From NCBI RefSeq assembly GCF_014203115.1, contig NZ_JACHIJ010000008.1, forward strand, positions 124,001 to 188,000: a DNA stretch of 64,000 nt. The letters run 5' to 3'. Made by a program: the position numbers and the translations under genes. The notes below the pieces were generated by a model. It was not told where the DNA came from. It made no database searches and was given only the letters and a program-made list of their open reading frames with translations. Shown here one piece after another: positions 1-64,000 of the stretch. Numbering within the stretch: the stretch's first letter is position 1; each line of letters starts with the position of its first letter. Origin of the DNA: Afipia massiliensis. GTDB lineage: Bacteria > Pseudomonadota > Alphaproteobacteria > Rhizobiales > Xanthobacteraceae.

Positions 1-1
1 C

Positions 2-658
2 AGCATCGGTCCGTTCGAGGTCTGTCTGCTTGCGGCGCTCGGTTTAGCGCTCTGGCGCGGCATCGTGCTGTCGCCGCCGCGCATCCTGCTGGTGCTCGGG
101 CTGCTGCACATGGCGCTGTCGCACAACCGCAATATTGAGGTGTTCGCGCTGCTGGCGCCGCTGGTGCTGGCGAAGCCGCTGTCCGTGCGGTTCGGCCGCA
201 GCGATGTCGCGCACGGCTCGCGCGGCATCCCGGGTAGCGTTGCAGTCTTGCTCGCGACGTCGCTCGCGATCTGGGCCTTTACCGCACGTCATACGTTCAC
301 GCCGATGGTTATTCAGACACCCGCTGCGGCGGTCGATGTGCTGAAGGCGCGCAAGGCGGAGCGGATACTGCACAATGCGGGTTTCGGCGGCTATCTCATC
401 ACGCGAGGCATCCCGGTGTTCTTCGATGGCCGCGGCGAACTGTACGGCGATGACTTCCTCGTCAGGACATTCGATGCGCTCGCGCTCAAGGACGTCGGCT
501 CGTTCCTTGGCCTGCTCGAGACCTACAAGATCGGCGCCACGCTCCTGACGCCCGCCACGCCCGCCGCCGGTCTGCTCGATCGTCTCGATGGCTGGCAGCG
601 CATTTACGCAGACGATGTGGCCGTGGTTCACGTCCGCAAAGCGGGTACGCCGCGATGA
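2..658 (+). CDS. Multi-pass membrane protein, C-terminal part (5' end outside window)
   Basis: The reading frame is open from the first base, so the gene begins upstream of the window; only the last ~219 residues are present. It aligns along its whole length with the C-terminal halves of the next two genes: a hydrophobic part with an HMALSHNRN motif, then a soluble tail with GGYLITRGIPVFFDGRGELYG and an ending of the type GWQRIYADDVAVVHVRK. Its stop overlaps the next start as ATGA, so the three paralogues probably form one translationally coupled operon. I recognise no named function; the layout (membrane part plus C-terminal soluble domain) is reminiscent of GT-C-type glycosyltransferase-like proteins, which is only an inference. 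Confidence 0.85.
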   Translation, partial: SIGPFEVCLLAALGLALWRGIVLSPPRILLVLGLLHMALSHNRNIEVFALLAPLVLAKPLSVRFGRSDVAHGSRGIPGSVAVLLATSLAIWAFTARHTFTPMVIQTPAAAVDVLKARKAERILHNAGFGGYLITRGIPVFFDGRGELYGDDFLVRTFDALALKDVGSFLGLLETYKIGATLLTPATPAAGLLDRLDGWQRIYADDVAVVHVRKAGTPR

Positions 659-2127
659 CGACGCAAAACCTGAACGGAGTCGCTTCGCGCTCTGTCATGC
701 CTGTGCTGGCCGGCATCGCCGTTTTTGCCGGATTGCTCCTGCTGGGCAACCGCATGCTGGCCGATCCCGACACCTTCTGGCAGATCGAGATCGGGAAGCG
801 GATCCTCGAGAGCGGGGCGGTGCCGCAGCGGGATGTGTTCTCCTTCACCATGCAGGGCCAGCCATGGATTTCCACCCAATGGCTGGCGCAGGTGTGTTTC
901 GCGCTGGCCTTTTCGCTCGCGGGCTGGGCCGGACCTGTGGCGCTCACTGCAGCATCGATCGCGCTCGCATTCGCGCTTGTCGTCCGTGTCCTCGAGCGGC
1001 ATCTCGATGGCACGGCTGTGCTCGTTCTTTCCATGATGGCATTCGCTCTGGCGTCGCCGCATTTTCTTGTCAGGCCCCATGCGCTTGCGATGCCGGTGAT
1101 GGTGGCGTGGATCGCGGCGCTGATCGCCGCGGCGGATCGCGGCCAGGCGCCACGGCTTTGGTGGCTGGCGCTCATGATCTTGTGGGCCAACCTGCACGGC
1201 AGTTTCGTGTTCGGTCTTGCGCTGATCGGACCGATTGCGCTCGACGCAATCCTGAACGCCCCGCGCCCGTCGCGCGTGCGTCTGATGCTTCGTTGGGCTG
1301 CGTTCGGGATTCTGGCGCTCGCGGCGAGTTGCCTGACGCCCTATGGCTGGAATGCGCTGCTCGCCGCACGCAACATTCTCAATCTCGGCGACGCCTTGCT
1401 GATCATCACCGAATGGCGGCCGGTCGATTTCTCGCGTTTCAATACCGTCGAGGCGTGCCTGCTGCTGGGCGTCGGTATCGTGCTGTTCAAAGGCCTGACC
1501 CTGCCGCCGGTCCGCATCCTGCTCCTGCTCGGGCTCGTTCACATGGCGCTTGCGCATGTCCGCAACGTGACAGTGCTGGCGCTGCTCGCACCGGTCGTTC
1601 TCGCCGCACCGCTGGCGATATGGTTTCCGCGTTCGGATCGCGCGTGGCTGTCGGGTGTGCGTCCGCGCGTCGTGGCCGCATCTGCAGCCGTGGTGCTCGT
1701 CGCGCTAACGGCTGTCGCTATCACGATAGGCCGATATGCGCCGCCGGCGGGCGTTGGACCTGCAGTCGCCGCGCTGAAAGCGCGAGGCGTCTCGCGGGTG
1801 CTGAACGACTATGATTTCGGCGGCTATCTGATCGCGGCGGGCATTCCTGTCGCCATCGATGGACGAACCGAACTGTACGGCGAGCGTTTCATGATCGAGT
1901 TTGACCGCGCAATGACATTGAAGAGCCCCGCGACGCTGTTCGACGTGATGGATCGATACCGTATCGATGCCACGCTGCTGATGCCCGCGACACCGGCCGT
2001 GAGTCTGCTCGACCGTCTTGAAGGCTGGGAGCGGATTTACACCGACAATGCCGCCGTTGTTCACGTGCGCAAGCCTGACGCTCCTGTGGGCCACAGAATC
2101 AAGTCAGCCGAAAGCGTGCAGCGATGA
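655..2127 (+). CDS. Multi-pass membrane protein of unknown function, paralogue 2
   Basis: A 490-residue protein with many hydrophobic segments. Near the N-terminus it carries ADPDTFWQIEIGKRI followed by FSFTMQGQPW and STQWLAQV, a conserved extracytoplasmic-looking loop with acidic residues and tryptophans also present in the third paralogue. The C-terminal ~140 residues are soluble and contain GGYLIAAGIPVAIDGRTELYG. It starts on an ATGA overlap with the previous gene and ends on an ATGA overlap with the next. The acidic first loop plus many membrane spans resembles GT-C glycosyltransferase-like proteins, but no catalytic assignment can be made from sequence alone. Confidence 0.85.
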   Translation: MTTQNLNGVASRSVMPVLAGIAVFAGLLLLGNRMLADPDTFWQIEIGKRILESGAVPQRDVFSFTMQGQPWISTQWLAQVCFALAFSLAGWAGPVALTAASIALAFALVVRVLERHLDGTAVLVLSMMAFALASPHFLVRPHALAMPVMVAWIAALIAAADRGQAPRLWWLALMILWANLHGSFVFGLALIGPIALDAILNAPRPSRVRLMLRWAAFGILALAASCLTPYGWNALLAARNILNLGDALLIITEWRPVDFSRFNTVEACLLLGVGIVLFKGLTLPPVRILLLLGLVHMALAHVRNVTVLALLAPVVLAAPLAIWFPRSDRAWLSGVRPRVVAASAAVVLVALTAVAITIGRYAPPAGVGPAVAALKARGVSRVLNDYDFGGYLIAAGIPVAIDGRTELYGERFMIEFDRAMTLKSPATLFDVMDRYRIDATLLMPATPAVSLLDRLEGWERIYTDNAAVVHVRKPDAPVGHRIKSAESVQR

Positions 2128-3608
2128 GCGTACAGGCGATCGAAGCTGCACAGGCGGAACGCAATACGTTTCCCCTATGGGTCGGCCTGATCGTCTATGC
2201 GGTGATGCTGGCTGCGGGCAATCGCCTGCTGCACGATCCGGATACGTATTGGCAGATCGCAGTCGGCCAATGGATGGTCGATCATCGCGCCGTGCCGTGG
2301 ACCGACACATTCTCATTCACGATGCAGGGGCAGCCGTGGCTATCGACCCAATGGCTGGCGCAGGTGATCTACAGCCAGTTCTATGCATGGTTCGGCTGGG
2401 CCGGCCCCGTCGCGCTGGCGGCACTCGCGATCGCGACGACGTATGCGCTGCTGACCCGGTTTCTGGTTCGTTATCTGGCCGATGTGCCGGTGATGATCCT
2501 TCTCCCGGTGTCTTTCCTGATGGCGCTGCCGCATCTGTACGCGCGCCCTCATGTGCTGGCGCTGCCGGTGATGGTCGCATGGGTGGGCGCGCTGTTGACG
2601 GCAGCAGAACGCCGCGAGGCGCCGCCGTTCGTGCTCGTCCTGTTGATCACGCTCTGGGCCAATCTGCACGGCGGCTTCGTGCTGGGTCTGATGCTGATCG
2701 GGCCGATTGCGCTCGACGCCGTTCTGAATGCCGAAGCGCCGGCGCGGATGCGGCTGATGCTGCGCTGGTTCGTCTTCGGCCTTGTCGCGCTCGCGGCGAG
2801 TTGCGCCACGCCCTACGGATGGAATTCGCTGCTGGCGGCGCGGGCCATTCTCAATCTCGGCGAGGCGCTGAAGCTGATCCGTGAATGGGCGCCCGCCGAT
2901 TTCAGTTTTCTCGGGCCAATTGAGGCAGGTGTTCTTCTGATCGTCGCACTGGCGTTCATGCGGGGCATGAAGCTGCCGCTGATGCGCAACGTGCTGTTCG
3001 TCGGCTTGCTTTACATGGCGCTGGCGCACATCCGGAATGCCGACGTGTTCGCGCTGCTGGGGCCGATGGTGGTCGCGGCGCCGCTCGCCGCTCAGTTCGG
3101 CGGCCGCGGCAACGACGTTGGCTTGGCGTTTCCGCAGCCGCATGGACTTGCGGTGTCGGTCGCCGTCGCCTTGATGGTCGCGCTGACGGCCGGCGCGTTC
3201 GCGGTGAACCGGTATCGTCCGGCCGAAAATGTAACGCCTGTGGCGGCGGTCAAATTTCTCAAGGAGCGCGGCGCGAAGCGCGTGTTCAACGATTACGAGT
3301 TCGGCGGCTATATGATCGCGCAGGGTGTCGCGCCCTATATCGACGGCCGCACCGAACTCTATGGCGAGAAGTTCGTCCTCGAGCACAAAGATGCAAGCAG
3401 GCTGCTGAATCCTGTTGGATTTTTCGAACTGCTGGAGCGGTACGGAATCGATGCGACGTTGCTGAACCGGACCACGCCGGCAGCGCTTATCCTCGATCAG
3501 GTCGATGGCTGGCGGAAGGTCTTCAGCGACGATCAGGTGGCGGTTCATGTCCGTGACCCGTCGGCGCGTCACACAGCCGAACCAAAAATAAAGCCGGCTT
3601 CAAACTGA
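2124..3608 (+). CDS. Multi-pass membrane protein of unknown function, paralogue 3
   Basis: A 494-residue paralogue of the preceding gene with the same order of motifs: HDPDTYWQIAVGQWM, then FSFTMQGQPWLSTQWLAQV, several membrane spans, an HIRNADVFALLGP segment, and a soluble tail with GGYMIAQGVAPYIDGRTELYG. It starts in a 4-base overlap with paralogue 2. The stop codon lies inside a perfect 11-bp inverted repeat. Three consecutive diverged copies suggest local duplication with specialisation, for example three related surface-polysaccharide or lipid-linked sugar enzymes, but function is unknown. Confidence 0.85.
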   Translation: MSVQAIEAAQAERNTFPLWVGLIVYAVMLAAGNRLLHDPDTYWQIAVGQWMVDHRAVPWTDTFSFTMQGQPWLSTQWLAQVIYSQFYAWFGWAGPVALAALAIATTYALLTRFLVRYLADVPVMILLPVSFLMALPHLYARPHVLALPVMVAWVGALLTAAERREAPPFVLVLLITLWANLHGGFVLGLMLIGPIALDAVLNAEAPARMRLMLRWFVFGLVALAASCATPYGWNSLLAARAILNLGEALKLIREWAPADFSFLGPIEAGVLLIVALAFMRGMKLPLMRNVLFVGLLYMALAHIRNADVFALLGPMVVAAPLAAQFGGRGNDVGLAFPQPHGLAVSVAVALMVALTAGAFAVNRYRPAENVTPVAAVKFLKERGAKRVFNDYEFGGYMIAQGVAPYIDGRTELYGEKFVLEHKDASRLLNPVGFFELLERYGIDATLLNRTTPAALILDQVDGWRKVFSDDQVAVHVRDPSARHTAEPKIKPASN

Positions 3609-3616
3609 AGCCGGCT
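3592..3616 (+). terminator. Inverted repeat spanning the stop codon of paralogue 3
   Basis: AGCCGGCTTCA and TGAAGCCGGCT form a perfect 11-bp stem with a 3-base loop. The TGA of the second arm is the stop codon of the membrane protein gene. There is no T-run afterwards, so a Rho-independent terminator is possible but not clear. Confidence 0.4.
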
Positions 3617-3620
3617 CAGT

Positions 3621-3701
3621 CGTCATTGCGAGGAGCTCTGCGACGAAGCAATCCATCTCGTTTGTTCAAGGCTGGATTGCTTCGCTTCGCTCGCAATGAC
3701 G
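3621..3701. repeat. Interspersed palindromic repeat, CGTCATTGCGAG type
   Basis: The element opens with CGTCATTGCGAGGAGC and closes with GCTCGCAATGACG; inside, GAAGCAATCCA faces TGGATTGCTTC. It can fold into a long hairpin of about 80 nt. Repeats of this kind are common between genes in Bradyrhizobium relatives and some other alphaproteobacteria (recalled, not searched). It lies between the convergent membrane-protein operon and the transglycosylase gene. Confidence 0.75.
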
Positions 3702-3702
3702 T

Positions 3703-4194
3703 TTATTGACGATGCCGCCGCGCGCGGCGCGGAAGTTCCTGGGCATTGGCGTCGAACAGCGTGATCGAGGGCTCGGCCTGCGCCTGAACCTGCTGACGCG
3801 GCAGCAATCCCTGGCGCTTGGCCGCGTAATAATAGCCACCCGCATAGTAGGCGACGGCGCGGTTGTGATTGCCGCCCGCGGCGCGATAGGCGCCCGCGAG
3901 ATATTTCACGGCGTAGGTCAGGTTGGTGTCGGGATCGAGCAGGCCCTGCGCGCTGCCGGTGTAGCCGACGCCGCGCGCGGTCGCGAGCTTGATCTGCATC
4001 ATGCCGTAATTGCCCTTGCTGACGGCGCGCGGATTGTAGCGGCTTTCGCGGACGATCACGCGATGCACGAGTTCAACGGGAACACCGTTCGCAGCGGCGT
4101 GACTTGCAACCATGGACTCGTAGTTGGCGCGTTGTGCGCTGGCGGGATGAATCAGCATCATCGCCGCTGCCGCGGCGAGCAAAATTCGTTTCAT
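3703..4194 (-). CDS. Lytic transglycosylase, SLT domain
   Basis: A 163-residue exported protein. Start chosen at the ATG followed by KRILLAAAAAMMLIHPASAQ, a good signal peptide cleaved after SAQ; GAGGA sits 8 bases upstream, whereas the longer frame has no such signal. The mature part is one SLT/goose-lysozyme-like domain: VIVRESRYNP holds the likely catalytic glutamate, followed by GNYGMMQIK and AVAYYAGG motifs typical of the family. It would cleave glycan strands of peptidoglycan in the periplasm. An EcfG-type promoter lies 78 bases upstream, so stress induction is likely. Confidence 0.88.
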   Translation of the reverse strand: MKRILLAAAAAMMLIHPASAQRANYESMVASHAAANGVPVELVHRVIVRESRYNPRAVSKGNYGMMQIKLATARGVGYTGSAQGLLDPDTNLTYAVKYLAGAYRAAGGNHNRAVAYYAGGYYYAAKRQGLLPRQQVQAQAEPSITLFDANAQELPRRARRHRQ

Positions 4195-4271
4195 GATGTC
4201 TGTCCTCAGCGAGATATTTGAAAATGGGTTCAGCGTGGAACGCAATGCCGACGCGACGAACGGCCCGGCTC

Positions 4272-4296
4272 AACGGCAGCGGGCGCTAAGAGTTCC
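4272..4296 (-). promoter_or_regulatory. EcfG-type (general stress sigma) promoter of the transglycosylase gene
   Basis: On the minus strand GGAAC, 16 bases, CGTT. This matches the alphaproteobacterial EcfG consensus GGAAC-N16/17-CGTT exactly. The -10 element lies 78 bases from the start codon at 4194, giving an untranslated leader of about 70 nt. Confidence 0.65.
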
Positions 4297-4430
4297 AATG
4301 CGGAGCAAATGTGGAGAGAAAGTGTCGATAGATTCCGCGCGCTGATGCGACGTAATTAACGCACTGATATGAGTGGCTTGGAGCTATGCGAACGCGCGGG
4401 TTAGCTATGCGCGCTCGTTTGCGCTCACAT

Positions 4431-5984
4431 TCACTGCAAGTTCGGCAACGACGTCACCGCGACGCTGATCGAGCCTTCGGCTTCGGTGATGATGCGCAGC
4501 GTATTTGAATCGAAAGCGATGCTGCCGAGCCGCACGCTCGACACCGATGCATCGACGCGAATGCCTTCATCGTTCTTGCGGAAATCTGCAACGATCGCTG
4601 AAATTTTTTGCTGGGCGTTGGCGGCGAAAGTTTTCAGGTCGATGGTCGCGCGTTGCTCCAGCGCGCTCTGAAGATAGGGGATAGCGGGGCGCGCGGCGGC
4701 TCCTAACAGGCCGAATGCCGAATTGGATTCCACCGCGAGTTCGAGATCGGTCAGCCGCAGGATCTGCTGCTTCTGATCGAGCACCGGGCGGCCCCAGATG
4801 TGAATCGTCGCTTCGCCGCCGAAACCGAACCAGCTTGTTTTTTCCTTGGCGTTGACGAGCAGGGAGATCAGCAGCCGCTGACCGGCGGCAGCGACGTTCG
4901 CGCTTTTCACTGTCACATCCACCGAACCGCTGCCGTCTTCGGGAAACTTGCGGCCTTTCAGTTGCGTTTCGACGATCTTGTTCACTTCGGTGAACGGCAG
5001 ATCGATCGGCACACCGATGGCGATGCGGCCGCGCTCGGGCGGCGGCATGATGTCGAGAGTCGCGGGGAACGGACAATCCGGCTTGGTCTCTGTGGGCAGC
5101 ACGCGCGTTTCCGCCTGCAGACCGAGCGTGAAGTTGACCGAGTTGGCATCGATGCGCGGCTGTGCCGCCATGGCCCGCACCGGCCGCATCTCCAGCCACA
5201 GCGTCGGCATTCCCTTTGCCGCCGGAGGTAGCGGGATCGAGCGGCAAAGCTTGGCCCATTCGCGCCGCGCATTCTGCTCGAGCGAGCGGTCGTTGCGCAG
5301 CCGCGCCTGCAACAGCGCCATTTGCTCGTTGACGGTTTTGTCGATCAGCGGCTTGACCTGCGCCGGCACCGCGACTTTCGCGCCCGCGATCGTGAGACTG
5401 CTGTCGCCGAGCGTGACCTGCGCGGTGAGCTTGGGATCGATGCGCCACTCGCGCAGAACTTCAGGCTTTGAGGTGATCGCGACGTTGCCGTGGATCGCGG
5501 CATTGGCATTCAACTGTTTGATATTCACGCTGCCGAGTTGTTTAGCGGCGTTGTTGCCGAGCACATTTCCCAGCACGTTGCCGAGCGCAGTGCCGCTTGC
5601 CGCCGATAATGATCCGAGCACCGTCAGCTTGCCGTCGAGCGGCGTCGACAGCGATAGTGCGTTCTGCACGCCGGAGGCGGCAATCGGTCCGCGAGCGACG
5701 GTCCAGTTGATATCGGCGTTCTGGAGAATCTGGCTGACGGGATTTTCCGCCTTGCCGCCGAGGTTGCGCGGCGCGGCGCGATCAAGTCCGTCGCGCAGTG
5801 CGGCGATTGAGATGGAAATCGGCGTCAGGATTTCGGAATTGCGCGCCACCGGCGGCAGCGGCGGCAGTTTCGTCAGCACCGGCTTCTCGACAACGGCCGG
5901 CCAGAACCGGTTCATCGCATAAAGGCTGACGGCGAACGATGCGGCAAGCACCGCCAGTCCGAGCAAAATGAATTTCAGGCGCAT
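4431..5984 (-). CDS. DUF4403 family protein, membrane-anchored
   Basis: A 517-residue protein with one N-terminal hydrophobic segment (residues ~4-25, FILLGLAVLAASFAVSLYA), then a large soluble region predicted to be outside the cytoplasm. The body has the long beta-rich, lipid-binding-like character of DUF4403 proteins, e.g. LPFTEVNKIVETQLKGRKF in the middle and repeated VDVTVKSANV-type strands. No catalytic motif is evident. It follows the FecR-domain gene on the same strand, separated by a double-hairpin repeat. Function unknown; a role in envelope lipid handling is only a guess. Confidence 0.75.
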   Translation of the reverse strand: MRLKFILLGLAVLAASFAVSLYAMNRFWPAVVEKPVLTKLPPLPPVARNSEILTPISISIAALRDGLDRAAPRNLGGKAENPVSQILQNADINWTVARGPIAASGVQNALSLSTPLDGKLTVLGSLSAASGTALGNVLGNVLGNNAAKQLGSVNIKQLNANAAIHGNVAITSKPEVLREWRIDPKLTAQVTLGDSSLTIAGAKVAVPAQVKPLIDKTVNEQMALLQARLRNDRSLEQNARREWAKLCRSIPLPPAAKGMPTLWLEMRPVRAMAAQPRIDANSVNFTLGLQAETRVLPTETKPDCPFPATLDIMPPPERGRIAIGVPIDLPFTEVNKIVETQLKGRKFPEDGSGSVDVTVKSANVAAAGQRLLISLLVNAKEKTSWFGFGGEATIHIWGRPVLDQKQQILRLTDLELAVESNSAFGLLGAAARPAIPYLQSALEQRATIDLKTFAANAQQKISAIVADFRKNDEGIRVDASVSSVRLGSIAFDSNTLRIITEAEGSISVAVTSLPNLQ

Positions 5985-6049
5985 AACGACTCCGGCCGCA
6001 TCACAACAGCGATGCTACAACCCGCGTCCGACGCACGCCACCCCGCGCG

Positions 6050-6215
6050 CTAATGGAGTGGATTTGACATTCGCTACCAAAGCGCAACGAGCCCATGAAG
6101 CGAATGTCAAATCCAAAACTCCACTAGAAACTTATACTTGCTAGTGGTCCATCGATTCTAACATTCGCAAGAAGGCCTGCTGAAATGGGGGCGAATGTTA
6201 GAATCGGACCACTAG
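6050..6215 (+). repeat. Double-hairpin CTAG repeat, copy A
   Basis: Two hairpins joined by a 13-base linker. Hairpin 1: left arm 6050-6075 (GGATTTGACATTCGCT core), loop 6076-6098, right arm 6099-6127 ending CCACTAG. Linker AAACTTATACTTG (6128-6140). Hairpin 2: left arm 6141-6168 (CTAGTGGTCC, then GATTCTAACATTCGC), loop 6169-6190, right arm 6191-6215 ending GGACCACTAG. Hairpin 1 has a 3-base bulge in its right arm and hairpin 2 a 3-base bulge (ATC) in its left arm, so both bulges face the linker. It lies between two minus-strand genes. Copy B at 10667-10833 is the same subfamily, inverted. Confidence 0.9.
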
Positions 6216-6232
6216 CGGTAGCCCGGATCGAC

Positions 6233-7825
6233 TTACCGCAGATCTCTCGGAAGCAGCTTGTCCTTCGAAACCTGCGGCGGCTTTTTCTGCAACGCCGGGA
6301 CTGCCGGCTGGCCCGGGCGCGGCACGGCGGACGGCACCTGCGGAGCGCCGAGCCGGTTGGGCACACCGAGCCGGTTGAGAATTCCCGCCGGACCTTGCAT
6401 CGACGGTGCGCTGGGCACAGCCGATGGCCGCTGCAATCCGCCCAGCATGCCGGGCTGCCGCGCGATTGCAGGTTGGTTCGCTAGCCCCGGCTGGTTTGGA
6501 AGAGGTGGCCGCGAACCAAATTGACCCGGTGCACCGGGCGTGCGCTGGAATCCGCCGGGCGGCGGTGCTCCTGGCGCGCGCTGGAGTCCGGGCTGATTTG
6601 GCAGACCGCCGGGTTGTCGCTGCATACCCGGCTGCAAATTGCCGCGCTGTCCCGGCTGGTTTTGCAGGCCCGGACGTCCCGGCTGGCCGGGTTGATTCAG
6701 GCCCGGACGATTTAGCTGACCGGGTTGATTGGGCTGACCGGGTTGATTCTGCTGACCCGGACGGTTCACTCCCGGCTGCTGCCGCTGACCGGGTTGATTC
6801 AATCCCGGTTGTTGCCGTTGTCCGGGCTGGTTCAGGCCGGGCTGCCGCTGCTGTCCCGGTTGATTCAATCCGGGCCGTTGTCCGGGCTGATTGAGTCCGC
6901 CGCGCTGTGGAGCGCCTTGATTGAAGCCTGGCCGTCCGAAGGCCGGCGGACGATTCGGATTCTGCATGCGGAAATTACGTTGCTGCATCACAACGCGCCG
7001 TCCGATGTCCTGCATGTTGTGAACGCGTTGCATGAATCCGCGATCGCGCGCGACCATCTGCGCGGACATCGGCATCGCGGACATGCGCATGCCGAACCCT
7101 TGCACCATGACGCCGCGCACGGTGAAACCGCTCGCGGCTTGCGTCAGCATGCCGAGCGGCGCGCCGTCGCGGGCCCTGACTTCGATGCGGCCGACCCTGC
7201 CGTCGGCGTCGGGATAAAGCTTGACCCCGACATTGCGGGCATTGGCGGCGCTGGCCGCGGCGCCCTCAGGCACTTCGACGACTCCTGTCGTGCCGCGAAT
7301 GCCGAGCGTTGCGGTTGGCGTTTCGATCTTCATGTCGCCAGTCTTGGCAACGGCGGCAGCGACGAAAGCCATGGTGCCGCGCGTGACATTGATCAGCGCA
7401 GCGTTGTCCTTAGCCCCTTCCTGATAGATGAAATTGTCCACGACGACGCGCGAACTTGCGGAGAGATTGAGCGTGGTGTCGTCGCTGAACGTGACGCCGA
7501 GTGTCGAACTCTTGCCGGTCTGAAGAATGTCGCCCTTGAAGATCTCGTCCTGCAGTTTCAGCGGGCCGGTCATGCCGTTGCGCGTCACCGTTGCGGTGCC
7601 TTTCAGGATCGCGACGTTGCCGGCGGGCTCGTCGGCGGCGGGCTGCGATGTATCGGCTGCCGGCTGATCGGGCTGCGTTGTCGGTGCGGACGGTTGCGCC
7701 GCCGGCGCGGGGCTTGCCGGTTGTGCGGGCGCCGCCTGGGCGAGCCGGAGGGCTTGTTCGGCATGCGCGGGCGCAAGGGCGAGGCCGCACAGGATCGATG
7801 CAACGAGCAGGCCGGAACGGATCAA
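6233..7825 (-). CDS. Exported FecR-domain protein with PGQ-rich repeat tail
   Basis: About 530 residues. Start chosen at TTG 7825 because AGGTG stands 6 bases upstream and translation gives IRSGLLVASILCGLALAPAHA, a clean signal peptide; TTG 7849 is possible but has no ribosome site. After an Ala/Pro/Gln linker comes a FecR domain (AILKGTATVTRNG, SSTLGVTFSDDTTLNLS, TPTATLGIRGTTGVVEV). The C-terminal half is low complexity: repeated NQPGQRQQPGL-like units rich in Pro, Gly, Gln and Asn. FecR domains of this exported type, without a sigma-factor gene nearby, are thought to be structural or signalling domains in the periplasm. The repeat tail could be an extended spacer or adhesive segment. Confidence 0.82.
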   Translation of the reverse strand: MIRSGLLVASILCGLALAPAHAEQALRLAQAAPAQPASPAPAAQPSAPTTQPDQPAADTSQPAADEPAGNVAILKGTATVTRNGMTGPLKLQDEIFKGDILQTGKSSTLGVTFSDDTTLNLSASSRVVVDNFIYQEGAKDNAALINVTRGTMAFVAAAVAKTGDMKIETPTATLGIRGTTGVVEVPEGAAASAANARNVGVKLYPDADGRVGRIEVRARDGAPLGMLTQAASGFTVRGVMVQGFGMRMSAMPMSAQMVARDRGFMQRVHNMQDIGRRVVMQQRNFRMQNPNRPPAFGRPGFNQGAPQRGGLNQPGQRPGLNQPGQQRQPGLNQPGQRQQPGLNQPGQRQQPGVNRPGQQNQPGQPNQPGQLNRPGLNQPGQPGRPGLQNQPGQRGNLQPGMQRQPGGLPNQPGLQRAPGAPPPGGFQRTPGAPGQFGSRPPLPNQPGLANQPAIARQPGMLGGLQRPSAVPSAPSMQGPAGILNRLGVPNRLGAPQVPSAVPRPGQPAVPALQKKPPQVSKDKLLPRDLR

Positions 7826-8021
7826 AGCAATCACCTGCTCAAGGACCAATCGGGTAGCCGGGTAATGTCAGTATTTCTGACAGTCCTCGCATGGCGATGC
7901 AACGCTGTGCGCGCCGTAGGCGGAGGCTTTCCATTGCAATTATGGGTGGAATAGGTCGGCGTTTCCCGGCATGCGTACGCCTTATGTGTACGCAGGAGCG
8001 CGAAAGGTTCAAAAAATCGCG

Positions 8022-9065
8022 TCAGCCGTCGCGCGAGATCAGGCCGCCTGCAACGCGCCAGGCTTCGATGCCGCCCTGGATATGGCGGACGCGGGTGAGC
8101 CCGGCGTTCTGCGCGGCCTGCACCGCCATCGCGGAGCGTTCGCCGAACGCGCAATAGAACAGCAATTGATTGCTGGTTGTCGTGCCGAGCTGGTGAAGGA
8201 CGCCGCCGGGCTTCACATTATCTTCGAGAGCGGGATAGGGCGCATGCAGCGAGCCCGGAATGACGCCGTGCTTTTCGCGCTCGCGGCGCTCGCGCAAATC
8301 GATCAGCACAACGTCCGGCCGCCCGACGATGTCCTTGGCTTGCGTTGCCGACACCGCCCAGCCGCGCCGCGCGACTTCGTCCTGCGCCAGACCCATGTGA
8401 AGGTTTGCCGGAACGGCGACGTCCATCATTTTCGGATTCGGCAGGTGCAGGCTGTTCATGAGATCGACGTACTGATCGACCGATTTGACCTGAAGGCGTG
8501 GATTGCAGGCCTTCTCCTCGCCGATGGTCGAGACGGTGTCGCCCTTGTAGTCGTGCGCGGGAAAGATCAGCGTCTGGTCGGGCAGCTTCAGTAGGCGACC
8601 GAAAATCGACTCGTACTGCGCGCGCGGGTCGCCGTTCTGGAAATCGGTGCGGCCGGTGCCGCGAATGAGCAGAGTGTCGCCGGTGAACACCCGGTCGGGC
8701 AGGATGAAGCTGTAGGAATCGTCGGTGTGGCCCGGCGTGTAGAGTACATCGAGGCTGAGGCCTTCGATGTCGATCTTGTCGCCGTCGGACACGCGCATCG
8801 ACACCACATCGACGCCGCTCTGTTCGCCCATCACGGTGATGCAATGGGTCTTGTCGCGCAGCGCGCCGAGGCCGGTGATGTGGTCGGCATGGATGTGCGT
8901 ATCGACCGCCTTGATCAGCTTGAGATCAAGGTCCTGCAGAAGCTGGATATAGCGATCGACCTTCTCCAGCACGGGATCGATGATCAACGCCTCGCCGCCC
9001 TGCCGGCTTGCAAGGAGATAGGTGTAAGTGCTGGAAACGCTGTCGAAGAGCTGGCGGAAAATCAT
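8022..9065 (-). CDS. MBL-fold persulfide dioxygenase-like protein with rhodanese domain
   Basis: About 347 residues from the ATG preceding IFRQLFDSVSSTYTYLLA; an ATG 36 bases further upstream is in frame but lacks family similarity. The N-terminal ~240 residues are a metallo-beta-lactamase fold of the ETHE1 type: THIHADH, YTPGHTDDSYSF, VFTGDTLLI and FPAHDY supply the metal ligands. The C-terminal ~100 residues form a rhodanese domain with the active-site cysteine in LLFYCAFGERS. Such fusions oxidise glutathione persulfide to sulfite and pass sulfane sulfur, in sulfide detoxification. No sulfur-metabolism genes lie next to it. Confidence 0.9.
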   Translation of the reverse strand: MIFRQLFDSVSSTYTYLLASRQGGEALIIDPVLEKVDRYIQLLQDLDLKLIKAVDTHIHADHITGLGALRDKTHCITVMGEQSGVDVVSMRVSDGDKIDIEGLSLDVLYTPGHTDDSYSFILPDRVFTGDTLLIRGTGRTDFQNGDPRAQYESIFGRLLKLPDQTLIFPAHDYKGDTVSTIGEEKACNPRLQVKSVDQYVDLMNSLHLPNPKMMDVAVPANLHMGLAQDEVARRGWAVSATQAKDIVGRPDVVLIDLRERREREKHGVIPGSLHAPYPALEDNVKPGGVLHQLGTTTSNQLLFYCAFGERSAMAVQAAQNAGLTRVRHIQGGIEAWRVAGGLISRDG

Positions 9066-9178
9066 GGAAACATGATTGCAGATTTCCGCGCGCGCGATCA
9101 AGGGCTGACCGCCTCACTCAATCCGGTAACCCGATCAGTGCGACGTGTAATGCGTAAAGATCGGGACTGATATCTTGC

Positions 9179-9262
9179 CTAGAACATGCCCAGCACGATC
9201 GCGCCGACGAGGATGAGCGACGCATAAGCGGCGACGACGCTCAGAGGTCCGACGATGGTCAT
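9179..9262 (-). CDS. 27-residue single-span membrane peptide
   Basis: ATG preceded by GGGAG at 7 bases; the peptide begins MTIVGPLSVVAAYASL and ends in VLGMF, so nearly the whole chain is one hydrophobic helix. Stop TAG at 9179-9181. It is too short for ordinary gene finders, but the good ribosome site and the perfect EcfG-type promoter 33 bases upstream argue for a real gene. It resembles small stress-induced membrane peptides of other bacteria in size and shape; no homologue can be named from sequence. Confidence 0.65.
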   Translation of the reverse strand: MTIVGPLSVVAAYASLILVGAIVLGMF

Positions 9263-9294
9263 GGGTGTCTCCCTTGGCTCAACGCTGGGCAAGT

Positions 9295-9319
9295 AACGCG
9301 GACGCTACCAAGACGTTCC
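9295..9319 (-). promoter_or_regulatory. EcfG-type promoter of the 27-residue peptide gene
   Basis: Minus strand: GGAAC (9319-9315), 16 bases, CGTT (9298-9295). Exact match to the EcfG consensus. Transcription would start about 25 bases before the start codon at 9262. Nothing else on this strand between here and the peptide gene could be its target. Confidence 0.7.
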
Positions 9320-9437
9320 CGGTGCGAAAAAGGCAGACTTGCTGTCGCATCACCGCGGCGTCGCGCGATCATGGTTAAAAAACATTGAATAACAATACGT
9401 TGAAGAAGCTTTAATTATCTTCGGTGAACTTGCGCGG

Positions 9438-10655
9438 ATGACGCGTGGAGTTAGTTGGTTCGTAGTCGGCTCCCTTGTCCTCGTTGCGCTGGCGGGTTGC
9501 GGCCGCGGTTTCATGACCGCGGAACGTGAACCCTGGCGGGCCGAGGCGGAAAAGGCATGCCTGAAATCCGGTGCAGTCAAGGAGACCGCAGACCTTGTCC
9601 GCATCGATCCGATTTCCGGACCGGGCGCCTGCGGTGCTGAATTTCCGTTGAAAGTGGTCGCGCTCGGTGAGTCGATGAGCAGCCTCGGTTATGCCGGCGA
9701 TCTGCGTCCGCCCGGAAGCATCGGCAACCAGCCGCGCTGGCCGGTGTCGCAACAGCCTCCGTCCTATCAGCAGCCATCATATGCGTCGCAGCCGTCGTCG
9801 TATCCGTCGCAGCAGCCGTATCAGGCGCAGCGTCCATATCCACCGCAGTCCGGCCCGCCGATGCGATTGAACGCGCCCGGGACCGAGCCGCCTGACGAGG
9901 AAGATCTTGAGGCCGCGTCCGATGCACCGTCGCCCGCGCCGGGCCGCGCGCCGCGCGCGCCCTACGCCGCGCAGCCTTATCCTCCCGCGAGCCAGCCCTA
10001 CACGCCGCCGCGTCTCGGTCCGTCGCAGGGATCTCCGGTCAACAGATTCGGTTCGGTCACGCTCAAACCCGCCGCGACGCTGGCCTGTCCGATCGTGTCC
10101 GCACTCGACCGTTGGCTGGCGGACTCGGTTCAGCCCGCCGCGCAGCGCTGGTTCGGTTCGCCGGTCGCGGAGATCAAGCAGATATCGGCCTATTCGTGCC
10201 GCGGCATGAACGGCAATTCGCGCTCGCGTATTTCAGAACACGCCTTCGGCAACGCGCTCGACATCGCCTCGTTCACGCTCGCCGACGGACGGCGTATTTC
10301 GGTCAAGGACGGCTGGAAGGGCTTGCCGGAAGAGCAGGGCTTCCTGCGCGATATTCAGGGCGCTGCGTGCCAGCAGTTCAACACGGTGCTGGCGCCGGGC
10401 TCGAACGTCTATCACTACGATCACATTCACGTCGACCTGATGCGGCGCGCAAGCGGCCGCGTGATCTGTCAGCCCGCCGCCGTTTCCGGCGAGGAGATCG
10501 CGGCACGTGCGGCGCCGCGCGGCGGATATGCGGCACGCGACAATGGCATCACCGGCTCGATCGGGAAGAGGGTCAAGAGCGTCTTCGCGCGCGGTCCGCT
10601 GTCGAAGGAAGACCGCGAGTCGATCGAAGACGAATCCCGCGTCAGGGAACGCTGA
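9438..10655 (+). CDS. Extensin-like family lipoprotein (Extensin-like_C domain)
   Basis: A 405-residue protein. N-terminus WFVVGSLVLVALAGCG is a lipoprotein signal with the lipid cysteine in LAGC. Residues ~95-200 are a Pro/Gln/Ser/Tyr-rich linker (QQPPSYQQPSYASQPSSYP). The C-terminal ~170 residues are the Extensin-like_C domain: LACPIVSALDRWL, the conserved YSCRGMNG, RISEHAFGNALDIASF and YHYDHIHVDL. The SEHAxGxAxDI and HYDHIH motifs recall LAS/VanY-type zinc peptidases acting on peptidoglycan, so a cell-wall hydrolase or binder is likely, though unproven for this family. A double-hairpin repeat follows the stop codon. Confidence 0.85.
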   Translation: MTRGVSWFVVGSLVLVALAGCGRGFMTAEREPWRAEAEKACLKSGAVKETADLVRIDPISGPGACGAEFPLKVVALGESMSSLGYAGDLRPPGSIGNQPRWPVSQQPPSYQQPSYASQPSSYPSQQPYQAQRPYPPQSGPPMRLNAPGTEPPDEEDLEAASDAPSPAPGRAPRAPYAAQPYPPASQPYTPPRLGPSQGSPVNRFGSVTLKPAATLACPIVSALDRWLADSVQPAAQRWFGSPVAEIKQISAYSCRGMNGNSRSRISEHAFGNALDIASFTLADGRRISVKDGWKGLPEEQGFLRDIQGAACQQFNTVLAPGSNVYHYDHIHVDLMRRASGRVICQPAAVSGEEIAARAAPRGGYAARDNGITGSIGKRVKSVFARGPLSKEDRESIEDESRVRER

Positions 10656-10666
10656 TTTCAGCTGTT

Positions 10667-10833
10667 CTAGTGGTCCGATTCTAACATTCGCCTCTCAGTG
10701 CAGCGGTATCCTTGCGAATGTTAGAATCGACGGACCACTAGCAAATATAAGTTTCTAGTGGAGTTTGGATTTGACATTCGCTTCACGGACTTGCCGCTAC
10801 GTCAGGTAGCGAATGTCAAATCCACTCCACTAG
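10667..10833 (-). repeat. Double-hairpin CTAG repeat, copy B
   Basis: Inverted relative to copy A. Hairpin 2 arms at 10667-10691 and 10714-10741; linker 10742-10754, whose complement AAACTTATATTTG differs from the linker of copy A at one base; hairpin 1 arms at 10755-10782 and 10808-10833. Read in the orientation of copy A, hairpin 2 again has a 3-base bulge in its left arm and hairpin 1 a 2-base bulge in its right arm. The 22-25-base loops differ from copy A. The element fills the gap between the convergent extensin-like and tetR genes, and its final CTAG supplies the tetR stop codon. Confidence 0.9.
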
Positions 10834-11462
10834 CGAATGCGATAGCCGGCGAGGAAAAGCCGCGCCGCGCTGTCGACCACCGTTGCGATCTGCTCCTTCG
10901 TCGGCGCGGGCTTGGCCTGAAAGACGTAGGGCTCGAACAGTGTCGCCTGACACATTCTCATGAATTGAGCCGCGGCGAGTTCGCAGTCGTCGATCGCGAG
11001 TTCTTTGGCGCTGACCCGCGCCGCGAGGTAGGTCGCGAGCAGGCGCATGGTGTGGGCGATGACACGGTCGTAGAACCGGCGGCCGACGTCGGGCATCCGT
11101 TCCGCGATGGCCATCACGGTTCTGACCGCCGAGCCGCCGTCCGGTCGGCACAGGATTTCGATATAGGCGCGGCCGAAAGCGCGCAGGCTGCTTTCGGCGT
11201 CCAGCGCGGGGTCGAAATTGAACGCCGTCTTGCCGTGCTCAAGGGTTTCCTGCTCGACAATGGCCTCGAACAGCCGGTTCTTGTCGGTGAAGTAGACGTA
11301 CAGCGTCCCCTTGGAGACACCCGCGGCCCGCGCGATCTCGTTCATGCTGGCGCCGTCGAAACCCAGATCCATAAAGACCCGCCGCGCGCCATCCATGATC
11401 TGGTGGCGTTTCGCGCTGTCTTCGTCGCCGGAGGCGACGGTGAGGTGGGTCTGTGCAACCAT
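10830..11462 (-). CDS. TetR/AcrR family transcriptional regulator
   Basis: 210 residues. The N-terminal helix-turn-helix is clear: MDLGFDGASMNEIARAAGVS, then KGTLYVYFTDKNRLFEAIV (residues ~30-70). The remaining ~140 residues are a ligand-binding and dimerisation domain of the AcrR C-terminal type. It is divergent from an HlyD/EmrB efflux pair, and the shared intergenic region holds a long palindrome that should be its operator, so it likely represses the pump and itself and is released by a pump substrate. Its stop codon TAG is formed by the end of repeat copy B, and its last residues (YRIR) are partly encoded at that edge. Confidence 0.9.
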   Translation of the reverse strand: MVAQTHLTVASGDEDSAKRHQIMDGARRVFMDLGFDGASMNEIARAAGVSKGTLYVYFTDKNRLFEAIVEQETLEHGKTAFNFDPALDAESSLRAFGRAYIEILCRPDGGSAVRTVMAIAERMPDVGRRFYDRVIAHTMRLLATYLAARVSAKELAIDDCELAAAQFMRMCQATLFEPYVFQAKPAPTKEQIATVVDSAARLFLAGYRIR

Positions 11463-11546
11463 TTGTTTAGGTTGTTTTTCCGTTTCGCTGTGGAGCGCGC
11501 CGCCGGAAGGGCTGCGGGACGCGGATTACGATATCGAGATATCTGT

Positions 11547-11589
11547 CAAAATTACCATTGACCGAACCGTTCGGTCAATGGTAATTTTG
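11547..11589. promoter_or_regulatory. 43-bp palindromic TetR operator with overlapping divergent promoters
   Basis: AAAATTACCATTGACCGAAC, one central C, then its exact complement. The core ACCGAAC-C-GTTCGGT is typical of AcrR/TetR operators. Each arm also carries promoter elements: on the plus strand TTGACC (11558-11563), 18 bases, TAATTT (11582-11587); by symmetry the same on the minus strand. Thus one operator covers both the tetR and the efflux promoters. Confidence 0.75.
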
Positions 11590-11599
11590 TCGCACGCTG

Positions 11600-11636
11600 G
11601 GCATGATCCCGGAGCCGGAAACGGCTTCGGAAAAAA
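11600..11636. repeat. Short rhizobial-type hairpin repeat in the efflux leader
   Basis: GCATGATCCCGGAGCCG, GAAA tetraloop, CGGCTTCGG, then a run of A. The stem is 9 bp with one G-U pair (11609-11630). It resembles the degenerate GCATGATCC...GGAAAA palindromes common between rhizobial genes (recalled). It sits between the promoter palindrome and the start of the HlyD gene. Confidence 0.45.
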
Positions 11637-11728
11637 GAACGAAAAAGCCACGCGCAGATGCTGATGAATTGCCGGCGCGCAAGCGCCTCTCCGGATTTCG
11701 CTGTTTTGATACTTGATTGGAGGCCGTG

Positions 11729-12970
11729 ATGGCCGTGCCTGCCCGAGACCAGGTTGCAAGGGTTGTTCACCCGGAGCCTGATTCATCCGAAACCGACGCA
11801 TCGCGCGCGGACATCGAGCAGCGTGCGCGTCCGGTCGAGCAGCCTGCAAACGATGCACCCGAGGCAGCGCCACCTGCTGAGGCGAAGGACGAATCCGCGA
11901 AACCGAAATCCCCCACCCGCAAGCGCGTCCTTGTCGGCGTCGGTGCGGTTGCGATCCTCGCCGGCATCTACTTCGGCTATCACTATATGGTCGTCGGCCG
12001 TTACATGGTCACGACGGATGACGCCTATGTCCGCGGCTACAACACCACGCTCGGGGCGCGGGTCTCCGGACATATCGCCGCGATCGCCGTCGAGGACAAC
12101 GCGCGGGTCGGCGCGGGCAGCGTCATCCTTCGCATCGACGACGGTGACTACCGCATCGCCGCCGACAACGTGCGCGCGAAAATTGCCACGCAGGAAGCGA
12201 CCATCGACCGGATTGGCCGCCAGGTCACGGCGCAGGAGAGCGCAGTGGATCAGGCGAAGGCGCAGCTTGCCTCCGCCGATGCAGCGACCAAGCGCGCGGA
12301 AGCGGACTTCGCGCGGCAGGAGACATTGAACACCAAGGGATTCGCGTCGAAGGCGACGTTCGACGTGTCGCAAGCCGGCCGCGATCAGGCCCTGGCATCG
12401 GTTCAGGCCGCGCAGGCGGCGCTCGAAGCCGCGCAGGCCCAGGTCGATGTCGTCAAGGCGCAGAAGGCGGAAGCCGAAGGGCAGTTGCAGGAATTGCGCA
12501 CAGCGCTCGCCAAGGCGGTGCGCGACCTGTCGTTTACCAGCGTGCTTGCCCCCGTGGACGGCACATTCGCCAACCGCATCGTCAACGTCGGCGACTACGT
12601 GCAGCCCGGCCAGCGGCTTGCCAATATGGTGCAACTCGACAACGTCTATATCGACGCCAACTACAAGGAGACGCAGCTCGGGCGGCTCAAGCCGGGCCAG
12701 CGAGTCAAGATCACGGTCGATGCCGTGAGCGGCCGCACCATCAACGGCATCGTCGACAGCATCGCGCCTGCGTCGGGCTCAATCTTCACCCTGTTGCCGC
12801 CGGACAACGCCACCGGAAACTTCACCAAGGTGGTGCAGCGCGTCCCGGTTCGTATTCGCGTTCCAGCCTCCGTCGCGCGGGAAAACCTGCTGCGCCCAGG
12901 CATGTCGGTGGTGACCTCGGTCAACACGAAACCCTCGCCGGACGGGGTCGATCCGATCGTCGCCCGGTAG
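11729..12970 (+). CDS. HlyD/EmrA-type membrane fusion protein of an efflux pump
   Basis: About 413 residues, start at ATG 11729 with GGAGG 5 bases upstream. A ~70-residue acidic, proline-rich cytoplasmic tail precedes one membrane span (VLVGVGAVAILAGIYFGYHY). Then the periplasmic adaptor: barrel-sandwich lipoyl half (TDDAYVRGYNTTLGARVSGH), a long alpha-hairpin coiled coil full of Ala/Gln/Lys (~residues 150-250), the second lipoyl half (SVLAPVDGTFANRIVNVGDY) and a beta-barrel (DANYKETQLGRLKPGQRVKI). It partners the EmrB-like transporter just downstream and is controlled by the divergent TetR. Confidence 0.92.
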   Translation: MAVPARDQVARVVHPEPDSSETDASRADIEQRARPVEQPANDAPEAAPPAEAKDESAKPKSPTRKRVLVGVGAVAILAGIYFGYHYMVVGRYMVTTDDAYVRGYNTTLGARVSGHIAAIAVEDNARVGAGSVILRIDDGDYRIAADNVRAKIATQEATIDRIGRQVTAQESAVDQAKAQLASADAATKRAEADFARQETLNTKGFASKATFDVSQAGRDQALASVQAAQAALEAAQAQVDVVKAQKAEAEGQLQELRTALAKAVRDLSFTSVLAPVDGTFANRIVNVGDYVQPGQRLANMVQLDNVYIDANYKETQLGRLKPGQRVKITVDAVSGRTINGIVDSIAPASGSIFTLLPPDNATGNFTKVVQRVPVRIRVPASVARENLLRPGMSVVTSVNTKPSPDGVDPIVAR

Positions 12971-13012
12971 CCGCGTGCGGGATCGCGCATCGCCGATCGC
13001 AGGGACAATGTG

Positions 13013-14605
13013 ATGGCGTCAAATACCGCATCGCCGACCATGGACGGCGCCCCGGCCGCACCGGCGCCGGAAGAAACGATCAGCACGCGGCGGCTGATAG
13101 CGTTCCTGATCATGGTGTTCGGGATGTTCATGTCGATCCTGGACATCCAGATCGTCTCGGCATCGCTGGCTGAAATCCAGGCCGGTCTGTCGGCCAGCAC
13201 CAGCGAAGTCGCATGGGTGCAGACCTCGTATCTGATCGCCGAAGTGATCGCGATTCCGCTGTCGGGTTTTCTATCCCGTGCGCTCGGCACGCGGCTGCTG
13301 TTTGCGATCTCCGCTTCCGGATTTACCGTGGCGAGCTTCATGTGTGGCATGACCTCGACCATCGAACAGATGATCCTGTGGCGCGCGATCCAGGGCTTCG
13401 TCGGCGCGGGCATGATTCCGACCGTGTTCGCGTCGGCCTATACGGTGTTCCCGCGCAACAAATTCCACATCGTCGGCCCGATCATCGGCCTCGTCGCCAC
13501 GCTGGCGCCGACCATCGGCCCGACGGTGGGCGGCTACATCACCGACCTGATGTCGTGGCACTGGCTGTTCTTCATCAATATCATCCCCGGGATCGCCATC
13601 ACCATCGGCGTGCTGGCATTGGTCGATTTCGATGAGCCGAATTTCGAACTGCTCCAGCATTTCGACTGGTGGGGGCTGGCTGCGATGGCCGGCTTCCTCG
13701 GCTCGCTCGAATACGTGCTGGAGGAAGGCCCGCGTAACGACTGGCTGCAGGACGAATCCATCTTCTTCTTCGCGGTGGTCTGTGTCTTGTCTGCCGTGGC
13801 TTTCTTCTATCGCGCGCTGACGCAGAAGGAGCCGATCGTCGATATCCGCGCCTTCACCGACCGCAACTTCGCGCTCGGCTGCATGTTCTCGTTCTGCGTC
13901 GGCATCGGCCTCTATGGCCTGACCTACGTCTATCCGCGTTATCTCGCGGAAGTGCGCGGCTACAGCGCGCTGATGATCGGCGAGACCGTGTTCGTGTCCG
14001 GTGCGGCGATGTTCGTCAGCGCACCTATCATCGGCCGCATGATGACCAAAGTCGATTTGCGTCTGATGATCGCGGCGGGGTTGCTCATTTTCGCGCTCAG
14101 TTCATGGATGATGACCGGGATCACGCGCGATTGGGATTTCTATGAATTGCTGGTGCCGCAGATCCTGCGCGGCGTCGGCATCATGATGGCGATGGTGCCG
14201 GTCAACAACATCGCGCTCGGCACGCTGGCGCCCTCGCGCCTGAAGAATGCGGCAGGGCTGTTCAACCTGACGCGCAACCTCGGCGGCGCGGTGGGGCTTG
14301 CGCTCATCAATACCATCCTCGACAGCCGGACCGACCAGCATATCTCGCGACTGCATGACAAGGTTACCTGGGGCAATGCGGTGGCGGTCGAGACGCTCAA
14401 CATGCTGACCCAGAAATTCCAGGGCGCGGGCAACGCCTCGCTGATGGCGCTGAAGCAACTGTCGCAGATCGTGCACCGGCAGGCGGTGGTGATGAGCTTC
14501 GGCGATGCCTTCTTCATCCTGGCGTGCTTCTATCTTGCACTGACCGTGCTGGTGCTCTTCGTCAACAAGCCCAACATGATGGGCCCGCCGCCGGACGCGC
14601 ATTGA
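13013..14605 (+). CDS. MFS multidrug transporter, DHA2 / EmrB-QacA family
   Basis: About 530 residues with hydrophobic segments consistent with 14 membrane helices. Start at ATG 13013 behind AGGGAC; the overlapping GTG at 13010 is less likely. Family signatures: MFGMFMSILDIQIVSASLAEIQ in the first helix region, WVQTSYLIAEVIAIPLSGFL, and the motif C-like stretch APTIGPTVGGYI with WHWLFFINIIPG. Follows the EmrA-like adaptor by 42 bases in one operon; with an outer-membrane factor encoded elsewhere it would form a tripartite proton-driven exporter of hydrophobic compounds. Confidence 0.92.
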   Translation: MASNTASPTMDGAPAAPAPEETISTRRLIAFLIMVFGMFMSILDIQIVSASLAEIQAGLSASTSEVAWVQTSYLIAEVIAIPLSGFLSRALGTRLLFAISASGFTVASFMCGMTSTIEQMILWRAIQGFVGAGMIPTVFASAYTVFPRNKFHIVGPIIGLVATLAPTIGPTVGGYITDLMSWHWLFFINIIPGIAITIGVLALVDFDEPNFELLQHFDWWGLAAMAGFLGSLEYVLEEGPRNDWLQDESIFFFAVVCVLSAVAFFYRALTQKEPIVDIRAFTDRNFALGCMFSFCVGIGLYGLTYVYPRYLAEVRGYSALMIGETVFVSGAAMFVSAPIIGRMMTKVDLRLMIAAGLLIFALSSWMMTGITRDWDFYELLVPQILRGVGIMMAMVPVNNIALGTLAPSRLKNAAGLFNLTRNLGGAVGLALINTILDSRTDQHISRLHDKVTWGNAVAVETLNMLTQKFQGAGNASLMALKQLSQIVHRQAVVMSFGDAFFILACFYLALTVLVLFVNKPNMMGPPPDAH

Positions 14606-14663
14606 AGTCGAGCCGCGCCCGTGGCACATCAGTCACGGACACGGCAACGGCAAGCGCGGGCAC

Positions 14664-15800
14664 ATGAGTTTCATCAGCGGCGTCGGACTGACGGCTTTCG
14701 GCAAGCATGAGGGCCGTTCGACACTCGATCTCATGAGCCAGGCGGCTGAGAGCGCGCTGTCGGATGCGGGCCTCAGGCGGGGCGACATCGACGGTCTGCT
14801 GACCGGTTATTCCACCACCATGCCGCACCTGATGCTGGCGACCGTGTTCGCCGAACATTTCGGCGTGCGGCCGTCTTATGCCCACGCCATTCAGGTCGGC
14901 GGCGCGACGGGACTTGCGATGGTGATGCTGGCGCATGAACTGGTCGAGGCCGGGGTCGCGAAAGCCATTCTCGTGGTCGCGGGCGAGAACCGCCTCACCG
15001 GGCAGGCGCGCGACTCGGCGATGAGCACGCTGGCGCAGGTCGGCCACCCCGACTACGAAGTGCCGCTCGGCCCGACCATTCCGGCCTACTACGGACTGCT
15101 CGCGTCGCGTTACATGCACGATTACGGCCTGACGCAGGAGGACATGGCGGAGTTCGCGGTCTTGATGCGCAATCACGCCATGCTGCATCCCGGCGCGCAA
15201 TTCCGCGATCCGATTACGGTCGCCGACGTGATGGCGTCGCGCGAGATTTCGTCGCCGCTGAAGCTGCTGGATTGCTGCCCGGTGTCGGACGGCGGCGCGG
15301 CCTTTATCATCAGCCGCGAGCCGACCAGCGACCATCATGTGCGCGTGATGGGTTGCGGGCAGGCGCATCTGCATCAACATGTGACGGCGGCGCGCAGTCT
15401 CTCCGACGTCGGCGCGGCGGTTGCAATGTCACGCGCGCGGGAGAAGGCAGGCATCGATCCGCGCAGCATCAAGTACGCCGGAATCTATGACAGCTTCACC
15501 ATTACGCTCGCGATCCTGATCGAGGAGCTTGGCCTCGCCGCGCGCGGAGAGGCTGCAGCCCGTGTGCGCAACGGCGATTTCGGCATCGGCGGTGCGCTTC
15601 CGCTCAACACCCATGGCGGGCTGTTGAGCTACGGCCATTGCGGCTGTGGCGGCGCGATGGCGCATCTGGTCGAGACGCAATTGCAGATGACGGGCCGGGC
15701 AGGGCCGCGGCAGGTGCGCGACGCGTCACTGGCGCTGCTGCACGGCGACGGCGGTGTGATGTCGTCCCATGTCAGCATGTTTCTGGAGCGGGTGCGATGA
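14664..15800 (+). CDS. Thiolase-like protein lacking the usual nucleophilic cysteine
   Basis: 378 residues with the overall SCP-x/lipid-transfer thiolase pattern: FISGVGLTAFGKHEGRSTLDL at the start, YCPVSDGGAA-like LDCCPVSDGGAAFII, and near the end GGALPLNTHGGLLSYGH. Where normal thiolases have the active cysteine, this protein reads AIQVGGATGLAM, i.e. glycine. Together with the directly overlapping DUF35 gene this resembles the Ltp2/DUF35 pairs that act as retro-aldolases on acyl-CoA side chains, rather than a Claisen thiolase. It follows the efflux genes by 58 bases and may be in the same transcript. Substrate unknown. Confidence 0.82.
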   Translation: MSFISGVGLTAFGKHEGRSTLDLMSQAAESALSDAGLRRGDIDGLLTGYSTTMPHLMLATVFAEHFGVRPSYAHAIQVGGATGLAMVMLAHELVEAGVAKAILVVAGENRLTGQARDSAMSTLAQVGHPDYEVPLGPTIPAYYGLLASRYMHDYGLTQEDMAEFAVLMRNHAMLHPGAQFRDPITVADVMASREISSPLKLLDCCPVSDGGAAFIISREPTSDHHVRVMGCGQAHLHQHVTAARSLSDVGAAVAMSRAREKAGIDPRSIKYAGIYDSFTITLAILIEELGLAARGEAAARVRNGDFGIGGALPLNTHGGLLSYGHCGCGGAMAHLVETQLQMTGRAGPRQVRDASLALLHGDGGVMSSHVSMFLERVR

Positions 15801-16159
15801 GCGAAGCGACCGACCTGAAAGGCTGGACCGACGGCGCCGACGCGATTCTGTATCAGTCATGCGGGGCGTGCCGTCATCTCTGGTACTTCCGTCGCGCGTT
15901 TTGTCCATCCTGCGGCGATGCTTCGCCGCAGACTCACAAGGCGAGCGGTAACGGAGTGGTGTATTCCGCGACAGTGGTGCGCCGCGCGGCGACGCCCGAG
16001 GCCAAGGCGCATGTGCCGTATGCGATCCTGCTGGTCGATATGGCGGAGGGCTTTCGCATGATGGCGCATGGCGACAGCGATTTGCGCATCGGAGACAGTG
16101 TCGCTGCGGAATTCAGGCCGTTTACTGGGCTGCGCACGCCGTATTTCGTCAAGGCGTGA
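15797..16159 (+). CDS. DUF35 / Zn-ribbon OB-fold protein, partner of the thiolase-like protein
   Basis: 120 residues, starting in an ATGA overlap with the thiolase-like gene. The N-terminal part has a rubredoxin-like zinc ribbon, CGAC at residues ~20 and CPSC at ~35, followed by an OB-fold (GNGVVYSATVVRRAATPEA, PYAILLVDMAEGFRMMAH, GDSVAAEF). DUF35 proteins bind acyl-CoA and form stable complexes with thiolase-like partners. The 4-base overlap supports equal production of both subunits. Confidence 0.88.
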   Translation: MSEATDLKGWTDGADAILYQSCGACRHLWYFRRAFCPSCGDASPQTHKASGNGVVYSATVVRRAATPEAKAHVPYAILLVDMAEGFRMMAHGDSDLRIGDSVAAEFRPFTGLRTPYFVKA

Positions 16160-16306
16160 ACGAAATTGTGAGCGTGCGGCGTGTCGCCGCGTGGACATTG
16201 CCGGATTTTCATTCTCACGGTCCGAAAATTTGCCGCAATTATTGCCCAAAACATCATCAGCGGATTTCGCCCCTGAGTCCGCATTGCTCGAACGCGGGAG
16301 GATCGC

Positions 16307-16387
16307 ATGGATTTGAAGTTTGCGTTTATCGCGACCCCGCGAGTCCTGCGCGTACGCGCCTCGGCATCCGGATACCCCCTCGGTTAA
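16307..16387 (+). CDS. Putative 26-residue leader peptide upstream of the ABC exporter
   Basis: ATG with a strong GGGAGG 5 bases upstream; reads MDLKFAFIATPRVLRVRAS and ends ...SGYPLG before TAA (16385-16387). It lies ~200 bases before the ABC exporter and is directly followed by short hairpins. The basic RVLRVR stretch includes an Arg-X-Arg motif of the sort at which macrolide-bound ribosomes stall in some resistance leaders. The role as a regulatory leader is inference; it could also be a free-standing small protein. Confidence 0.55.
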   Translation: MDLKFAFIATPRVLRVRASASGYPLG

Positions 16388-16589
16388 CCCCGCGGTCCTC
16401 CGCGTAAGGTTGCCGGCTGCCATCGGTTCTCCGATGGCCAGTCCGAGGTCGTCCGGTTTGCGTTGTCGCGGACCCTGCTGACCAAATTCCACAACCTGAT
16501 TCTTTACACGTGACGATTGTGCGCGGCGTTGCCGCTGCATCGTCCATTATTCCTGGAGTCGGCTTGCGCCTGCGCAGCCGAAACATGTC
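16388..16589 (+). promoter_or_regulatory. Structured leader RNA between the small ORF and the ABC exporter
   Basis: Four hairpins can be drawn: CGCGG-TCCT-CCGCG (16391-16404) just after the leader stop; GCCATCGG-TTCT-CCGATGGC (16419-16438); GACGAT...GCGGC-GTT-GCCGC...ATCGTC (16512-16544); TCGGCT-GCGC with a one-base bulge (16559-16581). The last separates the only good ribosome site, GGAG (16555-16558), from the exporter ATG at 16590, leaving 8 unpaired bases. The upstream part, 16160-16306, shows no gene. No T-run terminator is seen. Confidence 0.5.
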
Positions 16590-18395
16590 ATGACTCACTC
16601 TTGTAACAAAAAACCATCCGCCCTTCGTGCGGTGCTTCCGTTTGTCTTCCGTCACTGGCGCAATCAGCCGGTGCGGCTTTTCGTGGTCGCCGGCGGCCTG
16701 ATCGGCGTGGCGGCGGCGGACGTGTTCATGCCGCTGTTCGCCGGACGGCTGGTGGACGCCGTAACACTTGCGGCGACCGATCCGGCCGCCGCGCAGCGCG
16801 GCGCCACGATTGCGTTTGGCGCGATCGTTGCGCTCGGCGTTTTGGCGCTGGTGCTGCGTCTGATCGGACTGAAAGCCATTCTGCCGTTCACGCTGCGCAT
16901 CATGTCGGATGTGGCGCAGAACGCCTTCGTGCGAATCCAGCGCTTCTCCACGGACTGGCACGCCAACAGTTTCGCGGGCTCGACCGTGCGCAAGATCACG
17001 CGCGGCATGTGGGCGCTCGACCTGATGAACGATACCATCCTGATGGCGCTGATACCGTCGCTGGTGGTGTTAGTCGGCTCGACCATTCTGGTCGGCTGGC
17101 ACTGGCCGGTGCTCGGTGCGGTGATCGCGGTCATCACGGTCGTCTATGTCGGCATGACCGTCGCGCTGACGGCGAACTACATCGCGCCTGCCGCACAACT
17201 GTCGAACGCGCTCGACACCAAAGTGGGCGGTACGCTGGCCGATGCCTTGACGTGCAACGCGGTGGTGAAGTCGTTCGGCGCGGAGAACCGTGAAGATGCG
17301 CGGCTTGCCGGCGTGGTCAGCAAGTGGCGCCGGCGCGCGGGCCGCACCTGGCTGCGTTACACCTATGTCGGCATCGCGCAGAACGCGGTGCTGGTCGTGA
17401 TGAGCGCCTGCGTGATCGGCGGCGTGCTTCTGCTGTGGATGGCGGGCCGTGCAACGCCGGGCGAGGTGACCTACGTGGTGACGACCTATTTCGTCATCCA
17501 CGGTTATCTCGGCGACATCGGCCAGCACATCAGCCACCTGCAGCGTTCGGTGAACGACATGGAGGAACTGGTCGCGATCCACGACGAGGCCATCGGCATT
17601 GCCGATGCGCCGGATGCTGTGCCGATGAAGGTCACGGGCGGCGGCATCGTGTTCGACGATGTGACGTTCCACTATCGCGGGCACGACACGCCGCTGTACG
17701 ACCGGCTTGCGGTCAACATCAAGCCCGGCGAGCGCGTCGGTCTGGTCGGCCGCTCGGGCTCCGGCAAGACGACGTTCGTCAAGCTGGTGCAGCGGCTGTA
17801 TGACGCGACCGGCGGACGCGTGCTGATCGACGGTCAGGATGTCGCGAAGGCGACGCAGCAATCGCTGCGGAGCCAGATCGCCATCGTGCAGCAGGAGCCG
17901 ACCCTGTTTCACCGTTCGCTGGCCGAGAACATCGGCTACGCACGGCCGGGCGCGACCATGGCGCAGATCGAGGAAGCGGCGCGGCTTGCCAACGCGCATG
18001 ACTTCATCATGCGGCTGCCGAAGCGTTACGAAACGCTGGTGGGCGAGCGCGGCGTGAAACTGTCGGGGGGCGAACGTCAGCGCGTGGCGCTGGCGCGTGC
18101 CTTCCTTGCCGACGCGCCGATCCTGATTCTGGACGAGGCCACCTCAAGCCTCGACTCGGAATCGGAGGCCTTGATTCAGGAGGCGATGGACCGCCTGATC
18201 CAGGGCCGCACCGCGATCGTGATCGCGCACCGGCTCTCCACGGTGCGCAGCCTCGACCGGATCATCGTGTTCGACCGGGGCCGGATCGCCGAGGAGGGGA
18301 CGCATGCCTCGCTCGCCAAGCGTCCCGGCGGTATCTACCGCTCGTTGTTCGAACGGCAGGTGCTTGAACTCGACCGCATGTCGGCGGCTGAGTAA
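16590..18395 (+). CDS. ABC exporter, fused permease and ATPase (half-transporter)
   Basis: 601 residues. N-terminal ~330 residues: type I exporter membrane domain with six helices and a QRFSTDWHANSFAGSTVRKI coupling region. C-terminal ATPase: Walker A GRSGSGKTT (~residue 388), Q-loop VQQEPTLFH, signature LSGGERQR (~491), Walker B ILILDEATSSLDSE and H-loop IAHRLSTV. It would work as a homodimer exporting lipids, peptides or drugs. The start codon has no ribosome site at normal distance; a GGAG 31 bases upstream is brought close by a hairpin. A small upstream ORF suggests translational or attenuation control. Confidence 0.93.
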   Translation: MTHSCNKKPSALRAVLPFVFRHWRNQPVRLFVVAGGLIGVAAADVFMPLFAGRLVDAVTLAATDPAAAQRGATIAFGAIVALGVLALVLRLIGLKAILPFTLRIMSDVAQNAFVRIQRFSTDWHANSFAGSTVRKITRGMWALDLMNDTILMALIPSLVVLVGSTILVGWHWPVLGAVIAVITVVYVGMTVALTANYIAPAAQLSNALDTKVGGTLADALTCNAVVKSFGAENREDARLAGVVSKWRRRAGRTWLRYTYVGIAQNAVLVVMSACVIGGVLLLWMAGRATPGEVTYVVTTYFVIHGYLGDIGQHISHLQRSVNDMEELVAIHDEAIGIADAPDAVPMKVTGGGIVFDDVTFHYRGHDTPLYDRLAVNIKPGERVGLVGRSGSGKTTFVKLVQRLYDATGGRVLIDGQDVAKATQQSLRSQIAIVQQEPTLFHRSLAENIGYARPGATMAQIEEAARLANAHDFIMRLPKRYETLVGERGVKLSGGERQRVALARAFLADAPILILDEATSSLDSESEALIQEAMDRLIQGRTAIVIAHRLSTVRSLDRIIVFDRGRIAEEGTHASLAKRPGGIYRSLFERQVLELDRMSAAE

Positions 18396-18419
18396 GCGAT
18401 ACGGCGGCGATCTTCGGGA

Positions 18420-19625
18420 TCAGCGCAGGTTGACCGTCTTGCGGTTGACCGCGCGGGTGTCCTGAAAGTCGCCGCCGTCAATCAACGGAACGAGATGCGG
18501 CGCGACCGTGTAAACGGCGTAGCCGCTTCTCGATCGTTTTGCCTGATAGAGCGCCTCGTCGGCGCGGATGAGCAGATCATCCGGCGTCAGTTGTTCGTCG
18601 GTCAGAATCGCGATGCCGACGCTGGTGCCGATCTCGATGGTGTAGCCGTTGATGTTGTAATAGCTGCTGACGTCTTCCACGATGCGGGATGCCAGCCCGG
18701 TCGCCTGTTCGCGCTCCGCCACGCCGGTCTGCACCAGAATGAACTCGTCGCCGCCCAACCGCACCAGCAAATCGCTTGCCCTCGTGAGGCACGTCAGCCG
18801 CCGTGCCACCTCCTTCAGGATCGCGTCGCCGGCCGGATGGCCGTAAAGATCGTTCGCCGCCTTGAAATGATCGAGATCGAGGCTGTGCACCGCGAGGCCG
18901 TAGCCGTTGCGCTGTGCATCGGCGATGATGGTCTCCAGATTTTCGTTGAGCCCGAGCCGGTTCGACAGGCCGGTCAGCGCGTCGCGTTGTGCAAGGCCCG
19001 CGAACCTGCGTTTGAGCGTGAGCTGGCTGACGATGGTCTCGTAGGCGTGCTGGATAACGTCCATCGCACCGAACAGAAAGATGATCGTTGCCAGTGCTAG
19101 ACAGATGTAGATCACTCCACCGTGGATGATGCAGGCGATCGCCGGCGGAATGGAAACAATCAGGACACTTGTAAACGCAAGGCGGGGCCGATAGGCGACA
19201 CGCGTGATGGTGCCGGCCGCGTAAGTGGACAATACGCCGACGATCAGCATGTGGACCGTCGGGTCCGGCAGCATATAGCAGCGCACGCCGAGCGCGCTGA
19301 CGACCATGGCCGTTGCGATGCTTCGTACTGCAAACCGCGTTTCCCACACGATGGCGGTTGCACGTGTGAGAGGTTCTGCCGTCAACTCGCGGCGATAGCG
19401 GCGGATCATCAGAATTCGTTCGGCCGAGATTAGCAGGCCGATGATGGTCAGCGACAGTACATACGGATCGCCGGTCTGCGCCACGATGGCCCAGCCGACC
19501 ACGCACTGGCTGATAGCAAAGACGATAATCAGCGGCGTGGCGCTGAACAGGTTGCCGATCAGTTCGACATAGATGCTCTCCGGGAGGCGGCGCTCGCGGA
19601 ACAACTGCAGCGGTGAAAAATTCAT
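18420..19625 (-). CDS. Diguanylate cyclase, membrane-bound, GGDEF domain
   Basis: 401 residues. The N-terminal ~215 residues contain about six hydrophobic segments (e.g. PLIIVFAISQCVVGWAIVA) and act as a sensor of unknown type. The C-terminal domain is a complete GGDEF: DALTGLSNRLGLNE, LDLDHFKAANDLYGH, then LGGDEF at ~residue 290. The inhibitory site RASD lies five residues before GGDEF, so product feedback by c-di-GMP is expected. It should make c-di-GMP at the inner membrane. It is divergent from the FecR/adenylate cyclase operon, with a CRP-type box between. Confidence 0.93.
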   Translation of the reverse strand: MNFSPLQLFRERRLPESIYVELIGNLFSATPLIIVFAISQCVVGWAIVAQTGDPYVLSLTIIGLLISAERILMIRRYRRELTAEPLTRATAIVWETRFAVRSIATAMVVSALGVRCYMLPDPTVHMLIVGVLSTYAAGTITRVAYRPRLAFTSVLIVSIPPAIACIIHGGVIYICLALATIIFLFGAMDVIQHAYETIVSQLTLKRRFAGLAQRDALTGLSNRLGLNENLETIIADAQRNGYGLAVHSLDLDHFKAANDLYGHPAGDAILKEVARRLTCLTRASDLLVRLGGDEFILVQTGVAEREQATGLASRIVEDVSSYYNINGYTIEIGTSVGIAILTDEQLTPDDLLIRADEALYQAKRSRSGYAVYTVAPHLVPLIDGGDFQDTRAVNRKTVNLR

Positions 19626-20036
19626 TCGATCCGCGATTCATCAAGTGCCCAGCGTTCATGGGCTGATCGTCGGTTCCTAACGGTGTCAGGTAAAATGAAG
19701 GGTCCACGGAAGGTTCAAAGTTGAGGGAACTGGAACCTGCCTGCGGCGGGATGGGAAGGGAATCCCGCAACTCACCGCGGCGGAGCCATGCATCCTGCAC
19801 TATGAGGTCCGCTTCGGGAGCAACGCCGGGTGTGAACCGCTTCACACCGCGGATGCGGTCTCAGGGTCACCTTGGGGTTGTGATTGCATTCAACACGAGC
19901 CCGACGGCGCAATTTCTGTCTCCGCAACAGGAGATTCGTGCTTAGGTTCCCGCATAAGGCCACTTGCTGCATTCAATCTCGAAATTGGAATTGCCGTTTC
20001 CTGGTGTTCTCAGATCAGGTGCAAGGAGGCATTGTC
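19626..20036. other. Intergenic region between diguanylate and adenylate cyclase loci
   Basis: 411 bases without a convincing gene. It holds a perfect CRP-type box (19831-19846) and, at its right end, a strong AAGGAGG ribosome site for the FecR gene. Several GGAAC words occur but none is followed by CGTT at 16-17 bases, so no EcfG promoter is claimed. Confidence 0.6.
19831..19846. promoter_or_regulatory. Perfect CRP/Crp-Fnr-type binding site
   Basis: TGTGA-ACCGCT-TCACA, within a perfect 8-bp-arm palindrome GGTGTGAA-CCGC-TTCACACC (19829-19848). This is the classical CRP consensus TGTGA-N6-TCACA. It lies ~190 bases upstream of the FecR/adenylate cyclase operon and ~205 bases from the diguanylate cyclase start. 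Confidence 0.6.
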
Positions 20037-20576
20037 ATGAACAAGGTGAGCAAGGCGCTTCGCTGTTTGGCGAGCGCTATTTTCATCAGCGCGATGTGTG
20101 TGGGGAGCGTTGCGGCGCAGCCGGCGGGCGCGGGCTGCGTGCTGGACCAGGCGGCCTTTGCCGGGCGACAGGTTCTGCGCTGCGCCGGAGGCCTGACCAT
20201 TACCGCGGAGAGCGGTGCTCAGTACTCACTCCTCGATCGCGACGGGAACGGAAAAGCTGATGCGGCCCGCCTGAGCAGCCGCGCGTTGCTGATTGATGCG
20301 CCCAAGGGCAGTCTCGGCAAGGCCGGTTTTCAGGTCCTGACGCCGCAAGCCATCGCGGCGGTGCGCGGCACGAAATGGGCGGTGGATGCAGACGGAAGCA
20401 AGACATCCGTATTCGTCGCGCAGGGGCGCGTCTCGGTGCGGCGGCCGGAGTCCGGGCGCGGCGTCACGCTCGGCGCCGGTGACGGAGTCGATGTAGAAGC
20501 CGGCACAGGTGTGCTGACCGTCAAGCGCTGGGCGCCCGCGCGTGTTCAGGCACTCATGGCGCGCTTCGGACAATAA
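20037..20576 (+). CDS. Exported FecR-domain protein paired with an adenylate cyclase
   Basis: 179 residues; start at ATG 20037 with AAGGAGG 8 bases upstream, giving the signal peptide KALRCLASAIFISAMCVGSVAAQ. The mature part is a single compact FecR domain: LRCAGGLTITAESG, ALLIDAPKGSLGKAGFQVLTPQAIAAVRGTKWAV, SVFVAQGRVSVRRP. Gap to the next gene is only 6 bases. FecR proteins next to CHASE2-cyclase genes recur in alphaproteobacteria and are presumed to contact the periplasmic CHASE2 sensor. A second, longer FecR protein is encoded at 6233-7825. Confidence 0.87.
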   Translation: MNKVSKALRCLASAIFISAMCVGSVAAQPAGAGCVLDQAAFAGRQVLRCAGGLTITAESGAQYSLLDRDGNGKADAARLSSRALLIDAPKGSLGKAGFQVLTPQAIAAVRGTKWAVDADGSKTSVFVAQGRVSVRRPESGRGVTLGAGDGVDVEAGTGVLTVKRWAPARVQALMARFGQ

Positions 20577-20582
20577 ACGCCG

Positions 20583-22487
20583 ATGAAGCGACTGCGGCTC
20601 CCGACCTTGGCGGCACTCGCTCTCGCGGGGCTGTGGGGACTCGGACTTGGTCTTGTTCATTTGCGCGGCGACGCATGGTTCCTTGATCGTTTCGAAGCGA
20701 CGATGACCGATCTTCGAACGCTGGTTCGTGGAAAGATCAACCCGCCCGATCTGGTGAAGATCGTGGCCATCGACGATGACGTGGTGCGGAACGAGGGCGG
20801 CTATCCTCTCCCGCGCGCCGCCTTGGCGAGAATCGTCGATGGGCTTGCGCGCTTCAAACCCAAGGTCATCGTAATCGATCTGCTTCTTGTCGATCCGGGA
20901 CCCGAGAACGGCGATCAGGCGCTGGAGCAGGCGCTCGAGCAAAGCCCGAGCGTGATCGCAGCCGCCGCGGTCTTTGCACAGGGCAAGCAGTGGATTGCAT
21001 CCGGGGATGACAGCCCGCTTGCAGGTGTGCCGAGCGCCGACCGGTTCCTGTTGCCGCTGCAGCGGTTCGCGGATCGCGCGGCGGTCGGCGTGGTCAATGT
21101 CGCGACGGATCAGGGTGGAACGCCGCGTTTCTTTCCCATGCTTTTCAGGCAGGGCAATCGCATTGAAGCGTCGCTGCCGTTGCGCGTCGCGGCTGTCGCC
21201 GCTGCGGAGAATCCCGGTGTGGAGCCGGACCGCCTGACGCTTGCGGGCAAGTCGATCCCGACAGACATCAGCCACGGTCTTCCGCTGAGCTTCTATGGTC
21301 CTCGCGGCACCATCCCGACGTTCAGCGCCGCTTCTGTGCTGAACGGACAGATCGACAGCAAGACGATCCGCGACCGGGTTGTGGTGATCGGTGCAACCGT
21401 CACCGGCGGCGGCGACGTTTTCCCGACTCCCTTCGATTCCGTGCTGCCGGGCGTCGAAGTCATTGCCACCGCCATTACGCATTTGATCGCCGGCGACGGA
21501 ATAGTCCGTGACCGGAACGTGCGGCTTGCCGATGTCGGCTTTGCAGTCGTGCTGCCCATGGTTCTGGTCGGCCTTCTGGCGTGGCGTCGCAGCGTCGTCG
21601 CGCTGATCTTGATCGTGGTCGTTTTTCTGGCCTGGCTTGGATTGAACGTCGCCGCGTTTTCGTACGGGGTCTGGCTGAGCGCCGCGCTGCCGATGGTTGC
21701 AGCAATTCCGCCAGTCATGCTGTTCGGCGCTTTGCAACTTCTGCAAGGACGACGGCGTGCGCAGTACTTTGCGATGAGGAACAGCCTCCTTCAGCAATTT
21801 CAGGCCCCGGTGGTGCGAGATTGGCTGACCCGTCATCCCGATTTTCTCTCGGAGCCCGTCCACCAGAATGCAGCGATCGTGTTCATCGATTTGTCCGGCT
21901 TCACGGCGCTGAGCGAGACCATGGACGCGGACGAGATCCGCGAACTGCTGAAGTCGTTTCATGCCTTGATCGACAAGGAAGTCGTCACAGCCGGCGGCGT
22001 GATCACGAGTTTCATGGGCGACGGCGCGATGATCCTGTTCGGTCTGCCCGAGCCCGGGCCGGGCGATTCCGCCAATGCAGTGCGTTGCTGCGTCAATCTG
22101 TGCACCGGCACTCAAACATGGCTAGCGTCGCTGCCGCCGCCGATCGCGGCGCGGCTTGGATTCAAGATTGGCGCGCATTTCGGGATGATCGTTGCGTCCC
22201 GATTGGGCGGCAGAAGCTATCAGCACATCACGGCGACCGGCGACACCGTCAATGTCGCGAGCCGCTTGATGGAAGTCGCGGCGCGGCAAGGCGCCGAGCT
22301 TGCAATGAGCGCGGAAATGTTCCGTGCGGCCGGTGCCGACAACGCGCTGTCGGCGTCGGGTGTTCTCAGTGGACCTGTGGACACCAGGATCAGAGGGCGA
22401 TCAGGCTCGCTGACGATCTGGCTCTGGAAAAGTGCCGCGCATTCTTTGCCGGATGACGCGCAGATAACGCAATCGGCCAGTCTCTAA
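20583..22487 (+). CDS. CHASE2-domain adenylate cyclase (class III)
   Basis: 634 residues. One N-terminal membrane helix, a periplasmic CHASE2 domain (~residues 35-310: IVAIDDDVVRNEGGYPLPR, FKPKVIVIDLLLVDP, GVEVIATAITHLIAGD), about three further membrane helices (~315-390), and a cytoplasmic class III cyclase domain. Metal-binding aspartates are in FIDLSGFT (~435) and FMGDGAMI (~479); the transition-state Asn/Arg are in GDTVNVASRL. It should turn ATP into cAMP in response to a periplasmic signal, probably together with the FecR protein encoded just upstream. A CRP-type box ahead of the operon suggests feedback by cAMP. Confidence 0.92.
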   Translation: MKRLRLPTLAALALAGLWGLGLGLVHLRGDAWFLDRFEATMTDLRTLVRGKINPPDLVKIVAIDDDVVRNEGGYPLPRAALARIVDGLARFKPKVIVIDLLLVDPGPENGDQALEQALEQSPSVIAAAAVFAQGKQWIASGDDSPLAGVPSADRFLLPLQRFADRAAVGVVNVATDQGGTPRFFPMLFRQGNRIEASLPLRVAAVAAAENPGVEPDRLTLAGKSIPTDISHGLPLSFYGPRGTIPTFSAASVLNGQIDSKTIRDRVVVIGATVTGGGDVFPTPFDSVLPGVEVIATAITHLIAGDGIVRDRNVRLADVGFAVVLPMVLVGLLAWRRSVVALILIVVVFLAWLGLNVAAFSYGVWLSAALPMVAAIPPVMLFGALQLLQGRRRAQYFAMRNSLLQQFQAPVVRDWLTRHPDFLSEPVHQNAAIVFIDLSGFTALSETMDADEIRELLKSFHALIDKEVVTAGGVITSFMGDGAMILFGLPEPGPGDSANAVRCCVNLCTGTQTWLASLPPPIAARLGFKIGAHFGMIVASRLGGRSYQHITATGDTVNVASRLMEVAARQGAELAMSAEMFRAAGADNALSASGVLSGPVDTRIRGRSGSLTIWLWKSAAHSLPDDAQITQSASL

Positions 22488-22518
22488 GCAGGATTGCAGG
22501 GCGCGCGCTTCAACGCGC

Positions 22519-23355
22519 CTACTTGGGAAGGACAAAGGTCTGGCCCGGATAAATGAGATCTGGATCTCGGATCTGGTCCCGGTTCGCTTTTAAAACGAGC
22601 GGGTATCGCATGCCCGTGCCGTAGGTGGCGCGGCTGATGCGCCAGAGGCTGTCGCCGCGCGATACGACGACGGCGGAGCGTGGGCCTCTGTCTGACGGAA
22701 CGGACGCTTGAGAAGACCCGGCGGCTTGATCCGGCACGGAACGGTTCGCCATTGCCGTCTCCGGAACATTCGTCGGTGCTCCGGCGCGCGATTGAGCCGC
22801 GGCTCCGAAACTCGACTCCGCCGCGTCTATCACGACCGCCACGCTCTGCTGTGATGTCGCCTGCTTGCCGTCCGGTTGTCTGGACCTCAACGTCAACTCG
22901 TAACTCCCGCCGGGAAGCGGAGGAGGGGCCATGACGAACTGTCCGGATTGATCTGCAACCACCCGATCATGGGGCTCGCCGTTGCGCAACAGTTCCACGA
23001 TCGCGCCGGGAGCGGCCCTGCCGGCGATGACCGCGTCCCCCGTTCGCGCAATGCGGGCAATGTCGAAGGCGGGCGCGGATTTATCTGCGTCCGGCGGGCG
23101 GGGCGGTTCGGCGAGCGCGCCCGTCACGGCGTTTGCTTCAGCTTGTGCCGTTGCGAGCGCCGCCGAACCCTCATCTCGCGCGACCGGTGCGGGTGGCGCA
23201 ATCGCCGGCGCGGCGATGACATTTCTGGTTTCAACTTTGGCTTCAACCGGCGGCTCGCGCTGTGTGTGTCTGATGCCGACGACAAGCGCGGCACCGCATA
23301 CTGCAACAAGCGCCAGAGACAGAAAAATCACCCGGCCCATCGATGTGGCTGTCAT
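22519..23355 (-). CDS. LysM-domain cell-envelope protein
   Basis: 278 residues. A single N-terminal hydrophobic segment (MGRVIFLSLALVAVCGAALVVG) anchors or exports it. The middle (~residues 95-180) looks like a bacterial Ig-like domain (IAGRAAPGAIVELLRNGEP, GGSYELTLRSRQPDG). The last ~50 residues are a LysM domain (VVSRGDSLWRISRATYG, PDLIYPGQTFVLPK) that binds peptidoglycan. No catalytic domain. It is transcribed away from the adenylate cyclase gene's end, convergent with it, and lies downstream of rnpB on the same strand. Confidence 0.88.
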   Translation of the reverse strand: MTATSMGRVIFLSLALVAVCGAALVVGIRHTQREPPVEAKVETRNVIAAPAIAPPAPVARDEGSAALATAQAEANAVTGALAEPPRPPDADKSAPAFDIARIARTGDAVIAGRAAPGAIVELLRNGEPHDRVVADQSGQFVMAPPPLPGGSYELTLRSRQPDGKQATSQQSVAVVIDAAESSFGAAAQSRAGAPTNVPETAMANRSVPDQAAGSSQASVPSDRGPRSAVVVSRGDSLWRISRATYGTGMRYPLVLKANRDQIRDPDLIYPGQTFVLPK

Positions 23356-23474
23356 GGTACGCGCCCCTTTGCCAGATCGTGACTCGTCGGCCCCTCGGCA
23401 AGCTTGCGCCGATTTATTCCGGTCATCAAGTCCGCAGCTATTCGGTCAGCGGCGCGAACTGTCACGAAATGGCG

Positions 23475-23504
23475 AGGGGTCCGGCGTGTTAGCGCCGAAC
23501 CCCT
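23475..23504 (-). terminator. Hairpin downstream of rnpB
   Basis: AGGGGTCCGGCG pairs with CGCCGAACCCCT in 11 of 12 positions around a short loop, directly after the 3' end of the RNase P RNA. The T-run that follows is weak (ATTTCG). Confidence 0.55.
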
Positions 23505-23511
23505 CATTCTC

Positions 23512-23930
23512 GATCAGCCAGCCTGTAAGCCGGGTTCTGTAGGGCCTGAATGGTTTGCACCACGCAGACGTGACGGCCATTCCTCTGGGACGCAAGTTGC
23601 CTTGCGCCTCAAGCAACCTACCCGGACAGCGGGCCTGACATCGCCCCGCGGAGTTATCGCTCGAGAGCGAACTGTCCGCTATGCCGTCCCTATTCGGTTT
23701 TGCTCCCGGTGGGGTTTGCCATGCCATCTCCGTTGCCGGAGATGCGGTGCGCTCTTACCGCACCTTTTCACCCTTACCTGATCCGAAGATCAGGCGGTTC
23801 GTTCTCTGTGGCACTTTCCCTGGGGTCGCCCCCGCCGGTTGTTATCCGGCACCGTATGTCGATGGAGCCCGGACTTTCCTCCCCGGCGACCTTTCGATCG
23901 TTGCCGGAGCGGCCGTCCGGCCGACTGACG
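23512..23930 (-). ncRNA. rnpB: RNase P RNA (bacterial type A)
   Basis: The minus strand contains the universal GGAAAGTCCGGGCTCC near the 5' end and CAGAACCCGGCTTACAG near the 3' end. The terminal helix P1 can be formed by TCAGTCGGCC (23928-23919) and GGCTGGCTGA (23523-23514), with ten pairs including two G-U. About 419 nt, normal for Rhizobiales. It is the catalytic subunit that trims tRNA 5' leaders. Ends are estimated from P1. A location near the dcw cluster is common in this order. Confidence 0.93.
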
Positions 23931-23960
23931 CCGCAGTGATGGGCGTGCGGGCGCAGGAGG

Positions 23961-24737
23961 TCAAGAGGTGAGGAGTGCTTCTTTCGGCATCAGCGCGAGC
24001 AGATCGTTCAACGTGGTCAATGTCGAGGTGTCGGCAATGCCGTCTACGCGCTCGGGCCGGAAGTGCCGCTGGAAGGCGGCGACCACATCCATGGTGTTGG
24101 CGTCGTAGAGTCCGTTCAGCGGCACGCCGTAACCGAAGCTCGCCAGCAGCTTTTGCAGGGCAAGGACATCGTCGCCGGATGCGCCGAGCATGGTCTTCAC
24201 GCCGCGAACGATCGGCGCCGGTTCGACCCACAGGCCGACGCCGGAATCCGCCAGCAGCCGCCACGGGAATTTCTCGCCGGGGTCTTTCTTGCGGCCGGGC
24301 GCGACATCCGAATGTCCGAGAATGCGATGCTTTGGAATCTCGCGGCGGATCATGATGCCCTTGCACAGCGCGATCACGGCCGCGGTCTGGCGCAGCGGGA
24401 AATCAGTGTAGCCGAGATCATGGCCGGGGTTGACCACCTCGATGCCAATGGAAACGGAGTTGATGTCGGTCTCGTTGCCCCAGGAGGACGCGCCTGCATG
24501 CCACGCGCGATCCGCTTCGCGCACGCACTGCACGATGTTGCCGTCCTCGAGCACGACATAATGCGCGGAGACCTCGGTGCCCGTTGTGCACAGCCGAACG
24601 ATCGCGCTCGCCGGATCGGCCATCCCGGTGTAGTGCAGCACGATCATGTTCGGCGACAGCACGCCCTTGCGGTCGCCATAGTTCGGCGACGGCGTGACGT
24701 TCGAGACGACGGACGAATCCGGCACGAAGTTCGGCAT
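23961..24737 (-). CDS. N-acetylmuramoyl-L-alanine amidase, AmiD-like, with peptidoglycan-binding domain
   Basis: 258 residues from the ATG of MPNFVPDSS, which has GGGGGA upstream; the frame runs further but the extra residues are not family-like. Amidase_2 domain: MIVLHYTGMADPASAIVRL (zinc His), VSAHYVVLEDGNIVQCV, ADRAWHAGASSWGNETDIN, IEVVNP, and HRILGHSDVAPGRKKDPGE with the second His and the Lys/Asp pair. The C-terminal ~65 residues are a PG_binding_1 domain (ALQKLLASFGYGV...GLYDANTMDVVAAFQRHF). No signal peptide is visible, suggesting a cytoplasmic role in muropeptide recycling or an unusual export route. Confidence 0.9.
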   Translation of the reverse strand: MPNFVPDSSVVSNVTPSPNYGDRKGVLSPNMIVLHYTGMADPASAIVRLCTTGTEVSAHYVVLEDGNIVQCVREADRAWHAGASSWGNETDINSVSIGIEVVNPGHDLGYTDFPLRQTAAVIALCKGIMIRREIPKHRILGHSDVAPGRKKDPGEKFPWRLLADSGVGLWVEPAPIVRGVKTMLGASGDDVLALQKLLASFGYGVPLNGLYDANTMDVVAAFQRHFRPERVDGIADTSTLTTLNDLLALMPKEALLTS

Positions 24738-25282
24738 TTCAGCAGTATCCCCCAGGTGGAAAATTGGGACGCTGACGCTTCGAACCAAATCCAGCAGACT
24801 CAAATGATCCTCGCGGCATACAGGTACTCGAAACAGGGCGAGAGAAGGGCGGTAGCCAGCTAGTGATAGAGTAGTGCACCATCGGTGCAATCCGGGCGGG
24901 TTCCATCGCCGGTCCTTGCCCCCAGAACATTGCGCATGGCCGGGTTGCTGACCGGCGACGCTGAAGACACCTTCTTTAAAGGCGATCTTCCGCGTCAACC
25001 ATTCCTTAACGATAACTGCCGCTACTGAAGGATGTGGAGTCGCGCCGAATGGGGGCGACTGTGGTCTTTAGATGCGCAAAAAGCCCCGCGAAAAGCTCGA
25101 TGGCTGGCCAGAAAATCCCATGCGGAACCTCGAATTTGCGGCGCGTCATCGCCAGCGCCTCCGCGTTCAGGTCGATCTGGGCGCCGGAACGGGCCAATCT
25201 CGGGTTGTTCGGGCGGGATCTCGCGGATCGGCCCGGATATTCAGGCCGCCATGCGGCCGTCTTTCACCGGCAGGCGTTTGAA
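24738..25282. other. Intergenic region upstream of the dcw cluster; no mraZ
   Basis: 545 bases between the amidase start and rsmH. No reading frame resembles MraZ, which normally precedes rsmH. A 69-codon open frame (25072-25281) stops 1 base before the rsmH ATG, but it lacks a ribosome site and I do not call it a gene. The region must contain the amidase promoter and probably the first dcw promoter; no clear consensus was found. Confidence 0.5.
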
Positions 25283-26284
25283 ATGTCGCCCGACGATGCA
25301 CCTGTTCGCCATGTTCCGGTTCTCGGCCGCGAAGCCGTCGAGGCGCTCGCGCCGCATGACGGCGGCGTCTACGTCGATGCCACCTTCGGCGCCGGCGGCT
25401 ACAGCCGCGCGATCCTGAAAGTTCCCGGCACGCGCGTGATCGGCATCGACCGCGACCGCACCGCCATTGCGGGTGGCTTCGAGCTTGTGGAGTCGTCCGC
25501 TGGGCGGCTGACGCTGGTCGAGGATCGCTTTTCCAATCTGGCCGACGTCTGCGCGGGGCAAGGCTTCAGCGCGGTCGACGGCATCGTGATGGATGTGGGC
25601 GTCTCGTCGATGCAACTCGATCAGTCCGAGCGCGGCTTCTCGTTCCGCTTCAACGGCCCGCTCGACATGCGGATGGGCCACGACGGACCGACCGTGGCCG
25701 ATGTTGTGGCGAAGGCATCCGAAACCGATCTCGCCAACATCATCTACATCTTCGGCGAAGAGCGTCATTCCCGCGGTGTCGCCCGCGCCATCGTCGCGGC
25801 AAGGAAGGAAGCGCCGATCACCACGACGCGTGCGCTGGCTGATATCGTCTCGCGCGTGGTGCGCTCCAAGCCGAACGAAATTCATCCGGCCACCCGCACG
25901 TTCCAGGCGCTGCGGATCTTCGTCAACGAAGAGCTGGACGAACTGCATGCAGCGCTTGTGGTGGCCGAAAAGACATTGAAACCCGGCGGACGCCTCGCGG
26001 TGGTGTCGTTCCACTCGCTCGAGGACCGCATCGTCAAGAATTTCCTCAACGAGCGCGGCAAGCGCGGCGGCGGGTCGCGGCATCTGCCGGACGTCAAGCA
26101 GGCGCTGCCGAGCTTCGAGATTCTCACCAAGCGCCCCGTCGTGGCCGGTGACGACGAGGTCGCGGCCAATCCGCGCGCGCGTTCGGCGAAACTGCGGGCC
26201 GCGGCGCGCACCGATGCGCCTGCGCAGTCCGAAACTGCATCGTTCGACTGGCCGCAACTGGCCGACGTGATGAGGGGAGGCTGA
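25283..26284 (+). CDS. rsmH: 16S rRNA (cytosine1402-N4)-methyltransferase RsmH/MraW
   Basis: 333 residues from the ATG of [20 protein letters not shown], the usual start for the family; in-frame codons upstream are not conserved in character. SAM-binding Rossmann motif [14 protein letters not shown], acidic VIGIDRD, and the typical [15 protein letters not shown] and [12 protein letters not shown] signatures. Methylates N4 of C1402 in 16S rRNA. First gene of the division and cell wall cluster here; its stop is one base before the ftsL ATG. Confidence 0.96.
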
Positions 26285-26285
26285 C

Positions 26286-26696
26286 ATGCGCTTTGTCCAC
26301 CTCTTCGTCATCTGCGCGCTGGTCTTCGCCGCGGCCTATGTCTACCGGATTAAGATGGAATCGACCGTGCGGACCGAACGCGTTCTGAAACTGCGCGCCG
26401 ATATCCGCCAGCAGCGCGATTCGATTGCGAGCCTGAAGGCGGAATGGGCCAAGCTGGAATCGCCGAAGCGGTTGCAGGAACTGGCTTCGCGCCACCTTTC
26501 GCTGCGCCCGATCGAAGCGATCCAATACGATTCGCTGAAGAATCTGCCGCCGCGTCCGCCGAGCTTCGTCAAGCCGGGGGATCCCGACCCGATCGGCACG
26601 ATCATCGAAAGCGTCGATCTGGAGGCGCTTGCCGCCGCCGCGTCGCAGGATGAAACGCTCACCGGCTCGATTCCCCAGCCGGAGGGCGCGCAATGA
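26286..26696 (+). CDS. ftsL: Cell division protein FtsL
   Basis: 136 residues: a short cytoplasmic start, one membrane helix (VHLFVICALVFAAAYVY), then a periplasmic leucine-zipper-like coiled coil (VLKLRADIRQQRDSIASLKA) and a longer acidic/Pro tail to the end (PRPPSFVKPGDPDPIG). Sequence identity in this family is low, so position between rsmH and ftsI is the main evidence. It would bind FtsB (encoded elsewhere) and FtsQ in the divisome. Its end overlaps ftsI by ATGA. Confidence 0.9.
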   Translation: MRFVHLFVICALVFAAAYVYRIKMESTVRTERVLKLRADIRQQRDSIASLKAEWAKLESPKRLQELASRHLSLRPIEAIQYDSLKNLPPRPPSFVKPGDPDPIGTIIESVDLEALAAAASQDETLTGSIPQPEGAQ

Positions 26697-28441
26697 CAGA
26701 TCAAGCGCCTAACACCAAGCGACCTGCAGAACCCTGGCGCCAGCGGCTGATCCGCACGCTACTCTATGGGCGCAATGTCGATCGCTCGGCCAAGGCACGC
26801 GCGCGCGTCGGCCTTGCGATTATCGCGTTCTCGTTGGTCTATGCCGTGATCGCTGGCCGCCTCGTGATGTTTGCGGTCGGCGGCGACGGCCACGGCACGC
26901 GGCGCACGGCGTCGCAGGATGCCATCGCCACCGCCCGGCCCGACATTCTGGACCGCAACGGAATGATCCTGGCCACCGACGTCAAGACGCCGTCGCTGTT
27001 CGGCGAGCCTCGCCGCATCATCGACAAGGACGAGGCTATCGAGCTGCTGACCGCGACACTCCCGGATGTCGATGCGGGCGAGGTGCGCGACCGGCTGTCG
27101 TCGCGCAAGGGCTTCGTCTGGCTGAAGCGCGAAATCACGGCGCAGCAGCAGAAAGACATCTATCGCCTCGGCATTCCCGGCATCGGTTTCCTGCGCGAGA
27201 ACAAGCGCGTCTATCCGAGCGGCCCCATCGTGTCGCATCTGATCGGCCACGTGAACATCGACAACCAGGGCATCGCGGGCATCGAGAAGTGGCTCGATTC
27301 GAACGGGCTTGCCGATCTGCATCGCGCCGGATTCGCGACCGACCGGCAGCAGGAGCCGGTTCAGCTTGCGGTCGATCTGCGCGTCGAACATGCGCTGCGC
27401 GATGAACTGCTGAAGGCCAAGGACAAGTACTCGGCGAAGGCGGCCGCGGGTCTGGTCTCGAACGTGAACACCGGTGAGATCATCGCCATGGTCTCGGTGC
27501 CCGACTACGATCCGAACAACCCGCGCGAAGCCAACGACCCGACCCGCATCAATCGCCTGACCACCGGCGTGTTTGAAATGGGATCGACGTTCAAATCGCT
27601 GACGCTCGCCATGGCGCTTGATTCCGGCCGCGCCACCATCAACACACTCTACGATGCGCGCGCACCGCTGGTGTACGGCAAGTTCAGGATCAACGACACC
27701 CACAATCTCGGGCGCTCGGTTCCGATGTGGGAGGTGTTCACCGAATCCTCCAACGTCGCCTCCGCACGCATCGCGCTGTCGATGGGGGTCGAAGCGCATA
27801 AGGCGTTTCTGCGCAAACTTGGCCAGCTCTCGCGGCTGCGCACCGAATTGCCGGAGAGCGCCGAGCCGCTGGTGCCGAAGCGCTGGAGCGAACTGAACAC
27901 CATTACCATTGCGTTCGGTCACGGTATGGCGGTCGCACCGCTGCAGGCGGTGATGGGCATCAATGCGCTGATCAATGGCGGCCATCTCATTCCGCCGACA
28001 TTCCTGAAGCGGTCGCGCGAGGATGCGATGCAGGTCGCCAAGCAGGTGGTCAAGCCTGAGACCAGTAACAGCATGCGCTACCTGATGCGGCTGAACGCGG
28101 AAAAAGGCACGGCGCGCAAGGCCGACGTCAAGGGTTACTATGTCGGCGGCAAGACCGGCACCTCGGAAAAGGTCGTCAACGGCCGGTATTCCAAGAAGCA
28201 GGTGCTGAATTCCTTCACCGCGATCATGCCTGCCGATAATCCGCAGTATCAGCTCCTGATCATGCTGGATGAGCCGAAGGGACTGCCGGAAACCCACGGC
28301 TTTATTACTTCGGGCTGGAACGCCGTGCCGACCGGCGGCAAGGTGATCGAGCGGATCGCCCCGCTGCTGGGGATGACGCCGCGGTTCGATTTGCCGCCGT
28401 CCGAGCGCCTTATTCTTGCGGCATCGAAGGAAAGCCGGTAA
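26693..28441 (+). CDS. ftsI: Septal transpeptidase FtsI (PBP3)
   Basis: 582 residues. One N-terminal membrane helix ([21 protein letters not shown]), a PBP dimerisation domain beginning with [16 protein letters not shown], and a transpeptidase domain. Active-site motifs are complete: S-T-F-K at residues 298-301, S-S-N in TESSNVASA, and KTGT in [10 protein letters not shown]. It cross-links peptidoglycan at the septum with FtsW. Starts in a 4-base overlap with ftsL. Confidence 0.96.
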
Positions 28442-28460
28442 CCGCACGGCTGCGCGTATT

Positions 28461-28487
28461 CCGCAAAAGTGGGCACCGGTTTTGCGG
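28461..28487. repeat. Small palindrome in the ftsI-murE gap
   Basis: CCGCAAAA-GTGGGCACCGG-TTTTGCGG, an 8-bp perfect stem. The AAAGTGGNNACCGGTTTT word is typical of small interspersed palindromes in Rhizobiales (recalled). A relative is at 56626-56673. Confidence 0.6.
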
Positions 28488-28523
28488 CTAGAACACGCGC
28501 ATGCTTAGATGTACCGGGGTGAA

Positions 28524-29972
28524 ATGAAACTACGCGACCTTTTCAGCGGGGACGCCGTGATCGGCGCGCAACATGCCGATGTTGCGGTCGCTGGCCTCGC
28601 CGTGGACAGCCGTGTGGTGAAGCCGGGCGACGTGTTTTTCGCGCTGGCCGGGGTCAAGACCGACGGCGCGCGCTTCATCGATCAGGCGATTGCCTCCGGC
28701 GCCGCTGCGGTCGTCAGCGACCGCATTCCCGAAAACGACAATCGCGTTCCGTTCATCGCGGTGCCGAACCCGCGCCGCGCGCTGGCGCTCGCTGCCGCGC
28801 GGTTTTATTCACGCCAGCCCGCCACCATCGCCGCCGTCACCGGCACCAGCGGCAAGACTTCGGTTGCGGTGTTCACGCGGCAGATCTGGCAGCGCCTTGG
28901 TTATGCGGCCGCGAGCATCGGCACCATCGGACTGGTTTCGCCGAGGCGCACCGTCTACGGCTCGCTGACCACGCCCGATCCGATTGCGCTGCATCGCTCG
29001 CTCGACGAGATCGCGGGCGAGGGCGTGACACATCTGGCATTCGAGGCGTCGTCGCATGGCCTCGATCAGCATCGGCTCGATGGCGTGCGCGTCAGCGCCG
29101 GTGGGTTCACCAACCTGTCGCGCGACCACATGGATTACCATCCGACGGTCGAGCACTATCTCGCGGCCAAGCTGCGGCTGTTCACTGACTTGATCGTCGA
29201 TGGCGGCGCTGCGGTGATCGCCGCCGATCACGAACACTCGCAGGCGGTGATCGAAGCCGCGCGCATCCGCAAGCTGCGGATTGTGACGGTCGGCCGCAAC
29301 GGCGAAGGCATCGCGCTCGTCGATGCTGCCGTGGACGGGTTCGCGCAGAAGTTGACTCTTGAATATGAGGGCAAGCGCTATCAGGTGCGGCTGCCGCTGG
29401 TGGGCGAATTCCAGATCGAAAATGCGCTGGTCGCAGCTGGACTTGTAATTTCCACAGGCGGCGATGTGGCGCGTGCCTTCGCCGCGCTCGAACATCTCGA
29501 AGGCGCGCCGGGCCGGCTCGAACTGGTCGGCGAGCGAAATGGCGCACCGGTGTTCGTGGACTACGCGCACAAGCCCGATGCGCTGGCGAAGGCGCTGGAA
29601 GCGCTGCGGCCTTACACCAAGCGCAAACTCGTCGTGGTGTTCGGCGCGGGCGGTGACCGCGATGCCGGCAAGCGTCCGCTGATGGGCGCGATTGCCGCGG
29701 AGAACGCGGACACGGTTATTGTGACCGACGACAACCCGCGGTCGGAAAACCCGGCGTCAATCCGCGCCGCCATCATGGCGGCTGCAAAGGGCGCCACAGA
29801 TATCGCGGATCGTGCCGAAGCGATTCGTGCCGCCATTGCGGGTTTGCAGAAAGGCGATGCGCTGCTGATCGCAGGCAAGGGCCACGAAACCGGACAGATT
29901 GTGGGAGATAAAGTGTTGCCGTTCAGCGATCACGAAGCCGCCGTTGCGGCCCTAGCGGAGCATGCGGCATGA
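28524..29972 (+). CDS. murE: UDP-MurNAc-L-Ala-D-Glu:meso-diaminopimelate ligase MurE
   Basis: 482 residues from ATG 28524, which has GGGGT just upstream; ATG 28509 would add five residues. Mur ligase N-terminal domain ([17 protein letters not shown]), central ATPase with P-loop GTSGKTSVA, and the C-terminal domain. The DNPRSENP motif specifies meso-diaminopimelate as the added amino acid, as expected of a Gram-negative. Cytoplasmic. Overlaps murF by ATGA. Confidence 0.96.
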
Positions 29973-31405
29973 GCACGGCATTGTGGACCAGTGCGGCGAT
30001 GGCGGAGGCGATGCGTGCCGCAAGGCGCGGCACGCTGCCGGACGATGTCATCGGCATTTCCATTGACAGCCGCACCCTAACGCCGGGCGAGGCCTATTTC
30101 GCGATCAAGGGCGACGTTCACGACGGCCACGATTTCGTCGAGGCCGCGCTGAACAACGGCGCCGCGCTCGCCGTTGTCGCGAAAACCCACGCGGACAAAT
30201 TCGCGTCCGACGCGCGGCTGCTGGTGGTCGATGATGTGCTCGCAGGTCTTGTCGATCTCGGGCGGGCGTCGCGGGCGCGTCTCGGCGCAAAGGTGATCGC
30301 GGTGACAGGGTCGGTCGGCAAGACGTCGACCAAGGAAGCGCTGCGCGCGGTGCTCGGCGGTCAGGGCGAGACCCATGCGTCGGTCGCCTCGTTCAACAAT
30401 CACTGGGGCGTGCCGCTGACGCTCGCGCGTTGCCCGGCGACTGTCAGATTCGCGATCTTCGAGATCGGCATGAACCATGCGGGCGAGATTGAGCCGCTGG
30501 TGAAAATGGTGCGGCCGCATGTGGCGATCATCACCACGGTCGAGCCGGTGCATCTGGAGTTCTTCTCCGGCATCGAGGCGATTGCCGACGCCAAGGCGGA
30601 GATTTTTGCCGGCGTCGAACCCGGCGGCGCGGTGGTGCTCAACCGCGACAACGCGCAGTTTGCCCGCCTGAGCAAGAGCGCCAAAGCACAGAAGATCGAG
30701 CGCATCGTCTCGTTCGGCAGTGACGAAAAAGCCGATGCACGGCTGATCGACATGTCACTGCATGCGGCATGTTCGGCGGTGCGCGCAAGCATTCTCGATC
30801 AGGACATCACCTACAAGATCGGGATGCCCGGGCGCCACATGGTGATGAACTCGCTCGGGGTACTGGCTGCGGCTTCGCTGGCCGGCGCGGATCTCGCGCT
30901 GGCGGCGCTGGCGCTGGCGCAGCTTCAGCCCGCGACGGGGCGCGGCGTGCGGCAGCAACTGGTTTTGAGCGAAGGCACAGCAACGCTGATCGATGAAAGC
31001 TACAACGCCAATCCGGCGTCAATGGCGGCAGCTATCACGGTGCTCGGTCAGGCGACTGTCGGTCCGCGCGGGCGGCGCATTGCAGTGCTGGGCGACATGC
31101 TGGAACTCGGCGCAACCGGTTCCGATCTGCATCGCGGCCTTGCCGAAGCTATTAAAGCGAACGGGATCGACGCGGTTTTTTGCTGTGGTCCATTGATGCA
31201 CAACCTGTGGGAAGCCCTTCCTTCGACGAAGAAGGGCGGCTATGCCGATAACTCGGCTGCACTTGAGCCGCAGGTCATTTCTGCTATCGGCGCCGGCGAC
31301 GCCATTATGGTCAAGGGTTCGCTTGGTTCGCGTATGAAATTGATTGTGACGGCACTGCAAAAGCGCTTTCCGGAAAAAGCCACGCTCGACGGCGTCGCAC
31401 TATAA
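29969..31405 (+). CDS. murF: UDP-MurNAc-tripeptide:D-Ala-D-Ala ligase MurF
   Basis: 478 residues. N-terminal domain with [21 protein letters not shown]-loop [21 protein letters not shown] and [13 protein letters not shown] typical of MurF, and a C-terminal domain with [11 protein letters not shown] and LGDMLELG. It adds the D-Ala-D-Ala made by the Ddl encoded ~12 kb downstream. Translationally coupled to murE; mraY begins 12 bases after the stop. Confidence 0.96.
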
Positions 31406-31416
31406 GGCAATTGGAA

Positions 31417-32502
31417 ATGTTTTATTGGCTGACTGAATTCGCCGGCACCATCCCCGGCATCAATGTATTCCGCTACATCACGTTCCGCACCGGCGGCGCG
31501 ATGGTCACCAGCGCGTTGTTCGTTTTCCTGTTCGGGCCGTGGATCATCGATCATCTTCGGCTGGCGCAGGGCAAGGGCCAGCCGATCCGCGCCGACGGTC
31601 CGCCGACGCATCTGGTGACCAAGAAGGGCACGCCCACCATGGGCGGCCTGATGATCCTCTCGGGTCTGATCGTCGCCACGCTGCTGTGGGCCAACCTGCG
31701 CAACGCCTATGTCTGGATCGTGCTGCTGGTGACGCTCGGCTTCGGCTTCGTCGGCTTCTATGATGACTACCTGAAAGTTTCCAAGCAGACCGACAAGGGA
31801 TTCTCCGGGCGTTCGCGCCTCGCGGTCGAAGCGCTGATCGCGTTGATCGCCTGCGCCTGCATCGTCTGGTTCGGCCGCAGCGCGTCGGTCACGGCGGTGT
31901 CGATCCCCTTCGTCAAGGACTTCATGCTCAACATCGGTTGGTTCTACGTGATGTTCGGCATGTTCATCATCGTCGGCGCCGGTAACGCGGTGAACCTCAC
32001 AGACGGCCTCGACGGCCTCGCCATCGTGCCGGTGATGATCGCCGCGGCGAGCTTCGGCATGATTGCGTATCTTGTCGGCAACGCGGTGTTCTCGGAATAT
32101 CTGCAAATCCGCTACGTCCCCGGCACCGGTGAACTCGCGGTGCTGTGCGGCGCGGTGCTCGGCGCTGGTCTGGGATTTCTCTGGTTCAACGCGCCGCCGG
32201 CCTCGATCTTCATGGGCGACACCGGATCGCTCGCGCTCGGCGGCATGCTCGGCGCAATCGCGGTTGCTACCAAGCACGAGATCGTACTGGCCGTGATCGG
32301 TGGCCTGTTCGTGGTCGAGGCGTTGTCCGTGATCGTGCAGGTCGCATCGTTCAAGCTCACCGGCAAGCGGTTCTTCCGCATGGCGCCGATCCATCATCAC
32401 TACGAACAGAAGGGCTGGACCGAACCGCAGATCGTGATCCGGTTCTGGATCGTTTCAGTGATGCTGGCACTGGCTGGTCTTTCCACGCTGAAGCTGCGGT
32501 GA
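31417..32502 (+). CDS. mraY: Phospho-MurNAc-pentapeptide transferase MraY
   Basis: 361 residues with about ten membrane helices. Start ATG 31417 ([10 protein letters not shown]), the usual N-terminus; TTG 31411 lies two codons earlier but is less likely. Motifs: [16 protein letters not shown] with the catalytic-site aspartates, [13 protein letters not shown], and the HHHYEQKGW loop. It transfers phospho-MurNAc-pentapeptide to undecaprenyl phosphate, forming lipid I at the inner membrane. Confidence 0.97.
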
Positions 32503-32506
32503 GCGC

Positions 32507-33904
32507 GTGACGCCTGTTACTTCCTTCGCGGGCAAGACGGTTGCGGTGTTCGGTCTCGGCGGATCGGGGCTGGCGAGCTGTCATGCGCTCAAGGCCGGCG
32601 GCGCGGAAGTCATCGCTAGCGACGATACACCGGCAAAGCTCGCGGAAGCGGCAAGGGCTGGTTTCATCACCGCCGATCTGCGCAGCGTCTCGTGGGCGAA
32701 TTTCGCAGCACTCGTTCTGACGCCCGGCGTGCCGCTGACCCATCCGCAGCCGCACTGGACCGTGCTGGCCGCGAAGGACGCGGGCGTCGAGGTGATCGGC
32801 GACATCGAACTGTTCTGCCGCGAGCGCAAACGTCATGCGCCGGATGCACCGTTCGTTGCCATCACCGGCACCAACGGCAAGTCCACCACCACGGCGCTGG
32901 TGGCGCATCTGATGCGCGAGGCCGGTTACGATACGCAGATGGGCGGCAACATCGGCACCGCGATCCTCTCGCTGGAGCCGCCGACGAAAGGCCGCATCCA
33001 TGTGATCGAGATGTCGTCGTACCAGATCGATCTCACGCCCTCGCTCGATCCGTCCGTCGGCATCCTGCTCAACGTCACGGAAGATCATATCGACCGCCAC
33101 GGCACCATCGAACACTATGCGGCGGTGAAGGAGCGTCTGGTCGCCGGCGTGCAGCAGAACGGCACCGCCATTATTGGCGTCGATGATCACTGGTGCGCGG
33201 CGATCGCTGACCGTGTGGCGCAGGCGGGCAAGAACGTGGTTCGCGTTTCGGTGAAGCATCCCGTAGCCGACGGCATCTGTCTCGAAGGCGACACCATCGT
33301 TCGCGTCGATGGCGGGGCGCGAACACGAATTTCCAGCGTGGTGGAGATCGGTTCTCTGCGCGGCCTGCACAATGCGCAGAATGCGGCGTGTGCGTCGACT
33401 GCGGTGCTGGCGCTCGGCGTAGGCGCGGACGTGCTGCAGCAGGGATTGCGCAGCTTTCCGGGTCTTGCACACCGCATGGAGCAGATCGGCCGACATGGCC
33501 GCGTGCTGTTCATCAACGACTCGAAGGGCACCAACGCCGACGCCGCGGCGCGCGCGCTGTCCTCGTTCAAGGATATTTTCTGGATCGCGGGCGGCAAGCC
33601 CAAGACCGGCGGCATCGAATCCCTGCGCGAATTCTTCCCGCGCATCCGCAAGGCCTATCTGATCGGCGAGGCTGCGGAAGAGTTTGCGAAGACGCTCGGC
33701 GACGTGCCGCATGAAATCAGCAAGACACTGGAAGACGCCGTGCCGCACGCCACGTGCGACGCCGAGGCGTCCGGCCTGAGCGAACCGGTGGTGCTGTTGT
33801 CGCCGGCCTGCGCGTCGTTCGACCAGTTTCCGAATTTCGAGAAGCGCGGCGACCGCTTCCGCGACGTCGCCAACGCGCTGCCGGGTGGCCTGACGCCGCC
33901 TTGA
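32507..33904 (+). CDS. murD: UDP-MurNAc-L-Ala:D-glutamate ligase MurD
   Basis: 465 residues with a GTG start 4 bases after the mraY stop. N-terminal Rossmann-like domain ([17 protein letters not shown]), P-loop [22 protein letters not shown], and a C-terminal domain with [19 protein letters not shown] and [11 protein letters not shown]. Adds D-Glu to UDP-MurNAc-L-Ala. The order mraY-murD-ftsW-murG is conserved. Confidence 0.96.
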
Positions 33905-34036
33905 TTGCTACGCCCCACCTCTCGACATTTTGACGAGATATTTGCGCGTATCTGTCCATCTTTTTCCCGATATTAACCGTCCTGAAACCATGATGCGGGA
34001 GTAATACCCCGTTAATCTTTTGCGCAGGACACGCAC

Positions 34037-35188
34037 ATGATCTCCCGTGAGCAACGCACGCCCCTGAGCGAATGGTGGTGGACGGTGGATCGGCTGCTGC
34101 TGGCGGCGTTCATCACATTGATGCTGGGCGGCGTCATCCTGTCGCTGGCTGCGAGTCCGCCGGTGGCGGCGCGCATCGGCCTCGATCCGTTTCACTTCTT
34201 CAACCGGCATGTTTTCTTTCTGATGCCGTCGCTCATCGTGATGCTGGGCGTGTCGTTCCTGTCGCCGCGGCAGGTGCGCCGCAGCGCGCTGATCGTGTTT
34301 ACGATCAGCATCGTGCTGGTGGTGGCGACGCTGCTGTTCGGGCCCGAGGTCAAGGGCGCCAAGCGCTGGATTACCATTCTCGGCCTTAACATTCAGGCCT
34401 CCGAATCCCTCAAGCCTGCGTTCGTGGTGCTGGTGGCGTGGCTGTTCGCGGAATCCGCCAAGCGGCCTGAAATGCCTGCGACGTCGATGGCGCTCGGGCT
34501 GCTGCTAATGACTGTCACGCTGCTGGTGCTGGAGCCGGATTTCGGCCAGACCATGCTGCTGCTGATGGTATGGGGCGCACTGTTCTTCATCGCCGGCATG
34601 CGGATGATCTGGGTGTTCGGCCTGATGGGCGCGGGCGCGGTCGGATTGTTCGGCGCTTACCTGACTGTGCCGCATGTCGCGGGCCGCATCAGGCGCTTCA
34701 TGGACCCATCATCAGGTGACACCTTCCAGGTTGATACCGCGATGGAGGCGTTCACCCATGGCGGCTGGTTTGGTCAGGGACCGGGCGAGGGCACCGTGAA
34801 GCGCATTTTGCCCGACAGCCATACCGACTTCGTGTTCGCAGTGGCGGCCGAGGAATTCGGAATCATCTTGTGTCTCGCGCTGCTCGCGCTGTTCGCCTTC
34901 GTTGTCATCCGCGCGCTGTCGCGCGCCTATGCCAGCGAGGATCTGTTCGCGCGCTTCGCGGCCGCAGGTCTTGCGATCATGTTCGGCATCCAGGCTGCGA
35001 TCAACATGGCCGTGAACCTGCATCTGATGCCGGCGAAGGGCATGACGCTGCCGTTCATCTCGTATGGCGGATCGTCGATGATCTCGCTGGCTTACGGCGT
35101 CGGCATGCTGCTGGCCTTGACGCGGCAGCGCCCGCGCGTCGAAATGGAATCCATCAGCGCCGCCAACGCCGCGAACAGCTTCGCGTAA
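34037..35188 (+). CDS. ftsW: Septal peptidoglycan glycosyltransferase FtsW (SEDS family)
   Basis: 383 residues, about ten membrane helices. SEDS motifs: KGAKRWITILGLNIQASE, LEPDFGQTML with the key acidic residue, a large periplasmic loop with AEEFG, and LPFISYGGSSM. AGGAC precedes the ATG by 9 bases. Polymerises lipid II at the septum together with FtsI. A 132-base gap separates it from murD, larger than elsewhere in the cluster, and may hold an internal promoter. Confidence 0.96.
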   Translation: MISREQRTPLSEWWWTVDRLLLAAFITLMLGGVILSLAASPPVAARIGLDPFHFFNRHVFFLMPSLIVMLGVSFLSPRQVRRSALIVFTISIVLVVATLLFGPEVKGAKRWITILGLNIQASESLKPAFVVLVAWLFAESAKRPEMPATSMALGLLLMTVTLLVLEPDFGQTMLLLMVWGALFFIAGMRMIWVFGLMGAGAVGLFGAYLTVPHVAGRIRRFMDPSSGDTFQVDTAMEAFTHGGWFGQGPGEGTVKRILPDSHTDFVFAVAAEEFGIILCLALLALFAFVVIRALSRAYASEDLFARFAAAGLAIMFGIQAAINMAVNLHLMPAKGMTLPFISYGGSSMISLAYGVGMLLALTRQRPRVEMESISAANAANSFA

Positions 35189-35203
35189 CCCGCGAGTATT
35201 TCG

Positions 35204-36304
35204 ATGTCTGACAGGCCTCTCATCATGCTGGCGGCGGGCGGAACGGGCGGTCACCTGTTTCCCGCCGAGGCGCTGGGCGTCGCGCTGATGAAGCGCGGCG
35301 TACGCGTGCGCTTGATGACGGATTCCCGCGCGCTGCGTTATGGCGGGATGTTCACGCGCGACATGATGGATGTGGTGCCGAGCGAAACCGTGCGCGGACG
35401 CACGCCGTGGGCGCTGGCGCGGACCGGCACGCTGCTCGCCGCCGGTGGCGCGATGTCGCTTGCCGTGCTGTTGCGGCGGAAGCCGAAGGCCATGGTCGGT
35501 TTCGGCGGCTATCCGACGCTGCCGCCCCTGATCGCAGCGAAGCTGCTGGGCATTCCGACAGTCATTCACGATTCCAATGCCGTGCTTGGCCGCGCCAACC
35601 GTTTGCTGTCGACGCGAGTCAGCGCGATCGCGACGTCGCTGCCGGGTGTGCTGGACCGCGATCCGGCGCTCGCCGGCAAGACGACCGTCACCGGCACACC
35701 GATGCGGCCTGCGATTCTCGCCGCCGCGGCCGTGCCGTATGTTGCACCGGATGCCGAGGGGCCGCTGCGGTTGCTGGTGGTCGGCGGCAGTCAGGGCGCC
35801 CGTGTGATGGCCGACATCGTGCCGGCGGCGATCGAGCGGCTGGAGCCGGCGCTGTGGCGCAGGATCAGTCTGGTTCAGCAGGTGCGCGACGAGGACATGG
35901 CGCGCGTGCGCGCGGTGTATGACCGGCTCAAGATCGAGGCCGAACTGGCGCCGTTCTTTACGGACTTGCCGGCGCGGTTCGCGGCCACGCATCTCGTGGT
36001 GTCGCGTTCGGGGGCGGGGACTGTGGCCGAGCTTGGTGCGATCGGACGTCCCTCGATTCTGGTGCCGCTGCCCGGCGCGATCGATCAGGACCAGCACGCC
36101 AATGCGGGCGTGCTGGAGACAGCCGGCGGCGCGATCCGCATTCCCCAGACCGAGTTCACGCCTGACCGCCTTGCTGCGGAGATTTCCGCACTCGCCGCCG
36201 ATCCGGCGCGGCTGACCGCGATGGCCACCGGTGCGCGCACGGTCGGCAAGCTCGATGCCGCGGAGCGGCTCGCCGATCTGATGGTCAAGGTCGCGGGGAT
36301 CTAG
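35204..36304 (+). CDS. murG: Lipid II synthase MurG
   Basis: 366 residues. GT-B fold glycosyltransferase with N-terminal AAGGTGGHLFPAEAL, the membrane-association region GGYPTLPPLIAAKL, HDSNAVLGRAN, and the UDP-GlcNAc site VSRSGAGTVAELGAIGRPSILVPLPGAIDQDQ. Transfers GlcNAc to lipid I on the inner face of the membrane. Normally followed by murC; here a lysR/MFS pair intervenes and the next gene is convergent, 11 bases away. Confidence 0.96.
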   Translation: MSDRPLIMLAAGGTGGHLFPAEALGVALMKRGVRVRLMTDSRALRYGGMFTRDMMDVVPSETVRGRTPWALARTGTLLAAGGAMSLAVLLRRKPKAMVGFGGYPTLPPLIAAKLLGIPTVIHDSNAVLGRANRLLSTRVSAIATSLPGVLDRDPALAGKTTVTGTPMRPAILAAAAVPYVAPDAEGPLRLLVVGGSQGARVMADIVPAAIERLEPALWRRISLVQQVRDEDMARVRAVYDRLKIEAELAPFFTDLPARFAATHLVVSRSGAGTVAELGAIGRPSILVPLPGAIDQDQHANAGVLETAGGAIRIPQTEFTPDRLAAEISALAADPARLTAMATGARTVGKLDAAERLADLMVKVAGI

Positions 36305-36315
36305 GTCTTCGCTTC

Positions 36316-37221
36316 CTAAAGCCGCACATTCTCCACGAGATAATCCAGAAACGCCCGCACGCGTGCGGGCAGCTGTCCACCATGGCCGACGAACACGGCG
36401 TGGATCGGTTCGAGATCGCCGGGATTGAAGTCTTCCAGCACCGTCATCAGTCGTCCCGCCTTGATATCCGCATCGACGTGAAAGCGGGCGAGGCGAGCGA
36501 GCCCAGCGCCCGCAATCGTTAGCCGCTGCATGGCTTCGCCGTCAGAGACCAGTGCATTGCCGACCGGCGGGATGGAGACGATGCCGCCGCTGCTGTCACG
36601 AAACGGCCAGCCGTCGATCTGTTTTGCAAAGCAGAAGCCGAGCATGTTGTGCTTGGCAAGATCGTCTGGCGTGCGCGGCGTTCCGTGCTCCGCGAGATAG
36701 GCGGGTGCGGCGACCACAACCATCCGGCTCTCGCCGAGTTTACGCGCGAGCAAACGGGATTCGCGCAAGGGGCCGACGCGAATGGCGATATCCGCGCGCT
36801 CTTCCATCAGGTCCACCACCGTGTCGGTCAGCGACACGTCGACGCTGACGCCGGGATGAAGCTTGAGGAATCCGGGCAGCAGCGGCAGCAGCCAGTGCAG
36901 CCCGAACGGCACGCTGGTGTTGACCCGCACCCGGCCGCGCGGAATCGCGCCGATGGCAGCTTCGTGTTCCGCCGCGTTGATGTCGTCGAGGATGCGGACG
37001 CTGCGGTCGTAATAGGCGGTGCCTTCCGGCGTCAGTTGCAGCTTGCGGGTCGAGCGGTTGATGAGGCGCACACCGAGTCGCGCTTCCAGCCGAGCCACCA
37101 GCTTGCTCACCGCCGAGGGGCTCATGCGGAAGGCGCGCGCCGCCGCGGAAAATCCGCCCAGCTCCACCACGCGGGCGAACACTTCCATCTCGCCGGATCG
37201 GTTGACGTCCTGTCGTGACAT
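36316..37221 (-). CDS. LysR-type transcriptional regulator
   Basis: 301 residues. N-terminal winged helix-turn-helix (FARVVELGGFSAAARAFRMS, then PSAVSKLVARLEARLGVRL) followed by a periplasmic-binding-protein-like effector domain of the CrgA/DmlR-like subgroup (GRVRVNTSVPFGLHWLLPLL, DIAIRVGPLRESRL). Divergent from an MFS transporter gene that it probably controls. The pair is inserted between murG and murC. Confidence 0.92.
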   Translation of the reverse strand: MSRQDVNRSGEMEVFARVVELGGFSAAARAFRMSPSAVSKLVARLEARLGVRLINRSTRKLQLTPEGTAYYDRSVRILDDINAAEHEAAIGAIPRGRVRVNTSVPFGLHWLLPLLPGFLKLHPGVSVDVSLTDTVVDLMEERADIAIRVGPLRESRLLARKLGESRMVVVAAPAYLAEHGTPRTPDDLAKHNMLGFCFAKQIDGWPFRDSSGGIVSIPPVGNALVSDGEAMQRLTIAGAGLARLARFHVDADIKAGRLMTVLEDFNPGDLEPIHAVFVGHGGQLPARVRAFLDYLVENVRL

Positions 37222-37239
37222 TGTGATTTCAATTCACAA
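37221..37239. promoter_or_regulatory. Probable LysR-type operator
   Basis: TTGTGATTTCAATTCACAA, a dyad with 6-base arms and a 7-base centre, fitting the T-N11-A pattern of LysR operators. It abuts the regulator's start codon and lies ~95 bases from the MFS start. The 7-base spacer argues against a CRP site. Confidence 0.45.
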
Positions 37240-37333
37240 ATATTGTTACTTAGGCAAGTCTAGTTCACGAATGGCTTTGCGTCCACTTGTCGTGAATACC
37301 GGCGGTCGGCCGGATTCGCCCTGAGGACTCACC

Positions 37334-38527
37334 ATGCCACTCGCACTCTATGCGCTCACCGCCGGCGCTTTCGGAATCGGCGTCACTGAATTCGTGATCA
37401 TGGGCCTGCTGATCCAGGTCGGAGCTGATCTGGGCGTGTCCATCCCGTCCGCAGGCCTGCTGATTTCCGGTTACGCCCTTGGCGTCGTGGTCGGCGCTCC
37501 GGTCATGACCATCGCGACCGCGCGCTGGCCGCGCAAAACCGTTCTGCTCGCGCTGATGGCCGTCTTCACCATCGGCAATGCCGCGTGCGCCCTCGCGCCC
37601 GACTACTGGACGCTGATGGCGGCCCGCGTGCTGACCGCGTTCGCGCACGGCACGTTCTTCGGTGTCGGCTCGGTGGTTGCGACAACGCTGGTCGCGCCCA
37701 ACAAGAAGGCCTCGGCGATCGCTGTGATGTTCACAGGCCTCACGGTTGCGAATATTCTCGGCGTTCCGTTCGGAACGTGGCCGGGGCAGGGCTTCGGCTG
37801 GCGTTCGACATTCTGGGCGGTGACGGCGGTGGGCGTCGTCGCGTTCGCGATCATTGCTGCATTCGTGCCGAAAGATAAGGCCGCGCCGGAACCATCGACG
37901 CTGCGCGACGATCTTGCCGTGCTGGGCCGGCGCTCGGTGTTGGTCGGCTTGTTGACCACGGTGCTGAGCTGGGTCGGCGTGTTCGCGGTGTTCACCTATG
38001 TCGCGCCGATGCTGACCAAACTCGCGGGCTTCCCGGACGCCGCCGTCTCGCCGATTCTTCTGGTGTTCGGCGCGGGGCTTGTCGGGGGCAATCTCCTCGG
38101 CGGAAAGCTCGCGGACAAATGGCTGATCCCGTCATTGTTCGGCACGCTGTTGCTTCTCGCTGTCGTGCTCGTGCTGATGACCTTCGCAACGCATAATCAG
38201 GTCGCCATGGTGGTGTTCGTTGGCCTGCTCGGTGCGGCCGGTTTCGCTACCGTGCCGCCGTTGCAGATGTGGGTGCTGGAGAAAGCATCCGGCGCTGGAC
38301 AGTCGCTGGCGTCCAGTTTCAACATCGCAGCATTCAATCTGGGCAACGCCATCGGCGCGTGGCTCGGCGGCGCGGTGATCGATCACGGTCCGGGGCTGGG
38401 TGCCATTCCCTGGATCGCGGGGCTGGTGCCGCTGGCGGCGCTGGCGCTCGTGCTGTTCAACCAGTGGCTCGATTCGCGGCAGGCCCGGCTGGTTCCCGTG
38501 GCGGCTTGTCCGGAAGCCGCCGAGTAA
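37334..38527 (+). CDS. MFS transporter, DHA1 family (AraJ/YdhP-like)
   Basis: 397 residues, about 12 membrane helices; GAGGA stands 7 bases before the ATG. Signatures of the sugar-efflux/arabinose-polymer-efflux group: ALYALTAGAFGIGVTEFVIMG at the start, RVLTAFAHGTFFGVGSVVAT, FGTWPGQGFGWRSTFWAV, and LASSFNIAAFNLGNAIGAWL. It probably exports a small polar compound or drug under control of the divergent LysR gene. It separates murG from murC and has no obvious link to wall synthesis. Confidence 0.9.
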   Translation: MPLALYALTAGAFGIGVTEFVIMGLLIQVGADLGVSIPSAGLLISGYALGVVVGAPVMTIATARWPRKTVLLALMAVFTIGNAACALAPDYWTLMAARVLTAFAHGTFFGVGSVVATTLVAPNKKASAIAVMFTGLTVANILGVPFGTWPGQGFGWRSTFWAVTAVGVVAFAIIAAFVPKDKAAPEPSTLRDDLAVLGRRSVLVGLLTTVLSWVGVFAVFTYVAPMLTKLAGFPDAAVSPILLVFGAGLVGGNLLGGKLADKWLIPSLFGTLLLLAVVLVLMTFATHNQVAMVVFVGLLGAAGFATVPPLQMWVLEKASGAGQSLASSFNIAAFNLGNAIGAWLGGAVIDHGPGLGAIPWIAGLVPLAALALVLFNQWLDSRQARLVPVAACPEAAE

Positions 38528-38583
38528 CCGGTGGATTCGGCTCCTTCGGGCCTGATTTGAAAAGAATCGTGCTATTTTTCTGC

Positions 38584-38608
38584 GCTGGCCGGGCTTGTCC
38601 CGGCCAGC
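38584..38608. terminator. GC-rich hairpin between the MFS gene and murC
   Basis: GCTGGCCGGG-CTTGT-CCCGGCCAGC, a perfect 10-bp stem 57 bases after the MFS stop. No long T-run follows (TTCGTCTGTTTG). It could be a terminator or a remnant of a GGCCGGG-type interspersed repeat. Confidence 0.45.
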
Positions 38609-38677
38609 TTCGTCTGTTTGAAGGACGCCTTGGATGCCCGGGCCGGGCCGCGCATCCCGATGATCGGAAGAATTTTT

Positions 38678-40084
38678 ATGAGACTGCCGCGCGAGATCGG
38701 ACCCATTCACTTCGTCGGTATCGGCGGCATCGGCATGAGCGGCATCGCCGAGGTGCTGTGCAACCTCGGCTACACGGTGCAGGGCTCGGACGCCTCGGAA
38801 AACGCCAACGTCACCCGGCTGCGCGACAAGGGCATCAAGATCAGCATCGGCCACAAGGCAGAGAACGTGAACGGCGCGGACGTGATGGTGGTCTCGACCG
38901 CGATCAAGCGCGACAATCCGGAGCTGATCGCCGCGCGGGGCTTGCGCATTCCGGTGGTGCGTCGTGCCGAAATGCTGGCCGAACTGATGCGGCTGAAAAG
39001 CTGCATCGCTATCGCCGGCACTCATGGCAAGACCACGACGACCTCGATGGTCGCGACCCTGCTGGATGCGGGTAATATGGACCCCACCGTGATCAACGGC
39101 GGCATCATCAACGCCTACGGCACCAATGCGCGTCTCGGCGCGGGCGACTGGATGGTGGTGGAAGCCGACGAGAGCGACGGCACGTTTCTCAAGCTGCCCG
39201 TTGATGTCGCCATCGTCACCAATGTCGATCCCGAGCATCTCGATCACTTCAAGACCTTCGACGCCGTGCAGGAAGCATTCAAGGATTTCGTCGAAGGCGT
39301 GCCGTTTTACGGCTTCGCGGTGATGTGCATCGATCATCCGGTGGTGCAGGCGCTGGTCGGCAAGATCGAGGATCGCCGCATCATCACGTACGGCGAAAAC
39401 CCGCAGGCCGACGCGCGGCTGATCGATCTCGTGCCGTATAGCGGCGGCTCGAAGTTCAAGGTTGCGTTCCGCCACCGCAAAACCGACGTCGCCTACGAGA
39501 TTTCCGATCTGGTGCTGCCGATGCCGGGACGGCACAACGCGCTGAACGCGACGGCGGCGATCGCCGTCGCGCACGAGATCGGCATTTCCGATGAGGCGAT
39601 CCGCAAGGCGCTTGCCGGATTTGGCGGCGTGAAGCGGCGCTTCACCAAAACGGGAGAATGGAACGGCGTCACCGTCATCGACGATTACGGTCATCATCCG
39701 GTGGAAATCGCCGCCGTGCTCAAGGCCGCGCGCGACTCGACCAAGGGCAAGGTGATCGCCGTGGTGCAGCCGCATCGCTATACGCGCCTGCAGTCGCTGT
39801 TCGAGGAATTCTGCACCTGCTTCAACGATGCGGATACGGTGGTCGTCGCGGACATCTATGCGGCCGGCGAGGACCCGATCCCGGGCATCGATCGCGATTC
39901 ATTCGTGCTTGGCCTGCGCGCGCACGGCCACCGCGAGGTGATTCCGCTCGAAGGACCTGCGAAGCTAGCGCCGCTGGTGCGCGATATTGCCAAGCCGGAC
40001 GATTTCGTTGTTCTGCTCGGCGCGGGCAATATCACGCAGTGGGCCTACGCGCTGCCGGGCGAGTTGAAGGCGTTGGAAAAATAG
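38678..40084 (+). CDS. murC: UDP-MurNAc:L-alanine ligase MurC
   Basis: 468 residues from ATG 38678 ([20 protein letters not shown]), the family's usual start, with GGAAG upstream; in-frame ATGs at 38618 and 38660 would add non-conserved residues. P-loop [34 protein letters not shown] and QPHRYTR. Adds L-Ala, the first stem residue. It restarts the dcw order after the lysR/MFS interruption, so it must have its own promoter or read-through from the MFS gene. murB starts 1 base after its stop. Confidence 0.96.
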
Positions 40085-40085
40085 C

Positions 40086-41009
40086 GTGAGTTTCCCCGAC
40101 ATCAGCGCCGATCTGAAATCCGCGATGCCCGATCTGCGCGGACGATTGCTGGCGAATGAATCGCTTAGCCCCCTGACGTGGTTTCGCGTCGGCGGCCCGG
40201 CGCAGATCCTGTTCACGCCCGCGGACGAAGACGATCTCGCTTACTTCCTGTCGAAGCTGCCGCAAGAGATTCCGGTTTATACCGTCGGCGTCGGCTCCAA
40301 CCTGATCGTGCGCGACGGCGGCGTGAGCGGCGTCGTCATTCGCCTGTCTCCCAGAGGTTTCGGCGAAGTCAAAGCCGATGGCGACACACTCCGCGCGGGG
40401 ACCGCTGCGCTCGACAAGCGCGTCGCGGAAGCCGCGGCGGCCGCCAACATCGGCGGGCTGGAATTCTATTTCGGGATTCCCGGTTCGATCGGCGGTGCGC
40501 TGCGCATGAACGCCGGCGCCAACGGCGGCGAAACCAAGGACGTTTTGGTTGAGGCGAGGGGCGTCACGCGTGCGGGCGAGAAGGTGACGTTCTCGAATGC
40601 CGACATGAAATTCGTCTATCGCAATTCAGGCGTCGACATGTCGGTGATTTTCACCTCTGCCTTGTACCGGGGACGCGTCACCGATCCAGAGACGATCCGC
40701 GCCCGTATGGCCGAGGTTCAGAACCACCGCGAGACCGCGCAACCGATCCGCGAGAAGACCGGCGGATCGACATTCAAGAATCCGCCGGGTCACAGCGCGT
40801 GGAAATTGATCGATGCGGCGGGGATGCGCGGCTTTCGCGTCGGCGGTGCGCAGGTATCGGAGATGCACTGCAATTTTCTGATCAACACCGGCGACGCGAC
40901 CGGGCACGACATCGAAACGCTCGGCGAGACCGTGCGTGCGCGGGTGAAGGAAAATTCCGGCATCGATCTGCATTGGGAGATCAAGCGGATCGGACTGGAG
41001 CGCGCGTAA
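40086..41009 (+). CDS. murB: UDP-N-acetylenolpyruvoylglucosamine reductase MurB
   Basis: 307 residues, GTG start 1 base after the murC stop. FAD-binding type 4 fold: [48 protein letters not shown], and the C-terminal [21 protein letters not shown] with the catalytic Ser region. Reduces UDP-GlcNAc-enolpyruvate to UDP-MurNAc with NADPH. The next gene is convergent. Confidence 0.96.
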
Positions 41010-41013
41010 GCGC

Positions 41014-41787
41014 TCACTCGCTCAAGGACTGCAGCGCCTTGATCGGTTCCGGCGATACCTGGAACGCGCCATCGAACGGATATTCCTGAAGCGCAAGAAT
41101 GCCGAGGGTTACGACGGCGGCGGTCGAGAACACCATCAGCGATGCGAAAAAGGCGCGCGGCTTCTCGAGATGAACGAGGGCGATCGCAACCTGCGTGATC
41201 AGGCCGAGCGCAATCACCACGAGCCATTTCAGATCGTTGGTATGATCCGACGAAAGCGCGAGACGATCGTTGCGCGCTGTGCCGACGCGAAGCGCTGCGG
41301 TGAGCAGCGCGGACTGGACGGCCGGTCCGGACTCTTTTGCGATCGACGGAATACTGACCTCGCGCAGAAGGTTGTCATAGGCGGCGGCGGTGGAGGGCGA
41401 GAGACGCATCGCGTCCATCGCCGGCCATTCGTCCGCGACCACCGAGGTCACGTAGGTCTTCAGCGCGGTGCGGATGGTGCGCATGTCCGAGACGGACGCG
41501 ACGCTGAGTGTATGGATATTGCGCAGCTCGCCGGCCTCGGCATGGACCACGCGGTAAGCCTGTCGTCCGCGCTCGGCCACATCGGCGGCGAGGAAGCCGG
41601 TCAGCAGCGCGAACAGGATCGCGGGCCCGCTGAAGAAGGGCGCGACAACGCCGGTCAACGATTGCACGGGACGGGCAAACGGGCGGCAAAAAGTGATCCA
41701 CGCCAGCAGCAGGGTCATGCCGAAATACAGCCCGATCAGGACGAGGAAAACTCCGGCGGGGGACATGTCGAGCCACGCTCTGATCAT
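41014..41787 (-). CDS. DUF4239-type membrane protein
   Basis: 257 residues from the ATG of MIRAWLDMSP, which has GAAGG 8 bases upstream; the longer frame begins with unlikely residues. Two N-terminal membrane helices (GVFLVLIGLYFGMTLLLAW; APFFSGPAILFALLTGFLA), a ~100-residue alpha-helical extracytoplasmic or cytoplasmic part, and two C-terminal helices (WLVVIALGLITQVAIALV). This 2+2 layout fits the bestrophin-like DUF4239 family. It lies on the opposite strand between murB and ddl, breaking the cluster a second time. Function unknown. Confidence 0.72.
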   Translation of the reverse strand: MIRAWLDMSPAGVFLVLIGLYFGMTLLLAWITFCRPFARPVQSLTGVVAPFFSGPAILFALLTGFLAADVAERGRQAYRVVHAEAGELRNIHTLSVASVSDMRTIRTALKTYVTSVVADEWPAMDAMRLSPSTAAAYDNLLREVSIPSIAKESGPAVQSALLTAALRVGTARNDRLALSSDHTNDLKWLVVIALGLITQVAIALVHLEKPRAFFASLMVFSTAAVVTLGILALQEYPFDGAFQVSPEPIKALQSLSE

Positions 41788-41910
41788 GAAAATAACCTTC
41801 TTTTTGACGCCGTTGCTGATTCCGGATTCGGCGCGGGCGGACACTATCTGAATCGCGGCAGCTTGGTCATCGGCTCAAATCAGCGTAGGTAGGGCGAATT
41901 GGGAGAGATC

Positions 41911-42837
41911 ATGAGTCAATTCAAACACGTCGCGGTACTGATGGGCGGATGGTCGTCCGAACGCGAAGTCTCGCTGCGTTCGGGCAAGGCCTGCGCCGAT
42001 GCCCTGGAGCGCAAGGGCTACCGGGTCACACGCATCGATGTGCAGCGGGACATAGCGACCGTGCTCGATCAGTTGAAGCCCGATGCCGCGCTGGTGATGC
42101 TGCATGGCCGGCCGGGCGAGGACGGTACCATTCAGGGCGTGCTCGAAACGCTCGGGATTCCCTATTCGCATTCGGGCGTGCTGGCGTCGTCGCTGGCGAT
42201 GCAGAAGGATCTCGCGAAGACGGTGATGGCGACGGCGGGGGTGCCGGTGCCGGAAGGGCTGACGCTGACTCGCACTGAGGTGGCGAAGGGGCATGTCATG
42301 GCGCCGCCTTATGTCATCAAACCGGTGGCGGACGGCTCCAGTGTCGGGGTTTTTATCGTCACCGAGGCCCACGCCCATCCGCCGCAGGAACTGTTCCGCG
42401 ACGACTGGCCCCACGGCGACCAGCTTCTGGTCGAAAAATACGTCGCCGGGAAGGAACTGACCTGCGCGGTCATCAACGGCGAGCCGACCGGGGTGATCGA
42501 GATCGTACCTTTAATCAAATTCTACGATTATGAGGCAAAGTACTCTCCGGGCGCATCAAAACACATCCTGCCTGCACCTATTTTACCTTTTGTTTACCAG
42601 GAAGTCCGAAGGTTAACGCTGGCGGCGCATGTGGCGCTTGGCTGCCGGGGCGTAAGCCGTGCGGATTTCCGTTACGACGACCGCATCGAGGGTATTGGGG
42701 GATTGTCCTGCCTCGAGGTGAACACCCAACCCGGCATGACCGAGACGTCACTTGTTCCAGAGCTTGCTGCGCATGCAGGCGTAACATTTGACGAGTTGGT
42801 GCAATGGATGGTGGAGGACGCCTCTCTCGGTCGTTAA
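41911..42837 (+). CDS. ddl: D-alanine:D-alanine ligase
   Basis: 308 residues from ATG 41911 with GGAGAG 3 bases upstream; TTG 41899 is in frame but is part of the ribosome site. ATP-grasp enzyme: VAVLMGGWSSEREVSL, LHGRPGEDGTIQGVLE, PYVIKPVADGSSVGV, and CLEVNTQPGMTETSLVPE with metal ligands. Makes the D-Ala-D-Ala used by MurF. Its 3' end overlaps ftsQ by 34 bases in another frame, implying coupled translation. Confidence 0.95.
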   Translation: MSQFKHVAVLMGGWSSEREVSLRSGKACADALERKGYRVTRIDVQRDIATVLDQLKPDAALVMLHGRPGEDGTIQGVLETLGIPYSHSGVLASSLAMQKDLAKTVMATAGVPVPEGLTLTRTEVAKGHVMAPPYVIKPVADGSSVGVFIVTEAHAHPPQELFRDDWPHGDQLLVEKYVAGKELTCAVINGEPTGVIEIVPLIKFYDYEAKYSPGASKHILPAPILPFVYQEVRRLTLAAHVALGCRGVSRADFRYDDRIEGIGGLSCLEVNTQPGMTETSLVPELAAHAGVTFDELVQWMVEDASLGR

Positions 42838-43784
42838 GCCGGACGAGGTCCCAGTCTAATCCTCAGACAAGGGTCGCTTCCGCGACCCAGCGCCCGCGCG
42901 CCCGCGGGCAGGCCTCTGCACGCCGCACCAACACCTCCATTTCCCGCTATGAAGAGCCGCACTGGATCGCCGTGCTGGAACGCCGGCGTCCGCGCGGCTT
43001 CGGGCTCGCTGCGACCGCCTTGGTGCTGATTGGCGCCATCGTGATGGGCGTGACAAAGGGCGGACATACCGACGACGTTCTCGGCGCTCTGAGCGATACC
43101 CGCAACGCTGCGGCCAATGCGATCGGTTTCCGGATCACCAGCGTTGCGATCACCGGCCGCAAGCAGTTGACGCAGGATGAAATTCTCGCGGTCGGCGGCG
43201 TCAACGGCCGCTCGTCGCTGCTGTTTCTCGACGCTGCCTCTGCGCGCGACAAGCTGAAGGCCGATCCGTGGATCTCCGATGCCACGGTTCAGAAGCTTTA
43301 TCCGGGCCGGCTGCAGATCGACATCACCGAGCGTTTGCCGTTCGCGCTGTGGCAGGAAAACGGCCGCGTGTCCGTGATCTCGGCGGACGGCACCGTGCTT
43401 GAGCCATATGTCGCGCGGCGCTTCGTGTCGCTGCCGCTGGTGGTGGGCAAGGGCGCTGAAACCCGCGCCAGGGATTTCCTGAACCTGCTGGGGCAATACC
43501 CGCAGGTCCGTTCCCAGGTGAAGGCCATCGTGTTCGTCGGCGAACGCCGCTGGAATTTGCGTTTGGCGGACGGCATCGACGTGCGGCTGCCGGAGTTCGA
43601 GGTCGAGAAGGCGCTGGCGACCCTGTCGAAGATGGACAAGGAGACCGGCCTGTTCTCGCGCGATATCACCGCCATCGACATGCGGCTGCCGGATCGGCTG
43701 ACCGTGCGCCTGTCGGAGGATGCGGCAAAGGCGCGCAACGACCTGCTCAAGGACAAGAAACCGAAGAAGGCTGGAAACGCATGA
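42804..43784 (+). CDS. ftsQ: Cell division protein FtsQ
   Basis: 326 residues. A basic ~50-residue cytoplasmic tail, one membrane helix (FGLAATALVLIGAIVMGV), a POTRA domain (FRITSVAITGRKQLTQDEIL) and a beta domain (RLQIDITERLPFALWQ, DGTVLEPYV). The start lies within the end of ddl; that long basic tail is usual in this group. It recruits FtsL/FtsB to the divisome. Overlaps ftsA by ATGA. Confidence 0.94.
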   Translation: MDGGGRLSRSLSRTRSQSNPQTRVASATQRPRARGQASARRTNTSISRYEEPHWIAVLERRRPRGFGLAATALVLIGAIVMGVTKGGHTDDVLGALSDTRNAAANAIGFRITSVAITGRKQLTQDEILAVGGVNGRSSLLFLDAASARDKLKADPWISDATVQKLYPGRLQIDITERLPFALWQENGRVSVISADGTVLEPYVARRFVSLPLVVGKGAETRARDFLNLLGQYPQVRSQVKAIVFVGERRWNLRLADGIDVRLPEFEVEKALATLSKMDKETGLFSRDITAIDMRLPDRLTVRLSEDAAKARNDLLKDKKPKKAGNA

Positions 43785-45103
43785 CCAGTCTTGATCGCGT
43801 CCAGACCCCGAAGACCCGGCAGATGCCGCCGAACAAGACGGCGCTCGTCGCCGCGCTCGACATCGGCACCAGCAAGATCGCCTGCCTCATCGCGCGGCTG
43901 AAGCCGTGCCCGCCGAGCGATGCGCTGCGCGGCCGGACCCATGCGGTCGAACTGATCGGGCTGAGCCATATCCAGTCGCGCGGCGTCAAGGCTGGCGCGG
44001 TGGTCGATCTCAACGAATGCGAGCAGGCCGTGCGCCAGGCGGTGGCGCTGGCGGAGCGGATGGCCAAGGTCCGCGTCGAATCGGTCTTGCTGTCGGTATC
44101 GGCCGGCCGCCTGCAGGGCGATATGGTCGAGGCTTCTTCGGAATTGCGCGGCGGAGGGGTGACTCCCGCCGACATGAGCCGCGTCATCAGCGCCGGCATG
44201 CATCATGCGACGCCGCGCGGACGCACCGTGCTCCATGTCCTGCCCGCCAGCTACTCGCTGGACGGCGTGAAAGGTGTCCGTGACCCGAGCGGAATGGTCG
44301 CACGCCATTTCGGAATCGACATGAACGTCATCACCACCGACGCAACGGCGGCGAAGAACCTGATGCTGGTGGTCGAGCGCTGCCATCTCAACGTCGAAGC
44401 GATGGCTGCCGGGCCTTATGCGTCCGGATTATCGGTTCTGACCGACGATGAAGCCGATCTCGGCGCGGCTGTGGTCGAGATGGGCGCGGGCACCACGACG
44501 ATCGCGACCTATTCGGCGGGGCAGTGCGTTCACGCCAGCGGTTTTGCGGTTGGCGGACAACACGTCACGATGGATTTGGCGCGCGGTTTAGGCGCGTGCA
44601 TTGCGGATGCCGAGCGAATCAAGACGTTATATGGCACCGTGCTCACCGGTGGTTCTGACTCGCGCGAAGTCATGAGTGTGCCAACGGCCGGAGATCACGA
44701 CCGGGACGAGCCGCAGATTGTTTCCCGCGCCACGATTGCCAACATCGTGAAGCCGCGGGTCGAGGAGATTTTTGAAATGGTCAGGGACCGGCTCGCGGAT
44801 TCCCCCTTTGCGGCAGAGCCGCGGGCGCGAGTGGTATTGACCGGCGGCGCGTCGCAGCTCACCGGCATTCCCGAACTTGCCAGCCGCATTCTGAGCCGCG
44901 AGGTGCGCATCGGGCGTCCGCTCGGTTTCGCCCGGCTGCCCAACGAGGCCAAGAGCGCATCCTTCGCGGTGCCGACCGGCCTCCTGGTCTATCCGCAATT
45001 CGCACACCTAGAACACGTCGAACCGCGGCACACGCGGCAGGTCATGACAGGGACCAACGGCTATTTCGGAAAGGTCGGCAGATGGCTTCGAGAGGGCTTC
45101 TGA
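43781..45103 (+). CDS. ftsA: Cell division protein FtsA
   Basis: 440 residues, actin-like ATPase. Phosphate 1 motif AALDIGTSKIACLIARL, a 1C domain around VVDLNECEQAVRQAV, phosphate 2 VVEMGAGTTTIATYS, and adenosine motif VVLTGGASQLTGIPELA. The C-terminal YFGKVGRWLREGF is the membrane-targeting amphipathic helix. Tethers FtsZ to the membrane. 87 bases separate it from ftsZ. Confidence 0.96.
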   Translation: MTSLDRVQTPKTRQMPPNKTALVAALDIGTSKIACLIARLKPCPPSDALRGRTHAVELIGLSHIQSRGVKAGAVVDLNECEQAVRQAVALAERMAKVRVESVLLSVSAGRLQGDMVEASSELRGGGVTPADMSRVISAGMHHATPRGRTVLHVLPASYSLDGVKGVRDPSGMVARHFGIDMNVITTDATAAKNLMLVVERCHLNVEAMAAGPYASGLSVLTDDEADLGAAVVEMGAGTTTIATYSAGQCVHASGFAVGGQHVTMDLARGLGACIADAERIKTLYGTVLTGGSDSREVMSVPTAGDHDRDEPQIVSRATIANIVKPRVEEIFEMVRDRLADSPFAAEPRARVVLTGGASQLTGIPELASRILSREVRIGRPLGFARLPNEAKSASFAVPTGLLVYPQFAHLEHVEPRHTRQVMTGTNGYFGKVGRWLREGF

Positions 45104-45190
45104 TGATCTCAACACCGGATCGGACCATTCCATCAACCGCTTTGGCGTGCAGCCTAAGCCCCCACGCGCGCGCATAATCGAGAGGCAACC

Positions 45191-46951
45191 ATGACCATCA
45201 ATCTCACACCCCCGGATGTTCGCGAGCTGAGGCCCCGTATCACAGTGTTCGGCGTCGGCGGCGCGGGCGGCAATGCCGTCAACAACATGATCACCGCCGG
45301 TTTGCAGGGCGTCGATTTCGTCGTCGCCAACACCGACGCGCAGGCCCTGACCATGTCCAAGGCCGAACGCATCGTGCAGATGGGCACCCAGGTCACCCAG
45401 GGTCTCGGCGCCGGTTCGCAGCCGGACGTGGGCGCCGCAGCTGCCCAGGAAGTGATCGATGAGATCAAGGACCATCTCTCCGGCGCGAACATGGTGTTCG
45501 TCACCGCGGGCATGGGCGGCGGCACCGGCACCGGCGCAGGCCCCGTGATCGCCGCGACCGCGCGTGAGATGGGCATCCTCACCGTCGGCGTCGTCACCAA
45601 GCCGTTCCACTTCGAAGGCCAGCGCCGCATGCGCACCGCGGAGGCCGGCATTGCCGAGCTCCAGAAGGTGGTCGACACGCTGCTGATCATCCCGAACCAG
45701 AACCTGTTCCGCGTCGCCAACGAGAAGACCACGTTCGCAGACGCCTTCGCGATGGCCGACCAGGTGCTCTACTCGGGCGTTGCCTGCATCACCGACCTGA
45801 TGGTCAAGGAAGGTCTCATCAACCTCGACTTCGCCGACGTCCGCGCCGTGATGCGCGAAATGGGCAAGGCGATGATGGGTACCGGTGAAGCCACCGGCGA
45901 GAAGCGTGCACTGACCGCGGCGGAAGCTGCGATCGCCAACCCGCTGATCGACGATTCGTCGATGCGCGGTGCACGCGGCCTGCTGATCTCGATCACCGGC
46001 GGCAAGGACCTCACGTTGTTCGAAGTTGACGAAGCCGCCACCCGTATTCGTGAAGAGGTCGACAACGACGCCAACATCATCGTCGGCGCAACGTTCGACG
46101 AGAGTCTCGATGGCGTTATCCGCGTGTCGGTGGTCGCCACCGGCATCGATACCGTGGCCGCCAGCCGCGCGACGACTCCTCCGCAGGTCACCAGCGGCGG
46201 AGCGCCGGAAAGCCGCCTCGCCGAACTGACCGCACGTCTGCGCGCTGACAACCAGCGCATGGCAGAGCGGGCACAGCAGCAGAAGCAGGCTGCGACCACT
46301 GCCGCGCCGGCGCCTGTGCGCGCCACCGCCGACCAGATCGATCGCGCCGCGCTTGCGGCGATCGCCGAAGCCGTGTCGCCGTCGACCCCGGTTCCGATGC
46401 AGCCCGCCGCCTATGGCGACGTCAGCGTGCGTCCGATCCCGCCGAAGCCGTCGCTGTTCCCGGATCACGAGGAGCCGATGAACCTGCAGGAAGCCGCTCC
46501 GCCGGCATCCTTCATTCCACAGCCTGCCGAACGCATGCCGCTTCGTGCGCCGCGCATGCCGCAGTTCGAGGAATTGCCGGTGCCTGCCCAGAATCAGATC
46601 CGGCAGGCCCGCGGCGAAACCGCCGAGGAGCATCCACCGCAGAAGCGCGCCTCGCTGTTGCAGCGTCTGGCCAATGTCGGCCTCGGCCGCCGCGACGAGG
46701 AAAGCGAACCGCCGATTGCAGCGCGCGCCTCCGGTCCGGCGATGCCGACGATGCCACCGCTGCCTGAGCGCAAGCCGCAACGACCGGTTCCCGCCGAGTT
46801 CGGTGGTGCTGGTGGCCCGGTATCCGAGTACGCCCGCCGTCCGGCGCCTCAGGGTCTTGATTCGCACGGCCGTCCGGCTCCGGTCGCGCCCCAGAACGGT
46901 GGCGAGGACCATCTGGATATCCCCGCCTTTTTGCGACGTCAGGCCACCTGA
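45191..46951 (+). CDS. ftsZ: Cell division GTPase FtsZ with long C-terminal linker
   Basis: 586 residues. GTPase domain: [20 protein letters not shown], tubulin signature [13 protein letters not shown], then the T7 loop region [11 protein letters not shown]. The conserved core ends near residue 320; a Pro/Ala/Gln-rich linker of ~250 residues follows before the terminal peptide [12 protein letters not shown], which binds FtsA and other partners. The linker is far longer than in E. coli (~50) but normal for Bradyrhizobium relatives. A strong terminator follows. Confidence 0.97.
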
Positions 46952-46977
46952 GGTTTGTTACAATCCCTGAATGCTCC

Positions 46978-47006
46978 AATGCCCCGGCCAAAAGCCGGGG
47001 CATTTT
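46978..47006 (+). terminator. Rho-independent terminator after ftsZ
   Basis: AATGCCCCGGC-CAAAA-GCCGGGGCATT, a perfect 11-bp GC-rich stem 26 bases after the ftsZ stop, with TTTT at the end of the second arm. This closes the main dcw transcript. Confidence 0.85.
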
Positions 47007-47312
47007 GCTGACAACCAGCGTCCTGACGGAGTTCGTAAATTAAATATTTGTTTTTGCTGGTAAAATCTGCAAGTTGCGGTGGCCCTCAGACCGTCTGGAA
47101 GGTGCCGGCGGCCGACTAAATGGGCCAGACCGGCGGCGCGAATGCGGCGAGTTTGGGGTAACAATCTGTAAACAACCGTGAGTAGCGCTCCCGCGTGCAG
47201 GGGTTAAGGTTCTCGCACTTTGGGGATGATCCTTGGTCGCACCGCCGGCTCAACAGGCGAAACCAGTTCGGTTACAGCGACTTGGGATGACTAAAACTTT
47301 GGGCAATCGGGA
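47007..47312 (+). other. Leader/promoter region of lpxC
   Basis: 306 bases without a gene. An AT-rich stretch at 47034-47070 (around TAAATTAAATATTTGTTTTT) is the most promoter-like part. A short dyad CAGAC-CG-GTCTG is at about 47087-47098. lpxC evidently has its own promoter because the ftsZ terminator lies upstream. Confidence 0.45.
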
Positions 47313-48269
47313 ATGAAATCGAGTCGGCAGACAACGCTCCGGTCGCAAGTCACCGTGACGGGCATCGGCGTTCATTCTGGAACTCCGGTCAGCGTCACGA
47401 TCGGACCAGCCGACATCAATTCGGGCTTTGTCTTCACCCGCGCCGATCGTGAAGTTGCCGCCATCGCGGCCTCCGTCATCGCCACCGATTTTGCAACCGT
47501 CCTGGGCGACCATCAGGGTGCGTTCGTTTCCACCGCGGAACACGTTCTGGCCGCGCTGCGCGGCATGGGCGTCGATAACGCCACCATCGAAGTCGATGGA
47601 CCCGAAGTGCCGATCATGGACGGCAGCGCCGCTCCCTTCGTGGATGCGATCGATCGCGCCGGTATCGTGCAGCAGAACGCCGCCCGCCGTTTCATTGAAG
47701 TTCTGAAGCCGGTGCAGGTCGAACTCGGCGAATCGTTCGGCGAACTTCGCCCGTATGCCGGCGGTTTCCGCGCTGAACTCGAAATCGATTTCGCCAATTC
47801 GCCGATCGGCCGTCAGGCTTACGCGTTCGACCTCGACGCCGACAGCTTCCGCCGCGACATCTCCCGCGCCCGCACCTTCGGCTGCATGGGCGATGTCACC
47901 AAGCTCTGGAGCGCCGGTTACGCGCTCGGCGCATCGCTTGAGAATTCCGTGGTGTTCGACGAAACCCGCGTCCTGAACACCGAAGGCCTGCGCTACGCCG
48001 ACGAATGCGTCCGCCACAAGGTGCTCGACGTGGTGGGCGATCTGGCGCTGGCCGGTCTGCCGCTGATCGGTCTCTATCGTTCGGTGCGGGGCGGCCACAA
48101 GCTCAACCATGCCGTGCTCACCGCCCTGATGGCCGACCGCCATGCCTGGCGGGTGGTGGAAGCCACCGAACCGGTGCTCGAACGCCCGGTTGTAGCCCGC
48201 CGCGCACGCGGCCACGCCGATGTCGCTGGCGGCATGGTCGCCGCGGCCTTCGCGCCGGACGTATCCTGA
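47313..48269 (+). CDS. lpxC: UDP-3-O-acyl-N-acetylglucosamine deacetylase LpxC
   Basis: 318 residues. N-terminal GIGVHSGTPVSVTIGPA and the inserted zinc ligands STAEHVLAALRGMGVDN and CVRHKVLDVVGDLALAG (H and D), plus NHAVLTAL near the end. First committed step of lipid A synthesis, cytoplasmic zinc enzyme. Position downstream of ftsZ is conserved. The ribosome site before ATG 47313 is weak, but the start matches the family. Confidence 0.96.
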   Translation: MKSSRQTTLRSQVTVTGIGVHSGTPVSVTIGPADINSGFVFTRADREVAAIAASVIATDFATVLGDHQGAFVSTAEHVLAALRGMGVDNATIEVDGPEVPIMDGSAAPFVDAIDRAGIVQQNAARRFIEVLKPVQVELGESFGELRPYAGGFRAELEIDFANSPIGRQAYAFDLDADSFRRDISRARTFGCMGDVTKLWSAGYALGASLENSVVFDETRVLNTEGLRYADECVRHKVLDVVGDLALAGLPLIGLYRSVRGGHKLNHAVLTALMADRHAWRVVEATEPVLERPVVARRARGHADVAGGMVAAAFAPDVS

Positions 48270-48520
48270 GCGCTCGCCGCTCGCGGGCTTTCCGGAACTC
48301 CCGGTTTAACCAATTCGTCGCGAAACCAAGGCATTGTTGGACCGCGGCAATCCGCCTTAATCCCGGCGAATTGTCCGCCTATCCGGTTGGTTAAGGTCCG
48401 TTTTTCAGTTACATAGGCGCGCTGGACGAGCCTCGGGATTGTTCGTGCCGCGATGACGGCAGCAGGCGTGTCAGCAACCCAACCCGTGTCGGGATTTCAC
48501 ACTCAGGTCGGCTTAAACGT

Positions 48521-49414
48521 ATGACGCTCGAACTGCGCAACACTTCCGACCCGTCCCTCATGAGCCGCATCGGCCGTCAGGCGCGCCTTGCGTTCGGGCT
48601 GATCGTCCTGACTGTGCCGCTCAGCGGTTGCGGCACCGGCGCGATCTGGGACAAGTATTTCGCCAAGGAAGAAACCTTCGTCGATGAGCCGGCGGACAAG
48701 CTCTACAACGAGGGCTTGTACCTGATGAACAAGAAGGGCGACCGCAAGTCGGCGATGAAGAAGTTCGAGGAAGTGGATCGCCAGCATCCATATTCCGAAT
48801 GGGCGCGCAAATCGCTGCTGATGTCGGCCTATGCGGCTTACGAGAATGGCGATTACGACGAGTGCATTTCCTCCGCCAACCGCTACGTCGCGTTGCATCC
48901 CGGCAGCCCGGACGCCGCCTATGCGCAGTATCTGATCGCGGCCTCGAATTTCGACCAGATTCCCGACGTGTCGCGCGACCAGGGCCGCACCGAAAAGTCC
49001 ATTGCCGCGCTTGAGGAAGTGATCCGCAAGTATCCGACCTCGGAATACGCCACCAGCGCCAAGCGGAAGATCGAGGCCGCCCGCGACCAGCTCGCCGGCA
49101 AGGAGATGACCGTCGGCCGCTGGTACATGGACAAGAAGGACTACACGGCCGCCATCAACCGCTTCAAGGTGGTGGTGACGCAGTACCAGACCACGCGCCA
49201 CGTCGAAGAAGCGCTGGCCCGTCTCACCGAGGCCTATATGGCGATCGGCATCGTCGGCGAGGCCCAGACCGCCGCCGCTGTGCTTGGCCACAACTTTCCT
49301 GACAGTCGCTGGTACAAAGACGCCTACAGTCTTGTAAAGTCCGGCGGACTCGAGCCGACCGCCAACAAGGATTCCTGGATGACCCGGGCGTTCAAGAAGG
49401 TCGGCCTCGGCTAA
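48521..49414 (+). CDS. bamD: Outer membrane assembly lipoprotein BamD
   Basis: 297 residues. Lipoprotein signal LAFGLIVLTVPLSGCG with the lipidated Cys in LSGC; an internal ATG at 48560 would give a shorter signal and may be the true start. The rest is five TPR-like repeats (DKLYNEGLYLMNKKGDRKSA, EEVDRQHPYSEWA, DYDECISSANRYVALHP). It helps BamA insert outer-membrane proteins. The 251-base gap before it shows no gene. Confidence 0.94.
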   Translation: MTLELRNTSDPSLMSRIGRQARLAFGLIVLTVPLSGCGTGAIWDKYFAKEETFVDEPADKLYNEGLYLMNKKGDRKSAMKKFEEVDRQHPYSEWARKSLLMSAYAAYENGDYDECISSANRYVALHPGSPDAAYAQYLIAASNFDQIPDVSRDQGRTEKSIAALEEVIRKYPTSEYATSAKRKIEAARDQLAGKEMTVGRWYMDKKDYTAAINRFKVVVTQYQTTRHVEEALARLTEAYMAIGIVGEAQTAAAVLGHNFPDSRWYKDAYSLVKSGGLEPTANKDSWMTRAFKKVGLG

Positions 49415-49441
49415 CTTCGAACGCCTCAGGACTAACCCCGC

Positions 49442-53285
<3,844 letters not shown>

Positions 53286-53301
53286 TCGCCGCGCGGCGTC
53301 C

Positions 53302-54582
53302 TCAAAGCAATCCCGTGTCTTCTTCGTCGGCCTTGCGTTTCACGTCAGCAGTCAGGACCTTGCGCTGCCGGGGGGTCAGAAAGATCATCGTCGCCGCGCA
53401 GGCGAGCGACAGCGCGACGATGCAGATCGTGAGCGGGAGCGTGCTCCGGAAGTTGCCGCCCAGATACGCGCCGAACTGTGAGCACAGTGAGCCGAAACCC
53501 ATCTGAACGAAGCCCATCAGCCCGGACGCCGTACCCGCCGCCAGCGGCCTCACACTGATGGCGCCCGCGGCCGAATGGGACATCACGAACGCGTTGGCGA
53601 ACATCACCAGCATCTGCGTTCCGAACAGCCAGACCGGCGTTTGATCGAATCCCATCGCAGCCCAGAGCACGTTCAGCAATGCGCCGCCGATCTGGATGGC
53701 GAGGCCGAACCAGATCAACTGGTCGAGCGCGTAACGTTGAGATACGCGGGCGCTGCTCAGGTTTCCGATCAGGAATGCGAATCCGGTGACTGCGAACCAC
53801 GCGCCATATTCTGCGGTGGTCCGGCCCATCTGGCTGACGACGAGATAGGGACCGCCGCCCGCGAACGTGAAGATGATCGACGAGGCAAGCACTTGGCACA
53901 GCGCGTATCCGATATACGCCCTGCTCGTGAGCAGGCTGCGTGAGTCCTTGATGAAACCGACGCTATCGCCGTCCGCGGCAAGGCGGCGGGTTTCCGGAAG
54001 CCCGAACGCGATGATCACCGTGACGAAGATCGATGCTCCCGCCATGGCGTAGAAGATCGAGCGCCAGCCGAAACTGGTTTCCAGAAGGCCGCCGATCAGG
54101 GGGCTGATCAATTGCGCGATCATCATCACGCCGATCACGAGGCTGATCATGCCGCCGACGCGTTCGCGCGGGTAGAGGTCGCGGATGACGGCGCGGCTCA
54201 TCACCATGCCCGTCGCGCCGCCGACGGCTTGCAGAAAGCGCCCGGCGATCAGTTGCGGCAGTGTCTGCGCGAAAATGCAGACGATGGTCGCTGCCACCAT
54301 CAGGCCCAGTCCCGCAAGCAGCACGGGGCGCCGCCCGAAACGATCGGATAATGGGCCTGTCACCAGCTGTGACATTGCCAACCCGACCATGAACAGCGAG
54401 ACGTTGAGCTGCACGGCGGAGACATCGCTAGCAAACGTCGTCGCAAGGATCGGAAGAGCCGGGACCAGAATGTAGAGCGAGATCGGCGCGATGCCGTTCA
54501 TCGCCACGAGCAGCAGCAGGATTTTCCAAGGTGCGGGCGTCGCAACTTTCGCGGCTGCGATCTCTATTTTTTCTTCAGTCAC
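53302..54582 (-). CDS. MFS multidrug transporter, Bcr/CflA family
   Basis: 426 residues from a GTG start, about 12 membrane helices. Family motifs: ISLYILVPALPILATTFASD in helix 1, LVTGPLSDRFGRRPVLLAGL (motif A), and GRFLQAVGGATGMVMSRAVIRDLYPRE typical of Bcr/CflA drug resistance transporters. Proton-driven efflux is expected. 45 bases downstream of the aminopeptidase gene on the same strand, so possibly co-transcribed. Confidence 0.92.
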   Translation of the reverse strand: MTEEKIEIAAAKVATPAPWKILLLLVAMNGIAPISLYILVPALPILATTFASDVSAVQLNVSLFMVGLAMSQLVTGPLSDRFGRRPVLLAGLGLMVAATIVCIFAQTLPQLIAGRFLQAVGGATGMVMSRAVIRDLYPRERVGGMISLVIGVMMIAQLISPLIGGLLETSFGWRSIFYAMAGASIFVTVIIAFGLPETRRLAADGDSVGFIKDSRSLLTSRAYIGYALCQVLASSIIFTFAGGGPYLVVSQMGRTTAEYGAWFAVTGFAFLIGNLSSARVSQRYALDQLIWFGLAIQIGGALLNVLWAAMGFDQTPVWLFGTQMLVMFANAFVMSHSAAGAISVRPLAAGTASGLMGFVQMGFGSLCSQFGAYLGGNFRSTLPLTICIVALSLACAATMIFLTPRQRKVLTADVKRKADEEDTGLL

Positions 54583-54627
54583 GTTATCCGGATTCTTTTT
54601 TCTATTAGTCAGCGCGCAGCCCAGTCG

Positions 54628-56463
54628 TCATCTCGTGTGAGTCATCGGCTCCGTCGCCGCATCGAGCCAGACTTTCGTCGCTTCATCGACGAGCGGGCGA
54701 ATCTCGTCGCGCACCCGCGCGTGATAGGCGTTGAGCCAGCGCAGTTCCTGCTTGCTGATCCGGTCGGCGTCAATCAGCCGCCGGTCGATCGGCGCGAGCG
54801 TCAGGGTCTCAAACGCGTTCATCGGCTTTTCCGCGCCATCGATCTTCGCCTCGACCACCAGTTCGAGATTCTCGATGCGGATGCCGAAGGCGTTGGCCTT
54901 GTAGTAGCCGGGCTCGTTGGACAGGATCATGCCGCGTTTCAGCGGCGTGGTGCCGAGCTTGGAAATTCGCGCAGGGCCTTCATGGACCGACAGATAGCTG
55001 CCGACGCCGTGGCCGGTGCCGTGATCGAAGTCGATGCCGGCGTGCCAGAGGAATTGCCGCGCGAAAGCATCGATCTGCGCGCCGCTGACGCCGTCGGGAA
55101 ACACCGCGCGGGCGATGGCGATGTGTCCGCGCAGCACACGGGTGAAGCGGTCGCGCATTTCGTCCGTCGGTTCGCCGATGGCAATGGTGCGTGTGACGTC
55201 GGTGGTGCCGTCTTCGTATTGCGCGCCGGAATCGATCAGCAGCAGGTCGCCCGGTGCGATGCGGCGGTTGGATTTGCGGGTGACCCGATAGTGCACGATG
55301 GCGCCGTTCGGGCCAGTGCCGGAAATGGTGGGGAAGGACACGTCCTTCAGCGCGCCGGTCTCGCGGCGGAAGGTTTCCAGCGCTTCGACAGCGTCGATCT
55401 CGGTGAGCTTGCCGGACGGTGCTTCCTGATCGATCCACGCCAGAAACTTCGCCAGCGCCGCGCCGTCGCGCTTGTGCGCCGCGCGGGTGCCGGCGATCTC
55501 GGCGGGGTTCTTGACCGCCTTGAGCATCGCGACCGGATCCGACACGCGCACCGGCTTGCCGCCTTCAGCGCTGATTAACCGGCTGAGCGCATCGGCGGCG
55601 GTGGCGGTGTCGAGGCCGATGGCCGCCTTGGTCTGCGCCAGTTCGGCAAGCCGCGGCATCAGCGCTTCCGGCTCTTCGACGCTCGCATTCTTTTCGAGAT
55701 GATCGCGCGCACTGTTCGAGAGCTTGCGGTGATCGATGAAGATCGTGGCGCGGCCTTCTTTCGGGACCAGCGCATAGGATAACGGCAGCGGCGTATGCGC
55801 GACATCCGCGCCGCGGATGTTGAAGGTCCACGCCACCGCGTGAGAGTCGGACAGCACCAGCGCATCGACGGCTAGCCTGGCGATCTCCGTACGGATCCGC
55901 GCGAGTTTGTCGCCCTCACTCTCGCCAGCGAATTGCGCCGAGTGAACTTTCACCGCTCCGAGCGGCGGGGTCGGGCGATCCGTCCAGATCGCATCGACCG
56001 GATTGCTGTCCACCGCGACCAGCTCCGCGCCGGCCTTTTCGCAGGCTTTGGCGAGGCGCTCCGCTGCCGCCGAAGTGTGCAGCCAGGGATCAAATCCGAG
56101 GCGGTCGCCCCGCGCGAGATGCGCGGTCAGCCAGGTTTCCGGCGGCGGTTCGATCAGGGATTCGACGCTCCAGGCGGTCGTATCGACCTGCTTGGCGGCC
56201 TGCAGGGTGTACCGTCCGTCCACGAACACGGCCGCTTTCCCGGTCAGAACCACCGCCAATCCTGCGGAACCTGTAAATCCCGTCAGCCACGCCAGCCGCT
56301 CGTCGCTAGGCGGCACATATTCGTTTTGCTGACTGTCGGCGCGGGGAATCACGAAGCCCGTGAGCTGCCGGCGCAGCAATTCCTCACGGAAGGCCGACAG
56401 CCGCGCGGTCAGCGCCACGCCGCCTTCGGGTTCTTCGAATGTCTGGAACTGGGCTTCGAACAT
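54628..56463 (-). CDS. Xaa-Pro aminopeptidase P (M24B), three-domain type
   Basis: 611 residues; AAGG stands 7 bases before the ATG. Two creatinase-like N-terminal domains (DERLAWLTGFTGSAGLAVV; DALVLSDSHAVAWTFNIRGADV) precede a pita-bread catalytic domain with the metal ligands in IDSGAQYEDGTTDVTRT, DHGTGHGVGSYLSVHEGP and SNEPGYYKANAFGIRIENL, and a C-terminal aminopeptidase P extension. Removes N-terminal residues preceding proline; cytoplasmic, no signal peptide. Confidence 0.94.
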   Translation of the reverse strand: MFEAQFQTFEEPEGGVALTARLSAFREELLRRQLTGFVIPRADSQQNEYVPPSDERLAWLTGFTGSAGLAVVLTGKAAVFVDGRYTLQAAKQVDTTAWSVESLIEPPPETWLTAHLARGDRLGFDPWLHTSAAAERLAKACEKAGAELVAVDSNPVDAIWTDRPTPPLGAVKVHSAQFAGESEGDKLARIRTEIARLAVDALVLSDSHAVAWTFNIRGADVAHTPLPLSYALVPKEGRATIFIDHRKLSNSARDHLEKNASVEEPEALMPRLAELAQTKAAIGLDTATAADALSRLISAEGGKPVRVSDPVAMLKAVKNPAEIAGTRAAHKRDGAALAKFLAWIDQEAPSGKLTEIDAVEALETFRRETGALKDVSFPTISGTGPNGAIVHYRVTRKSNRRIAPGDLLLIDSGAQYEDGTTDVTRTIAIGEPTDEMRDRFTRVLRGHIAIARAVFPDGVSGAQIDAFARQFLWHAGIDFDHGTGHGVGSYLSVHEGPARISKLGTTPLKRGMILSNEPGYYKANAFGIRIENLELVVEAKIDGAEKPMNAFETLTLAPIDRRLIDADRISKQELRWLNAYHARVRDEIRPLVDEATKVWLDAATEPMTHTR

Positions 56464-56782
56464 CGGTCAACCTTAAGAGGCGGGGGGTGTGGCGGCAATC
56501 GGCGGGGCCGGAATGGGGCCGCGCCAATTCGGAATGGCACGATCCGTGCTTTGTAATCACTGCCTGCGCATGACCCGCCAAAGTGTGAGCGGTTTGGCGA
56601 TCAGGTCATGCGCCACTCTAAAAGGGAGCGCGATCGGACGCAAAACCGGGTGCCACTTTTGCTGATCGCGCTCTGGAAGGCTATTCTGAGGAACCATTTG
56701 AGAGCAACGATGCTTGAACGGAATGGACCTCGCGGAAACGCGGAGGGGTGTGTTTTTCAACTCAACGACGAGGGGATAGGGC
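56464..56782. other. Intergenic region before the 61-residue gene
   Basis: 319 bases with no gene. It holds the hairpin repeat at 56626-56673. A GGAAC occurs at about 56690 but lacks CGTT at 16-17 bases, so no EcfG promoter is claimed. GAGGGG close to 56770 is the ribosome site of the following gene. Confidence 0.5.
56626..56673. repeat. GAGCGCGATC-type hairpin repeat
   Basis: GAGCGCGATC and GATCGCGCTC form a perfect 10-bp stem around a core GCAAAACCGGGTGCCACTTT, the same kind of core as the palindrome at 28461-28487. Such elements are frequent between genes in Bradyrhizobium relatives (recalled). Confidence 0.7.
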
Positions 56783-56968
56783 ATGCCAGCTTTTATGTTT
56801 GAGAAGATCTCGCCGCCGGCGCATCAGGGCAATATCCCGGCGGTGACGATCAAGGAGCCGCGCGGCGTCATCGTCCAGATGATCGACCGTCTGACGGAAA
56901 GCCGGCTGCAGCGTGAAGCGCGGCGTGCGAGGTCCGACATCACACCCCATCGGATGAAACGGGAGTAA
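56783..56968 (+). CDS. Small conserved-looking protein, 61 residues
   Basis: Starts MPAFMFEKISPPAHQGNIPA with GAGGGG about 8 bases upstream. The second half is basic and helical (MIDRLTESRLQREARRARSD). No signal peptide or membrane span. I recall similar short MFEKISPP proteins from Bradyrhizobium relatives but no function. It stands alone, convergent with prmA. Confidence 0.65.
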   Translation: MPAFMFEKISPPAHQGNIPAVTIKEPRGVIVQMIDRLTESRLQREARRARSDITPHRMKRE

Positions 56969-56988
56969 GCCCGAGAGAAGCGCGCGAT

Positions 56989-57924
56989 CTAGCGCCGTTG
57001 CATCAAGAGGCTGCTCCAGTTCTCGATCTGGATTCGCTTGAGCAGCTTCAGCCCCGCGCCGCTATAGGCGGCAACCACGCTGCTCGCTTGATGCGGCAGC
57101 AATCCCGACAAGATGACAAAACCCTGCGGAGCCAGGTGCGCCGCCAGCGCGGGCGCAAGCTGCCGCAGAGGATTGGCGAGGATGTTCGCCAGCACCAGGC
57201 CGAACGGGCCGTTGGCGGCAAAATGCGGCGACTGAAACCCGGTCGCATGGACAGCCTGGATCAGATTTCCGACGCCATTGAGATGCGCATTCTCGCGCGC
57301 CACGATCACTGAGCGTGGATCGATGTCGCTCGCCAGCACGCGCCGCCGCAGCGCCTTGGCGGCGGCGATGGCGAGGACGCCGGTCCCTGAGCCGAGGTCG
57401 AGGATGCGTTTGGGCGTGCGCTGGTGCAGCACCTGATCGAGCAGCAGCAAGCAGCCGCGGGTGGTGCCGTGGTGGCCGGTGCCGAATGCCAGCGCGGCCT
57501 CGATCTCGATTCCAAGTTTATTGACCGGCACCCGGTCGCGGTCGTGGCTGCCGTGGACGACGAAACGTCCGGCGCTGACCGGGACCAGATCCGCGAGGCT
57601 CGCCTTCACCCAGTCCTTGGTTTCGACCTTGCTGAAGACGATGGACTTCGCCGCTGCTTCCCCCGCCGTGTCGGTCACCAGCGCACGGATGACATCCTCG
57701 TCCGGGGCCTCGGCGAAATGCATGGTGACATCCCAGCGGCCGCCGGCCGCCTCGAAGGCGGCAATCGCCAGGTCGTGGCTGGGATAGCTCTCGGTGATGA
57801 TATCCACAACGCGGCTGGCCGTACGCTCGTCGCCGATGGCGAAGGTGGCCTGGGTCGCGGGCGAGGGGGGCAATGAATTCACGGGGCGGTCCAAATGGCT
57901 GAAATCGCTGACTGCATCGCCCAT
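56989..57924 (-). CDS. prmA: Ribosomal protein L11 methyltransferase PrmA
   Basis: 311 residues. An N-terminal substrate domain (~residues 20-120) and a SAM-dependent methyltransferase domain with ILDLGSGTGVLAIAAAKAL (motif I), ASDIDPRSVIVARENAHLNG, and LVLANILANPLRQLAP (NPPY-like NILAN). The FGTGHHGTTRGC stretch before motif I matches the FGTGxHxTT of PrmA. Trimethylates ribosomal protein L11. The region upstream carries an array of DnaA-box-like sequences that begins right at the start codon. Confidence 0.93.
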   Translation of the reverse strand: MGDAVSDFSHLDRPVNSLPPSPATQATFAIGDERTASRVVDIITESYPSHDLAIAAFEAAGGRWDVTMHFAEAPDEDVIRALVTDTAGEAAAKSIVFSKVETKDWVKASLADLVPVSAGRFVVHGSHDRDRVPVNKLGIEIEAALAFGTGHHGTTRGCLLLLDQVLHQRTPKRILDLGSGTGVLAIAAAKALRRRVLASDIDPRSVIVARENAHLNGVGNLIQAVHATGFQSPHFAANGPFGLVLANILANPLRQLAPALAAHLAPQGFVILSGLLPHQASSVVAAYSGAGLKLLKRIQIENWSSLLMQRR

Positions 57925-58069
57925 TTCCCCACAGCCTGTCCACAGGTTACTGACCGGGTTAGCGGCAGTTCTTCACAGTTTGTTAACCGGGGTTTTCCAC
58001 ATCCTACTGAAACTTTAACGGGCCGGAAATTCACAGCTTATTCACAGGGTTATCCACAGCTTCTCAACA
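57925..58069 (+). promoter_or_regulatory. Phased array of DnaA-box-like sequences
   Basis: Two perfect boxes: TTATTCACA (58038-58046) and TTATCCACA (58050-58058). One-mismatch boxes: TTCTTCACA (57969-57977) and TTTTCCACA (57993-58001). Weaker: TTCCCCACA (57925), CTGTCCACA (57936), AAATTCACA (58027), TTCTCAACA (58061). All are in the same orientation. The start-to-start distances are 11, 33, 24, 34, 11, 12 and 11 bases, i.e. near multiples of one helical turn. Candidate origin, DnaA-titration or DnaA-regulated promoter site. Confidence 0.6.
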
Positions 58070-58096
58070 GCCGTTCGCGGCAGTTTTGCTTTCGGT

Positions 58097-59698
58097 TCAG
58101 GTGAAGATTCCCCGGTGGTCCTTGAGGATCACCTGCGCCGCATTGTGCCCCGGGGCACCGGTCACGCCGCCGCCAGGATGCGCGCCGGACCCGCAGTGGT
58201 AGAGCCCCTTGAGCGGCCCGCGATACCCCGCATGGCCCAGCATCGGGCGCGCGGAAAACAGCTGGTTGAGCGACAGCGCACCATGGAAGATGTCGCCGCC
58301 GAGCAGTCCGAAATCGCGTTCGAGATCGAGCGGCGACAGCACCTGCCGTTCGATGACGCTGCGGGCAAATCCGGGCGCATAGCGATCCACGGTCGCGATC
58401 ATCAGGTCGGCGACTTCGTCGCGGTGATCGTCCCAGGATCGGCCGTCCGGCAGCTGCGGCGCGACGTGCTGGCAGAACAGACTGGCGACATGCTTGCCCG
58501 ACGGCGCCAGCGAGCCGTCGAGGGTGGAGGGGATCAGGACCTCGATCACCGGTTCGCGGCTCCAGCCCTGCTGGCGGGCATCGAGCCAGGCGCGGTCCAT
58601 GTAGCCGAGGCTCGGCGCAAGGATGATCCCGGCAGTGAGATGATCGCCTTCGCCGGGCAGCGCCTTGAATGACGGCAACGCGCCCAGCGCGACGTTCATC
58701 CGGAAGGTGCCGGACCCGTTGCGCCATGTCGTGATGCGGTCGAGGAAGGGTTTCGGCAGTGCGTCCGCCGGGATCAGCCGGGTATACAGAAGCTTCGGAT
58801 TGACGCTGGAGGCGACATAGCGCGCGCGCACCGTCTTGCCATTGTCGAGGACCACTCCAACGGCGCGGTCACCCTCGACAATGACTTCGCGCACACCAGC
58901 GTCCGTCTCGATCTCTGCGCCATGGCCACGGGCCGATGCCGCCATCGCCTGCGTGATCGCACCCATGCCGCCGATGGCGTGGCCCCACAGCCCCTTCCGG
59001 CCGTTCACTTCGCCGAAGGCGTGATGCAGCATGACGTAGGCCGAACCTGCCGCGTAGGGGCTGGCGTAATTGCCGACGACGGCATCGAACCCGAATAGCG
59101 CCTTGACCAGATCGCTTTCAAAGACGTCGTCGAGCATGTCGCCGGCGGACCGCGTGAACAGGTCGAGCAGGGTGCGCTGGTTTTCCAGCGTCAGCCCGCG
59201 CAGGATATTGGCGCTGGTCAGCGCGTTGAACGCCTCACGCATGGCGTGAAGGCCAAACCCTTCGACTAGGTCCGGCGGCGCACGCAGCACGAATTTGCGC
59301 AGCACATCGGCGATGGTTTCCAATTCGTGGTTGAAATCGTCGATCCGCAGCGCGTCGCGTTCGCTGAATTTTGCGATCGACTGATGCGTCCGGCCATCAC
59401 CGGTCAACAGGTAGCGGCCATCCGGTGCGGGCAGGAAGTTCTGCGCGCGGCGTTCCACGATCCGCAGGCCGTGGTGGTGCAGGCCGAGATCCGCGATGAC
59501 CTTCGGGTTGAGCAGGCTCACCGTGTAGGCGGCAACCGAGTTGCGAAACCCGGGATGAAACTCCTCGGTCACCGCTGCGCCACCGACCACCTTGCGGCGG
59601 TCAACCACCTTCACGCGCAGCCCGTTCATCGCGAGATAGGCCGCGCAGGTCAGGCCGTTATGGCCCGCTCCAATGATGAGTGCATCGTAATCAGACAT
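58097..59698 (-). CDS. FAD-dependent oxidoreductase, phytoene desaturase-like (PYROXD2 type)
   Basis: 533 residues from the ATG of MSDYDALIIGAGHNGLTCAA; the open frame upstream runs through repeat copy C and is not coding. N-terminal dinucleotide-binding GAGHNGLTCAAYLAMNG and DRRKVVGGAAVTEEFHPGF; C-terminal FAD contact YHCGSGAHPGGGVTGAPGHN. The family resembles carotenoid desaturases (CrtI) and human PYROXD2; no carotenoid gene is nearby, so the substrate is unknown. Confidence 0.88.
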   Translation of the reverse strand: MSDYDALIIGAGHNGLTCAAYLAMNGLRVKVVDRRKVVGGAAVTEEFHPGFRNSVAAYTVSLLNPKVIADLGLHHHGLRIVERRAQNFLPAPDGRYLLTGDGRTHQSIAKFSERDALRIDDFNHELETIADVLRKFVLRAPPDLVEGFGLHAMREAFNALTSANILRGLTLENQRTLLDLFTRSAGDMLDDVFESDLVKALFGFDAVVGNYASPYAAGSAYVMLHHAFGEVNGRKGLWGHAIGGMGAITQAMAASARGHGAEIETDAGVREVIVEGDRAVGVVLDNGKTVRARYVASSVNPKLLYTRLIPADALPKPFLDRITTWRNGSGTFRMNVALGALPSFKALPGEGDHLTAGIILAPSLGYMDRAWLDARQQGWSREPVIEVLIPSTLDGSLAPSGKHVASLFCQHVAPQLPDGRSWDDHRDEVADLMIATVDRYAPGFARSVIERQVLSPLDLERDFGLLGGDIFHGALSLNQLFSARPMLGHAGYRGPLKGLYHCGSGAHPGGGVTGAPGHNAAQVILKDHRGIFT

Positions 59699-59717
59699 GG
59701 CCCAGTCATAATCTTGG

Positions 59718-59882
59718 CTAGCGCGGGAGTTCGCAAGTCCGCAACATTTTCCCAGCACGTCCATTTGCGGACTTGCGAACCAAACCCACACTAGAATCAT
59801 AATTGGCTAGTGTCCTTTCGAATCCGAAGTTCGCTGTGGAGCGCGCTGGAAAATGAGGCGAACTTCGGATTCGGGACACTAG
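59718..59882 (+). repeat. Double-hairpin CTAG repeat, copy C (diverged subfamily)
   Basis: Hairpin 1: arms 59718-59744 (GTTCGCAAGTCCGCAA core) and 59765-59794, ending CACTAG; linker AATCATAATTGG (59795-59806); hairpin 2: arms 59807-59834 (CTAGTGTCC, TTT bulge, CGAATCCGAAGTTCGC) and 59858-59882. Arm sequences differ from copies A and B, yet the CTAG ends, linker length (12 against 13), and the position of a 3-base bulge on the linker side of each hairpin are kept. It lies between divergent genes, so it is not simply a terminator. Confidence 0.82.
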
Positions 59883-59990
59883 CGTCACGCGCGAGTGATT
59901 TCTGTCACGCGCATGTTATTGCCCGTCGTTGGCGGCTATGCTCCACTTCATGAGCGTCCGGTGATTTGCCGGAATTATCCCGGAGCTTCC

Positions 59991-62267
59991 ATGACTTCAG
60001 TGCCGTCCGACACCGCGAGCCAGTCCACCGGCGCGAGGAACACGCTCGTTCTGGTGGTTTACACCGCCGCGATCTTCACCAGCGCCCTGCTGCTGTTCTC
60101 GGTCCAGCCGCTGTTCACGAAGATGGTGCTGCCGCGGCTCGGCGGCTCGCCCGCGGTGTGGTCGGTGGCAATGGTGTTCTTCCAGTCGCTGCTGCTCGGC
60201 GGCTACGCCTACGCACATTATCTGATGACGTTGAAGAGCCGCGTTGCTCCCGTGGTGATCCATCTGGTGCTGCTGACGGTCGCGCTGTTCACATTGCCGC
60301 TGTCGATTGCAGGCGGGTGGGGCGAACCGCCGGCGAGTGGCTACGCGTTCTGGCTGCTGGGCCTGTTCGCGGTTTCGATCGGGCTGCCGTTCTTCGCGCT
60401 CGCCGCCAACAATCCGATGCTGCAGGCATGGTTCGTCCGCACCGGACATCCCGACGGACCCGACCCGTATTTTCTCTACGCCTCGTCGAACATCGGAAGC
60501 TTCCTCGCGTTGCTGTCCTATCCCGTGTTGCTGGAGCCGATGTTCTCGCTGCGGACCCAGAACCTGATCTGGACCTGCGGTTATGCGCTGCTGATCGTCC
60601 TGATCGCGGCGTGCGGCGTGTTGCTGTTGCGCTCACCGCCGATGACCGTTGAGGCCATCAGTGCCAGCGAGGGCGATGCGCCGGCACCGACATGGACGAC
60701 GCGGCTGCGCTGGATATTCCTTGCCGCAGTGCCGTCCGGCCTGCTGATCGCGGTGACGGCGCACATCTCGACCGACGTTGCGGCGGCGCCGCTGCTGTGG
60801 GTGCTGCCGCTGTCGCTGTACCTGCTGACATGGGTGCTGGTGTTCCAGTCGCGGCCGCTGTTGCCGCATTGGTTCATGCTCAAGCTGCAACCGCTCGCCA
60901 TCGCGGGCGTGATGGTTTTGCTCGCCGTTGGCGGGGAACAGAATTTGCTGTTGACGCTGGGCGGGCACCTGCTTTGTTTCTTTCTCATCGCCATGGCTTG
61001 CCACGGCGAACTGGCGCGCACGCGTCCGGCAGCGAACTATCTCACCGGTTTCTATGTGGCGCTGTCTTTCGGCGGCATGGTCGGCGGATTGTTCGCGGGC
61101 CTGATCGCGCCTTACGCGTTCTCTTGGATTGCGGAATATCCGATCCTGCTGGCGCTGGCCGCGCTGTGCCGCCCGGCCGGAACATCCACCGTTCGCGGCG
61201 GGCTGGTATTGTGGCTGGTCGCCGTTGTTGCCGCGCTTATCCTTATCGGTCTTGCTTACCGGGCAGGAACTGTCACCGAGTTCCTTGCAACTAACCGGAT
61301 CTGGGTTGTCGCCGGTCTCGCCTCCGTCATGATGCTGCTAGCCGTGCTGTGGAGGATCGACCGCTGGAGCGTGGCTGCACTGGTGGTGCTTGGATTGATT
61401 TTGATCCGCGTCTATCCCGCCGATGACGGCCGTGTGGAGACGGTGCGAAGCTTCTTCGGCGTCCACAAGATCGTGGTGACCTCGAACGGCCAGTATCACG
61501 TGCTGATGCACGGCACGACGATCCACGGCGCGGAGAAATTTCTGAACGACGACGGGACGCCGGTCAAAGGGAGGCCGGAGCCGATCAGCTACTATCACAA
61601 GGACGGCGGCATGGGCCGTGCGATCGCTGCGATCCGCGAACGCAAGGGCGGTCCGATCCGCGTGGCGGTGATCGGTCTTGGCACCGGCACGCTCGCCTGC
61701 CATGCGATGGAGGGAGAGGGCTGGAAATATTTCGAGATCGACCAGACCATGGTCGATACGGCGCGTGATCCCAAGTATTTCACTTATGTCAGCGCGTGCG
61801 ATCCCAACATGAAGCCGGTGATCGGCGACGCGCGGCTCACCTTCGCCAAGGAGCAGGACGGCGCTTACGACCTGATCATCGTCGATGCCTATTCATCGGA
61901 CGCGATTCCGATTCACCTCGCGACGGAAGAGGCGATGGCGATCTACAAGGCCAAGCTCGCGCCCCAGGGCGCGGTGGTGATGCATGTGTCCAACCGCCAT
62001 CTCGAACTGGCGAGTGTCGTCGTCGGCATCGCCGAAGAGAACGACCTGATGAGCTGGGTCTTCAACGAGGATTCCGGCCGCGACGTCGATTACATCTTCA
62101 CGACGAATGTCGTGATCTCCGCGCGAGAGGAAGCCGACGTCGGCAAGATCGCGTCGGACGAGAAGTGGCTGCTGACGGAAGCCACCGAAGGCCAGCGGGT
62201 CTGGACCGACGATTATTCCAACGTGCTTGGCGCGGTCTGGCGGCGGCTCAGCAAGCCTGACGAGTAA
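59991..62267 (+). CDS. Fused MFS-like / spermidine synthase-like membrane protein
   Basis: 758 residues from ATG 59991 (MTSVPSDTASQ); in-frame starts upstream add unlikely residues. The N-terminal ~500 residues form about 13 membrane helices (FTSALLLFSVQPLFTKMVLPRLGG is typical of this fusion family). The C-terminal ~250 residues are a spermidine-synthase-like Rossmann domain: VAVIGLGTGTLACHA, YFEIDQTMVDTA, DLIIVDAYSSDAIPIHLATEEA. Such fusions are common in proteobacteria, but whether they make polyamines is unsettled. Confidence 0.9.
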   Translation: MTSVPSDTASQSTGARNTLVLVVYTAAIFTSALLLFSVQPLFTKMVLPRLGGSPAVWSVAMVFFQSLLLGGYAYAHYLMTLKSRVAPVVIHLVLLTVALFTLPLSIAGGWGEPPASGYAFWLLGLFAVSIGLPFFALAANNPMLQAWFVRTGHPDGPDPYFLYASSNIGSFLALLSYPVLLEPMFSLRTQNLIWTCGYALLIVLIAACGVLLLRSPPMTVEAISASEGDAPAPTWTTRLRWIFLAAVPSGLLIAVTAHISTDVAAAPLLWVLPLSLYLLTWVLVFQSRPLLPHWFMLKLQPLAIAGVMVLLAVGGEQNLLLTLGGHLLCFFLIAMACHGELARTRPAANYLTGFYVALSFGGMVGGLFAGLIAPYAFSWIAEYPILLALAALCRPAGTSTVRGGLVLWLVAVVAALILIGLAYRAGTVTEFLATNRIWVVAGLASVMMLLAVLWRIDRWSVAALVVLGLILIRVYPADDGRVETVRSFFGVHKIVVTSNGQYHVLMHGTTIHGAEKFLNDDGTPVKGRPEPISYYHKDGGMGRAIAAIRERKGGPIRVAVIGLGTGTLACHAMEGEGWKYFEIDQTMVDTARDPKYFTYVSACDPNMKPVIGDARLTFAKEQDGAYDLIIVDAYSSDAIPIHLATEEAMAIYKAKLAPQGAVVMHVSNRHLELASVVVGIAEENDLMSWVFNEDSGRDVDYIFTTNVVISAREEADVGKIASDEKWLLTEATEGQRVWTDDYSNVLGAVWRRLSKPDE

Positions 62268-62276
62268 TCACCGCGT

Positions 62277-63035
62277 TTAGTCGGCGTAGTAGTAATACCC
62301 GCCGCGCGGTGACTGATACCTGGGGCGCGGCTCGTAACCGTAGCCATATCCGTTCTGATAGCCGTAGCTGTTCTGATAAATGCGACGCTGCATCGGGCCA
62401 GCGTCCGCGCGCCCGTAGTAAGCCTGGTCCTGCGCATAAGCCTGATCGCGGTAGGCTCGATCCTGAGAGGGCTGGCGCGAACGCGTGTTGGCGTTGAGGT
62501 CCTCGCTGTATCCGCTCTGCGGCGCAATCTGGACTGGCTGGCCGATCGCATCCGCATCGCCACGTGCAACGGTCGTGCGGTTCCTTGGATTGCGCGCAAG
62601 TGCAACCCGCGACGATCCTGTCAGGGTCACCGTGGTGCTGAGCAGACCTTCGGACTTGACGAGATCCCACAGCTTCAATGCGTTGGCGCGCGATAGCCGC
62701 ACGCAGCCATGCGATGCTGGGTTGCCGAGACGACTGACGGCGTCGGTGCCGTGGATGGCGTGGCCCTGCTTGGTGAAGAAGATCGCGTTCGGCATCGGTG
62801 CTTCATCGAATTCCTTCGAGTAGTGATCCTCTTCCATGCGGAAGGCCTTGAAGCTGCCGTTCGGTGTTTCGTGCGAGGGGTTGCCGCTGGAGACGGGCCA
62901 TGTGTAGCGCGGTGCGCCATCGACCGAGACGGTCATCTGCTGCGTGTCCTTGTTGACCAGGATGGAGACCGCCGCCTGCGCTGCGCCACCTGAGAGCAGC
63001 ATCAAGCCGGTCATCGAAATCAGAATAGCACGCAT
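62277..63035 (-). CDS. L,D-transpeptidase, YkuD domain
   Basis: 252 residues from ATG 63035 with GAGGCGAG upstream; signal peptide RAILISMTGLMLLSGGAAQA. YkuD domain with IHGTDAVSRLGNPASHGCVR: the SHGC cysteine is the nucleophile. The C-terminal ~90 residues are a Gln/Tyr/Arg-rich tail (YQNSYGYQNGYGYGYEPRPR). It would make 3-3 cross-links in peptidoglycan or attach proteins to it. A hairpin (63081-63104) lies in its leader. Confidence 0.93.
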   Translation of the reverse strand: MRAILISMTGLMLLSGGAAQAAVSILVNKDTQQMTVSVDGAPRYTWPVSSGNPSHETPNGSFKAFRMEEDHYSKEFDEAPMPNAIFFTKQGHAIHGTDAVSRLGNPASHGCVRLSRANALKLWDLVKSEGLLSTTVTLTGSSRVALARNPRNRTTVARGDADAIGQPVQIAPQSGYSEDLNANTRSRQPSQDRAYRDQAYAQDQAYYGRADAGPMQRRIYQNSYGYQNGYGYGYEPRPRYQSPRGGYYYYAD

Positions 63036-63080
63036 GACACTCGCCTCGTCTCTGCCCCTCAGCCTGCAATAAAGCATGGA

Positions 63081-63104
63081 AAGTGGCTTTTTTAACAGCC
63101 ACTT
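63081..63104 (-). other. Hairpin in the L,D-transpeptidase leader
   Basis: AAGTGGCT and AGCCACTT, a perfect 8-bp stem with an 8-base loop rich in T on the plus strand (A on the minus strand). 46 bases before the transpeptidase start. Could be a regulatory stem; no T-run follows on the minus strand. Confidence 0.35.
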
Positions 63105-63249
63105 CGTCTTAAGGTTGATGCGGGCGGCCATACAGTTTCGTGAACGGCGCTTGTTTGCAGCGTGTTTTCGCCAAACTTGACGCAACTTTCCGGCACCGAC
63201 TGCGTTGCCCCCGGGTCAAAAAGTTCGCCTGCTCATGGAGATTTTCAGG

Positions 63250-63555
63250 ATGAAGACGGAAGCCTTGTTCATGTTCAATTCGGCGCATCGGCGCTTCACG
63301 TTCGTGGCCGCGGCCTTGGCCATCCTCGCGTTGCCGATCGCGGCGCATGCGCAGGGCGTCATCAGAGGCATGGAAGGCGGCGCAAACGAGGGTGTTCGCA
63401 AGGGTAACCGTGCGGCTGGCCCGGTCGGCGGTGCCGTAGGCGGTGCGGTCGGTGCAGGTGTCGGTGGCATCGTTGGAGGCGTGAACGGCGTGCTCGGGAT
63501 CGACAATCGTCGCAGCTACCGTCACCGCCATTATCGCAACAAGCGCCATCGCTAA
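63250..63555 (+). CDS. Small exported glycine-zipper protein
   Basis: 101 residues from ATG 63250, with GGAG 9 bases upstream. Signal peptide FTFVAAALAILALPIAAHAQ. The mature part is very Gly/Ala/Val rich, with a zipper GAVGGAVGAGVGGIVGGVNG, then a basic end rich in Arg and His (RRSYRHRHYRNKRHR). A second, related gene follows. Glycine-zipper segments often embed in membranes or self-associate; the function here is unknown. Confidence 0.75.
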   Translation: MKTEALFMFNSAHRRFTFVAAALAILALPIAAHAQGVIRGMEGGANEGVRKGNRAAGPVGGAVGGAVGAGVGGIVGGVNGVLGIDNRRSYRHRHYRNKRHR

Positions 63556-63575
63556 TCACACGGTGGAAGCTTTCC

Positions 63576-63607
63576 AAATGGCGCATCTCGAAACGGATGC
63601 GCCATTT
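63576..63607 (+). terminator. Hairpin terminator after the glycine-zipper gene
   Basis: AAATGGCGCATC-TCGAAACG-GATGCGCCATTT, a perfect 12-bp stem 21 bases after the stop, ending in TTTCTC. Confidence 0.7.
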
Positions 63608-63789
63608 CTCATGCGCCGGTGTTGGGCGCGGGCGGATTGGCCGTGTCGTTAGGACCAATTTGAAATAAGAAACGCTCCAGATGTGTCGCTGTCGTGCATT
63701 GTATTTCCCCCGAACCTGACGCAACGTCGAGCCTGCTGATTTGCTTCGAGGCATGGCCGGGATTCGGCCGGGCAGGGAGGTTTCCTCAC

Positions 63790-64000
63790 ATGACGATTGC
63801 AGCTTCGTTCATATCCGTTTCAGGCTTCGCGCGTACGGCAGCGGCGCTCGCTTTTCTGGCGATGCCTGCCGCCGCTCAGCAGCAGGATCCCATCAACGGC
63901 GCCATCAGCGGCGCCGCGCAAGGGACGTATCAGGGGAAAACCGCGGCAGGTCCGATTGGCGGATTGGTCGGCGGCGCGCTCGGTGCAGGTGTTGGTGCAG
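63790..64000 (+). CDS. Small exported glycine-zipper protein, paralogue 2 (3' end outside window)
   Basis: Starts MTIAASFISVSGFARTAAAL with GGGAGG 9 bases upstream; signal peptide to about PAAAQQ. Then INGAISGAAQGTYQGKTAAG and GPIGGLVGGALGAGVGA, clearly related to the preceding gene (shared AAGP-GG-VGGA-GAGVG). Runs off the end of the window after 70 codons. Probably a tandem duplicate; each copy has its own upstream TGACGCAAC word at -73/-74. Confidence 0.75.
   Translation, partial: MTIAASFISVSGFARTAAALAFLAMPAAAQQQDPINGAISGAAQGTYQGKTAAGPIGGLVGGALGAGVGA

Follow-up and report, generated by a model that had tools for sequence, protein, structure and literature searches.

A conserved, single-direction array of DnaA-box-like sequences beside prmA in Afipia massiliensis and its relatives

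The prmA locus and its box array

We analysed a 64-kb window of the Afipia massiliensis genome, by which we mean the whole stretch C8:124001-188000 of an assembly of 19 contigs and 5.33 Mb; coordinates without a contig name count from its first base. Two genes on the minus strand frame the feature of interest. The gene prmA (56989-57924) encodes ribosomal protein L11 methyltransferase (PF06325, E 7.3e-55), and its product is 96% identical to PrmA of Afipia birgiae. On the other side lies a gene for an FAD-dependent oxidoreductase (58097-59800; PF01593, E 3.4e-15), whose 3' end borders the interval between the two. Further along, a 790-aa open reading frame (59895-62267) has only a weak match, spermine-synthase-like and under the Pfam cut-off, towards its C-terminus. 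The interval itself (57925-58096) has a GC content of 0.506 versus 0.67-0.68 in both flanks, and it contains the whole array, which lies just upstream of prmA.

The array (57925-58069) consists of eight TTATNCACA-like boxes, every one of them on the plus strand. Two adjacent boxes match the consensus perfectly, namely box 6 (TTATTCACA, 58038-58046) and box 7 (TTATCCACA, 58050-58058), and two carry one mismatch, box 3 (TTCTTCACA, 57969-57977) and box 4 (TTTTCCACA, 57993-58001), the latter of which also fits TTWTNCACA. The remaining four have two mismatches each: box 1 (TTCCCCACA, 57925-57933), which directly adjoins the minus-strand prmA ATG at 57922-57924, box 2 (CTGTCCACA, 57936-57944), box 5 (AAATTCACA, 58027-58035) and box 8 (TTCTCAACA, 58061-58069). 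Successive boxes are 11, 33, 24, 34, 11, 12 and 11 bp apart. The minus strand of the interval holds no box at up to two mismatches.

These eight boxes, with their classes, single orientation and spacings within 145 bases, are exactly as the original prediction had described them, and no shuffled sequence reproduced them. The 175-bp interval tested (a stop codon in addition to the 172 bp of intergenic DNA) has 2 perfect boxes, 4 with no more than one mismatch and 8 with no more than two, compared with means of 0.004, 0.2 and 1.7 in 2000 dinucleotide shuffles, none of which reached any of the three counts. Across the window, boxes with at most one mismatch number 11 against a chance mean of 12.05, which is no excess, so that the unusual feature is their clustering. 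All three occurrences of TTWTNCACA in the 64 kb fall within the array.

The clustering also stands out genome-wide. The perfect close pair TTATNCACA-N0-30-TTATNCACA is confined to a single place in the 5.33-Mb genome, the array, and the relaxed pair TTNTNCACA-N0-30-TTNTNCACA occurs at two places, both inside it; in three Afipia genomes taken together the relaxed pair has five places, all within the prmA array. Eight of 12 other genomes reached via their prmA loci have a perfect close pair, one apiece and each within the prmA locus coordinates, and 7 of 18 genus genomes have none. A search of 248 family genomes found 29 with a perfect close pair, at 30 places, compared with a single place for the pattern read backwards. 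Half of the 30 places are at prmA; around the other 15, no prmA is seen within the 1.6-3 kb retrieved. Two of these 15 (L153 and L155, near position 1501) lie inside an open reading frame read as mnmE and close to one read as mnmG, suggesting that the region where the origin lies in other genomes carries strong boxes in part of the family.

We rejected an RNA element as an explanation of the interval, as Rfam gave no match in 57500-58400 at E values up to 1. A CtrA co-site at the array is a weak lead. For the CtrA pattern TTAA-N7-TTAA, counted without a shuffle control, several Afipia relatives have a site with one mismatch in the gap between boxes and L201 has a perfect one, whereas in the window the sole site with one mismatch coincides in part with box 3.

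Conservation and the candidate binding protein

PrmA is present in 27 of 29 genus genomes, and the two misses are genomes that are 83-84% complete. We compared 107 prmA loci from two sets (80 and 27, partly from the same genomes) and dropped 7 whose retrieved sequence did not show the oxidoreductase gene. In the remaining 100 loci the oxidoreductase gene lies next to prmA in the same order and within 4 kb, and removal of 13 identical intervals left 87 distinct ones. Each was given a chain score, with 3, 2 or 1 points for boxes with zero, one or two mismatches at steps of 11-13, 22-24 or 33-35 bp. This score favours ladder spacing by construction, whereas counts of pair spacings do not.

A same-strand phased array scoring at least 4 was found in 76 of the 87 distinct intervals in the forward direction and in one in reverse, compared with none of 2806 control chunks from the same loci. 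Intervals of up to 350 bp score at least 4 in 31 of 32 cases forward and 0 of 32 in reverse, and longer ones in 45 of 55 forward and 1 of 55 in reverse. Over 59 sources (2.45 Mb, both strands), the three prmA arrays among them were alone in scoring above 4, and the lone score of 4 comes from a piece that overlaps the window's array. The asymmetry between strands holds for simple box counts as well: the 30 non-redundant sequences among 45 short intervals contain 35 perfect boxes forward and none in reverse (shuffle mean 0.15), and 89 boxes with at most one mismatch forward and one in reverse (shuffle mean 4.8). Among box pairs 9-47 bp apart, 635 of 653 fall on an 11-12 bp ladder; these comprise 306 of 314 pairs in short intervals, from which the ladder was defined, and 329 of 339 in long ones, whose counts are not independent because the Bradyrhizobium rows are related, against 31% expected if spacings were flat. 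The best of four tested periods was 11.4 bp.

Shuffles, control chunks and conservation together rule out chance or base composition as the source of the array. Judged by its boxes, a phased same-strand array is conserved at the prmA locus across many relatives, as the original prediction had asked of a real feature. Eleven of the 87 distinct intervals score below 4, including that of strain BTAi1 (score 2). Reading frames were sought in 7 of the 55 long intervals, BTAi1 among them, where a 54-aa frame resembling a Flp-type pilin occupies the place at which Afipia has the array, which is nearly lost in this strain.

The most plausible ligand of these boxes is DnaA. A motif-free search for enriched words in the intervals returned pieces of TTATCCACAG as the top two 7-mers and the top three 8-mers. 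We compared the two core boxes (boxes 6 and 7 of the window) in 16 of the 27 genus loci, chosen because they looked in register, and both are perfect in 13 of these 16, the sole varying base being the free fifth position of the first core box, which is T, C or A; the exceptions are L198 with two mismatches and L201 and L202 with one each. Domain IV of the Afipia DnaA aligns with the E. coli DnaA chain 1J1V over 90 residues (91.6 bits), with RPRQ and FGGRDHTTVLHA identical. This chain is reported to have been solved on a DnaA box, and these residues to include base contacts. The predicted DNA-binding domain of Afipia DnaA therefore resembles that of E. coli, and we infer that DnaA binds the array.

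It is improbable that another DNA-binding protein recognizes the TTNTCCACAG-like repeat. Such a protein might explain why the consensus runs past the 9-mer (133 of 193 boxes have G as their tenth base) and why CTGTCCA is also a high-ranking word in the intervals. Against it stand the top-ranking words, which are pieces of the DnaA box, the conserved domain IV and the variable core-box base, which is one that DnaA tolerates. Same-direction sites about 11 bp apart also match the arrays of E. coli oriC, as described in an excerpt of PMC4451416.

The original prediction had also raised DnaA control of prmA. DnaA is known as a transcription factor, and bound DnaA might repress or time prmA or nearby genes, so that ribosome modification, or the expression of a neighbouring gene, would be tied to the replication cycle. 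The array lies directly upstream of prmA in the 32 of 87 distinct intervals with a gap of at most 350 bp (scoring at least 4 in 31 of them), box 1 abuts the prmA start in the window, and confinement of the array to one locus beside prmA is what this role would also predict. This part of the proposal is possible, but the gap is longer in the other 55 intervals, where boxes are common near prmA as well as at the oxidoreductase end: the final 100 bp adjoining the oxidoreductase gene are rich in boxes with up to two mismatches, 103 of them forward and 5 in reverse, and the boxes of long intervals nevertheless keep to the ladder (329 of 339 pairs). Six Rhodopseudomonas loci (L054, L058-L061 and L069) have boxes at both ends of the interval. 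A consensus scan of 57850-58200 found neither a sigma-70-like promoter nor a terminator, although the promoter result says little for this phylum, and no paper in the open-licence library that we searched contains both 'DnaA boxes' and 'prmA'. An array that can be separated from prmA in this way makes better sense as an element of the chromosome than as an operator of prmA. This counts against the prmA-promoter reading, and we consider a cis-regulatory role rather unlikely.

Position on the chromosome

The boxes are oriC-like in their phasing and lie in DNA with a GC content below that of the flanks, features that would also suit an unusual origin, as the original prediction had suggested. GC skew in the window is positive in 27 of 32 2-kb bins with no lasting switch, and none was seen in three further stretches of the same contig. 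The skew changes sign on another contig, at a switch located between about 20 and 32 kb on C3, where three parS-like palindromes lie at C3:25262-27324. The palindrome, TGTTTCACGTGAAACA, resembles parS. Frames around it were read by eye, without family search, as PpsR, rho, mnmE, mnmG, gidB, parA and parB. These frames fit the origin that was proposed for this family next to gidA, according to an excerpt of PMC2275245. In line with the original statement that neither dnaA nor hemE is nearby, dnaA is on C3 and hemE on C1.

The likely origin region (C3:20001-35894, L173), near the PpsR and rho frames, contains no perfect box and only weak, scattered DnaA boxes, with hemE on a different contig.

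Relatives gave a consistent position. Sampling of skew and of a KOPS-like motif over 20 stretches each placed the array mid-arm in A. clevelandensis (G002, L007) and in AGun1 (G007, L012); in the latter there is a local skew switch at 3.31 Mb, and the 3.5-Mb sample has the opposite sign to that predicted from it, so that this arm is not clean. The distance from prmA to parS, computed from their coordinates and expressed as a fraction of chromosome lengths that were partly rounded, is 0.24 in G077 and G209, 0.21 in G135, 0.25 in G166, 0.30 in G217, 0.29 in G037 and about 0.30 in G225 (via the ends of a three-contig draft), all of which have arrays scoring at least 5. With a weak array or almost none, it is 0.28 in G260 (score 4) and 0.25 in BTAi1 (score 2). 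In the A. massiliensis genome, G001/G200, G003/G180, G241 and, going by contig name, G009, prmA and parS are on different contigs. Where boxes are present in the genomes measured, they point with the replication fork, as the conserved gene order would entail, so that this adds nothing independent. The mid-replichore position may likewise reflect only that gene order.

Of the hallmarks of oriC, then, the array shows the cluster of DnaA boxes; the skew switch lies elsewhere, and A/T-only runs in 57401-58600 reach 6 bp at most, giving no clear unwinding element by this measure. With the skew switch and parS-like sites on C3 and a mid-arm location in two relatives, we ruled out the array as the replication origin. 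A second or unusual origin, or the relic of one, has the phased boxes and the low GC content in its favour and the same skew, parS, mid-arm and A/T-run results against it, and we regard it as highly improbable.

A proposed role in the control of DnaA

The array is present, phased, conserved and unique in its genome, and it lies away from the origin in relatives. From its box content it appears to be a variant of a wider kind, the DnaA-box cluster outside the origin, of which datA and DARS are the E. coli examples. The datA locus titrates DnaA and promotes hydrolysis of DnaA-ATP, and the DARS loci, the DnaA reactivating sequences, promote the replacement of ADP by ATP on DnaA. Both act on the nucleotide state of DnaA, and their distance from oriC is conserved, according to an excerpt of PMC4585315. 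In PMC12371093 (2025), the heading of one section attributes to DARS1, DARS2 and datA a large fraction of the titration power of the chromosome, and a passage of that paper places the E. coli boxes most densely near oriC, unlike in the genome with the array.

The datA locus has two consensus boxes and four with one misfit, as excerpted from PMC5835720, and the array shares with it a non-coding setting away from oriC and a composition of two consensus boxes with several weaker, near-consensus ones. It differs in being one same-direction ladder beside prmA, and also in position, datA lying at 94.6 min against 84.6 min for oriC (excerpt of PMC4585315) and thus nearer the origin than the 0.21-0.30 of the arrays. 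In the same passages of PMC5835720, datA needs an IHF site, and we saw no good one in the window interval. The interval's best match to the IHF consensus WATCAANNNNTTR has two mismatches, and among the 32 short intervals that are distinct, 15 have one mismatch at their best site, 15 have two and 2 have three, all without a shuffle control.

The three-box core of DARS contains an inverted box. The array, by contrast, is a long single-direction ladder with no reverse box at up to two mismatches, and hence has no inverted core. DARS2 itself needs IHF and Fis sites in addition to the three-box core (excerpt of PMC4585315). The likeness to DARS2 is one of place: DARS2 lies 0.21 of the E. coli chromosome from oriC and its position matters, according to part of PMC5010248, which is similar to the 0.21-0.30 of the arrays. 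The array thus seems to resemble datA and DARS in place or composition, without the inverted core box. The datA/DARS-like site that was originally proposed agrees with the conservation and phasing of the array, with its being unique in the genome and with its mid-replichore position, but not with the lack of an inverted DARS core.

In its architecture the array is closer to the low-affinity arrays of E. coli oriC, R5M-tau2-I1-I2 and C3-C2-I3-C1, in which same-direction sites exactly 2 bp apart are filled from a high-affinity anchor (excerpt of PMC4451416). It likewise combines two strong boxes with an in-step ladder of weaker ones in the same direction, but it is not at the origin, has perfect boxes, and advances by 11 or 12 bp with empty rungs.

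We propose that the array is a non-origin, mid-replichore chromosomal control element that binds DnaA, similar to datA and DARS2 and built as one unidirectional phased array, a reading that we judge to stand at about even chances. Binding of DnaA would begin at the neighbouring pair of perfect boxes (58038 and 58050) and then spread cooperatively along the weaker ones, which would lie on about the same helical face since each spacing is close to a multiple of 11-12 bp and every box points one way. Once the fork has duplicated the locus, roughly midway along the arm, the oligomer could take up further DnaA or shift its ATP/ADP state, and this effect might help to limit replication to a single initiation per cycle, comparably to datA and DARS2 in E. 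coli. Because eight boxes would hold few DnaA molecules, simple titration would need filament growth or a catalytic effect. Both the filament and replication control as the purpose of the array are what we infer from its layout and place. Several observations count against a control site: 11 of 87 intervals score below 4, 15 of 30 perfect close pairs in the family are not beside prmA within the DNA retrieved, and no good IHF-like site was seen in the window interval. An Hda-like gene was found in all six genomes searched, at 113-122 bits and thus below the 194.8-bit cut-off; on these sub-cut-off scores, absence of Hda finds no support as the reason for the array, and another route of DnaA inactivation may already be present.

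A more specific version is possible, if on balance short of probable. The array could be a DnaA-control locus that belongs to the Bradyrhizobium/Afipia/Rhodopseudomonas family itself and arose independently of datA and DARS, a unidirectional helical ladder in mid-replichore. In Afipia it would be the strongest DnaA-box cluster of a chromosome whose origin region has only weak boxes, and its copying halfway through replication would shift DnaA from the origin.

Among the papers listed by our searches of an open-licence library, no title or abstract opening names a datA- or DARS-type locus for this family. A conserved unidirectional array off oriC would make DnaA control by chromosomal sites directly testable in these Alphaproteobacteria, and it could offer a naturally occurring system in which to study how DnaA assembles on double-stranded DNA. 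The array is also relevant to the prediction of origins, where the DnaA box itself is at issue. For the Bradyrhizobiaceae, the DnaA box put forward by Ori-Finder is TGTTTCACG (excerpt of PMC2275245), and the genome paper of O. carboxidovorans reports the same box in the passage seen in PMC3091675. DnaA domain IV and the arrays suggest instead that the family uses the ordinary TTATNCACA box, and TGTTTCACG is half of the parS-like palindrome TGTTTCACGTGAAACA at the origin region, beside the frames read as mnmE, mnmG, parA and parB.
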